From Phaeodactylum tricornutum CCAP 1055/1 (Eukaryota; Bacillariophyta; Bacillariophyceae; Surirellales; Neidiaceae), in assembly GCF_000150955.2 (NCBI RefSeq), contig NC_011686.1:1-64000 (forward strand): DNA of 64,000 bases, read 5' to 3'. Below the pieces are notes generated by a model, which searched no databases, had not been told where the DNA came from, and worked only from the letters and a program-made list of their open reading frames with translations. Positions 1 to 64,000 of the stretch are shown here, piece by piece. Position numbers and translations under genes: made by a program. Every line of letters begins with the position of its first letter. The stretch's first letter is position 1.

Positions 1-276
1 TAACCCTAACCCTAACCCTAACCCTAACCCTAACCCTAACCCTAACCCTAACCCTAACCCTAACCCTAACCCTAACCCTAACCCTAACCCTAACCCTAAC
101 CCTAACCCTAACCCTAACCCTAACCCTAACCCTAACCCTAACCCTAACCCTAACCCTAACCCTAACCCTAACCCTAACCCTAACCCTAACCCTAACCCTA
201 ACCCTAACCCTAACCCTAACCCTAACCCTAACCCTAACCCTAACCCTAACCCTAACCCTAACCCTAACCCTAACCC
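1..276. repeat. Telomere repeat (CCCTAA)n
   Basis: There are 46 perfect CCCTAA units with no interruption. The C-rich strand reads inward, so this is the true left end of a chromosome with the G-rich TTAGGG strand running out to the left. The tract stops at a short CCCCTAC junction next to the first copy of the CTTAGG block-end motif. Confidence 0.99.
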
Positions 277-2120
277 CTACTTCTCTGGGATCTTCCTGCC
301 CTTAGGGTCTTCCTATGAGTAAAGTAGGTACTGGCATGAGTAGAAGGAGCATGATGACTCTGCATGGCAACCATGTCAGAAGTGATGGCTTTCCCATCAT
401 CTTGCACAGGGAACAGATAATTGGTCAGACTTGCAAAGAAATGCCTGACTTGAAGATCATGAGGTGCTCTGGGAAGACAAAATTGAGACTGCACAAAGTC
501 TTTCATGCAGTACTTTCTGTCATTTCTTACTGGTACAAAGCTTGACAAATCCCCTCCTTGCAATGAAATGACAAGTCTGAAAAGCAGCACAATCCTTGAA
601 ATTGACTTTGGAAGCTTGTGCTGAGTAAGTTCAGTACTGAGTTTTGACTGGGCCTTCCACTTCTTTGAAGATTTGGCATAGAAATACAAAGCACCATTCC
701 CCCAGAGAACTTGAAAGTCTTGTAGGCCTAAAGTTTCTGAATACCTCATACTGCCAAGACCCAGACCATGCAAACAGAACTCCACAATGGATGACAGATG
801 GTCTTGATCCATTTCATTGAGCTGAGGAGACAGCTTCAAAGAATCACTAGAAATATCTCCACTAGCTTGTTGAACTTGAAAGTGCACATCATCATCAGTT
901 CCACCTGATATTCTGACATTGAGCAAAGGCAGAGTTGTGGTCAAAAAGACTTCCCATTCCTTTCCATCAAAGATCTGACTGAGAACAAGTCTGGCAGCAC
1001 TAACAACCCTTGGAATGAGAGTCTTCCAAATTTCTGGCTTGAAGACAAGCCCTTGTACCACAATCTCTCCATTTCTGGAGAAATGCCTGTCAACAACCTT
1101 GGGTTTCTGCATCTGAATTTCTCTGAGGTGCCTGATCATAGGTCCAAGGGTGTTCATCATGGGCCTCTCCATGACAGTTTTCACCAGGACCTTAGCTCCC
1201 TCTATGTAACCAAGAGGATGGCTCATAGGCCTCACAACAGAACAATAGGCCAGTCTGAACAAGTGCATTATTGTGGCAACCTGGGAAGCAGATGCATCAG
1301 CTGATCTCAACACAAGCTGGTCCTTGGAAATGAAGAAGCATCTAGCTGCAGCATAGACACAGCCAAAGGGATACTGACTTGTGCTGGCTGGATTCTCTAA
1401 CATAACATCAACCAAAAGCTTGCCAATAAGAGCACATTGAATGATTTGAGGTGAAGAATCATGGAGTTCCCAAAGGTCAGAGATATCTTTTCTTGTTTTG
1501 GCAATAATATTAGTCCCATGACCATCATGTCTCCATAGGAAGCACAACATTTTCTTCAGTTCCTGGCTCAAAACATTAATATTATCTCTCATGGAAAATG
1601 TAGTGTTCTGGGCAACTTGATTTACCTCCACTCCCTCATAAAGCATTAAGCTAGCTCTGAGGTTGGCAGGTACTTCAGCAACTTCAAGCCTGGCATATTG
1701 AGTCAACCGAACATCTGCAATCTGAACCAACTTGGTCAACTGAAGTTCAGTAGCTTCCAGCTCACCGTATTGAACAATATTTTGTCTGAGTTTGCTTGCA
1801 AATTGGTTTCCAGTGCTTCTGATGATTTGTGAGAAAATGTTAACATACTTCTCAGCATTCTCATCATGTCTGACAAATGGCTTGATGATCAAGGTCATAT
1901 CACTGTAGGAAAGGAGTACAGATGCCTGTATGACTACCTTTTCTTGAGGCAAATATTCAACCACCCTGTTGCATATTATCTTGACACATAGCTTTTTGAC
2001 CACTTTCGCCTGAGCACAAGACCCACCTTTTTGGATTGCATTGCTAATGTGTCTCTTGATACTACCAGGTTGGGAAAAGATTTCACAGCAGATTCCACAT
2101 GTATTCATTTCCTTAGGCAC
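270..2120 (-). CDS. Subtelomeric zinc-finger protein, main part, cut off at the telomere
   Basis: This is a long open frame running toward the telomere. It opens with a C2H2-like finger (CGIC...H...H) and continues as a mostly helical protein of about 600 residues. Near its end is a stretch reading SHHAPSTHASTYFTH, which resembles the HxxH/GHS...T...Y box II of tyrosine recombinases and the comparable segment in the N-terminal half of fungal telomere-linked RecQ helicases. The frame runs straight through the block-end motif and stops in the telomere tract, so any C-terminal domain is missing. It lies in the same frame as the shorter ORF just upstream (2136-2615), separated by one TAA, so the two are probably one gene with a nonsense codon, or two parts read together. 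The family is a guess from motif shape; the ORF itself is plain to see. Confidence 0.6.
   Translation of the reverse strand: MPKEMNTCGICCEIFSQPGSIKRHISNAIQKGGSCAQAKVVKKLCVKIICNRVVEYLPQEKVVIQASVLLSYSDMTLIIKPFVRHDENAEKYVNIFSQIIRSTGNQFASKLRQNIVQYGELEATELQLTKLVQIADVRLTQYARLEVAEVPANLRASLMLYEGVEVNQVAQNTTFSMRDNINVLSQELKKMLCFLWRHDGHGTNIIAKTRKDISDLWELHDSSPQIIQCALIGKLLVDVMLENPASTSQYPFGCVYAAARCFFISKDQLVLRSADASASQVATIMHLFRLAYCSVVRPMSHPLGYIEGAKVLVKTVMERPMMNTLGPMIRHLREIQMQKPKVVDRHFSRNGEIVVQGLVFKPEIWKTLIPRVVSAARLVLSQIFDGKEWEVFLTTTLPLLNVRISGGTDDDVHFQVQQASGDISSDSLKLSPQLNEMDQDHLSSIVEFCLHGLGLGSMRYSETLGLQDFQVLWGNGALYFYAKSSKKWKAQSKLSTELTQHKLPKSISRIVLLFRLVISLQGGDLSSFVPVRNDRKYCMKDFVQSQFCLPRAPHDLQVRHFFASLTNYLFPVQDDGKAITSDMVAMQSHHAPSTHASTYFTHRKTLRAGRSQRSRG
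283..306 (+). repeat. Block-end motif, copy 1 (telomere-proximal)
   Basis: This is the first of five copies of a motif with core CTGGGATCT, a C/T-rich stretch, then CCTTAGG. It sits only six bases from the last telomere unit, as though the telomere had been added within or just beyond it. The other copies are at 4860, 6535, 7246 and 32161, all in this orientation. Confidence 0.75.
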
Positions 2121-2135
2121 ATCTGAGCAATAAAA

Positions 2136-2615
2136 TTAATTTGGAGGTAATGTCTTCATCCTCTCTACTCTCAGCTTGAGTTCCTTGAAAGTTAGACCAT
2201 TATAGCCAGCATGGTATTTTCCTATGTGCCTGAAAAAGTTGCCCCTGTGTTCTACTGCAATTTTTGTCTTACATTTGAGGCAGTATAAACCAAAAGGTGT
2301 AGATTGGAATAACTGATCATCTATTCCTTCATTTACTGTAACTTCATCAGATGGAGATTCTGTTAATGTTTCTTTGGGAGAACTTGGGGGGCTCAAGAAG
2401 GGTGGTTGTATATCTGCTGTTGGTGTGGTTGTTTGGGCCTTACCCCTACCAAAAATAATACTGCTTGCTGCATCAACAGTGTTGGGTACTGAAAGTGAGA
2501 GGGGTAGTGATTGTGTCAACTTTTCCCTTTCCTTTCTCTTTTTTCCTGTGGCTGCATAGGGATTATTAACAAGGAAGGGCACATTTGGTGGTTTGTTTGA
2601 TTGTTCATCACTCAT
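2136..2615 (-). CDS. N-terminal zinc-finger ORF of the subtelomeric gene
   Basis: This 159-residue ORF starts at a good ATG. Its first 100 residues are Ser/Thr/Pro-rich and look disordered, with a basic KKRKEREK patch that could be a nuclear signal. The last 50 residues hold a CLKC...HIGKYH finger, a C2H2-like pair with a 13-residue spacer. A single in-frame TAA separates it from the 616-codon frame downstream, which begins with a second finger. Paired fingers ahead of a large helical domain fit a DNA-binding mobile-element or telomere-linked protein. A short intron over the stop is possible but I see no convincing splice sites. Confidence 0.5.
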   Translation of the reverse strand: MSDEQSNKPPNVPFLVNNPYAATGKKRKEREKLTQSLPLSLSVPNTVDAASSIIFGRGKAQTTTPTADIQPPFLSPPSSPKETLTESPSDEVTVNEGIDDQLFQSTPFGLYCLKCKTKIAVEHRGNFFRHIGKYHAGYNGLTFKELKLRVERMKTLPPN

Positions 2616-3189
2616 TGTGTAGATTGTGCTGTTCTCTGGGAAAAATTGCCTGTGGGAGTTTTTTGGAAATTGTTAGTGAGGAATTGCAAAATCATCTGTT
2701 GCTGTATGTTGAAGGTGACTTGAATCTAACAGTAGGAGAAAAAAGGACCTGCCAGAAGTACTGTCAAAATCTATTCTTCTGTGTCCAGGCTTTTTTGCAT
2801 GGATAAATCCCCAACTGGGTCACCAAAATGAATCCACTTATATTGCATTACTTATATGCTTCAGAAAAATGATTTGGAATCCAAGTTGATGCATATGGTC
2901 CAGACAGTTTCTTCCTACCAGTGTACATTCATCTTGACTAAGTGTAAATAGATCATATTGCAATGCTTATATGCCCCATAAAAAAACAAATTAGAGCCAA
3001 AGTTATGCACTATTATAAATGTTCATAAATCACAATCCCAATCAATCGTACATAGATCTTTTTGCTGTACTTTATTATTAAATGTAAATTTGAACCCCAT
3101 TGGACGTGAATAAGCCAGAAAATTTCAACAGAAACCGAAAATACACACATGCTGTGTAAAATGGATGGGAAATTGGAGTTGACACCTTA
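2616..3189. other. AT-rich stretch without a gene
   Basis: This is upstream of the minus-strand zinc-finger gene and presumably contains its promoter. There is a near-repeat of the phrase 'atattgcattacttatatgc' (about 2839 and again about 2957 as 'atattgcaatgcttatatgc') but no reading frame of note. Confidence 0.5.
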
Positions 3190-3418
3190 AGAAAAATTCA
3201 CGACGCAAACAAGCCTTTTTTGCCCGCAAGCTTTTTTTCATGGAATGCAGTCGTGGTGGTCAGAACAGAAGATCATGGTATGACCAAACCCACGTCCTAA
3301 AAATATTAACTGCGGGAATCGTGATCAAAGTTGTCCGGCTGGGAAGCAATTGGCTGTGTTTGTTTTGACATTGGTTGGGATTGGTTGAGTTGGTGCTGTC
3401 TGTGGTGACAACAAGAAC

Positions 3419-3481
3419 AGCAGCGATGACGACGAGAAAAGCAGCGACGACGACGAGAAAAGCAGCGACGACGACGAGAAC
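3419..3481 (+). repeat. 21-bp minisatellite coding Ser-Ser-Asp-Asp-Asp-Glu-Lys
   Basis: Three tandem copies of a 21-bp unit (AGCAGCGAYGACGACGAGAAM) stay in one reading frame. The second subtelomeric unit carries only a short, unexpanded version near 5155-5200. In the plus frame the repeat follows a hydrophobic stretch, so it looks like the remnant of a secreted or membrane protein with an acidic repeat. The frame has stops around it in this unit. Confidence 0.8.
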
Positions 3482-4084
3482 AGCAGCGACGGCAACAGCG
3501 CCAACGACGACAACTTTGACAACAACAATGGTGAAACTAGATTTGTTGACCTGGGACAAAGTTAACCCTTTGTTGGCTGCAACTTCCCACATGTGCTGTT
3601 AAAAGGCACAATGTAAGCGTGCCGTTTGGAGCAAACAAAGGGATTTTTGACGATGGAAAAAGCCGTGCTGCAATCGCAACGTAGGAAACGGAAGGTAATG
3701 ATACCAAAGCTGTATCCTACAAATCAAGAATACGGACACTATTAATAGATATTCTTCCAATTGCGAAGGGTTGACCAAAGTTGGTGTCGGCAAAGTAGCA
3801 GTTGTATCGGATCACTCTGTGACAGCAGGAAACCTTGCTTGGCTGCAGTAGCCCGTGAGTTCTACTATCCGTCGCAAACAACACTTTCCCTCTCTCTACC
3901 CATGATGGGAGTGACCAAGAAAGTTGCAGATGCAGGTAGTGTGGGGGGTTGACCAAGTAATGCCAAATAGAATCCACAATAGAACTTGAAGATAAAATAG
4001 ACATCAAACAAAATGCAACCAACATGTGTTTAGAACATCTACAGATAGTACAAGCAAATTGAGAAAGTGTACCAAAGTCTAATT

Positions 4085-4324
4085 TTAAAGAAGACTACTT
4101 GATGTTATTCCTGTAGAGCCCAGGCTGTCAATAGGGCCAGCGCAACTGTTTCGTATCGCTCGATTTTGGACGTTGTTTGCATCTTGCTCGACCGTCGCTC
4201 CTTTCGTTTGTTCTCCTTCCTGATTGTCCGACAAGGCCGCTAATCCCTGCTTTAGCGCTTCTTCGAAATTCTGCCGCTCCTGGTGCGCTGCTTGCATCTG
4301 CTCCTGGAGTTTCTTGTAGAACAA
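4085..4324 (-). CDS. Conserved small ORF, copy 1 (coiled-coil-like)
   Basis: This ORF of about 79 codons has a helical, Gln/Glu-rich front (KKLQEQMQAAHQERQNFEEAL) likely to form a coiled coil. The frame stays open upstream for roughly 35 more codons (FYEIWCFIR...), so this is more likely a last exon than a whole gene. The copy at 5774-6013 differs at only four of 79 residues although the flanking DNA of the two units has drifted much further. No family is recognised. Confidence 0.4.
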   Translation of the reverse strand: MFYKKLQEQMQAAHQERQNFEEALKQGLAALSDNQEGEQTKGATVEQDANNVQNRAIRNSCAGPIDSLGSTGITSSSLL

Positions 4325-4859
4325 TTTGACATTGTCTTCCCCATTCCGGGGAGCAACACAAGAGCGGGCGGGTATGTCGCGAATGAAGCACCAGATTTCG
4401 TAAAACGCTCCGTTTCCAAATCACCACACTGCATGATCACCAGTCTTCTCTGGTGTTAGCCTACCCTATCCGCAAAAAAACATCCGCGGTTGATGCTGTT
4501 TGCGGGCTGCATTGTAGATGCACACATGGTGCCGTGAGTGTTTCTGTTGTAAAAATTGACGAAGTTTGACGAAAATTTCATCTGCTCGTAGCTTTAGCGA
4601 CGGCAAGTCCAATTCGGCTGACGATGAGTGTCAGAATACGGTTGTACGTAAGCAACACAGAACACAAACGCAATTTGCGGAAGAAGAACTGACTGTGAAA
4701 GCTGTTTGCCAGACGTCAGCAAGTTAGGTATCCCTGTGCAGTAACTATAACCCTATTTGATATCTCAGTGCAATTTGTTGATATCCCAGTGCAATTACTT
4801 ATATAAAATGTGATATCCCAGTGTAAAGATAAAATATTCATTCATGTATATTTTTACAA

Positions 4860-4883
4860 CACCCGGATATCATTTTCCTTAGG
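4860..4883 (+). repeat. Block-end motif, copy 2 (most degenerate)
   Basis: It reads CCGGATATCATTTTCCTTAGG and closes unit 1. Three iteron-like GATATCYCAGTG units lie upstream (about 4728-4830), with an inverted arm directly in front of the motif. Confidence 0.6.
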
Positions 4884-5098
4884 TGACGTGCCAAAGTGTC
4901 TCGTGTGCTACACACACAATTCTAACAAAATCACGAACAAGCCGTTTTGCCCGCAAGCTTTTTCATGGAAACTGCTGGAGAGGCTAGGCTGTGCCGCAGT
5001 GGCAATGGTCAGAACAGAAGATGATGGTATAACGGAAACCGCGTCCTAAAGATACCAAGTACGGGAACCGTAGTCAACTTGCTCCGGCTGCGAAGCCA

Positions 5099-5326
5099 TT
5101 GCCTGCGTCTGTTTTGGCATTGATTGGTATTGGTTGTGTTGGTGCTGTCTGCAGTGACGACGAGAACAGCAACGACGACTTCGACGACAACAACGACAAC
5201 GGTCAAACAGCATCCGTCGACCTGGGTGAAATAAAACCTTTTGTTGGCCGCAGCTACCCACTATGCTGTCACAAGGCACAACAAATGCATGTCATTTGGG
5301 GCCGACAAATGCCGCAATATTTTTGA
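5099..5326 (+). CDS. Small ORF with hydrophobic start and acidic tract
   Basis: This 75-codon frame reads a hydrophobic stretch (ASVLALIGIGCVGAVC), then an Asp/Asn-rich acidic segment, then VDLGEIKPFVGRSYPLC. Unit 1 holds the same order of features with stops, which supports a once-coding plus-strand gene with a signal or anchor segment. The frame is open upstream of the stated start, so the true start may lie in an earlier exon. Function unknown. Confidence 0.3.
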   Translation: MPASVLALIGIGCVGAVCSDDENSNDDFDDNNDNGQTASVDLGEIKPFVGRSYPLCCHKAQQMHVIWGRQMPQYF

Positions 5327-5773
5327 CCATGGAAAATGCCTTGCTGCGATTGTGACGGAGGGAACCGAAGTTGGAATTGAAGCTGAAGCCGCATTGGATA
5401 AATGAAAATCGCGGGAACTGTTGGCAGACATCTTTCCGGTTGCAAGGGGCTTGCCTGTGTTTGATTTGACCCATGCTGGTGTTGGCGAAAAATCAGTCAA
5501 ATTGGGTCACTCTATCTGCGACAAAAGGAAACCTTGCTTGGCTATTGTAGCCTGTGAGTGCTGTTGTCCGTCGCTCATGACCCTTTCCTTACCCATGATG
5601 CAAGTGATGAAGAAAGATGCGGATGCAGTCAGTATATGGGGCTGAACAAGTATCACCAAATAGAAACCACAATAGAAATAGAAGATAAAATAATCATCAA
5701 ACAGAATGCAACCAACATGTGTAGCAGCTATAGATACTACAAGCAAACTGAGAAAGCGTAACAAAGTCTAATT

Positions 5774-6013
5774 TTAAAAAAGACTACTTGATGTTATTCC
5801 TGTAGAGCCCAGGCTGTCAATAGGGCCAGCGCAACTGTTTCGTATCGCTCGATTTGGGACGTTGTGTGCATCTTGCTCGACCGTCACTCCTTTCGTTTGT
5901 TCTCCTTCCTGATTGTCCGACAAGGCCGCTAGTCCCTGCTTTAGCGCTTCTTCGAAATTCTGCCGCTCCTGGTGCGCTGCTTGCATCTGCTCCTGCAGTT
6001 TCTTGTAGAACAC
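5774..6013 (-). CDS. Conserved small ORF, copy 2 (coiled-coil-like)
   Basis: This is the counterpart of 4085-4324, with 75 of 79 residues identical, the same stop position and the same open extension upstream. Two copies with such a conserved frame in otherwise drifting repeats suggest selection on the protein or recent gene conversion limited to this segment. No known domain is visible. Confidence 0.4.
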   Translation of the reverse strand: MFYKKLQEQMQAAHQERQNFEEALKQGLAALSDNQEGEQTKGVTVEQDAHNVPNRAIRNSCAGPIDSLGSTGITSSSLF

Positions 6014-6534
6014 TTTGACATTGTCTTTCCATTTCCGGGGAGCAACACAAGAGCGGGCGGGTCTGTTGCGAATGAAGCACCAGATTTCGTGAAACGCTCC
6101 GAATTACACTCCAAATCACCACACTGCATGATCACCAGTCTTCTCTGGTGTTAGCCTACCCTATCTGCAAAAAAACATCCGCGGTCAATGCTGTTTGCTT
6201 GCTGTATTGTAGCTGCCATGAGTGTTTCTATTGTAAAATTTGACGAAAGAAAAATTCTCTACTAGCTAGAAGCTGTATCAACGGCGAGTCCATTTTGGCC
6301 GCCACTGACTGTTTACAGTTGTATGTAAGCAACACAAAACGCAGACGCAATTTACGGAAGAACGACCGACTGTGAAAGCTGTTCGCCAGACGTCAGCAAG
6401 TCAGGTATCCCTGTGGAGTAACTTTCACCGTTTTTGAATCTCAGTGGGAGTTTTTTGGATCCCAGTGGCATGCGTTAAGTAAAAAATGAATCCCTGTGTA
6501 AAGATAAAATAAACATTCATGTATAAGTTTACTA

Positions 6535-6558
6535 CACAGGGATCTCCTTTTCCTTAGG
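6535..6558 (+). repeat. Block-end motif, copy 3
   Basis: It reads CACAGGGATCTCCTTTTCCTTAGG. It is preceded by iteron-like units (ATCCCTGTG, ATCTCAGTG, ATCCCAGTG, ATCCCTGTG) and an inverted TACACAGGGAT arm. It closes unit 2 and lies 42 bp before the interstitial telomere tract. Confidence 0.75.
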
Positions 6559-6599
6559 GAATAGTGCATTAGCTCCTTTTTACGTCCTGTACGTACCTG

Positions 6600-6618
6600 A
6601 CCCTAACCCTAACCCTAG
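6600..6618. repeat. Interstitial telomere tract
   Basis: Three CCCTAA-type units in the same orientation as the terminal array sit just inside block-end motif copy 3. This looks like a former chromosome end or a telomere-derived insertion junction. Confidence 0.85.
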
Positions 6619-6775
6619 GTATCGGCAACTTAACAACGACATGAAAAGCCAGGTATTTTGCCCCACCTCCCCAGGCACAATCGGAATCAGCGGTCACTTC
6701 AAACACTCGAAAACACAACGAAAACACTACCTTTGATCCTGCTACCTCAGCATAGAACTACTGGGTCTGATAAAC

Positions 6776-6936
6776 TAGAAAACTGCAACAATAACGGGCT
6801 AGAATCGTCTAAGGAACCGAAAGGATCCCGCATACTTTCGTAGACAATCAAAGGCGTAAAAACATAAGATCATAGACTTGTCAGATAGACTTAGGGATCT
6901 GAACCCTCATGTACCGCTTGACGTAGGGGTTTTCTA
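6776..6936 (-). repeat. Solo LTR of the 10.6 kb copia family
   Basis: This 161-bp LTR begins TAGAAAAC and ends GTTTTCTA. It matches the LTR at 10605-10766 at about 94-95% by eye. No internal element sequence adjoins it, so it is a solo LTR left by recombination. No clear target-site duplication is seen. Confidence 0.8.
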
Positions 6937-6961
6937 CTAATTCACCGCAAAGAAGCTCTTT

Positions 6962-6999
6962 CCGGTTGCTTGCGGGAAAACCGAATTAAAGGCAGCCTG
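6962..6999 (-). mobile_element. Orphan DNA-transposon end
   Basis: On the minus strand this 38-bp piece begins CAGGCTGCCTTTAATTCGG and continues TTTTCCCGCAA. It matches the left end of the hAT-like transposon at 18017 almost base for base, including the CAGG terminus. Only this end is recognisable here. Confidence 0.65.
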
Positions 7000-7113
7000 A
7001 ATATTGCTGAAGCGGGGAGACAGAAACGGGAGGCTCAGACAAACTGATAAGAGTTCATCGGGTACCGAGTTCTATTGGAACATACAATCGAATAAGGTTG
7101 CGAAGCGAAGACA

Positions 7114-7255
7114 GATCCCAGAGTAATTACTATGAGGTCCGGAACTGATCCCTGAGTAATTACTTAGAAGCAAGGACAGATCCCAGAGTAATTACTTATG
7201 GGTAGTTTTTGGATAAATTATAAACAGCATTGAAGGTTTATACTACTCTGGGATC
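7114..7255 (+). repeat. GATCCCAGAGTAATTACTT iteron array with inverted arm
   Basis: Three direct copies (7114, 7147, 7179; spacing 33 and 32 bp) of GATCCCWGAGTAATTACT are followed at 7241-7255 by an inverted copy, TACTACTCTGGGATC, that merges into block-end motif copy 4. Regular spacing close to three helical turns suggests protein-binding sites. Related, weaker arrays precede copies 2 and 3. Confidence 0.75.
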
Positions 7256-7269
7256 TCCCTCCCCTTAGG
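7246..7269 (+). repeat. Block-end motif, copy 4
   Basis: CTCTGGGATCTCCCTCCCCTTAGG, nearly identical to copy 5 at 32161. It marks the left edge of the block that holds the 896-codon orphan ORF. Confidence 0.8.
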
Positions 7270-7429
7270 TGTACATTGGTGTATATCATAACACACCTAT
7301 CACTATCTTATCTACCATTCTAATTCTAGGCTCAATCAATACACCTTGTTCCATCATGTATGACCTATTTACCAGTATGGGATGGGGTTTCTCTCTCACC
7401 CACTTGATTGCTATCCACTCCATCTCTTC

Positions 7430-10120
7430 TTACATTATTGTTATGATAGTATCATTATTGGGATCAGTGGTCTTCTTTGCTCCTACAACTGTTGGGTCAG
7501 TTACTATTCCATACTGCATCCCTCGCGTGTATGACAAGGTGACCCCGTCAATTGATACCTGTTCTACGGTCTTTTTTTCAGCAACCGCAACCGGACTGAG
7601 GTTTGGGTTACTACCATCGGCACACCTCACTCCAGGTACTGGCACACCAGACAGTAACATGTTGAACTGGAGATTTGTCAACGGCCCGGCTGATCTCCCG
7701 TGGTAGCTCTGTACCGCCCGGTTCCGTTCCCTAACCATGACCATAGCCACAGCTATCTGAAAAGTGCCCACAAAGAGCACAATCACGAGTGCCATGGCCA
7801 CCGCATACCTAACAGGAGGCGTGCTCCCTTTCAATACTGACAATACGGTTGTCGTTAGTACTACCGTCAAGCCGTTCATCTTTCCTGACATTTTTGTCCT
7901 GCCAACATCATGGCAACAAGCCATCCTTACAATGTCTCGCAGCGGGACAAACTCGCCTGACCCTCCGACAGCAACTGCAAGTGCTATTAGGGATAAAAGA
8001 GACCTTTCATTGCTTGTTGACCACCCGATAACTCCTACTAATGCAGACGCCGCTATTAGTAGTACATCCTCTTTCCTAAACTCGGTCAGCGCCACCAACG
8101 CTTCGTAGGGATGGGGCGGTGCGGTGGCTATGTTGACGAGGCCCCCGTCACGCAAGATCACCGCGGGGCCTGGGAGCATATTCAAGTCCAGTGATGCTTC
8201 ACGCCACATCTTAACAATGTTGCCAGCCTTCCCCTCTCTCCACTCTTCGACTATCAGTGGTAGGTGGGCACACGCATCGTTATGCCCTGCTAAAGATCTG
8301 ACAACTTCCTTGAACAGTGACATTTCAGCTGAAGAATCGGGAACATACACATTTCCTTCTGCCAATCCCCCTCCCACCACTGATGCAAGCCAATCTTTCG
8401 TTCCGTAGACGACCGCACGTTTCGCATTCAGTATGGCGACTGCATGCAGCACTGAATTTTTCCAGTCCAAATTCGACAAGACGGCGGGCATTTTTGCCCT
8501 TCCTCCGTAGAATCTCACTGTTATAGAGTGCAGTAGGGAGTTAACCCCCGACACCGTGGGTCTGCAGAGAGGCGTAGCGAAGCCGTAATTTACGCATTCC
8601 TCCAACTCCGCATACCTCAATTCGGCTCTGTGACTGGTGTCAGAAGACCTTCCCAACGAGGATGTCAGCAAGTCGGCAATAGATGTCCTTACCGAGGGAT
8701 GGAATCCTGGTGCTATTGCCAAGGAAGGGGTGTGTGCACCGTACAATTTGTACCACCGCAATTTCTCTGGTATCTTAGCCACACGTTCTGAGAATAATGG
8801 GACGAGCCACGACGTTTCTTCTGTGATTACTAATGTGAATGGCGCTTGTGTTATGTCCGCCACCCACACGTTGCGTGCCGTGAGCAGCGAGGCTCCTTCC
8901 GCATAATTTGCTTTCAGCACCCTACGACAAGCCCTCTGGGCGTTCCTAGGTTTCGTCGTATCGCCCACTCTGACATATTCGTCAAAAAACCTCGTCTGCT
9001 GCAAGTCGGCAGCCAGCCAGTGGTTCCACTTGTAAAAACATTGTTCCGGAAGCTTCATTTCGGCAATTTCTATTGCCCTCGTAACTATCGCGTATTTCAC
9101 TAAGGTCCTTTCCCCAACGTTCCCGGCTAGCACTTCCAACATTGCGATTTCGACTGTCGCAATCAATATATTACCGACCCTTCCCACCGTAAGCCATCCC
9201 CGTTCTATGGCCGGCAAAAACCACTCTGAATGGGTTGACCCGTCCTCTTCTGCTATCATTCCTGGGATACGTGCCGCCCTCATGACGACCATCAGGACTG
9301 CGGCTCTGCGGATGAAGTTTGCCGTTGCGCACAGTTGCCCGTTGGTGTTGGTACTCTCCCATGCGGTTTTCAGTGGCTGGAATGTCGAAAGGCATGAGCC
9401 AGGAGGACACCCTAACGCGTGCATCCACTCCACCTCCGAAACCAAATCTGCGACTGCTAACGAGTCCCCCTCTGAAAGATATATGTTTACCATTACCAGA
9501 GGGCCCACGATTTCACGGAATGTTGACACCTCCACTGCTCGAACAATGCCGTAAAAATCCCTCGCGGTAACACCCTCGGAAGGGTCTTCCGCGAGTGTTG
9601 ATGCTGCTGAGTGTCCCAGTTCACGCTGGATTCTTAGCATCTCATTCATGACTCTCAATGCCACTCCGACCGGATGCCATCCCGTATGGAACGTATTTTC
9701 CATCAATTTAAGGGATATGAATTCTGACAACGAAAGCTCGCGGACTCTCTGGTGTTCTATTTCAACTGTTATCTCCATCGGTAGGGTACGTAGTAACTTT
9801 GGAAATGCACTCTCCAACAGCCACGGTATTACGGCCTTTATTTCTGGGAAGCCTATTATGTCACTTTTCTCCATATTGAACCTCGTTATAACCGGGGGGA
9901 AAGCCTCCCAGTTTGACACCTCCACTGCCCCTTTCCCCGTAAAAGTCGCTACTCTGGTTCGACTTCCCCTCCCTTGTTTCTTTCCAGTCTCGGCTAAAAA
10001 TAGTCCTATAGCTGTTATCACGCACGGATCATGTTTGCGCGGACGGGCCCCTATCTCGGTTTGCGTCGTTTTTGTGGGTACGACGCGGCCCCTTTCGATA
10101 TCGGGTGACTTCATCTTCAT
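7430..10120 (-). CDS. Intact orphan ORF, 896 codons, C-terminal membrane segments
   Basis: This single uninterrupted frame starts at ATG (MKMKS) and ends 160 bp from block-end motif copy 4. Roughly the first 680 residues look like a soluble, mixed alpha/beta globular protein with no motif I recognise. Residues of about 690-830 hold four hydrophobic stretches likely to cross membranes (including VLLIAASALVGVIGW and AMALVIVLFVGTF), and the last 70 residues are polar. The leader upstream (10121-10413) is GC-rich with hairpins, and iteron-like repeats flank the block. It is intact amid decayed repeats and its base composition differs from the AT-rich surroundings, so it is either recent or maintained. 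Possibilities are an endogenised virus-like gene (a structured leader plus one giant ORF is suggestive) or a gene of the subtelomeric element itself. I cannot assign a family. It looks whole. Confidence 0.75.
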   Translation of the reverse strand: MKMKSPDIERGRVVPTKTTQTEIGARPRKHDPCVITAIGLFLAETGKKQGRGSRTRVATFTGKGAVEVSNWEAFPPVITRFNMEKSDIIGFPEIKAVIPWLLESAFPKLLRTLPMEITVEIEHQRVRELSLSEFISLKLMENTFHTGWHPVGVALRVMNEMLRIQRELGHSAASTLAEDPSEGVTARDFYGIVRAVEVSTFREIVGPLVMVNIYLSEGDSLAVADLVSEVEWMHALGCPPGSCLSTFQPLKTAWESTNTNGQLCATANFIRRAAVLMVVMRAARIPGMIAEEDGSTHSEWFLPAIERGWLTVGRVGNILIATVEIAMLEVLAGNVGERTLVKYAIVTRAIEIAEMKLPEQCFYKWNHWLAADLQQTRFFDEYVRVGDTTKPRNAQRACRRVLKANYAEGASLLTARNVWVADITQAPFTLVITEETSWLVPLFSERVAKIPEKLRWYKLYGAHTPSLAIAPGFHPSVRTSIADLLTSSLGRSSDTSHRAELRYAELEECVNYGFATPLCRPTVSGVNSLLHSITVRFYGGRAKMPAVLSNLDWKNSVLHAVAILNAKRAVVYGTKDWLASVVGGGLAEGNVYVPDSSAEMSLFKEVVRSLAGHNDACAHLPLIVEEWREGKAGNIVKMWREASLDLNMLPGPAVILRDGGLVNIATAPPHPYEALVALTEFRKEDVLLIAASALVGVIGWSTSNERSLLSLIALAVAVGGSGEFVPLRDIVRMACCHDVGRTKMSGKMNGLTVVLTTTVLSVLKGSTPPVRYAVAMALVIVLFVGTFQIAVAMVMVRERNRAVQSYHGRSAGPLTNLQFNMLLSGVPVPGVRCADGSNPNLSPVAVAEKKTVEQVSIDGVTLSYTRGMQYGIVTDPTVVGAKKTTDPNNDTIITIM

Positions 10121-10413
10121 ATTTTATGTGTTTTGCTTCTCGGTTGAACCCTCGGCCTAGCGATGCCGGCCCGCAGTGACTGCGGGGTATTGTGACACGG
10201 GATGTTGCGGCGTCGAATTTTACTCCCGGCCGTGCCGAAACTTCGGTGCGCCACCCAGCTAAGTAACTTGGATTCGTAGTCTAATGTAGACCGTATCGAA
10301 CCTTTTCTGAAGAACCGGGGGGTGCAACAAAAAGTGAATTGTGTTTGCGTCCTGTAGTCTTTACAAAGCGATTGAAGGAATACTTCCAAAGACGAGATCG
10401 GAGAAAAATTGTT
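10121..10413 (-). promoter_or_regulatory. GC-rich structured leader of the orphan ORF
   Basis: This segment upstream of the 896-codon ORF contains a perfect 7-bp stem with a 3-base loop (10170-10186, CCCGCAG/CTGCGGG), a GGCC...GGCC pair beside it and a CCGAA/TTCGG stem at 10235-10246. Such density of strong stems is unlike the rest of the subtelomere and would suit a structured 5' untranslated region. Transcription is not shown by sequence alone. Confidence 0.45.
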
Positions 10414-10519
10414 CTGTGCAAAGTGACGCACTCACTATCGCATAAGTAGTCTTGGAGATCCAGGTGCTCTGCAAAGTGATGATCTCACTATTGCATAAGT
10501 AATCTTGGAGATCCAGGTC
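10414..10519. repeat. 53-bp tandem repeat, two copies
   Basis: Units start at 10414 and 10467 and share 'gcaaagtgaygmwctcactat' and 'gcataagtartcttggagatccagg'. Read on the minus strand the second half gives GATCTCCAAGAYTACTTATGC, close to the GATCCCAGAGTAATTACTTATG iterons at 7114-7199, so the orphan-ORF block has related repeats on both sides in opposite orientation. Confidence 0.8.
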
Positions 10520-10524
10520 CCAGT

Positions 10525-10594
10525 GAGCAATCCCGCATCATCAAATCATATGTAGCATTGAGCGATCCCGCATCATCAAATATGCTTTCCAATG
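10525..10594. repeat. 35-bp tandem repeat, two copies
   Basis: Units start at 10525 and 10560 and share GAGCRATCCCGCATCATCAAAT. They lie directly between the 53-bp repeats and the LTR at 10605. Confidence 0.8.
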
Positions 10595-10604
10595 AGCATA
10601 AATG

Positions 10605-10766
10605 TAGAAAACTGCAACGATAACGGGCTAGAATCGTCTAAGGAACCGAAAGGATCCCGCATACTTTCGTAGACGACCAAAGGCGTAAAAACACAAGATT
10701 ATAGACTTATCTGATAGACTTAGGGATATGAACCCCTCATGTACCGCTTGACGTAGGGGTTTTCTA
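10605..10766 (-). repeat. 3' LTR of element A
   Basis: 162 bp, TAGAAAAC...GTTTTCTA, with inverted termini TAGAAAA/TTTTCTA instead of the usual TG...CA. Matches the solo LTR at 6776 and is a relative of the LTR at 30368. Confidence 0.85.
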
Positions 10767-13700
10767 GTCCCCACACATCGAAACCATAAACATTGACATG
10801 CACATGGAGAGATGTGTCCCCTCAAAACCACTATGGGAAAAAATAGGGATCCACAACTTGTAAAATAAAACTTCGACACTGCATGCAATGACATGTAGTA
10901 CTGCAAATGCAATTTGTTCCGATACTGGCTTCATCGAAACGGGAAAGTTGGCAAACCCTTCTTCACTTGAGTTAATATAAAATTTGACGCATAAGATTCT
11001 GTCGTACTGGGGCTGACTGAACCTTTGTTAGCGCATCGGCTAAGTTTGTCTCCGATGGCTCATAAGCAATCTTGATACCTCCCATTGCGACATTCTCTTG
11101 TACAAAGTGATATGCAATAGCATTACTCTTCTTCTTCAACATTGATTCCGGCGCTGTAGTATTGTGTACCACCGACATATTGTCGCACAAAACTCTAGCC
11201 GGACCATCAATCGGAATTCCCATCATCCGTAATTTATACCTTAAACCCTGAATCATCTCCGTAGCAATCTTTAATGCAACAAACTCACTTCCAAACGAAG
11301 ACGTTTCGACTGAATTCTGACGCTTCGAAAACCACATACTCGGAGCACAATTAAGATAGATCAAAACACCTGTTCGTGAACGACGAGTGACTTTGTCTCC
11401 AGCATGGTCAGCGTCAACAAAAGCAGTAATCTCCACAGCCCTACCACGTGGCTTCGGAGCATTCGACGGAATAGGTTCCTTCACATTACCATAAAAATCC
11501 GTCCAATCTGCACCATCTATAAAATGGTTCTCAATATCAGCATACAAATCATCAAACACGAGTCGAGACCTGTTGTGAGATTTCAAATAAGCAAAAATAT
11601 GAAGAACAGCACTCAAGTGTCCTTCTCGTGGCATCGCGAGAAATGATGAAAGCATAGATACTTCACACATAATATTGATACGACCAATTTCAACTGCCCA
11701 TCTCAAAACACCAATCTGAGAATGAAAATAGTTAGCACACTCTGCATTCAACACAGGAGAAACATCAAGTTCTGGTCGATATTTTGTTGACATTGGCAAT
11801 GACACTTTGTTAGGCAAATCTCTTTTGATTTCGCTCAAATCCTTCTCAACATTCGCGACAGCTTGTTTCACGTAATTTGTCGAACTCATAGACCATCGCG
11901 GTTTGTCTGGCTTATCAGGAAGTGAAAAGTGTCCAAGATTCGCTCCCAAATATGTCTCCGGTGTCTTAATCAATTCCGGTTTAAGCTTGAAATGTTTTCC
12001 GATAGTATCCAAGATACTCTTCAGATCATGACTGATACATAGGAAATCATCCGTGTAAATAAGCACATACTCATAAAATTTGAGACCACCTTCATTCTGA
12101 AATGGTCTTAACCAAACATCTGGATCTACAAAACAAGAGGTAAACATTAATTCTTCCATTGTTGCAGCTAAGTGAGCACGCCATGCAGCTCCACTTGACT
12201 TCAAACCATACAACGCTCAAACAATAATTGCATAACGATCTTCCGTCGAATTCCCAAATTCTGGACCACATGTTGTATATACCTTTTCTCGAACTGGGGC
12301 ATTCAAATATGCATTTTGTGCATCAGCACCAAGTATTTGCATCAAATTCAACTCTGCAATAAGTAATGCAATTCGAACACTGTCCCTGGAAACAACACTA
12401 GCATAAGTAATCGAACTCGGCAGATCTGTAATGTTTCCCCCGGCGACGAATCTGGCTTTGCAAGTGAAGTCCATTTTGATATCAAAAATCATGTGACAAG
12501 GTATCCAAGTGTAACCAACTGGTTTCGACGCATTGGGTTCAAGAACTTTGAATGCTGGCATAACATTTTTCATCTCTTTTCTGATTGCATCCAACCATGT
12601 AGAAGTGTTAGTATAACAATCAATCTCTAGAGCTTCCTTTACTGATTTCGGCATACAAATACCGAATTTGTGAGTCCGTTTCAGGTATCTGGCCTTTACC
12701 GCTGAAATAATTCTCTCTCATTTCCGTAATACGTCTGGTACCCACCAGGCAAAAGCTGGTTCATGGACTAACTTGTTCGCAACAACATATTCGGCGACGT
12801 CAACAGGATTCGATTCTTTCAGGTCTTTCAAGGGAATCCATGTATTTGATCCGTCTTTCCATTGAAGTAAAAGTTGCCAACCTTTCGTTGTTTGACGCAT
12901 TTGTTTTACACCACGTTTGTCTGTATAATACAGATTGTCAGCAGCAACCGCCAATCCGTCCTTTTGGTGATCAACAATTTCCTCCATTAAAAGATAACAA
13001 CAACCCTTGTCATTAACCTTTGAATAAAGATGCTCAGCAATAACATTAGCTCCGTATTCCTGTACATTACCGTCTGGAAACTGAACTTCTAAGATACAAG
13101 TGTCCAAAACTGGATCAGGATTCAACCTCCCAATTGGATTACTATCTCAATCTTTCTTTTGTCCAATTATTCAACCAGCACCAACATGATCATGTTTTGG
13201 TATTACAACTTCCGCATTGATATACTTGTCAAATGCTTTGTGATCATACTTGTCTGCTTGTGGCATCGTTTCCTGGTCCCCTGTAAAATGGTCCGAATAC
13301 ATCTCAAACTCACTGGGTTCCACCTCGAAAACATAAGTATTCTAAAACACAATCATCTTTGTTCATAACAAAACAAATGTTCTTCTCAAAACTCTCTTGA
13401 AGTAACTTCACCTGTTGAGAATTAAGATCACTTGTAGAAAGTGGGGAGTAAGTAGTTCGCGAAATAATTTGCGAATTTCTGCCAAGTATACAAGCACACA
13501 AGGCATCACCTATATCGTGAGCAGGTCCGAGCCAGTGACCAAGTTTCCGCTTATCCTCCGGAAAGTCAACTGGATCCAAATACCATACCCAATCATACCA
13601 TGCAAACTCGCATAAGTGACTAATAGCCGTGGTATCTCCCGATACTGCCGTATTTGGGACATCATTGTTCAACGCGGAAATATTATGCGCAATTGACAAT

Positions 13701-15080
13701 CAAATCAAACATTGCAACTCCAAGCAAATATCCCACAATTGTACAGATGCTTGTGATTTCAACATAGCTGTATTTGTCATATGCTTCAATGCTTTGATTG
13801 CGGTTTCCGCTTGTTTCAACCACGGTGAATATGGCTCAATCTCTTTAGCATGAGCTCCTGCAGCACGAACCTTTCGTCTGAACTCTCCTTGAACTAATTC
13901 TTTGGCACCATCTGAAATAATTTCAGCTGGAACTCCCTCACAATGAAATAACAAATCCAATGTACTGTGAGCCTGATCTTTCGACTTCATTGGGTAAGCT
14001 TAAGTCCAGTCAACATTGTTCACATAAATTTGAGCACAAGAATTTCCTCGAGATGAGACGACATTCGAAAACATCGTATCCATATACAAACTCGTGCCCA
14101 AGTGACGATATCTCAACTGTGCAGTGACTGGTTTCACTCTCTTTGCTAACAATTGACTAGCAATATCTTTGACCCCTCTCTGAGTTGTTGCCAGTAATGT
14201 TTGCTTCGCTGTCAATAGACCAATGTTCCATCGTTTCGCCAACTCTTCTGGCGTTACCTTATACCTGTAATTTGACAACTGTGCAACACTAACAATACAA
14301 GTCTTTTCAAGTTCATTGATCAAATGTTTGTCCTCCAACAACATTGAAACAGATGATAAAACCAGTGATACTGTACTGTCTCTCGTTGTAACCATTTGAA
14401 TGTTCGCATGTGCAGAATTTCTCGTTACCAACGCACCCTTACTATTGGTAAACTTCTCCTCCTGACGAGAAAAATCTGTCAAATACGGATCCCAAATCGG
14501 ACTTTCATAAGTAAGGTTCAACTTGTGAAAATTTCGAAACTCCGCCGCACACGGCTTGCGGACTGGTAAGTAAGAAATGACTCCATCTAATGACAATGGT
14601 AACCTCACATCGTCTTTCGGGAAATAAATTGAATGCAATAACTCCGTAAGCTTTTCCGACAAAAATCGGGGACAATCATTGACCTTGACATCATTTAATC
14701 GAAGTTGATTTGGATTTAACAAAGCATGTTCCATTGTAGGAAAATGTAAGGCCTGATGAATAACTAAAATAAATGTCTCATATGTGTAAGGAAGATCAAA
14801 AGCAAGTGCAGCAGAGACAATTGGTACAGACCGGGCTTGACCAAATGTAGATAAAAATGCAGAAACATCAACTGTTCGAGAGGTTTCTTGAAATATATTA
14901 GCGTGTTGACCAACACAACATGTATCCGCGTGAGAATCTAACTCCGCATGTGATATAATCGCACTCTCAAGTGACTGTATAGAAATAGAACGTGTAGACA
15001 AAACCGACACCTTTGGTAATTGTCAAGAATTTCTCTGTGACATGCTTCGACCTGCCAATGACTTCGATGTAAGAGAATTT
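10605..15080 (-). mobile_element. Broken copia-type (CoDi-like) LTR element A
   Basis: This is a minus-strand fossil. The 3' LTR (10605-10766) with its polypurine tract (GTGTGGGGAC) lies at the left. To the right, in reverse order, come RNase H, reverse transcriptase, a chromodomain-like tail (QWKDGSNTWIPL), integrase and a retropepsin (DSHADTCC). The gag part and the 5' LTR are not found, and the right end abuts the ketoacyl-synthase pseudogene. The coding region is broken in about five places, so the element is dead. Divergence from the solo LTR (about 5%) suggests moderate age. The right edge is approximate. Confidence 0.88.
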
Positions 15081-15149
15081 GTATCATGGATCGAAGTCAA
15101 GTGGTAATACAATAAAGTGTTTGTGAAGCTGGGAACAACCATTCAACAA

Positions 15150-16550
15150 GAATTTTTTTGTAAAGGTATTGAAAAGAACTTTGTAAAGGCCGAGGACCTT
15201 TGGAAGTAAGAGGAGGATCATGTGCAGATTAAAGAGGCCATGGAAAAGAAAGATTGGAAAGGCAGTGCCAATGCATAGCATTGCCTGTGTCAATACCGGA
15301 ACCGCGCCGGTTTGCCCGTATTGGAGCATCCGTTTACCAAACACAATCTGGAGAGACTAACCCATGGCAATCCGTGTATCACTCCTGTATCAGGAAGCGT
15401 CAAGGCACCCATGTTGGACAATGATGTGGTACAGCTGAAAAGGTCCAAAAATGGGGCCATTCAGCGTGTACGGGTAGAAAAGGAATCCAATGTGATCCAA
15501 TTGGCTGCACAGTTGGGGGCTTGTTTAATTTGACGGAAGCCTACAGTGTACCAGCAGGCTTGGCGCAAACCATGGACATGGCCACCCAAGTCGCGGTTGC
15601 TGTCGGCATGGAAGCCCTCAAAAAATGCGGGACTTGTCTCGGGCAAATGCAATGATCCGAAAGACTGGATGTTACCGGAAAAGTATTGTGATACCACGGG
15701 AGTCGTCTATGCCAGCAGCTTTTCTGCCATGGACGCGGCCGTTGGTGAGGTAATGCGGTTTTTGCAATCCAAAACGGTCGGCGCGGCGGATTCCACCGGA
15801 CTGGTAACGGCCTTGCGGAACCGATTGGTGCGGGCATTGCCGAGTCGCAAACTTCCCAACAACAACAACAACAACAACAAAGCTGCCTTTGCGCGACTGG
15901 TTGCTTGCGCACGCAAAACAGAATTGGAAGAAACAAAAAACAAACCCTACAAGATTGATCGTAAATTCTTGTTCTGCGTGCTTGTTGTCGGCAACGCCGA
16001 GCTTGCTCCGTTGGCCATTGCCAAGGTCCCAACACGCAAACCAATGCCGCCTGTGCCAGTACAACTCAGGCAATTGCCATGGCACAAGACATGCTAGCTT
16101 CAAGACGTGCTCAACAAGTAGTGGTTGTGGCCGGGGACAATATTTCGGGAGAAACGCTGTTGCCTTGGTTAGGATGCGGTTTCCGTGCTTTGGGTGCCAC
16201 CACGACGGCTGCTACTGTGGAAGACGCCGCTTTGCCGTTCAATAGGCGTCGATTGGGCATGTTGCTGGGTGCTGGCGGTATTGGAATGGTCCTCAAAACA
16301 GAGCTGAGTATGGTCAAATGTCAAAGACTATTGCCGTATCCATTTTGGGTCAAGGCCCGTTTGTTGGCAGTGCAGTACGGCATGGAGCGGCATTGGACAG
16401 CAAACACATTGGTTCCGAACTCATAAAATTTTTGGACAATAATGAAATGGTGCATGGAATCCATGCATGGTGTATACTTTCCTTACAAAACGTGCACACA
16501 TGCTACCAATGCCATTTTGTGTTCCAACAAGGTGGTTGCCTTGTTACCAG
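15150..16550 (+). pseudogene. Ketoacyl-synthase-like pseudogene
   Basis: Reading across three frames gives a beta-ketoacyl-synthase-like protein: MLDNDVVQLKRSKNGAIQRV, then AYSVPAGLAQTMDMATQVAV, then DTTGVVYASSFSAMDAAVGE, then NRLVRALPSRKL, then AMAQDMLASRRAQQVVVVAG, then PFNRRRLGMLLGAGGIGMVL and finally HGAALDSKHIGSEL. These blocks are in the order expected for a condensing-enzyme (KAS-like) protein, from recall of the family. At least five frameshifts and several stops separate them. A CAA-repeat (15857-15880) has expanded inside the coding region. Around the position expected for the catalytic Cys (16020-16080) the frame is lost. Both ends are missing. It is a dead, partial copy of a host gene carried into the element cluster; an intact parent would be expected elsewhere in the genome. 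Confidence 0.75.
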
Positions 16551-16559
16551 TCTTTGTAG

Positions 16560-17880
16560 AAATGGAGAAGGGCTGCTGCAATAAAAAAAAATAAGCTGGG
16601 CCAATTCTGTAATCTACCATACCTGACCCTTCTGAAACATTCTGAAGCAATTCCAAAGTTTCCTGCATTCCTTTTGTTATTATGTCAGCAGCTTTTGAAT
16701 ATTTGGCAAGCTTTGAGATTTCCTTTTAGAAATGAAGATTGTTTGTGTATGGACGTTTACCCAATTTTGAGGTATTCAAATCCATTTCTTCAACATCCAC
16801 CAGCAGATGCATGGCAGTTGCATCTCCAACATCCATTTTACTATCCAATTGGGTTTCAAAAGCATACCCCAGGGAAAGGCTTGTCAACTCTTGCACCATA
16901 CCGCTTGCTGCAGGAACTCTTTCCAGTTCAGTGCTTTTATGCACGTAATATCTAGCTTGTGGCAAAAATAGAATCAGCCCATCTGCTGTTGTTCTGGATA
17001 ATGGTGGGCTTGCTTGGAAGTGATCTTTTAGAATAGTTGTACTCTCTCTCATGCTTTCCAACTTTCTGCTGATTAGTGTTTTCGAAATGTGGCCCTGGCC
17101 GCCTCTAACTGGTCCAACAGATCATGATATCCAGGTTGATGCAGGTAAACATCCCAAATCTCACAGAAATGTCAGCTTTCTATGCACTTCAGGACCACAT
17201 CAAATTGAATTTTGGCTTTTCTTCCACAGTTTCCAGTCTGTTCTTTCATTAGACTGCCTTGATGGAGTAGATGCTAATGGCATAGTTTGTGCTGACACAA
17301 GCTATATCAAGTAGGTATTTCATCTAAAAAAGTGCCATATTCTTGTGGGGCTCTATCAGCACCTGCAACGCAATTTTTCATTCAACTGTGGTGACCTATT
17401 TCATTGTCAACATTCCGTTTGTGGGCTTTGCCGGCTTGGCATTGCTTGATTGAATCCCAATAAGCCTCAAGCAATGGCCTCAAGCAAACTTTCTCTATAG
17501 AGTCGTGGATGTGGGTTTTGTTCACGAAAAGGGGTGTGCTATAGCCGTCCTCATTGCAATGGGCAGAAGATTTATATGCAAGGTTACCATGTGCCAAAAA
17601 AGAACACGCATTTGCTATCCTCCATCTGAGATATTTGTGATGCAGTGAATAAAAGCCTATTTAAGGCCCCCTTTTTACCCAAAATTTCACCGGGTCTGTG
17701 TAACATCTCAATTTGACAACAGCAAACACCTCCGGAACGGCTCAACACTACTGCAGAAGCATTCAACTGCGTCGGACAGCTCAGATCAATGGTTGAACTA
17801 ATACCTCTTCTGAAGTTTGAACAGCTGGTGGGCATGCCTAAACGGGAATGGTATAACCCAACAACAAAAATTCTCTTTAT
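16560..17880 (-). pseudogene. Unassigned decayed coding remnant
   Basis: Minus-strand frames between 17835 and 16483 form a chain of protein-like pieces: RGISSTIDLSCPTQLNASAV, HQPGYHDLLDQLEAARATF, then a 111-codon open piece (SMRESTTILKDHF...LSLGYAFETQLDSKMDVGD). Adjacent pieces share a frame or are shifted by one base, as in a decayed gene. No family is recognised and no splice pattern rescues it. It may be host-derived or part of a transposon. The region has no other feature. Confidence 0.3.
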
Positions 17881-18122
17881 CTACAGTTACAGGTCAAAAA
17901 TCTCAGATATTCTATGCACGTTCGACTTTCTGATTGGTTGAGAGATTGACATTCTCTGTCAAGAGAATGACACTCTTCTTCCATAACTAAAATCATTTCC
18001 ATTAGTCATTAGCAGGCAGGCTGCCTTAAATTCGGTTTTCCCGCAAATAGGTACTCTTGGGACTTTTATTTGCGGTCATTTGCGGTATTTCTAACCCTAT
18101 AGGGATATACTTTACAGCCCTT

Positions 18123-18535
18123 TGTTGAAAACTCCGGTTCTTCTGATCTTTTGACTGTCTGAGTGACTAGTCGACAACAGAGACGTAATAAATAGATTCT
18201 CTCTTATTTCTCCTTTACGTTTGATCTACTCTTTCACACTGCTCTAGTGCTTGTTGTTGTGATCTTTATTTTACTTTTCACTAGTTCTGTTTCCTCTCAA
18301 ACCTCGCTGTTTGATCGCTAATCCTTCGCTATTTCATTGCTTACTCCGATGGTTACATCCAACTCTTCTCTGTGTCTTACTTTCAATCCGTTGGCTTGTT
18401 TCATAGGATGATCATATCCCAAAATCCATCGAACATATAATTTAGCTCGAGATGAGAGCTTGCTCTTTTTCAAATCTCTTTGTGTGACATGTCGCATTCT
18501 ACCGGACATGTCCCACTTGACTGCCAAACTTGACA
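18123..18535 (-). repeat. 3' LTR of element B
   Basis: 413 bp; differs from its partner at 27523 at two positions, both CpG transitions. The element's long frame ends 37 bp inside it. Confidence 0.92.
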
Positions 18536-20704
18536 TCCTCCCTGTTCGATGATTTCATTTTCCACTTTACTGTGTCCAGAAACGTGGAGAGTTCGCGGAG
18601 TGCAGTCATGCAGTCCGTGATCCATTTGCTTACCAAAAATACAATTTTTCCAATAAGTAAACTGTACTGTTTCTTCGATACTGATTGTCCTTCATTTCCC
18701 TTGTGAAATTCTTCATGGTATCCAGGAATGCTAAAAATCTTGGCTTCCTCCCAGATCTCTAGTTCGTGGTCCCGGATGGATTCTTCCTCATACTCTGTTG
18801 TTTTGACTCCAATGTATTGCCCAATCTCGTTGTTTACAGTCAAACAGTGTCCTCCAAGTAACTTTCTGAATTTGTCTAAATCCTTCATTGCATGCCAATA
18901 GATAAAGCCCAAAGCAATTCCCAGGTTTACCATGATGTCAAAAATTGCCTGCTTCCATTTGAAACTCTTGCGGTTACCGACTCTGGTGGGTACGCTGTTC
19001 CTTTTGATAAGCCCTCCTAAACCCTTTCGGTCCTGGATACTCGGCTTTTCCATCGCGTTCCATCCGTTTCTGTTTTTGCGGATGAGCACATCGTGATATT
19101 TCTGCAGAACATCTTCTCGCGGGTCCGGATTTCCTGTCATTTCGTTAAATCCCTTGTCTTTGTGCGACTCCGGCTCCATAGACATTTTGGCTTCTTCTTC
19201 TTCGGTATTATACTTGTCCTGCATCAAGCGTTCTTCCTCGGCAAACTTCCACTGACTGCTTGTTTCCGTCGGGCTTAACACATCTTGTTTCGTAGTTCTC
19301 ATAGCCTTGAGGGGTTTTGCTGTATTCGTGATCCTCCCCGCTTTAGGCAGGGCAATAGTATGTCCATAGGGTTTGTTTGCTTCTTCCACTGCGTATACAT
19401 GCCATTTCTGTTCGGTACTGGAAAATACCTCCTCAGTCGATTCCTTTTTCGGTCCGCTCAACACCGTGCAGGTGAAGTAGTACAACTTGCTGCTTGATGT
19501 CCGATCTGCCGTGATACTCCTCTTCTTGTCTGCAGAGACGATAACAACTTTTGTCGCGGTCATTTCCGTGACACAACAGCCCTTGTCGAATAGGCATCCA
19601 ACGCTCAAGATTCGTTTCTCGAAATCTGGCGAATACTTAACCTTTAGTAGCTTTATCTTTGCTCCGTCTTTTGTTTCCAAGTATACTGTACCCTGCATTG
19701 TCACATTCACAAAACTACCGCTCTTTCCGACTTGGACCTGTTCTGAGATCTTCTCTTGGTCCTGAAGTTTGTTAGCACAATTCCATACATGACAGCTGGC
19801 TCCGGAGTCAGCTAGCACTTGTTCCCAGCTTGAACCGGCGTTCAAATTCTGCTCTTGCTCAACATGGGCCCCAACAAACATTCCTTCATTGGTTGGGCTT
19901 GGTCCGCCTTCTCCGTCTTTCTTCTCACTTCGACATTCATTCTTGTAATGTCCTTTCTTTCCACAATTAAAACACTCAATGTCCTTCTTGTTCTTTCCGC
20001 CCTGCTTTCCGTTGGGGCGCAAGTGCTCATTTTCTGGTTTGCTCCAGCACTTGTCTTGTGTATGCCCTGCTTTCCCGCAGTGACCACACTTTTCTTTCAC
20101 TTCAGAATGAGACATCACTTTGTTATTGTCACTCTTACTTTGCCTCTTCCAGAAGTCTAAAATGATCCTCTTAAATGTCTCCATTGGGGTGGTCGTGTAT
20201 GCTCCACTCAACTTGACTTTCACTGCCTCATAGGCCTCGGGGAGTTGGTCAATTATATGTGCCTTCATCTGAAGGTCATCGCGCATGTAGGACTGCTTGA
20301 TCTTACCCATACGGGTATTCCAGTACTCCAGCTCCAGAAACCACTCTTCCACATTTTCATTTATACTGCCAATAGTACAGTCCTTAAATGAATGTTCAAT
20401 ACTTGTGTAGTCCGATTCGATTTCTTTCGGTTCGTACCTTTCACACAGTTTCTTCCACGCTTCGTAGGCATCTCCCATCGGCGCTCGTTCTGTCACCGCA
20501 TTTTCGACGTACGAATATGCGGTCTTTTCGCAGCACAGTGCCAAATGAGCGTACGCCTGTACGTTTCTCAAGAATGCTTTCCGCGCCAACTTGCTTGCAG
20601 TCCCTGCATTGACCTCTTCCATGGTTGCAAGGCTTTCCTGCATGAATAACGCTTGGTAGAAGCGATGTTGCATTGCCGTCGCAATCGTCTTCCCTTTCCA
20701 GGTA

Positions 20705-21171
20705 TGTCAACTGGAATGACAGTTTTGAGTACCGGTTCGCGCGATGGCGCGCACTACTTGGGTTGTGGCACCCAAGGCAAGCCTGTCAAAACTAATCTTG
20801 TGTGTTTGGCCACAAATCCCGACACGGATGGTTTTGGACAGGCGCAATCCCAGTTGAGTATTCAGAAACATGATGTGACTGTTTCGGGACTCGATCATTG
20901 CCATGCTAAGGAGCATGGTAACTATGATGAATGTGCCCATGATGCCGTGTATAACACCGTGGAGAATAGTGAAATGGACCACGATGGCGCTTGGCAGATT
21001 GTGGGGCTGAATGGAAAGTGAACAGATTAGCTCTTTAGTTTAGAGTTTATAAATCTTAACAACAATTGTGTGAAAACCATATTCGTTAGTTCGTATCTCT
21101 TTGTTAGAAGCCAGACGAGTCTTGATCACCTCGTGCTGTCTTCAGAAGCCAGGAGATACTTGACGTTGACA
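20705..21171 (+). repeat. 5' LTR of element C
   Basis: 467 bp. Of the 12 differences from the 3' LTR, 11 are transitions at CpG sites; nine of those CpGs are lost on this side. Confidence 0.95.
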
Positions 21172-21401
21172 GATTAACAGTCTTGGATTGCTAATCACTT
21201 TGCTCCCGTTTGTTTGGGGATTGTCTGGTTCTGTGATAGAACGGCAATAAAACAATCCGTTGGGTAAGACCAGTGGCATTGTTGTTGTTTTCGATCTGCT
21301 GACGAGTCGATCGAATTAATCGTTATCTCGCTTGTCCTTGGTGCACGAGATATTGTGTTCGTCTCGTTTGTCCTTGGTGCACGAGATTCTGTTGTGTGTG
21401 A

Positions 21402-22934
21402 ATGGCCCGACAGTTGCGTTCGAGAATCATCCCTGCTTTGACCATGGACCCTCTTGAACATGTTCTTGTGAACCTTTTGGGAGCGACGACACCGGATTCG
21501 TCGTACCGTCGGTTCTTTGAAGAGTACGGTATTACTCAGGCCAGCGAGTTGGCCTCAATCACCGAGAATCGTCTTGCAACGGTGTCATATGGTGTTTTGA
21601 CCCCTTCTGTGGGAGATACCCCTGCCACCATTGTTCGTATGTTTCTTCCGCCTGCCCAGCAGGATCGGATCTTGAAGATTGTCAAATGGTTCCTCTCGAA
21701 AGGTACCGACGTGACAAACGAAACCTGGTTTGAACTTACCCCTGAAGTCCTTGAGTATTGGCAACCAGCCTCTGCTATTGTTGCCCCTGCTACCCCTGTT
21801 GGATCGGATGCTCGGAGTTCCTTTGTCGAAAGTGCTGCCGCAAAGTTTCGGAAGACAATCAAGAATCACTCCGTTCCGTACCCAAAGTTCAGTGAAGACC
21901 GTTTTTGGGTCACTTGGAATACGAATATTCGTATCAAGCTCCGTATCCATGGCGTCCAGTTGGTTCTTGACCCGGATTATTTGCCTGAGACCGTCGACGA
22001 GACGGATACATTTGTCGAAATGCAGAACTTTGTCTTTGGCGTGTTCAACGATATATTGTTGACCCCTCGTGCGCGTGGAATCCTCCACAAGCATGTGGAT
22101 GAATTGGATGCTCAGGCTGTTTACCGCGACCTTGTTGCCTCGTACGGTAAAGGTATCAATGCGCAGATCACTGCCACATCCATTGAAACAAAGCTCACTT
22201 TGTACTCATTTGCGACTTCAAAGAGCAAGACCTGTGTTGCTTTTTTGACGACTTGGCGCAATTTTATTTACGATCTTGAACGGATCAACGAGTTCCCCTT
22301 GCCGGATCACCAGAAGAGCGTACGACTCAAGTCAGCTGTCCGTTCCCATCCGCAATTGAAACTTTTCCTCGGAAATGTTCAGCTTTACTCTCGGACCCAT
22401 GTGGGTAAGAGTGCCGACGATTCCGATTTTGAGTATGTTTATGATTTGATGCTCAAACATGCGACTGATATTGATCAGACCGATTTGGAAGACCGCGGTA
22501 ACAACCGCGGTGGCCGCTCAGCAAACAACGCGAAGTCTCAGTCTTCTTCCAAGTCTTCTTCCAAGAAGAAAACTAACAAACTGATTGGTAAGAAGCACAA
22601 GAATTATGTGCCTCCTGAAAAGTGGAATGCTCTCTCTCCCGAAGAGAAGCGGACCATTATGGACCAACGAGGACCTCGCCCTGCTCCAGCTCCTGCCCCT
22701 GCCTTATCGGTGAACGCCGCTGCCACTCAGCCTCCTCCTACGGTGTATGTCAGCGACTCGACGGTTGTTGACAACCAAAGCTCGCTTCGACTCACGTCCC
22801 GCCTGCTGCCGGACCTGGTCAACTGCTTCGTTCGCTCATTTCGAATTCAGCTGCCCGCCAGCACCCTGCTCCATCGAATGGAGCCACGTCTGACTCTTTT
22901 TCGGTCAATGGGACCACCTATCGCCGCGAAGTGA
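21402..22934 (+). CDS. Gag-like frame of element C
   Basis: This 510-codon frame lies downstream of the 5' LTR. The N-terminal two thirds read as a copia-type capsid region (FSEDRFWVTWNTNIRIKL, LKLFLGNVQLYSR), then a basic Ser/Lys-rich linker (SQSSSKSSSKKKTNKLIGKK) and a Pro/Ala-rich tail. No CCHC knuckle is seen. It overlaps the start of the pol frame by a few bases in another phase, an arrangement some copia-type elements use with ribosomal frameshifting. Confidence 0.85.
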   Translation: MARQLRSRIIPALTMDPLEHVLVNLLGATTPDSSYRRFFEEYGITQASELASITENRLATVSYGVLTPSVGDTPATIVRMFLPPAQQDRILKIVKWFLSKGTDVTNETWFELTPEVLEYWQPASAIVAPATPVGSDARSSFVESAAAKFRKTIKNHSVPYPKFSEDRFWVTWNTNIRIKLRIHGVQLVLDPDYLPETVDETDTFVEMQNFVFGVFNDILLTPRARGILHKHVDELDAQAVYRDLVASYGKGINAQITATSIETKLTLYSFATSKSKTCVAFLTTWRNFIYDLERINEFPLPDHQKSVRLKSAVRSHPQLKLFLGNVQLYSRTHVGKSADDSDFEYVYDLMLKHATDIDQTDLEDRGNNRGGRSANNAKSQSSSKSSSKKKTNKLIGKKHKNYVPPEKWNALSPEEKRTIMDQRGPRPAPAPAPALSVNAAATQPPPTVYVSDSTVVDNQSSLRLTSRLLPDLVNCFVRSFRIQLPASTLLHRMEPRLTLFRSMGPPIAAK

Positions 22935-25900
22935 ACCGTGCTTCTGTGCAGTACCGCCTTTCCACTCACGATGTTTCGTTGAACAAGGACTCTTTGATCG
23001 ATGGTGGTGCCAACGGTGGCCTTAGCGGCTCCGACGTAACCGTTATTTCGCAATCCCTGTTGGAGGCCACAGTCTCTGGAATTGGAAATTCGGAATTGAC
23101 CAACCTCCGTTTGTCAATGGTGGCCGGACTCATTCACACGACGGATGGTCCCATTATTGGTGTGTTTCACCAGTATGCTCACCTTGGTACTGGCAATACC
23201 ATTCATTCGTGCAACCAAATGCGCTCCTGGGGAGTCACGGTTGACGACGTCCCTCGTACTTTTGGTGGCAAACAGCGTATTGTCACGTCCGATGGTCGTT
23301 TTGTCATCTCGCTTTCGGTTTCTGGCGGACTCACTTACTTGTCTATGCAGGCTCCTACCGAGGAGGACCTGGACACTTTCGAATGGGTGCCTTTTACCGC
23401 TGACAACGAGTGGGACCCAAATGGGGTCTCTTCTCCTGCCGCTGCCGACGATGACCTCAGTTTGCAGCTTCCTGCCGGCCATGTCCCGTTCCGTGATGAA
23501 CGCATCAATAACTTTGGTCTCCTTGCACATTCCGCGGCTGTTAGTCGATCCCCTTTGAATGCCGATGCTTTGCAACCCAATTTTGGATGGGTTCCCAGTG
23601 CTTGTATCTCTCGCACGTTTGAGAATACCACTCAATTCGCTCGTGCCGATGCCCGTTTGCCCCTGCGCAAACACTTCAAGTCGCGTTTCCCTGCTGCCAA
23701 TGTTTCTCGTTTGAACGAAATTGTGGCAACCGATACCTTTTTCTCGGATACCCCTGCGGCCGATGACGGCATTTTTAACCATGGTGGGGCTACGATGGCC
23801 CAACTTTTCGTTGGCAAAAGTTCGCAAATCACATCTGTCTTCCCGATGAAGCGTGAATCCCAATTTGCCCATACTTTCGAGGACTTTATTTGTACCCATG
23901 GCGCTCCCGATGCCCTCCTCAGCGACAACGCTCGTGCTCAGATCGGTCAGCAAGCACTTGAGATTTTGCGTATGTATGCAATCGACGATATGCAGTGCGA
24001 GCCGCATCATCAACACCAAAATTACGCGGAACGCCGCATTCAAGAGGTGAAAAAGATGGTGAACACGATCATGGATTGTACAAACACTCCTCCGGAATAT
24101 TGGTTGCTCTGCTTATTTTATGTGACCTATTTGCTCAATCGCCTTGCTGTTGAAAGCTTGAATTGGCGTACCCCGCTTCAGGTTGCCCATGGACAGCGTC
24201 CTGATATTTCTGCTTTGCTCCTTTTCCGTTGGTTTGAAACCGTTTATTATTACAATCCTGACCATGCGTCTTTCCCATCGGCTTCTCGCGAGAAAACTGG
24301 TCGTTGGATTGGTGTTGCTGAACACAAAGGTGATGCGCTGACTTATTGGATTTTAACCGACAATACTCACCAAGCCATTGCTGGTTCTGTTGTTCGTTCA
24401 GCCAATGTCGATAATGGTTTGAAAAACCATCGTGCTGCGAATTCCTCTCCCGATGGTGGGGAGCCTTCGAATCCTAAGCCCATTGTCTTGGCTACGAGTG
24501 ACCTACGCCATGATGCTACGGTCGATCCATCTTTTGAGAAATCCCCTGCATTCTCTCCTGACGAATTGATCGGCAGGTATTTGATCCGTGAAGCCCCTGA
24601 CGGCCAGAGCCATCGAGCCCTTGTTGCTCGTAAAATTATTGATGCCGACTCCGATAACCATCAGACGATTTGCTTCTTGTTGCAAATTGATGAAAAGGAT
24701 GCTGACGAGATCATTTCGTACAATGAACTTTCCGATTTGATGGAAGCCCAACAATCAGAGCCCGCTACGAACGGAAATATCGAAGATCATTTCAAGTTTA
24801 CTAGTATTATTGGACACCAAGGCCCTTTGCAACCGACCGATGCTGGTTACAAGGGATCCTCTTGGAATGTTTTGGTTCAATGGGAAGATGGTTCCCAGTC
24901 GTACGAACCTCTAATTGAAATGGCTAAGGACGATCCAGTCACACTCGCGATGTACGCGTCTGACAACGATCTCCTTAACGTGCCCGGGTGGCGCCGCTTC
25001 AATCGTTTGCTTCGCAACCGTGATGACTTCAATCGATCTGTTTCGTTAGGGAAACAACGCAAGGGAGACCCCATTTTCAAGTTTGGCGTCCTTGTCCCTC
25101 GCAATTCTCGTGAAGCCCTGAAATTTGACGCGAACGCCGGCAATACTCGTTGGGCCGATGCCATGGAGCTCGAATTGGCCCAGCACCGTGAGTATAAAAC
25201 CTACAAGGACCTCGGTAAGGGTGCAGCCAAACCTGGCTCTGGATACCAGCGGATCAATGTTCATTTCGTGTTTGACGTGAAGCAGTCACTCAAATACAAG
25301 GCCCGGCTCGTCGCCGGTGGACACATGACGGCGCCTCCGAAGGACAGTGTTTATTCCGGTGTTGTCTCACTTCGATCCATTCGTCTCGCTCTTCTTGCTG
25401 GTGAGGTAAATGGACTGGAAACGTGGGTTGGTGACATTGCAGTCGCCTATTTAGAGGCGTACACGAAGGAACAGGTGTATTTTGTTGCTGGTCCCGAGTT
25501 TGGGGAGCTTTCTGGACATACCCTGCTCATCGACAAGGCTTTGTATGGCCTACGTACTAGTGGAGCCCGTTTCCATGAGCGTCTCTCGGATTCCCTTCGT
25601 GCAATGAATTTTATTCCTTGCAAAGCGGACCCCGATCTCTGGATGCGTGACTGCGATGACCATTGGGAGTATGTGTGTGTATACGTCGACGATATTGCGT
25701 GCGTCTCACGAAACCCCAAGGCCTTCTTTGATTCCCTTGTTTCAGACCATCATTACACTCTGAAGAGTGTTGGTCCCCCGACTTACTTTCTTGGTGGTGA
25801 TTTTACTCGCGACAGTAAGGACAATACTCTCGCGGTTGGCGCGAAAACGTACGTGAAACGTATTATTTCGAACTACAAGACCTCCTTCGGTACGGAGCCC

Positions 25901-27121
25901 AAGCTGTACTCGTCTCCTCTCGAGAACGGTGATCACCCAGAAGTCGACGCTTCGCAACTCCTTGATTTCGGTTCGATTAAGTTGTACCAGTCCCTCATCG
26001 GTGCCCTCCAATGGGCCATCACTCTCGGGCGATTTGACATACAGTGTGCCGTCATGACGATGGGACGCTTTCGTGCTGCCCCTCGGGAAGGACATTTGAA
26101 TCGTCTTCGTCGTATCATCGGATACCTTCGTCGTTACCCTGATGCTGCTATTCGTTTTCGTACTGGAATTCCCAACCATGAGGCTCGGGGAGACGTCCCT
26201 CAACACGACTGGATGTACTCTGTATACGGTAAATCGACTGACGAGGACTCTCCGACAGACATGCCGCCTGCTCGTGGTAAGCCTATGCGCATTACTACCT
26301 TTGTTGATGCTAACTTGTACCATGATTTGACTACAGGCCGTTCTACAACTGGTGTCTTACATTTGGTCAATCAGACTCCTGTGTCTTGGTTTTCTAAACG
26401 ACAGTCTACGGTTGAAACGGCTACGTACGGTTCAGAGTTTGTTGCTGCTCGTTTGGCTACGGAGCAAATTATTGACATGCGTCTTACACTACGTATGATG
26501 GGTATTCCTTTGGACGGTCCCGCTTGGCTCCTTGGCGACAATCAGAGCATTGTTACCAGCTCGACTTTGCCTCATTCCGTTCTTTCTAAGCGACACAATG
26601 CCCTTGCGTACCATCGCGTCCGTGAGGCAATTGCTTTTGGAATCATGCATTTTTTATGGATTGAGGGTAAGGACAACGCTAGCGATGTGTTGACCAAACC
26701 TCTCGGCCATGCAGTTGCTTGGCCTTTGATTCAGCCTTTGTTGTTTTGGAAAGGTGAGACGAAATCTCCCGTTCGTTCTGTTTCGAGTACCTCACAGTGG
26801 GGAGTGTCAACTGGAATGACAGTTTTGAGTACCGGTTCGCGCGATGGCGCGCACTACTTGGGTCGTGGCACCCAAGGCGAGCCTGTCGAAACTAATCTTG
26901 TGTGTTTGGCCACAAATCCCAACACGGATGGTTTTGGACAGGCGCAATCCCAGTTGAGTATTCAGAAACATGATGTGACTGTTTCGGGACTCGATCGTTG
27001 CCATGCTAAGGAGCATGGTAACTATGATGAATGTGCCCACGATGCCGTGTATAACACCGTGGAGAATACTGAAACGGACCACAATGGCGCTTGGCAGATT
27101 GTGGGGCCGAATGGAAAGTGA
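22931..27121 (+). CDS. Pol frame of element C: protease, integrase, chromodomain-like, RT, RNase H
   Basis: This 1,396-codon frame has, in order: a protease region around residue 20 (LIDGGANGGLSG, divergent from the usual DSGA), an integrase core (VATDTFFSDTP ... HQHQNYAERRIQEVKK), a chromodomain-like module at about 645-690 (WNVLVQWEDGSQSYEPL), copia reverse transcriptase (KARLVAGGHMT, YGLRTSGARFHERL, VCVYVDDIACVS) and RNase H (TTFVDANLYHD, DNASDVLTKPLG). The last roughly 105 codons lie in the 3' LTR. The order protease-integrase-RT-RNase H is diagnostic of Ty1/copia. Confidence 0.92.
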   Translation: MNRASVQYRLSTHDVSLNKDSLIDGGANGGLSGSDVTVISQSLLEATVSGIGNSELTNLRLSMVAGLIHTTDGPIIGVFHQYAHLGTGNTIHSCNQMRSWGVTVDDVPRTFGGKQRIVTSDGRFVISLSVSGGLTYLSMQAPTEEDLDTFEWVPFTADNEWDPNGVSSPAAADDDLSLQLPAGHVPFRDERINNFGLLAHSAAVSRSPLNADALQPNFGWVPSACISRTFENTTQFARADARLPLRKHFKSRFPAANVSRLNEIVATDTFFSDTPAADDGIFNHGGATMAQLFVGKSSQITSVFPMKRESQFAHTFEDFICTHGAPDALLSDNARAQIGQQALEILRMYAIDDMQCEPHHQHQNYAERRIQEVKKMVNTIMDCTNTPPEYWLLCLFYVTYLLNRLAVESLNWRTPLQVAHGQRPDISALLLFRWFETVYYYNPDHASFPSASREKTGRWIGVAEHKGDALTYWILTDNTHQAIAGSVVRSANVDNGLKNHRAANSSPDGGEPSNPKPIVLATSDLRHDATVDPSFEKSPAFSPDELIGRYLIREAPDGQSHRALVARKIIDADSDNHQTICFLLQIDEKDADEIISYNELSDLMEAQQSEPATNGNIEDHFKFTSIIGHQGPLQPTDAGYKGSSWNVLVQWEDGSQSYEPLIEMAKDDPVTLAMYASDNDLLNVPGWRRFNRLLRNRDDFNRSVSLGKQRKGDPIFKFGVLVPRNSREALKFDANAGNTRWADAMELELAQHREYKTYKDLGKGAAKPGSGYQRINVHFVFDVKQSLKYKARLVAGGHMTAPPKDSVYSGVVSLRSIRLALLAGEVNGLETWVGDIAVAYLEAYTKEQVYFVAGPEFGELSGHTLLIDKALYGLRTSGARFHERLSDSLRAMNFIPCKADPDLWMRDCDDHWEYVCVYVDDIACVSRNPKAFFDSLVSDHHYTLKSVGPPTYFLGGDFTRDSKDNTLAVGAKTYVKRIISNYKTSFGTEPKLYSSPLENGDHPEVDASQLLDFGSIKLYQSLIGALQWAITLGRFDIQCAVMTMGRFRAAPREGHLNRLRRIIGYLRRYPDAAIRFRTGIPNHEARGDVPQHDWMYSVYGKSTDEDSPTDMPPARGKPMRITTFVDANLYHDLTTGRSTTGVLHLVNQTPVSWFSKRQSTVETATYGSEFVAARLATEQIIDMRLTLRMMGIPLDGPAWLLGDNQSIVTSSTLPHSVLSKRHNALAYHRVREAIAFGIMHFLWIEGKDNASDVLTKPLGHAVAWPLIQPLLFWKGETKSPVRSVSSTSQWGVSTGMTVLSTGSRDGAHYLGRGTQGEPVETNLVCLATNPNTDGFGQAQSQLSIQKHDVTVSGLDRCHAKEHGNYDECAHDAVYNTVENTETDHNGAWQIVGPNGK

Positions 27122-27271
27122 ACAGATTAGCTCTTTAGTTTAGAGTTTATAAATCTTAACAACGATTGTGTGAAAACCATATTCGTTAGTTCGTATCTCT
27201 TCGTTAGAAGCCAGACGAGTCTTGATCACCTCGTGCTGTCTTCAGAAGCCAGGAGATACTTGACGTTGACA
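26805..27271 (+). repeat. 3' LTR of element C
   Basis: 467 bp partner of 20705-21171; two of the eleven decayed CpGs are lost on this side. Confidence 0.95.
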
Positions 27272-27522
27272 AGGTACGCCATTCATCCTCATTTCCTTTG
27301 AACTTGATGGTCCGACTGTTACTCACATACTCCGTGTCCTTCTGGTCATCGGATGCCGTATCGCTAATGTCGTCCATTGCGAGTTCTTCTTCTTCAGATT
27401 CTGCTTTCCGCTTCTGCTTCTGCTTCTGGTTTTACTTCTTCTTTTCCGATGCGGTCTTCACCTTCCACGCGTTCTCGCTCGGAGTCTTACCGTGAGTCCT
27501 CAAGTTTCTTCGCTTGCAAGCG

Positions 27523-27935
27523 TGTTGAAAACTCCGGTTCTTCTGATCTTTTGACTGTCTGAGTGACTAGTCGACAACAGAGACGTAATAAATAGATTCT
27601 CTCTTATTTCTCCTTTATGTTTGATCTACTCTTTCACACTGCTCTAGTGCTTGTTGTTGTGATCTTTATTTTACTTTTCACTAGTTCTGTTTCCTCTCAA
27701 ACCTCGCTGTTTGATCGCTAATCCTTCGCTATTTCATTGCTTACTCCGATGGTTACATCCAACTCTTCTCTGTGTCTTACTTTCAATCCGTTGGCTTGTT
27801 TCATAGGATGATCATATCCCAAAATCCATCGAACATATAATTTAGCTCGAGATGAGAGCTCGCTCTTTTTCAAATCTCTTTGTGTGACATGTCGCATTCT
27901 ACCGGACATGTCCCACTTGACTGCCAAACTTGACA
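27523..27935 (-). repeat. 5' LTR of element B
   Basis: 413 bp partner of 18123-18535. Flanked on the right by GCCCTT, which matches the bases left of the other LTR. Confidence 0.92.
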
Positions 27936-28025
27936 GCCCTTGTCACAGTATTATTTGAGTGGGACTATATATTTGAGCACATGTTGTCACATTTATTTCT
28001 TAGTTTTTTGTCAGATGGTTTACTA

Positions 28026-29626
28026 TTAGTTTACTCCAAAATGAGAGTTGAAAGGGGGTTGATACTGTTTGCAATGCATGATGCCTTCAAGCAAGAAATC
28101 TGTGAGGTCTTGTTGGTGATCATCCATTTCCCAGTTGATGACTGAGAAATCCAATTCAACTGATACTGTGTTGGGGAAGGCAGAAGCCAAGCCTCCACAG
28201 AACTGTTGAACAAGGGGAAATTGTTTGTTTATTACCACCCAGCTCTCTGAGAAGCCCTTACACTCATTCTGTGTGCGCAGTATTGCTTGTTGGAGTAATG
28301 GCTCTTCCCAATATGCCCGGAGAAATGCGCAAAACTGTTGACTGAGTAGATCTAATTCCTTGTCTGAGAGCTTTTGTTGCAGTCTTGTTTGTTTGTTTTA
28401 ATGCTCTTAACAATCCCATGCATGTCAATCTTGGCAAGCGCATACAGGAGTGCAGGCGGGAGCTCCGCATCATTTCCCGTCTGTATTGTAAAAAGGTGCA
28501 CCAGGCCCTCCCCCCCACGCTAGCATGCTCATCTGCATCCTCCTGCTCCAATTCTTCAAGGGTCTCAATTACCCACCTGCCAGATCCATCAAGGAATGTT
28601 TGGATTTTTCGGTGCATATTATGAAGCGCCCAAGGGACTCTGCTGGTTCAGTTGCCAGGATGGCATTGATCTGTTCCCTATCTAGAGGCCCTACCATTCC
28701 TGACATCCGGCAGTAGGTATCTAGCAAACCAGAAAGCATCTTCTGCTGCTGCGAAAGCAATGTTATCAAACCCCAAAGTGAATCAAATACAGTTTTAGCT
28801 TCTGTTGCAAAGGTACTAACAGCATGTAAGAAAATCCACCACATCATTGTGGGATTACAGTTTGGCTGCCTCTCTGCCAAGTGCTGCAAAATGCAATGTC
28901 CCCTGGTACAAAGCCATGTAGTTGAGGATGACATGGAAAGCCAGCAAGTATCTGCAACCTTGGGGCATGTTGAGTGCAATTCTGTAATCAAATTCTGTTG
29001 ACGGCAGAGGTGATCAATCAAGGCAGTCAAAGTATTGTAGAATGCATTTTCTAAGCTTGGCTTGTAGACACATTGCAAAAGGAGGTTCAATTGGTGCAAT
29101 CCACACCAAATTCAAATGATCTCTGAGGTGCACACCTGTTCTATGCGGGTGACCAAACCATGTTCTCTTCCCATCATGTTTTGTGCCCCAACAGAAGACA
29201 CACAAATACAAGCATGCTTCCAATCCTCAGACAGTATGGCATTTAGAAATTTTTGTAACACTCAAAATTGGTTTTTGCCAGTATGCCAATCAAACACTGG
29301 GATTGCCATTAATGAAAATTGTAAAGCTTTTCGAACAAAACAAAGCCTACACAAACATCAAGATATGACATACCAATATGGGCTGATCCATCAAGGCCAA
29401 GGGAGAAGGCCCAAAGTTGAGAAAGTACATCTGACAGGATTTGCAAAGAAACAGCACAGACAATACAAGTGTAGCTGAATGCCAAGACATCAGTGCAGCC
29501 ACCATACGCAGACATACCAGACTCATCCCGGGTGCAAGCAATGAGATGAAATGCCATTTGGAAACTTGCACCAAAAGCAACAAACTTTACAAGGAGCTGG
29601 AACCGCTTCCTTGTCTTCACAACCAC
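28026..29626 (-). pseudogene. Transposase remnant of the split DNA transposon
   Basis: Pieces in N-to-C order on the minus strand are: an N-terminal part with LWAFSLGLDGSAHIGMSYLDV (29309-29626), a middle part with HQLNLLLQCVYK and STCPKVADTCWLSM (28569-29099), a tail from there to 28264, and a C-terminal part with FCGGLASAFPNTVSVELDF and VINWEMDDHQQDLTDFLLEG (28026-28238), which is the usual hAT C-terminal dimerisation region. Several frameshifts and stops separate them, so it is inactive. The order of motifs and the C-terminal W/D signature are the basis for the hAT call; the exact subfamily is not certain. Confidence 0.65.
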
Positions 29627-30367
29627 TTTTTACAGATTAAGGCCAGCAGTTACCCCACTTTATGGGTGTACCTCCTCAAGCTTCTTGAAAAGTTGCATGG
29701 CTCTTTCCATGCATTTCACCTGCAACATCATCCGGGTGGAACAAAAAATCTCCAATTACAATCTCAACAATTGCAGCATTAAATTGAAATCAAAGTGGCT
29801 GTTCCACTCCCATGTGGCCATCCAATGTGTTGACAAATGGAACTTGATTTTTTGCAAAGAACTCTTCTTTCTCCTTGACATCTTTTATAGCCTGGTATTC
29901 CATCCAGGCTTCTGCATGCTGAGATTGTAGGTGGTGCCTAAAACTATAAGGACAAAAGTTGGAAAAGTACTTGACATTTGTGGTTCAAGATCTTTTGCTT
30001 GCCACCACTTCTTCTCATCCAAAGAAAATACAAAATCTGCAAGCTACACTTGTGACACAAGAGCTGACAGGGTCATGTGCAGTAACCTACAATCCATATT
30101 GAACATTGTGACCCTGCAGGAAACTCATCTTGCCATAGGGAGATGTCTTGCAGTTGGGAGACGGGTTGTCAGGTTGACTGGAAGAGAAGAAGAGCCCCAC
30201 ATGGTTGAAACAAGCTATGGTGGAGCGAGATTGTGCAGATTTTGTCCTGTCTTTACAAGAATTGCACTAATGTTAGTTCTGGGAAAATCAGTCTTGTCTG
30301 CTGTGTTTCAGTCTTATTTGCGGTTTTTTCTAAAATCATATTTGCGGTTGTTTGCGGGATTTAGGCC

Positions 30368-31180
30368 TAGAAAACTGCAACAATAACCAACTAGAATTGC
30401 ACTAGAATAGCACAAGATCACTAGTGTAGTTACAAAACAGAGCAAAACACAAATTATACCTTTATCTGCCTGAGCAGACCAGTCTTAGTCTAACGTACAT
30501 ATGACGTGGGGTTTTTCTAGTCCCCTCACATTGGAACTATGACACACATAGGACTATGTGTCCCCTCAAAACCACAACGGGAAAAATAGAGGCACACACA
30601 CACGACGCTGCACGCAATATAACAAATGCAATGCAATTTGTCCCAACCAGAATGACGGTCGAGAACGGGAAAGTCGGCAAACCCTTCAATAAACCAATGT
30701 CACCACAAAATTTGCCGTATGAGTTCTTGACATTTCGGAGTAGGCTGGACCTTTGTAAGAACATCAGCCAAATTTGTATCCGTAGGTTCATATGCAATCT
30801 TGATAACTTTCGCGGCAACACATTCACAAACAAAGTGATATGCAAAGGCATTACTCTTCTTCCTCAACATTGACTCCGGAGCTGTCGTGTTATAAACCAC
30901 AGACATATTGTCGCACAAAACTCTAGCAGCACCGTCAATAGGAATACCCATCTTACGTAGCTTGTATTGTAGACCTTAAATCATCTCAGTAGCGGTCTTA
31001 AGTGCAACAAACTCGCTTCCAAAAGTAGAGGCCTTGACTGAGTTCTGGCGCTTAGAAAACCACATAATAGGGGCACAATTCACATAAATCAAAACACCTG
31101 TACGAGAACAATGAGTAACACGCACATAACTGATAAAGTATAGCCACGCAATACTGCAATTTGCCACTAAGGTGAGCAAT
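30368..31180 (-). mobile_element. Copia-type LTR element D, short remnant
   Basis: This minus-strand fossil consists of a 152-bp LTR (30368-30519, TAGAAAAC...TTTTTCTA), a polypurine tract (GTGAGGGGAC), a 3' untranslated part resembling that of element A, and a broken RNase H end (RVLCDNMSVVYN, DTNLADVLTKVQ). Everything upstream is lost. It belongs to a sister family of element A and appears older. Its LTR replaces the right terminus of the hAT-like transposon. The right edge is approximate. Confidence 0.8.
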
Positions 31181-31550
31181 TGTCATAGCTATTGTTGTTG
31201 GAACATTCAACTAGCATAGTGCCTAGCTCTGAATATTGGCCATGTTTGCCAGCCTTATTACTGTCCCAGTCGTCGTCTGTACGACGCTGCGGATAGAGGC
31301 AACGTTTTTCGGGTCATTACCGAAATGTCATTTGCGAAGGCAGTGCGAAGTGACACGTGTATGCATCTAAGGATGCAGCAACTGTGACACGCAAGACGAC
31401 ATGTCTTGCTGACCAAGAAATCATCTTTACATCAGCGATTTTCTCTATTATGGTCGTCCCTTGAGAGGTAAAGAAAATACCTTCTCCACGTCTACAAACT
31501 GGGATTGAATCAAAGCAGATAAGTCTGCACATGATCAAAGGGTCTCATGT

Positions 31551-31600
31551 TCATCTGCATTCATTTGCATTCATATGCATTCATTTGCAGTCATCTGGAT
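31551..31600. repeat. 10-bp tandem repeat, five units
   Basis: Five exact-length units of TCATYTGCAT type (TCATCTGCAT, TCATTTGCAT, TCATATGCAT, TCATTTGCAG, TCATCTGGAT). The 10-bp period equals one helical turn. Confidence 0.85.
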
Positions 31601-32056
31601 TCTGCGGGATCAATGCATAGAAGACAGTACAGAGGCTACGGTCTCCTTGAAAACAATTGACCAGAACATTACTATCCCGGTGATGTGACTATCCGTGGAG
31701 AGTTGTACTGATTCTACTGAGACTCCTAAGGGAGCTCCAAGGGATTTGTTTCCACTTGAAAAGATTACATCCATAGTTGTCTCTACTCACAATTCTAAAT
31801 TCAGTCAAGGTCAAACCAATTGAGTTACCAATTAATTACAATACAATTGGGGCCTAACAAGGTTTTCCCCTTTTATTCATCTTACTCTCTCATTGTATCA
31901 ACAATACATTGCGTGAGTATAGAAGAATCCGTTATAACAGATGCTTGATGTGGGGTTTTTCTAGGCCCAAAACAACGCATTTACAGTTAGAGCGGCCTCG
32001 CCAGTAGTCATTCTTCTTATGTTGGATTGCTGGAGCCGCTGGTGTGAGCAGTGCTG

Positions 32057-32077
32057 CCCCCCCCCCCCCCCCCCCCC
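32057..32077. repeat. Run of 21 cytosines
   Basis: A homopolymer C-run about 85 bp left of block-end motif copy 5. Its length is prone to sequencing error; on the minus strand it is a G-run able to form quadruplexes. Confidence 0.9.
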
Positions 32078-32160
32078 ACTCCTCTTTTGCTGATCATGAG
32101 CTGTGCGCCCCTGGTTTCCGACACGTTTCAAAATTTCAATATTCGAATTTTCCCTTTTCT

Positions 32161-32184
32161 CCCTGGGATCTCCCTCCCCTTAGG
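32161..32184 (+). repeat. Block-end motif, copy 5 (subtelomere/core boundary)
   Basis: CCCTGGGATCTCCCTCCCCTTAGG, nearly identical to copy 4 but 25 kb away. It is the last subtelomeric feature; the first core gene begins 193 bp later. Confidence 0.8.
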
Positions 32185-32376
32185 TCTGCTCTCGTCCGTA
32201 TTTGAAATATCGGCTTCGCGCTGCTGGGCGTCATGCGATGCGAGGAAAATGACCATGGTGTAAAATGCCTGCGTGACAGTAAATACACTCCTTACGTCGA
32301 AAAGGATTCCTGCACCAGTGCAAGCTTCGCTCCACGCAAGGAATCAATTTTACAGTCCATTTCAATTTCATCCAGA

Positions 32377-33266
32377 ATGTCGGTACGTGACAGATTCTGA
32401 ATAGCATCGTATGTCAAATTCCAACGTTTTCATTTTGTTTTAACATAATGGGCCTTGCGGGTTGGTCTCCAATTTAATAGTGTGCTCGTTTCTCGGCATG
32501 GCAAATATCTTATCTTCGCCCATGCCCGTGTGTTCGAGGCTCAGATTTTGAGTTTCTTCTTTTCGGTACTCAAGCCTCACTGTGGGTGCTTTCATTCTCC
32601 CCTTCGTAGAGCATTCCTCCTCTCCTTCCCAAGGTTGATGCAATTCTAGTACTCGATGGCGACGGAAATCGTCTTGCCGGTAAATATTACGGTACTTTCC
32701 TAAAGAAGAAGCAAGACGATAAATCTGCTGAGGAACGACGGGACGCCTTTGAAAAAGCGTTACAACAAAAAATCGCCGGTATTGCAGCTCGTCCCGATGC
32801 CGCTGAAGTCGTCACTTGCCAAGGACGAACTGCAGTTTTCTGCGGGGGCGCCATCGGTGGAGGCGCAGGTGGAGATGTTCGTGTCGTGCACATTGGTCCT
32901 CCAGGAGAATCCGAGCTTGTACTTGCCTACTTGTGCGAGGGAATGTACGACGCTCTTAGCCATTTAATGGGTGGATCCACTGATCGCTCCATGGTTTTGG
33001 ATAATCTCGAACTGGTCTTCTTGCTTATCGATGAGCACTGCGACGGCGGTATCATTCTGGAAGTAGACGGTTCCAAGCTGGCTTCGGCCGTTCTGCTACG
33101 GGATGATGACGGAGTGGGAGATGATTCGCAGCAAGGTCTACATGGACAAGGTGCCCAGCTAGGAATGGCGCCCGGAGTAGCGCCTGGCGATATGACTATC
33201 GGTCAAGCCTTTCGGCAGGCGCGAGAACAGTTTCTTGCTGGTATGACGTCTAGGGATGGCATGTAA
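32377..33266 (+). CDS. COPZ: Coatomer subunit zeta (COPI)
   Basis: The zeta subunit of the COPI coat pairs with gamma-COP and acts in Golgi-to-ER and intra-Golgi transport. Two exons: a six-base first exon (Met-Ser, 32377-32382), an intron 32383-32633 (GTACGT...CCCAAG), then 32634-33266, giving 212 residues. The longin-type fold is clear: AILVLDGDGNRLAGKYY at 5-21, and NLELVFLLIDEHCDGG at about 126-141. The C-terminal tail after about residue 165 is Gly/Met-rich and longer than in most relatives. The tiny first exon explains why no long ATG-started frame covers the N-terminus. It is the first core gene inside the subtelomere, so its promoter lies close to repeat DNA. Confidence 0.9.
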
Positions 33267-33704
33267 ACATCGGGAAGATCTTGTAAGGCAAAAGAGTAGC
33301 TTACTATCATTCCATCGTTTAGATTTGATTTATAAGTCGTAATCATTCGTTTGGATTCAGTTGCACCAGCAATGAGAGATAAGCATGTTTGGATGTCATC
33401 CCTTTTTTACACTGTAGCAGGAGGGATTTCTCCTACGATAGTTTTTCCGATTGTCTACTTCTCATGGTGCCCAACTACAGATAAACACAAAAGTCCGAAA
33501 GGCCCTGGTTGTAGATTTGTATGAACTTTTCTAGGTTCAGTTGACTTGCGTTAAGCATTAGTGGTGCTTTCGAACCTGAATGTAAATAGTACGGAAGTTC
33601 CGTTATGTAGAGGTATACAACCCTTTCAAAAAACTTTTCCAGCAGGAATCGGAAAGTTTTTCGGCGAGGGTCTATGTTATTGTTAGGCAAGGGAAGCAGA
33701 TGCA

Positions 33705-34437
33705 CTACCATGCAGGCCATCTCCACCTTCCGCCATTGGATATTTCGCCTTGAGAACTTGTCACAGATATTCCGGTTGCTTGCCTAGATGTATCTGTTGG
33801 AACATTTCCTTTCAATACATGCAAATCCTTGCTTTGATCTGTATCGTCAATTGGAACAATGTCTTCTCTAGCTGGCGCAACATATTTCGGTCCGAGATTA
33901 AGAAGGGATTCACTGTTGGCTTTTACAACAACCTCTAAGGCCTTGAGACGGGCATCCAACGCATGCAACTTTGCCTGCAAGGAATCTCTCTCTGCCTTGG
34001 ACGCAGCCCTCCTTTTCGATTCCTTGTCGTTCTCTTTTTCTTTGCTGCGATTATATTCCCAGAGTAGCCAGCCTACCGATACACTTAAAATGAACGTTTC
34101 TCCCACTAGTTCTGCGCCCTCTTTCATTGCCTTTTCTTCCTCCAGTGGGGTGATACTACGAACTTTGTAGCCAGCACTCCAGATGGTCATTCGAGACGAG
34201 AACTGATGTGATGTTTGTCCGATGTTAATGAGGAGACGCTGTGTGACTGGGTACCGGGAGAACTCATGTTTTATCCGTTTTGAGAGAGGCTTGGCAAGAG
34301 TTTTCACAAGCAATCCTGCAATCTTGGTCAGCCTGAACAAATGGTAAGTCTATGAGGGTGCAGAGATAAGCGGGTACAGTCGTATTATTAGGGGAGCGTT
34401 GAGCAATTTCAGAAACTTACGGTAGAGCGTGAGCCAT
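33705..34437 (-). CDS. OPA3: OPA3-like mitochondrial protein
   Basis: OPA3-family proteins sit in mitochondrial membranes and influence mitochondrial shape and lipid metabolism. Two exons: 34437-34421 (ATG GCT CAC GCT CTA CC) and 34332-33705, with an 88-bp intron (GTAAGT...TTCAG), giving 214 residues. The first 100 residues match the family: LPLTKIAGLLVKTLAKPLSKR (shown here without spacing as one N-terminal helix), INIGQTSHQFSSRM, a conserved EEEKAMKEGAELVGE block and a hydrophobic FILSVSVGWLLWEY segment. A basic coiled coil (SKAERDSLQAKLHALDARLK) follows, then a polar tail ending in RWRWPAW. The gene is divergent from the plus-strand gene starting at 34842. Confidence 0.85.
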
Positions 34438-34841
34438 CCTCTCAGATAGTAACGCGAGGCTTGGCTATGAGATCCTTCGCCACATCCGAGGACGTTCCTA
34501 ACAGGTAGCTGTTTCCATTGATGCGGCATTTTGGTTCGTCTTTTGAGGAAATTGGCTCTCTTCACCAGAGTGAGTTTTCATTCGTCTATAGCGTAACCCT
34601 ACACCTGACTCAACAATGCGGATTCTACAAGTCCCAAATTGTCTACCTTGATTGGGCAAAACAGGGTGCCGTTCTAGAGGAAGTTTTTTTCGACCATGAT
34701 CGAACTCATTTTTCATTTTCTCCTATTCATCCCACTCACAAAGTCAGGAGTTTATGCGACTATGACCGCGATCGAAACGCTAGGTTCGACCGGATAACAG
34801 CTAAGAGTCATCAACTGTATTTGGACCACGCTCTAGTGCAC

Positions 34842-36791
34842 ATGGCGGCATCCTCCCCAAATTATGCCGATGGAAGAAGTTCTGGAAATGAGCGAAAAAC
34901 ACTTCTCCTAAGGTTGTCTGCAATCACATTGATGTGCTTCTTATCCCGCGTCTCTACAATTCAACCTATTCAGTCGACAGAGGCATTTCAGCTGAATCGG
35001 TTTCCGAAAGCGCCTTCACTTACACAGGAATGGTCAATCATAAGCTTGCATTTGCCCAAGACTTCAAGGCTGTTTGTGCAGAAAGGCGAAAACCGAAAGG
35101 AAAATGTGGAATTGGGATTTCTATCTAGGTTCCTACCTAGAACTCCGAATAAGGCGTCAAGTGTGGACTCTGCGGCGGGATCGCACTTCGAAGCTAGCGC
35201 GGAAAAAACATGTTCCAATGATGCAAACGACAACTCGCCGACGAATGCATATGGAAGTGAAAAGACCAACTTTACACTTCCGTGCAGCGTAGTGAGCCCG
35301 AAGAAGAATCTTAAATCAACAGAGCCACCAACAGTGCAGACTCCACCTAGCGTGAGTGAATCTTCTTTTGCCACAAATAAAACGTTGTCGGGAAAAAGTC
35401 ACTTGCTATCCGATCGAAGAAGCATAGATTCCTCGACCATTTCATCGAAGGAAAGCCCTGCAACTCAACGCCGCCGGAGCATACAAAAACCGTTGCGCCG
35501 TGCGGAAAAAAGCCAGGTGTACGCATTGAACTTGGCGGGGAAGTGCCGAAACGAGACTTTAACCGTTGATGATTTGGAAAAAATCCTCATGAGCAACGGG
35601 TACCTTCGGTTGTCCGATCTCCCGTCAGAGATGATGAATAGATCTAACCCCATGGAAGGAATCGGACAATCCATCACGGATCAAAACTTAGAACACATAA
35701 AGAAGGAGAATTCGCCGGGCTCAGTAGCTTTTCCTCAGCCATCTCTGCTGAGCTACCGAAGTATAAAGTGGGGTTCAACGGTTGCATCTGGCCTCGTTGG
35801 CGCTGTACTTGGTGTTTCTGTACTTCCAAGCTTTTGGTTGATCGGAGCTCTGCTCGGCGGTTTGTTCGGACATGAGACGGCAAAGCAACTTCCTGAACGC
35901 CCTCCGCCCAATGCAATATCTACATTTGTTATTCAATTGGGGCGTCGATTCGCGAAAGTGTATCTTTCACTGTACGACACATTTCAACGGATATGGTTTA
36001 TGTACAAGACCGGGCAACTCTCCTACGATTACTACAAACAGTACGAATCACTAGACCAGCGCTTCGCCATCCAAGCGAAAGTTGATGCATGGAACGCTCG
36101 ATTTGTAGAAGGAAAGATCGCCTTCGATCGTTGGGAAAAGGAAAATGAGATCGGGCGCAAGGCCCTAGCAGCCCTTCGTACATTCTGGCTCGTAGAGGAA
36201 TCAAGCCTGAAAAAGACTCTACGCAGCAGACGGCGCCAATCCCGCTACAGGTTTGTACAAATTGTGTATGACGCGGCTTATTGGATTGGTAGATCTCTTC
36301 GATCAATTTTGAACTCGGTTACTGGGAGGGACAACAAGGAACTGCATGAGTTCCTGGAGGGGCTTCGGATGGACTTATCGGAATCGAGAGTTGCCGACTA
36401 TACCAACAGGGTAACAGCTGTCTTTGTGGCTTTACTTGGGACCAACCTCATCGGAGCTCTTTTCATCATATCCCCTTTGCTAGTAAGCAGTGGCGCCGTC
36501 CTCGTTGGGATTATGTGGCCGACCTGGACGGGTGAACTTTGGAATCGTGTTTTGCGGTACGGAGACCAAACTCGGGCGAAGGGACGAGGTGACAAAATTG
36601 GAAAAGATGCGCTTCAAAAGCAAAGCCGCAAAGTCGACCAAGGACGCTACCATTTCTTCGTTGACCTTGACGGAAAGAAGAGATACTACAGGGTGGGGCA
36701 ACATTTTGCGCGGATTCAAAAGCCGGAAGACAGCAAAGCCCGAAGGAGCGTTCACAACAAATCTATGTGGGGCTTCTTCGAAAGCAGCTAG
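34842..36791 (+). CDS. Probable plastid membrane protein, unknown function
   Basis: From the ATG at 34842 the frame gives 649 residues. The frame is open upstream to 34518, but this start yields a sensible bipartite presequence: a hydrophobic core (TLLLRLSAITLMCFL) followed by STEA|FQL, the Ala|Phe cleavage site typical of diatom plastid signal-transit peptides. Residues about 60-250 are Ser-rich and low in structure. Two strongly hydrophobic segments lie near 310-345 (VASGLVGAVLGVSVLPSFWL) and 524-558 (VFVALLGTNLIGALFIISPL), with a helical region holding conserved-looking tyrosines and tryptophans between them. No known family is recognised. It is convergent with the Trf4-type gene, stop to stop about 36 bp apart. 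Confidence 0.75.
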   Translation: MAASSPNYADGRSSGNERKTLLLRLSAITLMCFLSRVSTIQPIQSTEAFQLNRFPKAPSLTQEWSIISLHLPKTSRLFVQKGENRKENVELGFLSRFLPRTPNKASSVDSAAGSHFEASAEKTCSNDANDNSPTNAYGSEKTNFTLPCSVVSPKKNLKSTEPPTVQTPPSVSESSFATNKTLSGKSHLLSDRRSIDSSTISSKESPATQRRRSIQKPLRRAEKSQVYALNLAGKCRNETLTVDDLEKILMSNGYLRLSDLPSEMMNRSNPMEGIGQSITDQNLEHIKKENSPGSVAFPQPSLLSYRSIKWGSTVASGLVGAVLGVSVLPSFWLIGALLGGLFGHETAKQLPERPPPNAISTFVIQLGRRFAKVYLSLYDTFQRIWFMYKTGQLSYDYYKQYESLDQRFAIQAKVDAWNARFVEGKIAFDRWEKENEIGRKALAALRTFWLVEESSLKKTLRSRRRQSRYRFVQIVYDAAYWIGRSLRSILNSVTGRDNKELHEFLEGLRMDLSESRVADYTNRVTAVFVALLGTNLIGALFIISPLLVSSGAVLVGIMWPTWTGELWNRVLRYGDQTRAKGRGDKIGKDALQKQSRKVDQGRYHFFVDLDGKKRYYRVGQHFARIQKPEDSKARRSVHNKSMWGFFESS

Positions 36792-36827
36792 TGGCAAAAT
36801 AGACGTCATAAGCTCCAAAAATAAAAC

Positions 36828-39342
36828 TCACTCGCGGCGTGTCGGAAGCTCTTGATCAATCTGTACATTGTAACCTTTCAATAGTTCAGCAGCTGTTGCT
36901 TCTCGTGGCAAAGACGCAGCTTTAGTGAGCTCCGCGGGATGGCGAACATCATTAGCTGAACTGGACAAATTATGTGCTCTTGTGCTGGATGTCTGTGCGA
37001 CGAAGTTCCGTACCGGTGCTTTATGGAAAGAGTTACTGTTCTTTGCAAGTTCATGGCAAAGAGTTGCCTTTGCTCGCTGTATATGCGACTGTCGTTCCTT
37101 CGCCAAGGCTTTGACGTCCACAATGTCGGCGAGAAAGGATCCGATATTTTTCGACGACGAGCGTGTCCGCTTCCAAAGACGGCGCCAGCACCGACCGAAC
37201 AGATCAACGCAGTGCTCCAAGAGGAAAACGTTGCTTAAATCAGCTATGGAAGCATCAAAAGTTGCAACCGGCACGTTCTTTTGCAAGTGCGTCATCGTAC
37301 CATCTAGTGAATTGTAACCTAAAATTGCACCGTAGCGAAACAGAAATCCTAAGAAGATCTCACTCGGTCGGTCATTGCCACCTAATAAAAGATGCTGCTC
37401 GATGTGGTATGCTACTAGCACATACAACTTGTAGCTTCCCAGTCCTCCCGCGAATGGTTCGTCGAGATTGGTTTGCTGCAAAACAACTTTTAAAGCCAGC
37501 ACAACCGGCGCAAAGCTTTGCAACAGTACAAAAGGTAGAGTTAGAAGGATATAAATTTCATGCCCACGCATATTCCGACCCAAACCGACCTTCGATATTT
37601 CTCAGTTTGACTACCGGCGTAAGGCGAGGTATCCGATCCATTGTGGCCACCAATAGCAATATCGCTTTCAAAACCAAGAGAGGTCGTCATTTTTACAATG
37701 GGTACCCTTCTGTAATACGGAGACAGGAGACTTGAGGTAAGAGTTGTCCATGGAAGTGTAACATATGTCTTTTTGGGAGGCCAAAAACAACGTACGCGGT
37801 CTTGATGAAAAGAGTCGACCTCGCGAATTTCCGTTTTTGAAGCTTCCTCCGAATGAGGCCCAAACAAGTAGTAACATGCTGCCGAGCCAAGCCGGTCGGT
37901 CCCAGTCTTTTTGATGTGCTATCTTGCGAGAAAAACGACACCTCAAGGTCACGGTCGCTCTTTCCTGCTCCTTCGCTCACTTCCTCGCCGAAGCCGTCGT
38001 GGGAATCATCGTCAGACGAATAGCTCACAAAGTGCCGATCCTCACTTTTAGCACGGTTTGGGACGAAAGCTTCCATTTTATCAGTACTATCGTTAAAAGA
38101 TTCATCATCAGACTCAACAGGTTTGGGCTTGGCCCTTTTAGGTTTGGCAGCTTTGTCGTTTAAGTCGTCGATGGGGTTTTCGGAATTGGCTTTGAAATGG
38201 CTCTCGGCTTTTTGACTTTGCAAAAAATGACCCTGTGATTTGATCACTCCGCTGTTGTCACCGATCGTTTGCGATAAACTCACGGAGCTAGAGGAATTGA
38301 TGGATGAGGTTTTGGGTAAGTTTAGTCTGTCGATACTGCGGACGTCGCCGAAACGGTCAATGACAAACAGGGACTCCTCTTGATCGATCACTCCCGCTCG
38401 CTCCGGTTCATTGTCAGGCGCGAAACTCAATGGTGGTCCATCCTCGTTCGAAAGTGAGTGGTTTTGCCTCGTCATCGGGTCCGGAGACATGGTATTAGCT
38501 TCGTCGACAGCCGCCAGCGCTTCCTGCCATTTTCGTTTCCGCTCTTGCTTGGCACAGTCCACCTTTTCCGAATGAGTGACTTGGCTGTTTTTCTTGGACA
38601 TGATTGCAGGCCGTCTTTTCTGGACAGGTACCACGCCCCATATGGCCAAATCAACGTCACTTCGAAAACTGCAAACGGCTTTGGTTCCAAACGAACCAAA
38701 CACCTGAACCCGAACCGCTTCTTGCATTGCTTCGCTGTTCCGATTGAAGAGCGTATGTCGCGATTCCTCGAATAAGTCTCGACATATCAGCTCGACTTGC
38801 TCCACGAGATAGTCCCGAATTTGACATTCTTCATCTGTGAGTCGTACGTAGTTGGCAAAAGATTCCAATTCCTTATCGAGCTTTAGCTTGGTTTCTTCGG
38901 GAAGAGCGTCCGATGGGATGATGTGGCCCGGACCTCGGCTGCATTTGGAGAGACCTTCACTCCCTGGCGAGCTGCGGTTCCTTGTCCTGCTAAGTTTCAT
39001 CCATGGTACAGACTGGGGGTGCCCAATACTTTCGGGAAGATTCAGTACAAATGTTGGTCGAGCTGCCTTCTTCTTGTAGCTGTCTTCATTCTTGGATTTT
39101 TTTCCTATCTTCCACGACAGCTTTCCTGGATGAACAGCTTTCAGTAGATGTTGCGTTTTTTTGCTGGGAAAGTTCAACTCGAGAGTCTCGCCTTTTCGTT
39201 TGCTTCGCACGCGTATGGGACCAAAGAGACTACCAATCCCCGGTTTAGCGTGCGTGTGACGTGCCGTGGAGGGTGTGGAAGCTGGTTTCTTGCTGCCTTT
39301 CCGGTTGGCACTTTTCGACGCTTTGGCTTTTCCTTTGCCCAT
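36828..39342 (-). CDS. Trf4/PAPD5-type nucleotidyltransferase (non-canonical poly(A) polymerase)
   Basis: This enzyme class adds short A-tails to nuclear RNAs, usually within a TRAMP-like complex, for decay or trimming. Three exons: 39342-37796, 37709-37590 and 37515-36828, with introns of 86 and 74 bp (GTACGT...TTACAG and GTCGGT...GCAAAG), giving 784 residues. The catalytic core shows VFGSFGTKAVCSF at 214-226 with the DxD pair at 229/231, then a third acidic site in SDIAIGG near 532. The central domain reads SFAPVVLALKVVLQQ from 556 and GGLGSYKLYVL near 580. A Ser/Asp-rich insertion of about 250 residues separates the first two catalytic Asp from the third, which is much longer than in yeast or animal relatives. 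The N-terminus is very basic (KGKAKASKSANRKGSKK), suiting nuclear localisation. Splice sites were chosen by frame and family alignment. Confidence 0.88.
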
Positions 39343-39800
39343 GGTGGAACAAGAGTCGTTTGTTTACACTAAATCTACTTGATTGGTTAAACGTGTCTAG
39401 CTACGTCGCTTACGGTGAAGTCTTCTTCCAGGATGCTCAGAATAACAGTAAACCACTACTTTGCCATCACCATGGTTTGTCCCATCTTCATGGAGTCGAG
39501 ATTCTGCGATTCGCCGACCGAGAAGGTTTCTTTCCGTTGGCATCCCGTTGGCTCGTCTGTAGGGCGCTACTAGACTGGAGTGTAATATTAACTGTAAACG
39601 AATGGAGACGCAATTCCAAATCGGACGCTGACCCTCATCAAATGATAGGGTTTCACAGGCAGGGTTTGCAAAGAAGTACGTGGTTCACGACCAAAAGACG
39701 ATCAACAACGCTGGTGGTGCCTTCGCAAATGAATACTGTAAGTGAGGTGCTTTAGATTACTAAGCTAACAGTAAGCTCTGCATAGTTCACACTAAAAAGC
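39343..39800. other. Divergent promoter region
   Basis: 458 bp between the Trf4-type gene (minus) and COQ4 (plus). Reading frames here are not protein-like; the region probably carries both promoters. Confidence 0.5.
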
Positions 39801-40685
39801 ATGATTCGAGCAATATACCGAAGGCCTTGGTGGGGAGTAGACCGATTCCTGGACTGTGCTAGATCTTGCGGTTGTTCGAGCCCGCTTCTGCATGGTTTCC
39901 AAACGGCCAGCCGAAGAAGCATGGTGACCACGGAACCTTTTTATGGGCTGCCACGGTCCCAAGCTTCGAAAGATTGCGAGACCGATACCGCGTCAGCCCG
40001 ATTCGCTTTGCTTTTGAGGCATGCCGCAACCGCTCTGCGTGATCCTACTCGCGCCGACTCCGTTGCAGCTGTGGGAGAACTGACGGGGACGTTGGCGCTC
40101 CAACGCATGCATCAGGCCATGAAAGGTGATCCCGTCGGTAGACAAATTCTGAAAGACCGTCCAATTGTCTCGAAAGCTAGTATACCGTACGAACGGTTGA
40201 TTGATGAAGCCAAAACTGCTGATTTATCGGCCGATACGGTGACGTTTGGTCAGGCCTACGGCATTTTTTTGAAAACCCATGACTTTGATCCGGACGGACG
40301 GGATAAGGTTCGTTACGTTGAGGACGAAGAATTGGCGTACGTCATGCTTCGGTACCGTCAATGCCACGATTTCTGGCACGCCTTGACGCAGCTACCACCG
40401 ACCGTCGTGGGCGAGCTTGGCTTGAAGTGGTTGGAGCTGTTTCAGACCGGCCTACCGCTAGCAGCGTTTGCGAGTACTGTAGGCTCTTTTCAGTTGAGTC
40501 AGCAGGAGCAGCAAATACTGTGGATCCATTATTTGCCTTGGGCAAAACGAATAGGGCGGCAGCTTCCCTACTGTGCTTTGATGAACGTGTATTACGAAAC
40601 AGAGTGGGACACTCCCTTGAACAAGTTACGAAAAAGACTCCATATCGAGCAGGCTCCAGAAATACCAAGCGTAGATCAAAATTAG
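39801..40685 (+). CDS. COQ4: Ubiquinone biosynthesis protein COQ4
   Basis: COQ4 is part of the mitochondrial CoQ-synthome on the matrix face of the inner membrane; recent work links it to decarboxylation/hydroxylation of the quinone ring. This single exon of 294 residues starts with an Arg-rich, acid-free leader (MIRAIYRRPWWGVDRF) typical of mitochondrial import. The family's metal motif HDxxH...E is intact: His189, Asp190, His193 and Glu205 within CHDFWHALTQLPP and GELGLKWLE. The C-terminal KWLELFQTGLPLAAF and MNVYYETEWDTPL blocks also match. Normal length for the family plus targeting leader. No intron is needed. Confidence 0.95.
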   Translation: MIRAIYRRPWWGVDRFLDCARSCGCSSPLLHGFQTASRRSMVTTEPFYGLPRSQASKDCETDTASARFALLLRHAATALRDPTRADSVAAVGELTGTLALQRMHQAMKGDPVGRQILKDRPIVSKASIPYERLIDEAKTADLSADTVTFGQAYGIFLKTHDFDPDGRDKVRYVEDEELAYVMLRYRQCHDFWHALTQLPPTVVGELGLKWLELFQTGLPLAAFASTVGSFQLSQQEQQILWIHYLPWAKRIGRQLPYCALMNVYYETEWDTPLNKLRKRLHIEQAPEIPSVDQN

Positions 40686-41421
40686 ATTGGAAAGGCAATA
40701 TTACAGAACATCTTCGATGGCACCGGCCATTGCGAAGAAGGACCACGACACTACCTTGCGGCTCGTTATTGATCTCTGATGAATGCGTAGTTTTTGAGAA
40801 ATGCACCATCGAAGAGTTTTGGATAGAATAAGTTGCTGTAAATGGTACCTTATGCTAGGCTGTAGTCGCTCTTATGCTTACCAATTGTAGCTGACTGTGA
40901 GACTGATATGAACTGGAACTGCCGAACTAGCCCGTCTTTGTTCATATCTCCAGTTGGAGAGCTTCACTTTTTCATTTAGTGTGCGTTTTCCCCGGAAGGT
41001 TCGAAGGAATGGTGTGGTGACGTGGAGAATGCAGCGGCGGACGGAGAAAGCGACCCACACGACTCACCAGCGAGCGCTCAAAACCGCCAACCAGTCAGCT
41101 CTCATATTTCATACTTATTGTTCCATGGATGTCGGAGTCTAACTTTTTGTCCCATCCACCGAATTACATATGAAGGTCAAAGAAGTCATTTGTCTCACAG
41201 AATGACAGTTGGTTGAGGTGAGTGAAACTCCCTCGAGCGAATATTTTTACCAAGAAGGTTCAACCACACGCACGGTTGGGAACTCAGCTCTAGACCAATG
41301 AAAGTGGTTCCTCTTCCGGAGGTGAGTTGAGAGCTCTGTGGAAATCGCGATTGACGCGTTGTCAAGCGATGGAAGCAACTCACTCGCCGCAGCCATAAAA
41401 ATCGCAACCCGCACGAGGACC
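40686..41421. other. Intergenic region before the kinase gene
   Basis: No supported gene. It holds the COQ4 3' end and the presumed promoter of the kinase gene. Short overlapping frames on both strands lack domain features. Confidence 0.5.
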
Positions 41422-43127
41422 ATGATCGCCGCAACTGCTCGAAGTCAACGAAATGAACGAAGGACTCTCTCTGTAGCTCGAGACTCCGGACAATATCGTC
41501 ACGAATCGTTATCTTTTAGTAATGTAGGGAATCGATCAGCGAGACATGAAAGGGAACACAAAGAAATGAAAGAGAGTACGGAGTTGGTGCTGAAAGACCT
41601 GCACTTGGACTCGGAGTTCTTTTGCCGGAACGAGAACCCTTCACGAGTTTCCCCTCGTTTTGGACCAGAAGGTACGTTAATTCCCTGCAAACTAGATTAC
41701 AATTTAGTTAACTGTTATACAATCGACTCATCTTTCTTTTCGTCGCGTAGAAGTACAAGTTGGTCCCGAATTAGGCCGTGGAGAATTTGGTATTGTCTTT
41801 CAAGTTGAAGCCCTCTCCCTTGCGAACTGCAATAAATGCCGTTGCGCAAAGTGCGAAGGAGTTTCACCTGCCGATACAACTTGCGATTCCGTCTTGGCGC
41901 GCTTAGATACGTCGCGTCTTCCACCACCACCGCCTCCCAAATCGATTATTTTGCAGCCGCCCGTTGCGAGTTCTCCGGGAATGCCGCGGCGCAAGAATTC
42001 GTGTGTCACGTTTCAAGGATTGGACGATGCCAATGATGGGAGTACCGACGATACCGAACATCTCGAAGATAACATTAGTGATCTCGATGAGCTTTCTGTC
42101 GCAGATGAGCCGGAGGGCCTAGACGAAGCCTGCATGGTCCGGGGACAAATGTCCGCGCAAGTCATGCGCAACGGTGATGCTCGCTATGCCATTAAGCGTC
42201 TCAGGAACGGTATCGACGGCCAGAAGCAAATCGATGCTGCAATCGACCTTGCGTGTGAAGCGCAGTTCCTTGCGACTATCACGCATCCAAATATTGTGCG
42301 TCTTCGAGGCACAGTCAATACGCCCGGAGAACCGGGATTTATGTTCATCATGGATCGTCTCTACGACACTTTGGATGTCAAGATCCGCGGATGGAAGAGC
42401 GTTGCACGCAAAAGCCGAGGCACCTTGGGATTTCTGCGTCGCAATCACAAGGCTTTGGACAGCCTCATGGCGGAAAGGCTAGTTGCTGCCTTTGAGATTG
42501 CGAGCGCGATGCGCCACCTTCACAAGAACAAAATTCTGTACCGCGATCTCAAACCCGAGAACATCGGTATTGATGTTCGAGGAAATTATAAGGTATGTGA
42601 CATCAATGGTAGACGACGGCAGACTTGTTCGTTGAGGATCCTTTTCTCACATCTCTTTTCACTTCTTTTAGATTTTTGACTTTGGTCTCGCGAAGGAATT
42701 GAAAGCGAAAGATCTTATCAAGGCCCCCGACGGCTACGAAGCAACGGGTCTTACGGGAACACGTCGTTACATGGCACCTGAAGTCATCCGTTGCGCTCCT
42801 TACGGATTTAGCGCTGATGTCTATGGCTTTGGAATCCTCTTTTGGCAAATGATTTCGCTCAAGACTCCGTTTGAGAAGTACGACACGAACAAGCTCTACG
42901 ATCATGTTGTCGTAGCCGGCAAACGCCCGGAAGCCGTGCACGGTCTACCAAGCATGCTTCATTCCATGATGGAAGACGCGTGGTCCGTCGAAACATCGAA
43001 GCGTCCTACTTTTAAGCAGATTTGTCAGTACTTGCAAGCCGAAATTGCTGATACCAACTCCGTCAATCCATCGGCACTAATGAACCGCTCCCTTATTTCT
43101 CTCTACCATCATGAGAAAGAAAACTAA
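41422..43127 (+). CDS. Protein kinase, TKL-like, with a large N-lobe insertion
   Basis: Three exons (41422-41671, 41751-42592, 42672-43127; introns of 79 bp each, GTACGT/GTATGT donors) give 515 residues. The kinase core is complete: Gly-loop GRGEFGIV at 92-99, the ATP-binding Lys232 in YAIKRL, helix-C Glu253, a YRD in place of HRD (ILYRDLKPEN, catalytic Asp349), DFG at 367-369 and GTRRYMAPEV in the activation segment. Between the Gly-loop and Lys232 is an insertion of about 130 residues that is Cys-rich at first (NCNKCRCAKCE), then proline-rich and acidic. The N-terminal 83 residues are basic and polar. The substrate is not predictable. The start Met lies in a frame open further upstream, so a longer N-terminus is possible. 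Confidence 0.88.
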
Positions 43128-43825
43128 AGTCCTATTATGGCTTCTGGGACAGGTCGACATCGCATTTTGCTTGATGTCCCTGTTCCAAATTTGTGATGCA
43201 GAAGGTTGATATCGCTTATCGCTGATGTCCCTGTCTGTTAGATGTGTAAAATGCAGGTTGATTTCGCCACAAAGCTGTGGTTAGATGTCCCTGTATCGTT
43301 TTGCGTTATACCGACGACTAAATAGTAAATCATTAGATAGTTCAAATAGTAAATTGATGTACACTTGTGAAAGCTCACTTTAAGCAAGACGAGTTTACTG
43401 TCAGGAAATACACGTGGTAACATAAAACGATTGGGTAGCGAAACGCCGTGGAAGACAGACGGAATTCGACGCTGTCTCCCGGACTTTTTGCAGTCAAACT
43501 CGCTGTTTCTCTAACTGTATACTCCGTTGCAACGCGAGGGACAACAAACAAATCCTTTGTTCTTAATCTTCCAATTAGTCCTTGTCATCCCTTACGAGTG
43601 AACATCAAGTGTTCTCCTTGCCGTGGAGCGCATTCTTCCACACGGAATCAGTTTCCCGAAGGTCGTCTGTGTTGTATACGGCGATAGCATCTTTGTGACT
43701 TTCAAGCTTCGTTTCACTCGTGAATCTTCTTCCGAGTTTCCTCTGCGCCTTTACAATCATTTCATTTCGTTAGCTCCACTTTCTCGTGATACGATTGTCT
43801 TTCTTTACAGCAGCCTGCGAGGACA
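43128..43825. other. Intergenic region with a triple 11-bp repeat
   Basis: GATGTCCCTGT occurs at 43173, 43223 and 43283, each preceded by a GTTGAT/GACAT..TCGC phrase, in the 3' flank of the kinase gene. The rest is presumed promoter and 5' untranslated sequence of the DnaJ gene, with no gene of its own. Confidence 0.6.
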
Positions 43826-45964
43826 ATGGAATCTAGCAAACCGATGGGGGAATCTGATGAACCTGAAATCACGATTCCTGCGGAACTCTCAACCGCAACG
43901 GATCCTGACAGCAATGAAGAGCTCTCGAGCGAATTGGCTCAGGTACGTAGTTTCGCATTGGCGTGTCCGCAGATACTTTTGCTACAACTGGCTACAATCG
44001 AGAACTTGGTCCACTCCCTTCCACAAAGACTACAGGCGCTCTCAAGCGAGTATCTATTGTTTTGGATTTGATGCGTAATTCCTTTCCCTGAATATATGTG
44101 GAAACTCGAAAAGGGAACACTGACTTCCGCTCGAACATCCTGAGTCGTGCGGTACCGATGTAGAAGAACGGACACCAATCAATCGTTCTATTTTACAACC
44201 GTTGTGTTTCTCGATAATGCTGACGGGGATGTCTCACGTTGTGACTCGTCGCCGCTTTTGCAGGAGCAAGAGGTGTTCGATGCTCTCTTTAGCACGAGGC
44301 GTCCGAAAGACGGTTGGGCCGGATTGAGCAGCGGTCTAAAAAGTTTTGGCAAAGGTACAGCGGCTGGTCTAGCGACTTTGGTCGGCGCTCCGATAGCTGG
44401 TGCGCAGCAGGGCGGTGCGCGAGGCTTCGTTGCCGGCCTCGCCACCGGTGTAGCGTCAGCTGTCGCTCTTCCTGTGGCTGGACTCTGCGTCGGTGTGGCG
44501 CAAGTCGGTCGAGGCATCGCCAACTCGGGAGAAGCCGTTCGCAGCGCTCGGGCTGGTATGATGTGGGATGAGAACAAGCGAGAGTGGTATTTCTATCTGC
44601 TGGACCGTGAAGCGTCAGAAATACGGGAGGAGGAAGTGAAAAATTCCGCCGAAGCGAGCGGCTCGGGGTCTGCCGAGTCGGACCGTACAGTCAAAGACAG
44701 GGCCTACTATGAGCTTCTGAGGGTTTCTACTAACGCTACGAGCGCCGAGCTCAAAAAGGCCTACTACAAGGAAGCCCGAGTCTGCCATCCGGACAAAAAC
44801 CCTGGAGACCCCGGTGCCGCAAAAAAGTTTCAGGAACTTGGACAAGCCTACCAGGTGTTGTCCAACGAGCAATCGCGCGCGCACTACGACAAGCATGGTA
44901 TTCAAGAATCCAGTGATGTTCAGATGAGCATGACGGACATTGATCCACGAATATTCTTTGCTGTAATGTTTGGAAGTGAAGCTGTAAAGCCGTACATTGG
45001 AGAGCTATGGATTGCCAACAAAGCGGACTCATTGATGAAGGATCAAATGAAAATGGGTATGGATGCGCAGGGTGAAGATCCGATTGAAATGGATGAAGAA
45101 GCTTTTCGTGAGATGGCAAAGAAGCGTTCTACTGATGACGTTTTAAGGCAACGCAAACGGGAGGTAGAGTGCGCTACCAATCTTCGAGAAAAGATCGCTC
45201 TGTTTGTTGGTGGGTCCCAAGACGAAGGTGAATTTGTCGCTGTGTGTCAAGCAGAAGCTGCCGAAATCACCAAGGGCGCGTTTGGGGATGTGTACAGCAC
45301 TGCTATCGGTTGTGCTCTCGAAGTGGAGGCCGAGGTCTTTCTTGGAACGTACCAGTCGTTCCTCGGTATGGAAGGCCAAGCGGCAAAAATGAAGAAACGC
45401 GGCATGTCGTGGAACAATCAGATGAAGGTTCTCGGTGCAGGCATCTCAGCGGCCCGAGCAGGGTCGAAGGCTTACGCGGAAGTTGACAAGTTGCAGAAGG
45501 AGGCACAGACAAGGAACCCGTCAATTGAAGGCGGATCAGGTATAAACGAGGAGCACATGAAGCAAGCAACAGAAAAGATCGAAGCTTCTCTTCCTGTGTT
45601 TTTGGAGCTTGCATGGGCGATCAATACTCAAGATATTGCTCGCACACTGAAGCAAGCGTGCCGGCGCCTCTTTCACGACGCGGCCGAGATTCTGCCCTTG
45701 GAGACGCGTCTCAAACGAGCTGAAGGCGTGCGTATTTTAGGTCGCGAGTTTCTCACTATGGGTAAGCTTGCGCAGAAAGCGAACGTGAAGTCGGTTGACG
45801 CTCAGGAGATCCGCGCACGGGCCGAGGTTGCGGCAATGACCACCATGGCGAAAGCTCAAGGTCAGGAGGTGTCTGACAAAGATGCCGAAGAAATGATTCG
45901 TCAAGCTCGACAGATGGAACGTGAACGGCAAGAACAGGAGCAGAAAGCCTCGGCAGGGCTATAG
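43826..45964 (+). CDS. DnaJ-domain protein with DnaJ-X-type C-terminal region
   Basis: This is a co-chaperone that would stimulate an Hsp70 ATPase. Two exons: 43826-43942 (39 codons) and 44264-45964, with a 321-bp intron (GTACGT...TTGCAG), giving 605 residues. A Gly/Ala-rich hydrophobic stretch at about 60-125 (GLATLVGAPIAGAQQGGARG) precedes a J-domain at about 185-252 with intact HPD at 214-216 (RVCHPDKNPGDPGAAKKF). The remaining 300 residues resemble the DnaJ-X region of plant and fungal proteins such as CAJ1/ATJ relatives (SMTDIDPRIFFAVMFGSEAV). It ends in a charged helix (QMERERQEQEQKAS). The Gly/Ala stretch might associate with membranes; location is not otherwise indicated. Confidence 0.9.
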
Positions 45965-46432
45965 TTTAGGATTAATTTTTATGCACAATGTTGACATATG
46001 CTCATTTGATGAAATACCTTGCTGCTGACTGTGATTGCGATGCTGGTAAATACGGATTTCCCGAAAAAAGCAAACAATATGAACTGCTAGAGATGGGTCT
46101 CACTTTCGGAGGTCTCCAGACTCCCAAAACAATGTTTCTTGCGACAAATGAGATTTTATTATTTGTCATTTAAAATTCTTTGTTACTTCTACTAAAAATC
46201 TGAAACGCTTTCGGCTAAATAGTGTGCTGTCGTCACAGAGACCCAATGCTTCCTTTTTCTCTTTTACATAAGTAGTTTTTCGTTCCGTGTGTCTCAATTG
46301 CTGAGCCATGCATGTCCTACATCTGCAGCGATCACTCTATGGGAATTTTGGAGCAATCGAGGAGTCGATGCTAACTTGCTCCATTTGCATTTACTAGACT
46401 TCGGAGCGCCGAAGCTGGCAGCATAAAAGGCC
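45965..46432. other. Intergenic region without a gene
   Basis: AT-rich 3' flank of the DnaJ gene; nothing beyond short chance frames. Confidence 0.5.
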
Positions 46433-47037
46433 ATGCAATGCACTGTAGAAAGTAAAAGTGAAGCAAATTTGCGACCCACAGGTCCGACCCACATCGGCGG
46501 TCCCAAAAGCGATGCGGCCTCTGGCAGGGAGGCCTCGTCGCCTCGAGCTTCGGGCTTGACGGCTTTCTCATATACGGAGTGTCGCTCGCAAGCGGCCTCA
46601 GTAAAGCATGACCAAGACAAACTCAGTAAAAACCAGACGATTGCTGATCTCAAGGATTCATCCGTGAAATTGTCTTTGGGAACGAATCCCCCTGTGCCAG
46701 GACATACCGCGCACGACACAGACGCGCAATCTATTATTCGAAACGTCAAGGAGGGCGCCTGTGGAAGCTAGCTGTAGTGCAGGAGGCAGGTTCTGATCCA
46801 CATTCCCCCCTAAATATTGATTTTGATAGTCTACCTCGCCGAGGCCCTGGTGCTCGATTTGCGGAGACGTTCATCGAGCGAACCAGATCTCGGGCGGTTC
46901 CCGATGCCCCCATCGATACATCAATAAACCAAAAGAAAAAATATTTGAACGGTGCGTTCTCGGGTGCTGTTGAAAAATTGCGAGCCGAGTTTGATTCTCA
47001 ACCGCCCTCTAACACCTATATGGATCAGGAACCGTCC
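46433..47037 (+). other. Possible upstream exons of the four-pass membrane protein
   Basis: Two protein-like plus-strand frames (46433-46771 and about 46783-47070) lie directly before the membrane-protein ORF, each in a different phase. A GTATGT donor after 47037 and a GGTGCAG acceptor before 47109 would join the second frame to the membrane part in phase. A GTAAAA donor at 46626 with an acceptor ending at 46789 would join the first to the second, giving a 362-residue protein with a polar N-terminus. The acceptors are pyrimidine-poor, so this is only a candidate model. Confidence 0.3.
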
Positions 47038-47039
47038 GT

Positions 47040-47756
47040 ATGTCTGGGGATACCAGAGCGATACTTATGAACACAGGCTTAGCGCACAAGCGAGTCCGGG
47101 TGGTGCAGCTCCTCATCATTGGGCTTGTGGGGCTGTTACTGGGTTGGCTTGGAAATTTTTTCGTTGGATCCTCGTGCCATTTTGCTTCAGTCGATGTTAT
47201 AGTGGGCCAATACTCCAACTCGTTTCCCCTGCATTTTGGCTTGTGGAAATACAGTCCAGCGGATAGCGCGCTTGCCGGCTACACGTACTGTTATCCCTAC
47301 AGTGGACAGCACGAGAGCGATGGTCCCGTTGTCGCCCGCGTTTTGAATGTTTCGGCCTTGATGGCGGGAACCTACAGCCTTGTTGTTTTATGGTGGTATC
47401 TGATTTCGGGGCGAGCCAATGGTAGATTCTGGAGGTGGGCCGTGCGAACGGCGATTTTGGCTGGGGTTTGCCAAATAGCCGTGTTGCTCTTTTTCGTCGG
47501 CAGTCTTTGCCGATCGTCGACTTGTCACTTCGGACCGGCCAGCTTTTTGGCATTTATAACGTCCGTCGCCTGGTTCATTCTGGGGTTTGAATTGCACTAC
47601 AACATGCCGACGGTAGAAGAGGCATCCATTAAGGAAGACGTCGCGATAGTAGCGAATTTAGAGATGACCGATTTGCAAGTTGCTTCGAGAGAGTTCATCG
47701 AGCGTGCCTTTCGGTCGAGTCCACGAGGGCAATATTTGCCTCCGGACATTGCTTAG
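47040..47756 (+). CDS. Four-pass membrane protein, unknown
   Basis: This 238-residue frame from ATG 47040 has four hydrophobic segments: LLIIGLVGLLLGWLGNFF, ALMAGTYSLVVLWWYLI, AILAGVCQIAVLLFFVG and SFLAFITSVAWFILGF. The first extracytoplasmic loop is about 70 residues and contains several Cys (SSCHFASVD, YTYCYPYSG, CRSSTCHF), which could form disulfides. The tail of about 60 residues is acidic and cytosolic. The layout resembles four-pass proteins in general but I recognise no family. The true start may lie in upstream exons (see 46433-47037). Confidence 0.7.
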   Translation: MSGDTRAILMNTGLAHKRVRVVQLLIIGLVGLLLGWLGNFFVGSSCHFASVDVIVGQYSNSFPLHFGLWKYSPADSALAGYTYCYPYSGQHESDGPVVARVLNVSALMAGTYSLVVLWWYLISGRANGRFWRWAVRTAILAGVCQIAVLLFFVGSLCRSSTCHFGPASFLAFITSVAWFILGFELHYNMPTVEEASIKEDVAIVANLEMTDLQVASREFIERAFRSSPRGQYLPPDIA

Positions 47757-47881
47757 GTCTTAAATGGTAGTGGCAGAACAAATGGGGCGGTAAGCTATGT
47801 ATACGAAGCATAGATTTTGGTAAGACAGGTTTCTACATAGTTCAATCTTCCACTATTGCTACTATCCAAGACGAACGGACT

Positions 47882-48320
47882 TTAGTCATGCTTGGCGTGG
47901 AAGCGCTGCCAGTACGTAGACTCCGCCTTGGCTTTGTCGCTTCCCAGGCCCTTGGCGTAGGCATATAGAAACATGCTGCACGAGACACTGTGATAAGAGC
48001 AAACGGCACCGGGTGAGAAGAGCTGAAAGTATTATAGAACCCGGAGTTTAGTAAGGAGAATCCTATGATGGTAGAACTTACCCAAGGCCGATGACAAAGG
48101 GCTTGTTCCCGGGGTGATTGATTTCGTGCATGAAAAGTTGCATACCCTTCATCTGACGCCAAGTGGTATGTGTAGCCGCACGCTCGGCCATGCGTTTCTT
48201 GAGGTTTTCCACGCCCCGTAGTTCCTGGTTCTTCTTGAGGGCTTCCATCACTGCACGCATCTTGTGCATGTCCTCGTACTGGAGCCGCAGCGAGTCAGGA
48301 ATACCTGCCGGAATCGTCAT
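47882..48320 (-). CDS. Small membrane protein, spliced, possibly mitochondrial
   Basis: Two exons: 48320-48082 and 47987-47882, with a 94-bp intron (GTAAGT...ATCACAG), giving 114 residues. A basic amphipathic region (MHKMRAVMEALKKNQELRG, NLKKRMAERAATHTTWRQM) is followed by one membrane segment spanning the splice site (PFVIGLGVSCSMFLYAYAKGL) and a short tail ending WQRFHAKHD. Using the second of two possible acceptors keeps the tail protein-like; the nearer acceptor gives an unlikely frame. Size and layout are like accessory subunits of respiratory complexes, but that is only an analogy. The gene is divergent from SRP72. Confidence 0.72.
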
Positions 48321-48899
48321 GATCAAGCAGGCAGGAAGAAAGAAAGAAAGAAAGGAAAGGTGAGCCGAACTAGCAAACGTATCGACTAGTCTAGACAAGC
48401 CTTTTCTGGTGCACCAGCGTTCTGGGTTGCCAGTGAATTGGATTGCACAGAGTCCTGCGTCTTCGTTGCTGCGGCTGCGGCCGCGTTCGAACGAGGCCTT
48501 CCCCTACTTGTTCCATGTCGAGGGTCTGCGTAGAGAGGCTCATGTGAGTGCTGACATCATTGTCCGGGTACCTTAAATCGTCCGTCATCCCCTCCTTACT
48601 CGGTCGTACTAGATGAGACATGGAGATTGGTTAGCTTTTTTCGTAGGCCGTCGAAATGACAGGCTGATATCCCATTTCACGTCTGTTTTCGCTCTACGCC
48701 GCGTTTTGGGACGTGGGGGGCTTGGGACGACCGACAAGCCGTGTGTATTGACAGTAACTTGGCTGACACTGAGTTTGCGCTTTGATTGGCCTGACGAGAA
48801 ACATGGCACGCCTGTGCCATGTTGCGATTTCCTTCACTGTCAGACCGTATCATTCAGTTTCACTGGCTTCTCAAATACACTGACATTTAGAGTAACGGC
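48321..48899. other. Divergent promoter region
   Basis: Lies between the small membrane-protein gene (minus) and SRP72 (plus). It contains a short GAAA repeat (about 48338-48360) and no gene. Confidence 0.5.
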
Positions 48900-50966
48900 A
48901 TGTCTCGTGTTGACGAGGAAACGTTGTCGTCCCTCAAGGATCTGAAGAAGGCAGTCCGCTCTGAGGAATTTGAAAGTGCAGTTGCTGTCTGTGAGTCTCT
49001 CCTTCAGAATCCGACGATCTCGGGAGACGAGGCTCTGGTGTCTTGCGTTTACGAAGCGTACACAAAGAGCCTATTGCATCTCGAAAAGTATGAAAAAATA
49101 CTGTCTGAAATAGAGAAAGCATCTCCCGTTGTCCGCGCCCAACTGCACGCCGTTCATGTCTACGCACTCTATCGATTGCAGCGCTACGCGCAAGCACGTG
49201 ATAAATGCAAGGACGTAACGGATGTGGACATATCTTTGGTTTATGCGCAATCGCTCTACCATCTATCCGAAACCGCGGCGGCAGTTGAGGTGTACCGACA
49301 GCTGTTGGAAGAATGCGAGGACGACGCGGAACGAAAAATGCAGATTTATACCAACATGGTTGGGATCGTAGCTGCCAATGCGACTCCCTACGTGCGCTCG
49401 GAAACGGTTAACAATCTTTTGAAGATAGAGGAGATCCAATCGTTTGTGGAGACTTCAAAGGAATATCCTTACGATCTTGTTAACAACTGGGCGACTTGGG
49501 AACTGGTTACCGACGGATCCCGAACGCAGCGTTGGAAGGATATGTTGCTTAAAGCTCAAAATGCTTGCCAAGAGGCTTGCGAGGCAGATGGTCTGACCGA
49601 TACTGAAACTCAGAAAGAATTGGCAAGTATTGCGGTGAATCAGCAATGGATTCGCCAGCTTTGGAACGGTATTGTTGCCCCACACTCGATACCGAGCGAA
49701 CTGGCTTCGGTGCAACTAGTACAGGATTTGAATCGCGTTCTAGCCATGCCAAATCCAGCTGATGCTATCAAAAAATTTCGAGAAGATTCCTTGTCAAGTA
49801 TGACAGCCCTGCAGCAACGCCTGATAAACTATAATCGAGCGGCGCTGGCTTTGCAGGCCAATGAATTGGAACTCTGTCGAAGTGCATGCGATTCACTTGC
49901 AATGTCTGTCACAGCTGTCTCAAAAAGCAAAAAGAAGCGACAACAGACAAGTAATGATGATTCTCATGTGCTTTACCAACCAACTGTTTCCGAGGAAGAG
50001 GCTGCTTGGTGGACGAGCAGAGTCTGCGTTTTACGAGCACATGCAGCTAAGCTCGAAGGCAAGATTGATTCTGCTGGCAAGGAAATGGACATCGCAATAC
50101 AATTGCTGGAACAGATTCCAACCTCGACTGTACGAGACCATGCTCTCTGCTATGTAATACTCCACAAGGAAGCACTGCACGGTGCCCCGCAGGATGCGAA
50201 ACAAACCATCGCACTCCTCAACTCGCTGCCGGACTCAATTCGATCCAGTCGGGCGGTCATTGCTACACTCGCTTCGATTTACCAACGCCAAGGATTTCCT
50301 AAGGAAGCCGAGAGTCTTTTGCGTGAAACAGGGGACAACCAAATTTTCGCCGACTTTGCCATGGCGGAAGGAAACTATACAAAAGCTGCCGAATTGTACG
50401 AAGCAACTGTTAAAGACAGCCACGATCCGATTGCTACTGCTCGATGGGTGCAAGCGTTATCACACATTGACCCAGAGCGTGCTTTAAAGCTGTGGTCCGA
50501 AACAAAAGTGAATATCGAACACGACGACGAGGTCGCGGCTAACGGTGCCGAATTGGAAGAACAGGAGTTGCCCCGGCTCAAGAAGAAGATAAACACATCC
50601 GATTTTTTGGAGGCTCCGGTCAACGACAAGCAGAGACGAAGTCGCGAATCTGTCTTACGACAAAGAGGAAAGCGTAGGGAGCAATATCTAGAAGAACTTG
50701 AAAAGAAAGGCCTGTACCGTAGGGATCCCCCCACCAAGCCAGACCCTGAGCGCTGGCTACCAAAATACGAACGTTCGTACGCGCGCCGAAGACGAAATCG
50801 TGGTGGTGCACACAAGGGTGCACAAGGAGGCGTTTCCGAAAAGGATGCTGCTAAGCTGGACGTAGTGGCTCGCCAAGCAGCTCGTGCGGCTGGACAAGTC
50901 GATGTAAGCGGACCCAGCACGGCACATATTAAAGTTTCGTCGGGGAAAAGTGGGCGGCGTCGCTGA
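48900..50966 (+). CDS. SRP72: Signal recognition particle subunit SRP72
   Basis: SRP72 binds the S domain of SRP RNA with SRP68 and is needed for co-translational targeting to the ER. This single exon of 688 residues starts MSRVDEETLSSL. Residues of about 10-480 are tandem TPR-like helical hairpins (AVCESLLQNP, YALYRLQRYAQARDKC, LYHLSETAAAVEVYRQLLEE). The conserved RNA-binding motif follows near 605-635 (PPTKPDPERWLPKYERSY) with a basic RRRRNRGG stretch and a short basic end (KVSSGKSGRRR). Length and layout match the family. No intron is needed. Confidence 0.94.
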   Translation: MSRVDEETLSSLKDLKKAVRSEEFESAVAVCESLLQNPTISGDEALVSCVYEAYTKSLLHLEKYEKILSEIEKASPVVRAQLHAVHVYALYRLQRYAQARDKCKDVTDVDISLVYAQSLYHLSETAAAVEVYRQLLEECEDDAERKMQIYTNMVGIVAANATPYVRSETVNNLLKIEEIQSFVETSKEYPYDLVNNWATWELVTDGSRTQRWKDMLLKAQNACQEACEADGLTDTETQKELASIAVNQQWIRQLWNGIVAPHSIPSELASVQLVQDLNRVLAMPNPADAIKKFREDSLSSMTALQQRLINYNRAALALQANELELCRSACDSLAMSVTAVSKSKKKRQQTSNDDSHVLYQPTVSEEEAAWWTSRVCVLRAHAAKLEGKIDSAGKEMDIAIQLLEQIPTSTVRDHALCYVILHKEALHGAPQDAKQTIALLNSLPDSIRSSRAVIATLASIYQRQGFPKEAESLLRETGDNQIFADFAMAEGNYTKAAELYEATVKDSHDPIATARWVQALSHIDPERALKLWSETKVNIEHDDEVAANGAELEEQELPRLKKKINTSDFLEAPVNDKQRRSRESVLRQRGKRREQYLEELEKKGLYRRDPPTKPDPERWLPKYERSYARRRRNRGGAHKGAQGGVSEKDAAKLDVVARQAARAAGQVDVSGPSTAHIKVSSGKSGRRR

Positions 50967-51635
50967 GCATCAGGCAATAGTCAAGCAGTGTACTGAGCAA
51001 CCACATTTGCATTAGTAGTCCGTCTATAAAGTTATGGAGTACCTTGGCTGTGACAAGCGTTTTGTCTTTGGTAACTATCGATAGCACTGACTTCGCATGG
51101 TTGCCGTTGATGCGAAGGAAGTCAAATAGGCGACCCAAATTTTCGTTTCCGATTTTTCATCGATTGTCAAAGTCATATATAAACCAAGTTCAACTACGAT
51201 ATGGTGTTCGTATCGTGATTGGCCGATTTCCGGTAAGAAAACAACACGCATCTATTCTACCCACGTACCATGCACGTAGGTTACGAGGAATATCTACACT
51301 ACTAGGGAGGTGTTCTCCCGTGTTACGGCGGACTCATACTGCAATTACCGTGAAGGCAGAAGAACCAGAGACACAGTCTGGGAACTTGACAAAGCCGCTA
51401 CGCCGTAACCATTTGGCTATTCACATTCAGTCAATACAGCGCCTGCCAATAAGTTTTGGGGACAGGTTCATCTCGTGGGGAACTTACTGTTAAGGAAACG
51501 AAGTGAGTCTTGCGACAGCCTGCGGTGTCGCAATCTACCACTCCTGTTCAGCTCAAGTATTGATTACTGCATGCAATATTCCGCTGCTAGCGTCAAACGC
51601 GATTGATAGTAAACGCCCTTATCAAGGTCGTAGAA
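50967..51635. other. Intergenic region without a supported gene
   Basis: An open frame at 51044-51493 lacks any domain feature and is Arg-rich in a chance-like way. Nothing else is seen. Confidence 0.45.
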
Positions 51636-52160
51636 ATGAAGCTATTAGGCATGAGCATGGAGAGCGAAAAGGTTCCTAAGGGGAAGCAATACATGATTTC
51701 GACAAGGGAGAATAGCGAATACAAATGGCAAAACGAACCAGGCATCATCGGAGCCCTCGAGGTCCCTTCACAACCCGGACTCAATCTACAAGAAGAATAT
51801 ATACAACGCACTATTGAAGGGAAAAAAGAGGCCTTCGCTGCGGCCTTACGAGTGTGGGAACACTGGAAACTCCGAGACGAATTCATCCGAGCATGTGAAA
51901 ATGTTCCCAAAGAGACTTGCTGTTGTGGGCTGGTCCCGGACGACGATAGTACGATGAAATCGATGATTCCTGCCTTGAACAAGGGTTGGATGAAGGCCGT
52001 GAATGAACGATTGTCAAAAGATGGCAAAGACTTTCATTTGGACTCGTTCGTTTGGAACTGGCACAACGCTGTTGGTAAATCCGAGACGAATGTACTGATG
52101 ATTCGGTTTCATGAAGGGAATGTAGAGCCTTCCTCCTGGGGATTGAATCATGACAGATAA
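51636..52160 (+). CDS. Small hypothetical protein, 174 residues
   Basis: Starting at ATG 51636 (MKLLGMSMES) the frame gives a soluble, Trp-rich protein with several ordered-looking blocks: KWQNEPGIIGALEVPSQPG, EAFAAALRVWEHWKLRDEF, TCCCGLVPDD and FVWNWHNAVGKSETNVLMIR. The CCC cluster and the spaced tryptophans suggest a folded domain rather than chance. No family is recognised. The frame is open for 11 codons upstream, so a first exon may be missing. Confidence 0.6.
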   Translation: MKLLGMSMESEKVPKGKQYMISTRENSEYKWQNEPGIIGALEVPSQPGLNLQEEYIQRTIEGKKEAFAAALRVWEHWKLRDEFIRACENVPKETCCCGLVPDDDSTMKSMIPALNKGWMKAVNERLSKDGKDFHLDSFVWNWHNAVGKSETNVLMIRFHEGNVEPSSWGLNHDR

Positions 52161-53109
52161 GTTGAAGAATACTGCTTTATTTCAAAGCTGTCTATGAGCT
52201 GTCTCTGCTGGACTGTTACAACCCAGAATCCATTCGAAAATAGCTGTTCCAGTCGGTTGTTTACCAGGAATGCCTTTTAATCTTCAGTACGTCGCAATCT
52301 CCCAACATGGGCAGAGAAAGGGAAAGCGTCGTGCGCGATGGAAATCAGTGCCCATCACATTGTAACCTTTTTTGCGGCAAACGTTAATTAACTTTGGTCA
52401 AAGATTATAATTTCTATATTTACATCTAGTTCGTTCATTCGTTCGTTCACAGTCAGTTTTCCATGCGAGCTGACAATGATTAACAAAAGGATGACGACTC
52501 GGCCGATGCGTTGGTGGATAGCGTGGGAACGTTGGCAGTAATGTTCGAATGCCCATGTCAGAGTCGATAGCATTGATCGTGAACGGACAGAAGAGGGTCG
52601 GAAAGTTTGTTCGCGTTTCTCGAGGGCAGGCCCGTCTGGGATTCCATTTTGTACGGGACTGAGAGTGAGGGGAACAATTGGGTTCCACGTGCTCGGGGCC
52701 ACGTTCCGAGTTTTCCAAAGCGATCTGTCAAACGTCATCGCCGCTCGTTGTAGCTCTAGTAGACAACCAACGTAAAGGATACCTCAACCAAAAGGTTGCT
52801 GATAGTTTTGGGCGGGTGTACTTTTCTTCAGCCGCCGGTAGTTCGACGGGTCACTCGAAGTACGCAGTACTGCTGCGGTTGACAGTGCGACAGTAGTATG
52901 CGCGATAACGCGGTATGTATGGTATTTTTCTCTTGTCAACTCATTTTCTTTCCTTGGCGCCACTGATTGGGATTGACACTACAAGAGCGTCTCGTGATCG
53001 GACTGCAACATCAACCAAAGGCCACCATCAACAACCGACGAACAGCACCGATACCGTCGTTTACCGGTGAGCTTCTTCCATCGAAAGAAAAACAAGGGCT
53101 ATCACAATC
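52161..53109. other. Gene-free stretch of about 950 bp
   Basis: Contains a TTCGTTCATTCGTTCGTTC run (about 52428-52448) and the presumed promoter of the transporter at 53110. No coding frame is supported. Confidence 0.5.
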
Positions 53110-54140
53110 ATGACGCCTCGAAGTCTACTTTCCCTTGCTTACGTTCTCGCTTGCGTCTTTCGCGTGGGTGCCTTCACTTCGTCGTCTCCACGACCTCTGC
53201 AGATTGCGGTACGACCTGGTACCATTTCCACACATACGACGCCATTGTCAACTACTGCCAGACTAGTAGACGGCAAGATCCCCACACCGCAAATGCGGAC
53301 GACGACCTCTCTGGCAATGGTGGCACCAGCGGGTGTTGCCGTCGCTGCCATTACCGGAGCTATGACTGGGGGACTTTTTGCGGGAGGACTACACGCTATT
53401 GCGGGTAAGACTCATTTCCTTGGATCGCGTTACTGATAAGCATTGCATTTGTTGGTATTCATTCGTGCTCATACTATTGTCTCGCCATTTTTTTTTATTT
53501 CCTAGGTCCTGATCACTTGGCAGCACTCTTGCCGAGATGCTGTGGACAACGGTGGTACCGTGCTGGTCGTGTGGGTGCTCTCTGGGGCATGGGACACGGT
53601 GTATCCGCCACCATTATCGGCGTCGCGGCCTTTGGACTCAAGAATACCTTCAAAAATAGTATGGGATCGCGTCTGCAGACATTGGTGGCCGGAGCTACGC
53701 ACGTTACGGAGATTGCCGTGGGCCTCTCGCTCATCCTAATCGGAATGATGGGTATTCGCGAAGCCCGCGAATGGGAAGACGAACTCGATGGTGTGCAGCC
53801 ACAGTCGCTGTCGTCCGCAGCCGCCGATGCCGGCATCAAGACGGCACAGAAGCGGGCTGTCGTCTTCAATGGTCTTTTACACGGATTTTCCTGGGATGGC
53901 GCACCGTCCCTGGCACCGGCCCTGGCCGTGGCCACTTGGAGTGGGAACCTCGCCTTTTTATTCTCTTACGCCGTTGGAACTATGACTACCATGGCCATTG
54001 CGACCACCTTGATCGGGGAAGGTACACGTAAGGCCGGAGATTTCTTTGACCGACCCGACATTCCGCAAAAATTGAGCTTTGCCTCCTCCATTCTCGCCAT
54101 TGCTATTGGTATTGTATGGTGTGGACTGGCCTTTCTATAA
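53110..54140 (+). CDS. NicO-like metal transporter, plastid-targeted
   Basis: Two exons: 53110-53404 and 53506-54140, with a 101-bp intron (GTAAGA...TTCCTAG), giving 309 residues. The presequence has a signal core (LLSLAYVLACVFRVG) and GA|FTS, the Ala|Phe site of diatom plastid proteins, then a Ser/Thr-rich transit region to about residue 65. The membrane part has six or more hydrophobic segments. The nickel/cobalt transporter (NicO/UreH-like) signatures are present: HAIAGPDHLAAL at 95-106, spanning the splice site, WGMGHG at 125-130 and FNGLLHGFSWDGAPSLAPAL in the second half. Plant plastids carry related proteins. The transported ion cannot be told from sequence. Confidence 0.82.
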
Positions 54141-55720
54141 AAATCCAATCACTCAATATTCCCAATAGTTACGTCATGTGGGACGAAGTAGGATCTCGGT
54201 TGCATTGTTGACATGTTGAGCTTGACGTAGGAACTAGGCCACGGTGGCATTCCAATAATGCGACAACGACGTTTCCAAGTTTTTGCGAACATTGGGACCA
54301 ATAATGCGACAACGACGTTTCCAGGTTTTTGCGAACATTAACGAGCACTCTTATAGGTGGCATACCAGGGACCATAGAAATTATAGAGGGTTTCTACTAA
54401 CAGTAAGCAAATGTGATCAACAGATGAAAAGGCAATACTCTGTGAGTAAAAAGTACTTTTGGAGATCGGCTCATAGTTCGCTGTTGTACTTTGTCGCGCT
54501 AACGGTAGACAGGTGAGATACAGCGCAGATAGTAGACGCCCAACAGACTGTATACACCGGAACTCAACGACTGTCTCGAAAGGATTGCATGTAATAAAAG
54601 CGTATGATGCTATCTGGAGGTATTCCTTCCGACGACGCTCGGTGCAATACGATCGAAACGCAATGAAAAGACCTGGATTTTGGAAGGAGAGGATATGGTC
54701 CAACTTGCTATTGGCAATGACGATTAGTCCTTGAAAGTACGAGAGAACGTTGACTCTTCACGACTTGCTGATGACAAAAAAGTAGTGCTCCGGCAGGGTG
54801 CTTGGTATGTTTTGAATTCGTTGACACACATCTGAAAATATTTGCCTGCCTACTAGACGGGCGCAAAAAGATAGGAGTCGTAAGCAGCCACTAGCCGGTA
54901 ATCGACGGCATTATTATCGGCACCGAGACATTTTCTCGTCTACCGCATGCGTTGCTTTTGCGTTTCCGTCGGCGCCGTACTGTGCCTCGGCGAACCGGTC
55001 AATGGAGTTGTGGTGTTATGCCCATTGCGTGACTTGACAATGATTGGTTCATGCGCACGGTATTTCGTTCGACCCTTTGCTACAACAGATACACCGTCCG
55101 TGAACTCGTCGTTGTAAAGGTAAGGCATACAGGTGTGGTAAGTTGTATCAATAGAAATAGTTGACGGTGAAGGATAGGAATGATGCCTTGAAACGAGATA
55201 TATGTGAGCCAATCATAATCACGAAATTCCTCCCATCTGCAAAAGCTTCGGTGGAAGTTGGTCAGGAAGTCCCGAATCTTTCAGATTCACACAACGCTTG
55301 CTCTAGCTCCAAATACGCTTTTGATTTCTCGCGGCGACACCTCGCTATTCATCGTACATGATGTACAGTACGATACGGTACCAACCGTCAACGAATCTTC
55401 TGTCGAAGGAATGCTGGGTGGCCTCGAACGATTCTGACTCGAGCTGACTGTGACGGTGGGTGACATTGCAACCGTGTTTTCTCATTCATTGACGTCGATC
55501 GTGTGTTACCAGTTGGCGACTTTAAGAAGTTGACATTGTCAGTAAATCCCATCCCTTTGTCTCACAGTCAATCTCTAAAACCAAACATTGGTGAGAGCTA
55601 TAAACTCACCGTTTTTGCCCATTACATCCGACAGACCTCTTGTACTGTTTGGATTGCTCGACCAAACGAATCGCTATTGCATTGTACAGCACCAGTATAG
55701 AAGGCAACAACCAAAGCAGC
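54141..55720. other. Gene-free stretch of about 1.6 kb
   Basis: It separates the two transporter genes. It contains the 46-bp tandem duplication at 54252-54343 and short frames with no protein character; the last few hundred bases are presumably the promoter of the chromate-type transporter. Confidence 0.5.
54252..54343. repeat. 46-bp tandem duplication
   Basis: Two adjacent copies (54252-54297 and 54298-54343) beginning CCAATAATGCGACAACGACG and differing at only a few bases. Lies downstream of the NicO-like gene. Confidence 0.85.
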
Positions 55721-57472
55721 ATGAGTCCCAAGGAAGAGGAAAAGCAAGAAGAGCCTGTGGATGCCCCTGCAGTGACGGAGCAACAGCGAAAGACAGACGA
55801 CGACTACATGGAAACGGTGGATGTCGAAAACGGCGAAGACGAGATGGAAGACGAAATCGATACGAAAAAGGTTCACATGAGGGTTTCTCCGGACGCACCC
55901 TGGAAGGAACGCATGTGGGAAGTCTTTACTACCTTTTGGCCATTGGGATTGATCGCTTTCGGGGGACCCCAGGCGCACGTGGCGATTCTTCGTGATCATT
56001 TAGTTGAACAGCGCGATTGGTTGGACGAAGAAGCCTTTACGGAACTCTTCGCAATTGGACAGGTACGCTACGTCGCACAAACGTTTTCATGACCAAAGCA
56101 CTCTTACACGCTCACAATCTCTCTTCGCTGTTGAAATATTAGGGTCTACCAGGTCCAACCTCCACGCAACTCGTTATTTCGACAGCACTCAGTCGAGCAG
56201 GACCTCTGGGCGGCCTCCTGGCATTCTTCCTCTGGAATTTGCCCGGATTGATTATTTTGACTTTGTGCGGAGCCTTGATTGATGCATTTGTCGATCCTAA
56301 TTCTCCACCCTGGTATTTGATAGGTCTACCGCCCGCCGCGATCTCCCTAGTCTTCAAGGCCTTTTATGGCTTTGCCATTAAACTCGATTCGCTAGGTATC
56401 ATCCTGGCACTTTGTAGTTGTCTCGTGGCTATTGTGCTCAACAATGACGACGACATTGATCCGGCCAGTTCGCAGTGGGTCTTTCCCACGACATTGGCTT
56501 TAGGAGGTCTCGTTACCTACCTCGATTCCAAGCGAGAAAAACCCTTTGCTACGTACGCCAGTCCTGGTAAAGGATGGGACAAGGATTCCGACGAAACTAT
56601 GAAACGTAAGTCAATTCACGAATCAGAATTATACTTCCGTGGCGTAGCGTGTAATAACGACTGGCTTACACTCATCTTGTCTTTTTTTCTACAAATACAG
56701 GCATTGGCATTCCGCTATGGGTTGGTGCCTTGATCTTTCTTTTATGGTTGGGCATTTTGATCCTCGTTATTATTCTCGTGGATGTGGCCGAAGTCGACAA
56801 TGTCTATCTCAAGATATTCGAAACCATGTACCGTATCGGTTCTATCATTTTTGGTGGAGGCCAAGTCGTCTTGCCTATGCTTCAGGATGAAGTTGTCCCG
56901 GGATGGATGACCAAGTGAGTTAGTGCCTTGCTTACGGAAAATGTCTGCTCGTATGTGGAAAAAGTTGAGTTGCTTTTGCTTAGCCGTGTTCTCACTGTTT
57001 GTGTTTTAGGGATCAATTCTTGCAAGGTCTCGGACTCGCGCAATCCATGCCTGGTCCGCTATTCAACTTTTCAGCCTACCTCGGCGCCGTCTACAAGGGC
57101 GTTCCTGGAGCATTGGTTGCCTACGTTGGCTTATTTGGACCAGGAGTGATTCTTATTTTTGGAATGGTTCCGTTCTGGGCCCGTCTCCGTCACAACGACA
57201 CGTTCAAGGCAGTTTTGAAAGGAGTCAACGCAACGGCCATTGGTTTGGTCGGTGCCGCCTGCGTGACGCTTTGGGAGTCGGCCATTTCAGGTGCTGCCGA
57301 TGCCATGGTCTTCTCGATCGCGCTCACGATGGCGGTCGCCTTTAGTATTCAAGCCCCCTTTTGTATATTGGCTGGCGGTATCATTGGTGCCATCATGCAT
57401 CCTGATGCCCTCGATTTGGGGCAACAGCCGTACTGCGTCGATCAGGGATTTGCGTTTCCGGCGGAATTGTAG
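55721..57472 (+). CDS. Chromate-type ion transporter (CHR family)
   Basis: Four exons (55721-56062, 56143-56605, 56701-56914, 57010-57472; GT..AG introns of 80, 95 and 95 bp) give 493 residues. An acidic, polar N-terminus (1-58) precedes two homologous halves, as in the long CHR proteins. The first half has LIAFGGPQAHVAIL (78-90), RDWLDEEAFTELFAIGQ and GLPGPTSTQ (115-123). The second has FGGGQVVLPMLQDEVV (319 on), DQFLQGLGLAQSMPGPLF and a final hydrophobic bundle. Bacterial relatives export chromate; algal ones may carry sulfate or other anions. Splice sites keep the frame across the conserved GQ|GLPGPT and TK|DQF junctions, which supports the model. Confidence 0.92.
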
Positions 57473-58042
57473 TAGCAGATTCCGAAAAAGTTGGAACCAA
57501 TGTCCGGAACGTGCACATTTTAGGTTACAGAGGGCCAGCCGTGTACATCTCTCCGTTCGATTATTTCAACACGTTGATAATGTACCATTGCACGAAGCGT
57601 CTACCATACGGTTCATATATGTGTTCTTTAAAGTTAGGCAATAAACGAATAGACTCGTCTTGGTTGTTGCTCTTGCATTACACTGTCATAAAGAGTAGGC
57701 AATTTTTTGTTCACTTTTTCTAGAAATTGCACTGGACTGCTCTCTAGCCTCGACGAGCACGCGCTTCACAGGCTCCAAGATTACCACTCGTGTCAGTTGT
57801 AAGATTGCTTCAGCGACCGATCCGTCTGGGTTTCAAATTGGGATTTTCTCACTGGAAGTGGAGCCAAAAATTGATTCGTTTGTATAATACAAAGTGTGGT
57901 AAATGCGTGCGACGGTATAAAATCTACTATTTTCATTAGTGTTTCCGTCAGGTATATACGTGTTGTTGCTGCTCTAAGATGCAGTTGAAAGTATAAAGCG
58001 TATGGGAGCTCCTAGCTGCCTGAGAATTCTTCCAGTCTGGTT
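57473..58042. other. Intergenic region between convergent genes
   Basis: 3' flanks of the CHR transporter (plus) and the UBE2Q-like gene (minus). AT-rich, no gene seen. Confidence 0.5.
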
Positions 58043-59248
58043 TCATCCCTTGCGAGCCCACCAACCCGACGTATCCCAGCCCTTTTTCTTGTGGTAATCG
58101 GACAGGTGCGAGTAAGCAGACTGTGCTTCCGATACAGAATAAGATCCACCTTGGTCGCTCACGATTCGACGCCGCGCTTCGGGTATAACGGCGATGTCTC
58201 CTTCGGAGTTTTTGCGTAATCGCTTGGACGCTGAAGCATTATCGCTGGCGGTCGCCGAAGCTTCCTGCTTTGGCGATTGACTTTCTACAGCCGCATCAAG
58301 AAGAGAACGATACTTGGCGTCGGCAAGGTTGCAGGCGGCCTCGAGTCGGCCGTCGCCAACCACCAAGAGTGATCGTACGGAAACAATCACGGATTCGATA
58401 TCATTAATGGGATTCCAACCTTCGTTTGTGAGTAACTCCATGCAAAGGGCCCCGTTCATGACAAAGCCCGTTTGTCGCTTGAAACGTGGGCGAGACACCC
58501 TGACGAAGGGAGGTTCAAAGGGATACTGTTCCGGAAAGGACATCTCGAGCTCAATGTGTTCCAAGCCCAAGACGAGCATATCTTTCGCGAGGTTGCTGTC
58601 TTCGTCAAACTTGAAAAGCTTGATTGTCCAACGTTCCATGGAGTCTTCCTTGGAGGGTTTTAAGGAGAAGCCTGCCTTATTGGTATCCTGATTCATGATA
58701 CGGTACAGATCTTGTGCGAGGCGCCGCTTGCCCCCAGAAGTTTCCTTTTCCGCCCGGAGACTCATTTTCACGGCATCTTTCGAGGGTTCCCGCCAGCGCT
58801 GCTTCGCGTCCGCTGGTTCTTCCTCGTCCTGGATTGTCGCAGGAGCTACCGCAGCATCGGAAGATTCTCCCGAGGACACGTTGGAAGCGGATACCGTCGG
58901 AGTTGCGTTGGTGGCTGCGACGAGCGGATGATCTACCAAAAAGCCGGTAAAGGCGGCATCCTCCTCGTCTTCGTATTCGTAGTCATCTTCTTCTTCCTCC
59001 TCCTCCGAACATCTGCCGTCCGTCGCTTCGGGAAGGATCTCTGCAGGAGCAGAAGCGCTACTCGTCGTCGTCGTGTTAAGCTGATTGTTGCGAGCACTAT
59101 CCAAAACAATGTTGACGGAGTTCTCGTCTACCACAACACCACGATGCCCCGAAACAAACGCGGAAGCCACGCTGCTGCGGCTCCCGTTTCCCGTGCCGGC
59201 AGCGTCGTCTGGGCTCTCTTTCTCAACTGCGTGCGGTATCATCTCCAT
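58043..59248 (-). CDS. UBE2Q-like ubiquitin-conjugating enzyme
   Basis: An E2 that would accept ubiquitin from E1 and pass it on with an E3. From ATG 59248 (MEMIPHAVEK) the frame gives 401 residues; it is open upstream but lacks an earlier ATG. Residues 1-165 are low-complexity and acidic (CSEEEEEEDDYEYEDEED). The UBC domain covers about 173-315: RLAQDLYRIM, FPEQYPFEPPFVRVSRPRF, then MNGALCMELLTNEGW with the catalytic Cys269 and NPINDIESVIVSVRSLL. The ALCMELLT...GW pattern is that of UBE2Q1/2. The C-terminal 85 residues are polar and end HKKKGWDTSGWWARKG. The UBE2Q class differs from canonical E2s in lacking the usual HPN tripeptide, as here. Confidence 0.88.
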   Translation of the reverse strand: MEMIPHAVEKESPDDAAGTGNGSRSSVASAFVSGHRGVVVDENSVNIVLDSARNNQLNTTTTSSASAPAEILPEATDGRCSEEEEEEDDYEYEDEEDAAFTGFLVDHPLVAATNATPTVSASNVSSGESSDAAVAPATIQDEEEPADAKQRWREPSKDAVKMSLRAEKETSGGKRRLAQDLYRIMNQDTNKAGFSLKPSKEDSMERWTIKLFKFDEDSNLAKDMLVLGLEHIELEMSFPEQYPFEPPFVRVSRPRFKRQTGFVMNGALCMELLTNEGWNPINDIESVIVSVRSLLVVGDGRLEAACNLADAKYRSLLDAAVESQSPKQEASATASDNASASKRLRKNSEGDIAVIPEARRRIVSDQGGSYSVSEAQSAYSHLSDYHKKKGWDTSGWWARKG

Positions 59249-60036
59249 TCTATCGAGAGAGAGAGTTATAGATTGATTCAAGACTCCAATACTGGTAATA
59301 GTGGTAGAAAAGAGCAAAGGGAAGCGATTGTGTACTTGGTTGCTGTACCGCTCTCGACGAAACCGAATGTCCCACGTCCGTGAGCGTGATAACGATCGCG
59401 GCTGTGATGGACTGCGATCGGGCGAGAGAGGCTCGGGAATGCGCGAGTGCCCGGGACGTAGAAAACTCCGCGATCGACGGAAGACTGGATGGAGTGTGGG
59501 CGTCACGGCAGTACCGTAGGGAGCGGATCGCGCGTTCTTTTGCGCGATAAGACCCTGCTTTGGTAAAGGAAGAGGGTTACTGGAATTGATTGGTCTTGGA
59601 AAATAGGTAGGCCGACGGAAAATACCGTTGTTCGGCCATTCCACGCGCTACTCACTGTACCATCTCCCCTATCGTTCGATCGTCGTGACTTGAGAGTCTC
59701 GACAAACTTAACTAACAGAAGGGCGCACGCTAGATTCAAAAAAGTTCGTATCACACATGTAGATAATTAAGTTTCTGCAGGGGGCATAGACGAATGATAA
59801 CCGTAAATATTTACTCAGTATACTGTGGATAGTACCAAAAATCAAACAAAATCATCATGCGGTAGGTAATCTACTAGACATTTGTTTCTAAAGGAATGAC
59901 GTGTGAGATAGACCGAGGCATTTGCCATTTAAAATGGCATAAAGGACCTTGGATCGCACCGATTTTCAAAATCGGGTCACATCGTAAGAGCACCTTACGG
60001 AGGATGATCAGAAACAAATAAGAGTCAAGGAATACG
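59249..60036. promoter_or_regulatory. Divergent promoter region with three tandem hairpins
   Basis: Between the UBE2Q-like gene (minus) and the gene at 60037 (plus). At 59923-59939, 59959-59975 and 59983-59999 lie three perfect stems (8, 8 and 6 bp), the last ending 37 bp before the ATG. They may fold in the 5' leader of the downstream mRNA or serve as palindromic binding sites. Confidence 0.5.
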
Positions 60037-61223
60037 ATGCAAATGAAGCTTCAAGGTTACAAGAAGAACTACTCCAACGTTATTCTGATGATTGTTTTAA
60101 CGCACACGATCGTCAACATAATCTGGAGACGTCCACTCAATGAGCTTAGATTTCCAGTCGCATCCACATCAATAAACACCGAAGCTGGCAGCGTCGATAT
60201 TCCAGGAACGACAATGAAGGCGTTGAACGATAGACCATGGAAGGTTGAAGGCGACTTTAACAACGATACGACAGTACTTTCAGAGATGCGGCAAGCGCAC
60301 CGATCATGCAATGAAACCACTATCGTCCTGACTACGAATTTTATTCCGACTTCTCCCTCCCTGGCGATCATCAACCGCACTATCCATTCGATTAGAAGGC
60401 TGAAAGGACTCTGTCCTACCGCACCCCTCATCATATCTGTCGATGGTCTCAACAAGGAAGCTCGAAGGATTCACAACAACTCAGAACCGCGACTGGAAGA
60501 GTACGTCAAAAGGCTCCGAACCGTCTACAACGAAACGCATCAGAGAGTTGTGGCGAGCAATCATTCATTGATGATTACCGGAACCGTCTATCAGGCCATG
60601 GATCTAGTCAAGACGGAGTTCGTTTATGTCATACAGCACGACATGCCATTTATTCAGGATATTGACCATACTGCGCTTGTGCGGACCTATGATCAATTTC
60701 CTGCGGTGCTTCGTTTGGTGCGATTCAATTTGAGACCCAATATTCAACGGGGAGATCTCGAAGGGAATAATACATGCTATGCCGAAGAAACGCCCGTGAA
60801 CGATGTAAATGGGATTTCTCTCATCAAGACATGGATCTGGAGTGACAAGTAAGTATGCAATGGAGTTTCGTGGAGAGATGGATGAACAAAAAGACATACT
60901 AGTGAAGCTCTGGTAGCTACACTACGTTTGCTGTGTCTTTCATACATTCCTCAAACTTTCCGCCCTTTTTATTCTTTAGCAACCATTTCACACGAAAGTC
61001 GTACTACGACGAAATGAAAGAATTGTTCTACAAAAGACACGGAAGGCTGCCTTTTGCCATGGAATGGGTGATGCGAGTTGAGGGTCAAAAGAACTGCTCT
61101 TATTGGGGGACCTTCTATTACGGGCCTCAAGGGCAAGCCCCAACAATTGCCCATATGGATGGCCGTCAAACGACACAGGTAGCGGAGAACGAAGATTTGC
61201 GTCTGCGTCGATGGATGCGATAA
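60037..61223 (+). CDS. Type II membrane protein, glycosyltransferase-like
   Basis: Two exons: 60037-60848 and 60980-61223, with a 131-bp intron (GTAAGT...CTTTAG), giving 351 residues. A short basic cytosolic start (MQMKLQGYKKNY) precedes one membrane anchor (NVILMIVLTHTIVNIIW), then a lumenal domain with several N-glycosylation sequons (NDT, NET, NRT, NNS, NHS). The fold-like features are IVLTTNFIPTSPSLAIINRT, LIISVDGLNKEA and YVIQHDMPFI, with an acidic QHDMP where a DxD-type metal site would sit, and a C-terminal MEWVMRVEGQKNCSYWGTFY block. This layout suits a Golgi glycosyltransferase, but no family is certain. Confidence 0.72.
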
Positions 61224-61717
61224 ACGTGTCCTATACACCTTTAGTTCTACATTCGCTGCAGTATCTAGGACGACTATCTCGCATTTAGTTCAGGCATTGA
61301 CTCGATAAACGGAAAAGAACCGTTAGCGCTGAGGAATTTCATCAAATGTAGCATTGCCAAGGAATTCAACAGGCGCTTGGAAAAAGGATAATTAATGATT
61401 GTGAACACGATACTAACGACGAATACAATGGCTGCATCTGAGAGAGGCACCAAGAGAACTAGAACCGATCGGGGTAGCATTTGTTTAGGAATATTGACTG
61501 TAAGGCTGTCCTACCCATGTATATGTATATAGAGCAATGCCATACAGATAGGCAATCACGCATAGACTGTATCGCTCAACAAGACTCCCGGAACTTGGAA
61601 ATGTCACCACCCTACGTTAGCGTGGATCAATTTGATGCTTATGTCAAGCCGGGTCGACCGTAAATACATCTAGTTCATATCGAAGCTATATGTTCGATCA
61701 TTTTACTTGCCAATTGC
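61224..61717. other. Intergenic region between convergent genes
   Basis: 3' flanks of the membrane protein at 60037 and the cyclopropane-synthase fusion. No gene seen. Confidence 0.5.
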
Positions 61718-64000
61718 CTATTTGCATTCGGCCACAAAAGTCTCGATCTCCTTGTCGCTAAAAGGTGATGCTTGCACCACTGACCGCGTCTCGCACAAAG
61801 CCGTCAATGCCTTGCATCCTGGTCGGGCAAAGACCAAAATCAAGCAATTCTCCGTTTGTGAAAAGAAACCCGCTTCGCAGTATGTCAGGTAATAGTTCCA
61901 GGCCCGTAAAAAGACATCGTCAAAACCAAGCTGGCGCACAAAGGGTTCTTCGGCGTTGAAACGACGACGCCACTCAGCCAAAGTTTGGGCGTAGTGCAGT
62001 CCAATGTTATCGACGTGCTCTAGCGTCAACGTCGATCCTCGGTAGGCGGCGTCTACGAGCGCGTGTAAGGAAGGGCAGCAGGAGCCAGGAAAGATTATGG
62101 TGTTGATAAAGTCGGTCGAACGTAAATAGTTCTCATATCGTTCTTCTGGTGTCGTAATAGCCTCCATAACAAGGACGCCGTCACGACACAGGACCTGTTC
62201 GACGGCCCAGAAGAATTCTACCAAATGACCGTGTCCAACAGCTTCAATCATTTCGCAGCTCAGCACACGGTCAAACATACCGCAGTTGCTCTTGCGCGCG
62301 CAAAAGGTCCGATAATCCACGACTTCGAACGTAATGAGGGACTCAATACCTTCTTCTTTGACGCGCTTTTCGGCAAGTGCTTTTTGCTCCACTGAAAGCG
62401 TTATACCAGTCACTTTGCATCCGTACTTTTTGGCGGCATGAATAGACAATCCGCCCCAACCAAAGCCAATGTCCAGGACCGTTTGTCCGGGCTGAATCTG
62501 GGCACGATCCAACAGTGTATCCAACTTACGCCACTGTGCTTCTTCGAGGGACCCGCGAAAGACGAGTCCAGAGTGCGGGCGTGGAGCAGGCACGGCATCG
62601 TAAATCGCCGACGAATACATAAGTGTCTCCTTGTCCAAGAAAGTCTTGAATAGATCGTTGGAAAGATCGTAGTGCGCGTGGATGTTTTTTAGGCTACCCC
62701 CTCGTTCGGAATTGTCCATTGTCAATTTGTAGCGAAGGTAATTGACGAAGGAACCCATCTGAGCCAATACCAATCCCGATGCGTTGGACAACGCGTTGGC
62801 GTACTTGTGCCCCCGACCCGCTCGACGAGGTATGTGTGCTTTTGCAGCATTGTCATCACGGTTCCCGATCAGCAGCAAAAAGAGACGGGTCAAGCCAATC
62901 GGATCACCCAGAGTGATGGTTGCTTCCTCGGACGCATGTTCCGGGCGAATGACAGGATGGTAGGATGACGTCTTTTCGAGAGGCTCCACAATGAAATGCC
63001 CAGCCATGTACGATCGTGCGAGACCCAGGTCGTATTCGGTCGCCAGTTTGACAAAGAACCATGGATCAAATACGCGAATTGTCACGTCACTAGTGTCACA
63101 GCCACACGGTGTGCCGTCGCCAAAGCTAACCACGGATCCATCGTTAAACTTCAGACGCAAGCGACCCATTTGGACGGCCTGCTTCATGAAATAAAAGGAA
63201 AGTTGTCGGCAGATTGCGACGGGCAAATCGTACGTGACACGTTGGTACAGGGCTTGCCACAAGGTCATTCGGGTGTGATTGCTCGAGAGATCCGGTGGTG
63301 GCAAGATGAGTGCATCTGGTGTACTAGGAGTCTCGTCAGTAGCCCGCGCCTCCGTCACCCACGGTAAGGGAACAGCGGACATGGCCGTGGCGACTCGAAA
63401 TCCATCGCGACATCCGTCTTCGTGAAACCCGTACCCGGACCAGGCACCACAAAACCAGAGACCGTCCTTTCCCTGGAGAGCGCCGAGTTTTTCTCTGGCT
63501 TGGAGCGTCTTACTGTTGAACTGAGGGTGTGCGAGAATGACCCGCTGGTGCGTCAAGGCTGGTTCCGGCGCGTGGTGGGGATTGAGTGATACGAAAATGT
63601 CGCGGTCCGTTTCAAGATTTTGCAGCCGATTCAACCAGTAGGTCACAAAGACTGCCTTCATGCGACCGTGGATGCCTTCCAGCGTAGGCTGTGCTGGTAC
63701 TGCTGTTTTTTCGTGGAATGAATCTTGGTCTTCGGGTAGTGCAGAGTGTGCAACGTTACCAAATCCCGATTCGGCACCTTCAAAGGCTTCGCCTTTTTTG
63801 CTACTGGTGGAATGGAAGGGTAGCATGTGTTGACTGCGTCCGAGACAATTCCAGGACGCCCATGCGTGACGACGTTTCGGCATGAGTGACGGATCAGAAT
63901 GGACGTACACAACGTTGTCGGCGTATTCAATCTGTGCCAAAAGTTGGAGGAGAAGCTGGTGATCTTGGTGCTCCTTATTGGTGGGATTGTTGCTCACACT
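61718..64000 (-). CDS. FAD-oxidase/cyclopropane-fatty-acid-synthase fusion, partial at window edge
   Basis: The frame is open through the right edge of the window; at least 760 residues are visible and the N-terminus, including the FAD-binding Rossmann motif, lies outside. The first roughly 240 visible residues are the back half of an amine-oxidase-like FAD domain (EYADNVVYVHSDPSLMPKRR, LWFCGAWSGYGFHEDGCRDG). The rest is a cyclopropane-fatty-acyl-phospholipid synthase: a helical entry domain, HYDLSNDLFKTFLDKETLMYS, the SAM-binding LDIGFGWGGLSIHAAKKYG, VLSCEMIEAVGHGH and the terminal NIGLHYAQTLAEWRRRF. Such enzymes add a methylene from S-adenosylmethionine to an acyl double bond. Plants have the same oxidase-synthase fusion. 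No intron is needed in the visible part. Confidence 0.9.
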   Translation of the reverse strand, partial: SVSNNPTNKEHQDHQLLLQLLAQIEYADNVVYVHSDPSLMPKRRHAWASWNCLGRSQHMLPFHSTSSKKGEAFEGAESGFGNVAHSALPEDQDSFHEKTAVPAQPTLEGIHGRMKAVFVTYWLNRLQNLETDRDIFVSLNPHHAPEPALTHQRVILAHPQFNSKTLQAREKLGALQGKDGLWFCGAWSGYGFHEDGCRDGFRVATAMSAVPLPWVTEARATDETPSTPDALILPPPDLSSNHTRMTLWQALYQRVTYDLPVAICRQLSFYFMKQAVQMGRLRLKFNDGSVVSFGDGTPCGCDTSDVTIRVFDPWFFVKLATEYDLGLARSYMAGHFIVEPLEKTSSYHPVIRPEHASEEATITLGDPIGLTRLFLLLIGNRDDNAAKAHIPRRAGRGHKYANALSNASGLVLAQMGSFVNYLRYKLTMDNSERGGSLKNIHAHYDLSNDLFKTFLDKETLMYSSAIYDAVPAPRPHSGLVFRGSLEEAQWRKLDTLLDRAQIQPGQTVLDIGFGWGGLSIHAAKKYGCKVTGITLSVEQKALAEKRVKEEGIESLITFEVVDYRTFCARKSNCGMFDRVLSCEMIEAVGHGHLVEFFWAVEQVLCRDGVLVMEAITTPEERYENYLRSTDFINTIIFPGSCCPSLHALVDAAYRGSTLTLEHVDNIGLHYAQTLAEWRRRFNAEEPFVRQLGFDDVFLRAWNYYLTYCEAGFFSQTENCLILVFARPGCKALTALCETRSVVQASPFSDKEIETFVAECK

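Follow-up and report, generated by a model that had tools for sequence, protein, structure and literature searches.

We found that an intact 896-codon open reading frame (ORF) close to a contig end of Phaeodactylum tricornutum lies behind a leader sequence that recurs elsewhere in the genome, where it begins at a sharp 5′ start and precedes ORFs unrelated to one another. We tentatively favor a mechanism whereby one-ORF units were captured from a virus-like source and the unit on contig C18 was stitched into the subtelomere. This reading rests on the diverged, intact second copy of the gene, on the sharp-start 5′ module in front of unrelated ORFs, and on the absence of a host codon preference. 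An endogenised virus-like gene that looks whole had been proposed from the sequence alone (the sequence-only reading); the proposal is possible and now leads, but not for the reasons first given.

An intact ORF with one diverged relative

The window is the 64-kb stretch of DNA that we analyzed, which is the start of contig C18 (702,471 bp) in a genome of 27.45 Mb and 88 contigs. It opens with ~275 bp of CCCTAA telomere repeat; AACCCT is reported as the telomere repeat of P. tricornutum (PMC9266582). The features of the block and its surroundings are collected in Table 1.

Table 1. Positions of the ORF, its leader and neighboring repeats (window coordinates unless a locus is named)
Feature	Position	Strand	Remarks
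Subtelomeric unit	6617..7269	+	copies 96-97% at C23:505112, C17:502, C60:171700
Copia 5′-end remnant with LTR	6776-6936		inside subtelomeric unit
Three 30-nt iterons	7102-7131, 7135-7164, 7167-7196	+	part of subtelomeric unit
Junction motif CCTAAGGGGAGGGAGATCCC	7250..7269	-	telomere-side end of block; points to telomere
Intact ORF, 896 aa, orphan	7430..10120	-	one relative in own genome
Leader upstream of ORF	10121..10471	-	10257-10471 common to other loci, 90% to C14 copy
Two 53-nt tandem units, 87% alike	10411-10463, 10464-10516	-	one unit in other loci's leaders
Two 26-nt direct repeats, 92%	10521..10581	+	between leader and copia LTR
Copia-type LTR	10605..10766	-	element's 3′ part and coding region to right; cuts block's upstream side
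Low-copy RT-like element	excerpts 1-3018 and 3081-5463 (C2, C79 loci)		directly behind leader-linked ORFs

The uninterrupted 896-codon frame was confirmed, its one stop codon being terminal. By our own arithmetic, the chance of so long an open run is ~2e-19 when equal codons are assumed. The gene had also been called an orphan, and it does match no known family, but it is not single: the genome search returned one relative, an intact ORF of 899 codons on the reverse strand at C2:4921-7620, 4.9 kb from the end of contig C2 (the C2-end relative). The two proteins are 24% identical over their whole length and 28% identical over residues 400-884. By alignment, their C-terminal halves are clearly homologous (local score 358; shuffle maximum 56), and between their N-terminal halves homology was not detectable (score 40; shuffle maximum 58). 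For the 160 nt that follow the stop codon (7270..7429, reverse strand), the genome search gave no DNA match besides the window itself; matches at other places end at 7269-7271.

Nothing above chance level was found for the window ORF in Pfam, PHROGs, NCBIfam or the PDB, and no relative was found among the viral contigs of a collection that is not an RNA virome, using scans that catch close relatives only. Searches with back-translated patterns of the proteins gave no confirmed viral, bacterial or archaeal relative. Neither a known-family match nor stops in the frame, the two findings named by the sequence-only reading as telling against it, were seen. Four C-terminal membrane segments had been described, but a Kyte-Doolittle scan (19 residues, cut 1.6) placed only two in the C-terminal third, a weak one at residues 707-725 and a strong one at 778-796, with a further weak hydrophobic segment at 315-333.

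A leader with a sharp start precedes unrelated ORFs

With the C14 copy of the leader as query, we obtained 8 matches at 7 loci, C14 itself included. The longer copies are at C2:180000 (97%; contig of 1,497,954 bp), C79:6365 (96%), the window (90%, query 76-289) and C22:465743 (79%; contig of 591,336 bp), while only the first part of the leader is present at C8:824097 (84%; contig of 1,007,773 bp) and C47:21326 (81%). The C2:180000, C22 and C8 copies occupy interior positions. In the window the first 75 nt are missing; because the copy is incomplete, the membership of C18 in the leader family rests on 215 nt at 90%. The second C18 match is the doubled 53-nt unit. Both of the 53-bp repeats that had been noted on the right flank exist, but they belong to the leader.

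The 5′ start of the leader, read in six loci with the window excluded, is sharp. Column agreement is at least 4 of 6 back to position -11, the A of ACGTTTGCCTG, and at most 3 of 6 for the next eleven columns outside it, until -22; agreement of 4 of 6, which can arise by chance, returns at columns -23 and -24. Of the outermost seven bases of the C14 copy, six differ.

Four other leader loci (C14, C2, C79 and C22) run into ORFs, and C47 and C8 carry only leader fragments between host genes. The ORFs comprise 1,141 codons at the interior C2 locus, 977 at C79, 308 at C22 and, at C14, 452 from the ATG that we used (459 are listed from a TTG). BLAST detected no similarity among the ORFs that follow the leader at C18, C14, C2, C79 and C22, and a profile comparison of the C18/C2-end pair with the C14, C2-interior and C79 proteins found nothing. 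A common motif of C18 and C79 that had been seen by eye was rejected (hhalign probability 0.1%). The C14, C2-interior, C79 and C22 proteins gave no convincing family match, the C14 matches resting on an SGE repeat, and the C79, C2-interior and C14 proteins have no paralogues in their own genome besides themselves. Several hydrophobic segments occur in the C14 and C2 ORFs, and none over the cut in those of C79 and C22. The last part of the C14, C2 and C79 ORFs loses coding-like base composition and may not be coding. A conserved terminus before different ORFs was found at the 5′ end only.

The leader had been described as rich in strong hairpins, and this did not hold. Its predicted folding energy is -84.3 kcal/mol, compared to a shuffle mean of -79.3 (z -0.95), and 22 of 100 shuffles fold at least as well; a longer leader gave a mean z of -0.71 over both windows scored. 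A structured leader was rejected, since it folds no better than shuffled sequence. Inside the ORF, z fell to -2.8 and -3.2 in two of 13 windows, and the mean was -0.76 (host XDH, -0.37). Rfam found nothing at 6000-11000 of the window and three matches at the other leader loci, all below the gathering score. At C14, excerpt positions 1729-1828 form a long imperfect hairpin of GAGTCGGATTT-like units, whose microRNA-family matches fall far below the gathering score.

Leader-bearing units elsewhere in the genome

At C22, a unit of ~1.46 kb, consisting of the leader and one ORF, lies between direct copies of host DNA that align over 473 columns at 84% identity. The unit extends from about ten bases before the leader start to 136 nt after the ORF. 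The host duplication takes in the end of the upstream ORF, and its copies occupy positions 1017-1481 and 2945-3400 of the excerpt. The arrangement resembles either the uptake of a linear, gene-sized piece that left a long target duplication or a tandem duplication containing filler. By eye, the gene downstream of the unit resembles xanthine dehydrogenase.

The C2 and C79 leaders are 99.3% identical over 271 nt, and the ORFs behind them are unrelated. The same RT-like element follows both ORFs (2,099 nt, 99.8%); its C2 copy starts at an internal point of the C79 version. When 1.7 kb spanning the start of the element was used as query, only C79 itself and C2 matched, and on C79 part of the 3′ end of the element is also present upstream of the leader. 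By eye, the element is of the type that combines a reverse transcriptase, RNase H and a tyrosine recombinase; in Pfam only RVT_1 was matched (E 0.1). The leader piece on C47 directly adjoins 18 nt that are found again 3′ of the RT-like element at C2; beyond this match, no common 3′ end of the units was found. By visual inspection alone, C2 and C47 may have 5-bp target repeats.

None of the six loci has a convincing terminal inverted repeat. The best candidate, at C2, has 2 mismatches in 14 (3-5 mismatches at the other loci); 3 of 300 shuffles of a 1,500-nt control also came down to 2 mismatches, and the search at C2 covered a stretch more than four times longer.

These junctions bear on an alternative mechanism, in which a DNA-based mobile element or mobile promoter carries swappable cargo and the leader serves as both 5′ end and promoter of the element. 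It would explain the sharp start, the unrelated ORFs and the gene-sized insertion. The ORF-less fragments at C8 and C47 point the same way, as do the C47 joint, which resembles an internally deleted copy whose two parts lie far apart at C2, and a CCAAT-like box noted by eye in the leader. Against it stand the lack of a convincing terminal inverted repeat, the 473-nt duplication at C22 and the absence of a transposase among the unit ORFs scanned with Pfam. We consider this mechanism a serious contender that is nevertheless unlikely.

Intact open reading frames whose codon use is not adapted to the host

We compared third codon positions between the C18 and C2-end ORFs and found them at the same level as in codon-shuffled controls. 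Because the proteins are still alike while their silent sites are saturated, the comparison requires selection on the protein for most of the divergence, whether inside the genome or outside it. Conservation by codon position was dropped as proof of selection, since codon-shuffled controls gave the same pattern. In a simulation of substitutions only, a frame released from selection stayed open in 11% of 400 copies at 0.02 substitutions per site and in 1.5% at 0.05. The C22 ORF is intact despite the 16% difference between its flanking duplications; ~10% of neutral copies would be open at 0.075 per site.

Codon use was scored against 36 host ORFs of at least 200 codons, a small reference set that may include ORFs spanning introns; only the first 330 (C14), 600 (C79) and 700 (C2-interior) codons were scored for three of the ORFs. 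The C18, C14 and C22 ORFs score below all 36 host ORFs, and the C2-end, C79 and C2-interior ORFs below 35 of 36. The copia and RT-like elements fall inside the host range, with 12 and 14 of the 36 host ORFs, respectively, at or below them. The subtelomeric cassette at 273-2120 is equally low (1 of 36 at or below), so poor codon adaptation is not special to the leader-bearing units.

In a leave-one-out comparison, all six ORFs fit the codon table of the others better than that of the host, as do 2 of the 36 host ORFs. Their own base composition explains five of the six as well or better, and third-position composition all six. A foreign codon dialect common to the six ORFs was consequently weakened to a lack of host adaptation: codon use in the six ORFs shows no adaptation to the host, whereas that of the resident retroelements is host-like.

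Rather than arriving from outside, the two subtelomeric homologues could belong to a host orphan family kept by selection, with the leader as a promoter copied before several young genes. Such a family explains the open frames, as both homologues are intact and near contig ends and the C22 ORF has stayed open between diverged duplications, but it does not explain unrelated ORFs behind one leader, and codon use falls at the bottom of the host range or under it, with no host ORF scoring at or below C18. We regard this explanation as unlikely.

The flanks belong to separate repeat families

The block had been described as framed by inverted related repeats. The best local alignment between the left flank and the reverse complement of the right flank was matched or bettered in 12 of 500 shuffles (8 of 500 under lenient scoring), so the resemblance of the flanks is weak, and the inverted bracket was rejected: the left flank is part of the subtelomeric unit and the right flank part of the leader, two separate repeat families. 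A search with the left flank reported at least 53 matches, with 40 of 227 candidates scored; besides the near-full copies of 6617-7269 on C23, C17 and C60, the matches cover parts of 6559-7269. A larger flanking pair, which the sequence-only reading had not named, consists of copia LTR sequence (6776-6906 and 10605-10735, 94%). The right-hand LTR occurs together with its adjoining 3′ part at 22 places besides the window, and RVT_2 matches two coding pieces of this copia element, one at 31.8 bits (cut-off 31.6) and one below the cut-off at 19.5 bits. The window ORF is not part of a copia element, as each of the two LTRs terminates a different element and no reverse transcriptase was found in the ORF.

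The junction motif follows the pattern CCTAAGG(G/A)NAGGNAGA(T/A)CCC, found in the window at 287-306, 6539-6558, 7250-7269 and 32165-32184. With at most one mismatch it occurs at 116 places in the genome, and a reversed control pattern at 0. Among the 57 listed places on contigs of known size, 56 face the nearer contig end and all 57 lie within 50 kb of it; an interior motif at C12:422893 is outside the 57. The orientation and location of the motif indicate that it is mainly a subtelomeric junction, where cassettes end on their telomere side. The C18 block, the C2-end relative (a one-mismatch motif at 4885-4904, 16 nt beyond the stop), the C14 unit, where the reading frame continues into the motif, and a multi-copy cassette at 306-2660 all end in this way, and the motif may mark how subtelomeric cassettes are joined.

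Other parts of the window are also built of such pieces. The telomere-adjacent cassette at 270-2660 has two coding frames (616 and 159 aa), a zinc-finger match below the cut-off and 15 genome matches including itself (71-99%) at several chromosome ends; several of the matches start exactly at the CCTAAGG motif. Between 3200 and 6558, a unit of ~1.68 kb is present in two direct copies, each ending at a motif variant (4883 and 6558).

The block had further been proposed as the coding part of a subtelomeric element, but its left edge is the general subtelomeric junction, its right edge is copia sequence, and leader relatives are found in chromosome interiors as well. A single element bounded by inverted repeats of its own is a highly improbable account of the block: the weak likeness of the flanks and the copia LTR sequence on both sides favor it, against flanks that belong to separately repeated sequences, an LTR found with its 3′ part at many other places, and other flanks around the C2-end relative.

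A possible virus-like origin of the units

Capture from a virus-like source jointly explains the sharp start, the unrelated ORFs, the gene-sized insertion, the lack of codon adaptation and the saturated silent sites with open frames. The leader would then be the 5′ terminal module of linear one-ORF units that replicated outside the chromosomes. Most likely, these units would be the segments of a so far undescribed, virus-like replicon whose 5′ end is long and conserved; copies of the units would have entered the diatom genome at breaks, perhaps aided by resident reverse transcriptases. The 5′ ends of their RNAs would be expected at ACGTTTGCC, and not further inside the leader. The window unit would have lost its outermost 5′ end and been built into a chromosome end, joined on its telomere side at the CCTAAGG junction and cut on its upstream side by the copia element. 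Its protein might serve the replicon in an accessory or structural role at membranes.

Several observations count against this virus-like origin. No viral relative of any of these proteins was found, and neither was a polymerase; PF02123, the sole family searched, was silent in the diatom's own genome and in all 14 controls. No 3′ end common to the units was found beyond the 18-nt match between C47 and C2, and the leader is not structured. At two loci, host genes flank only a fragment of the leader, as would be expected of a dispersed repeat or promoter. Base composition accounts for codon use in five of the six ORFs, and a subtelomeric cassette scores as low. In addition, several hydrophobic segments are unusual for segments of dsRNA viruses.

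Comparison with known systems

In the botybirnavirus SsBRV2, the 5′ terminal regions of two segments with different ORFs are reported to be 82.3% identical, and the non-polymerase proteins of related viruses share ~25-27% identity (PMC4895950). The units described here are similar in that a leader of 79-97% identity precedes different ORFs and the C18 and C2-end homologues are 24-28% identical. Unlike the reported botybirnaviruses, they yielded no polymerase, common 3′ terminus or viral-family relatives, and they lie in chromosomes. In an FLDS study of diatom-associated dsRNA, orphan segments were assigned to one genome by their common 5′ ends, and the reported common ends are as short as nine nucleotides, compared to up to 284 nt for the leader (PMC4791113). 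A ghabri-like virus has been reported in one P. tricornutum transcriptome (PMC9599419).

The LTRs of diatom copia (CoDi) elements are reported to be 153-844 bp long (PMC2806351). LTR sequence of that type lies on both sides of the block, but it comes from the ends of different elements, and the ORF is part of neither. Subtelomeric gene cassettes, by comparison, include Y′-like and TLO-like families. The C18, C2-end and C14 copies are like such cassettes in ending at the junction motif, and unlike them in that other leader-bearing units lie in chromosome interiors. Among the titles and abstract openings listed in literature searches, none describes this gene or leader, which is no proof of its being unpublished.

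It is possible, though doubtful, that the genome records an undescribed multi-segment RNA replicon of diatoms, with a common 5′ end and differing orphan, often membrane-bound, proteins, where the C18 ORF and its C2 relative are the same protein of two related replicons. Many diatom proteins have no known relatives, and where they come from is often unclear. One sharp leader that joins unrelated orphan ORFs offers a handle on the origin of orphan genes. The leader can be traced in RNA viromes, strain genomes and transcript starts, which would distinguish whether such orphans come from unseen segmented viruses or from a gene-moving element.
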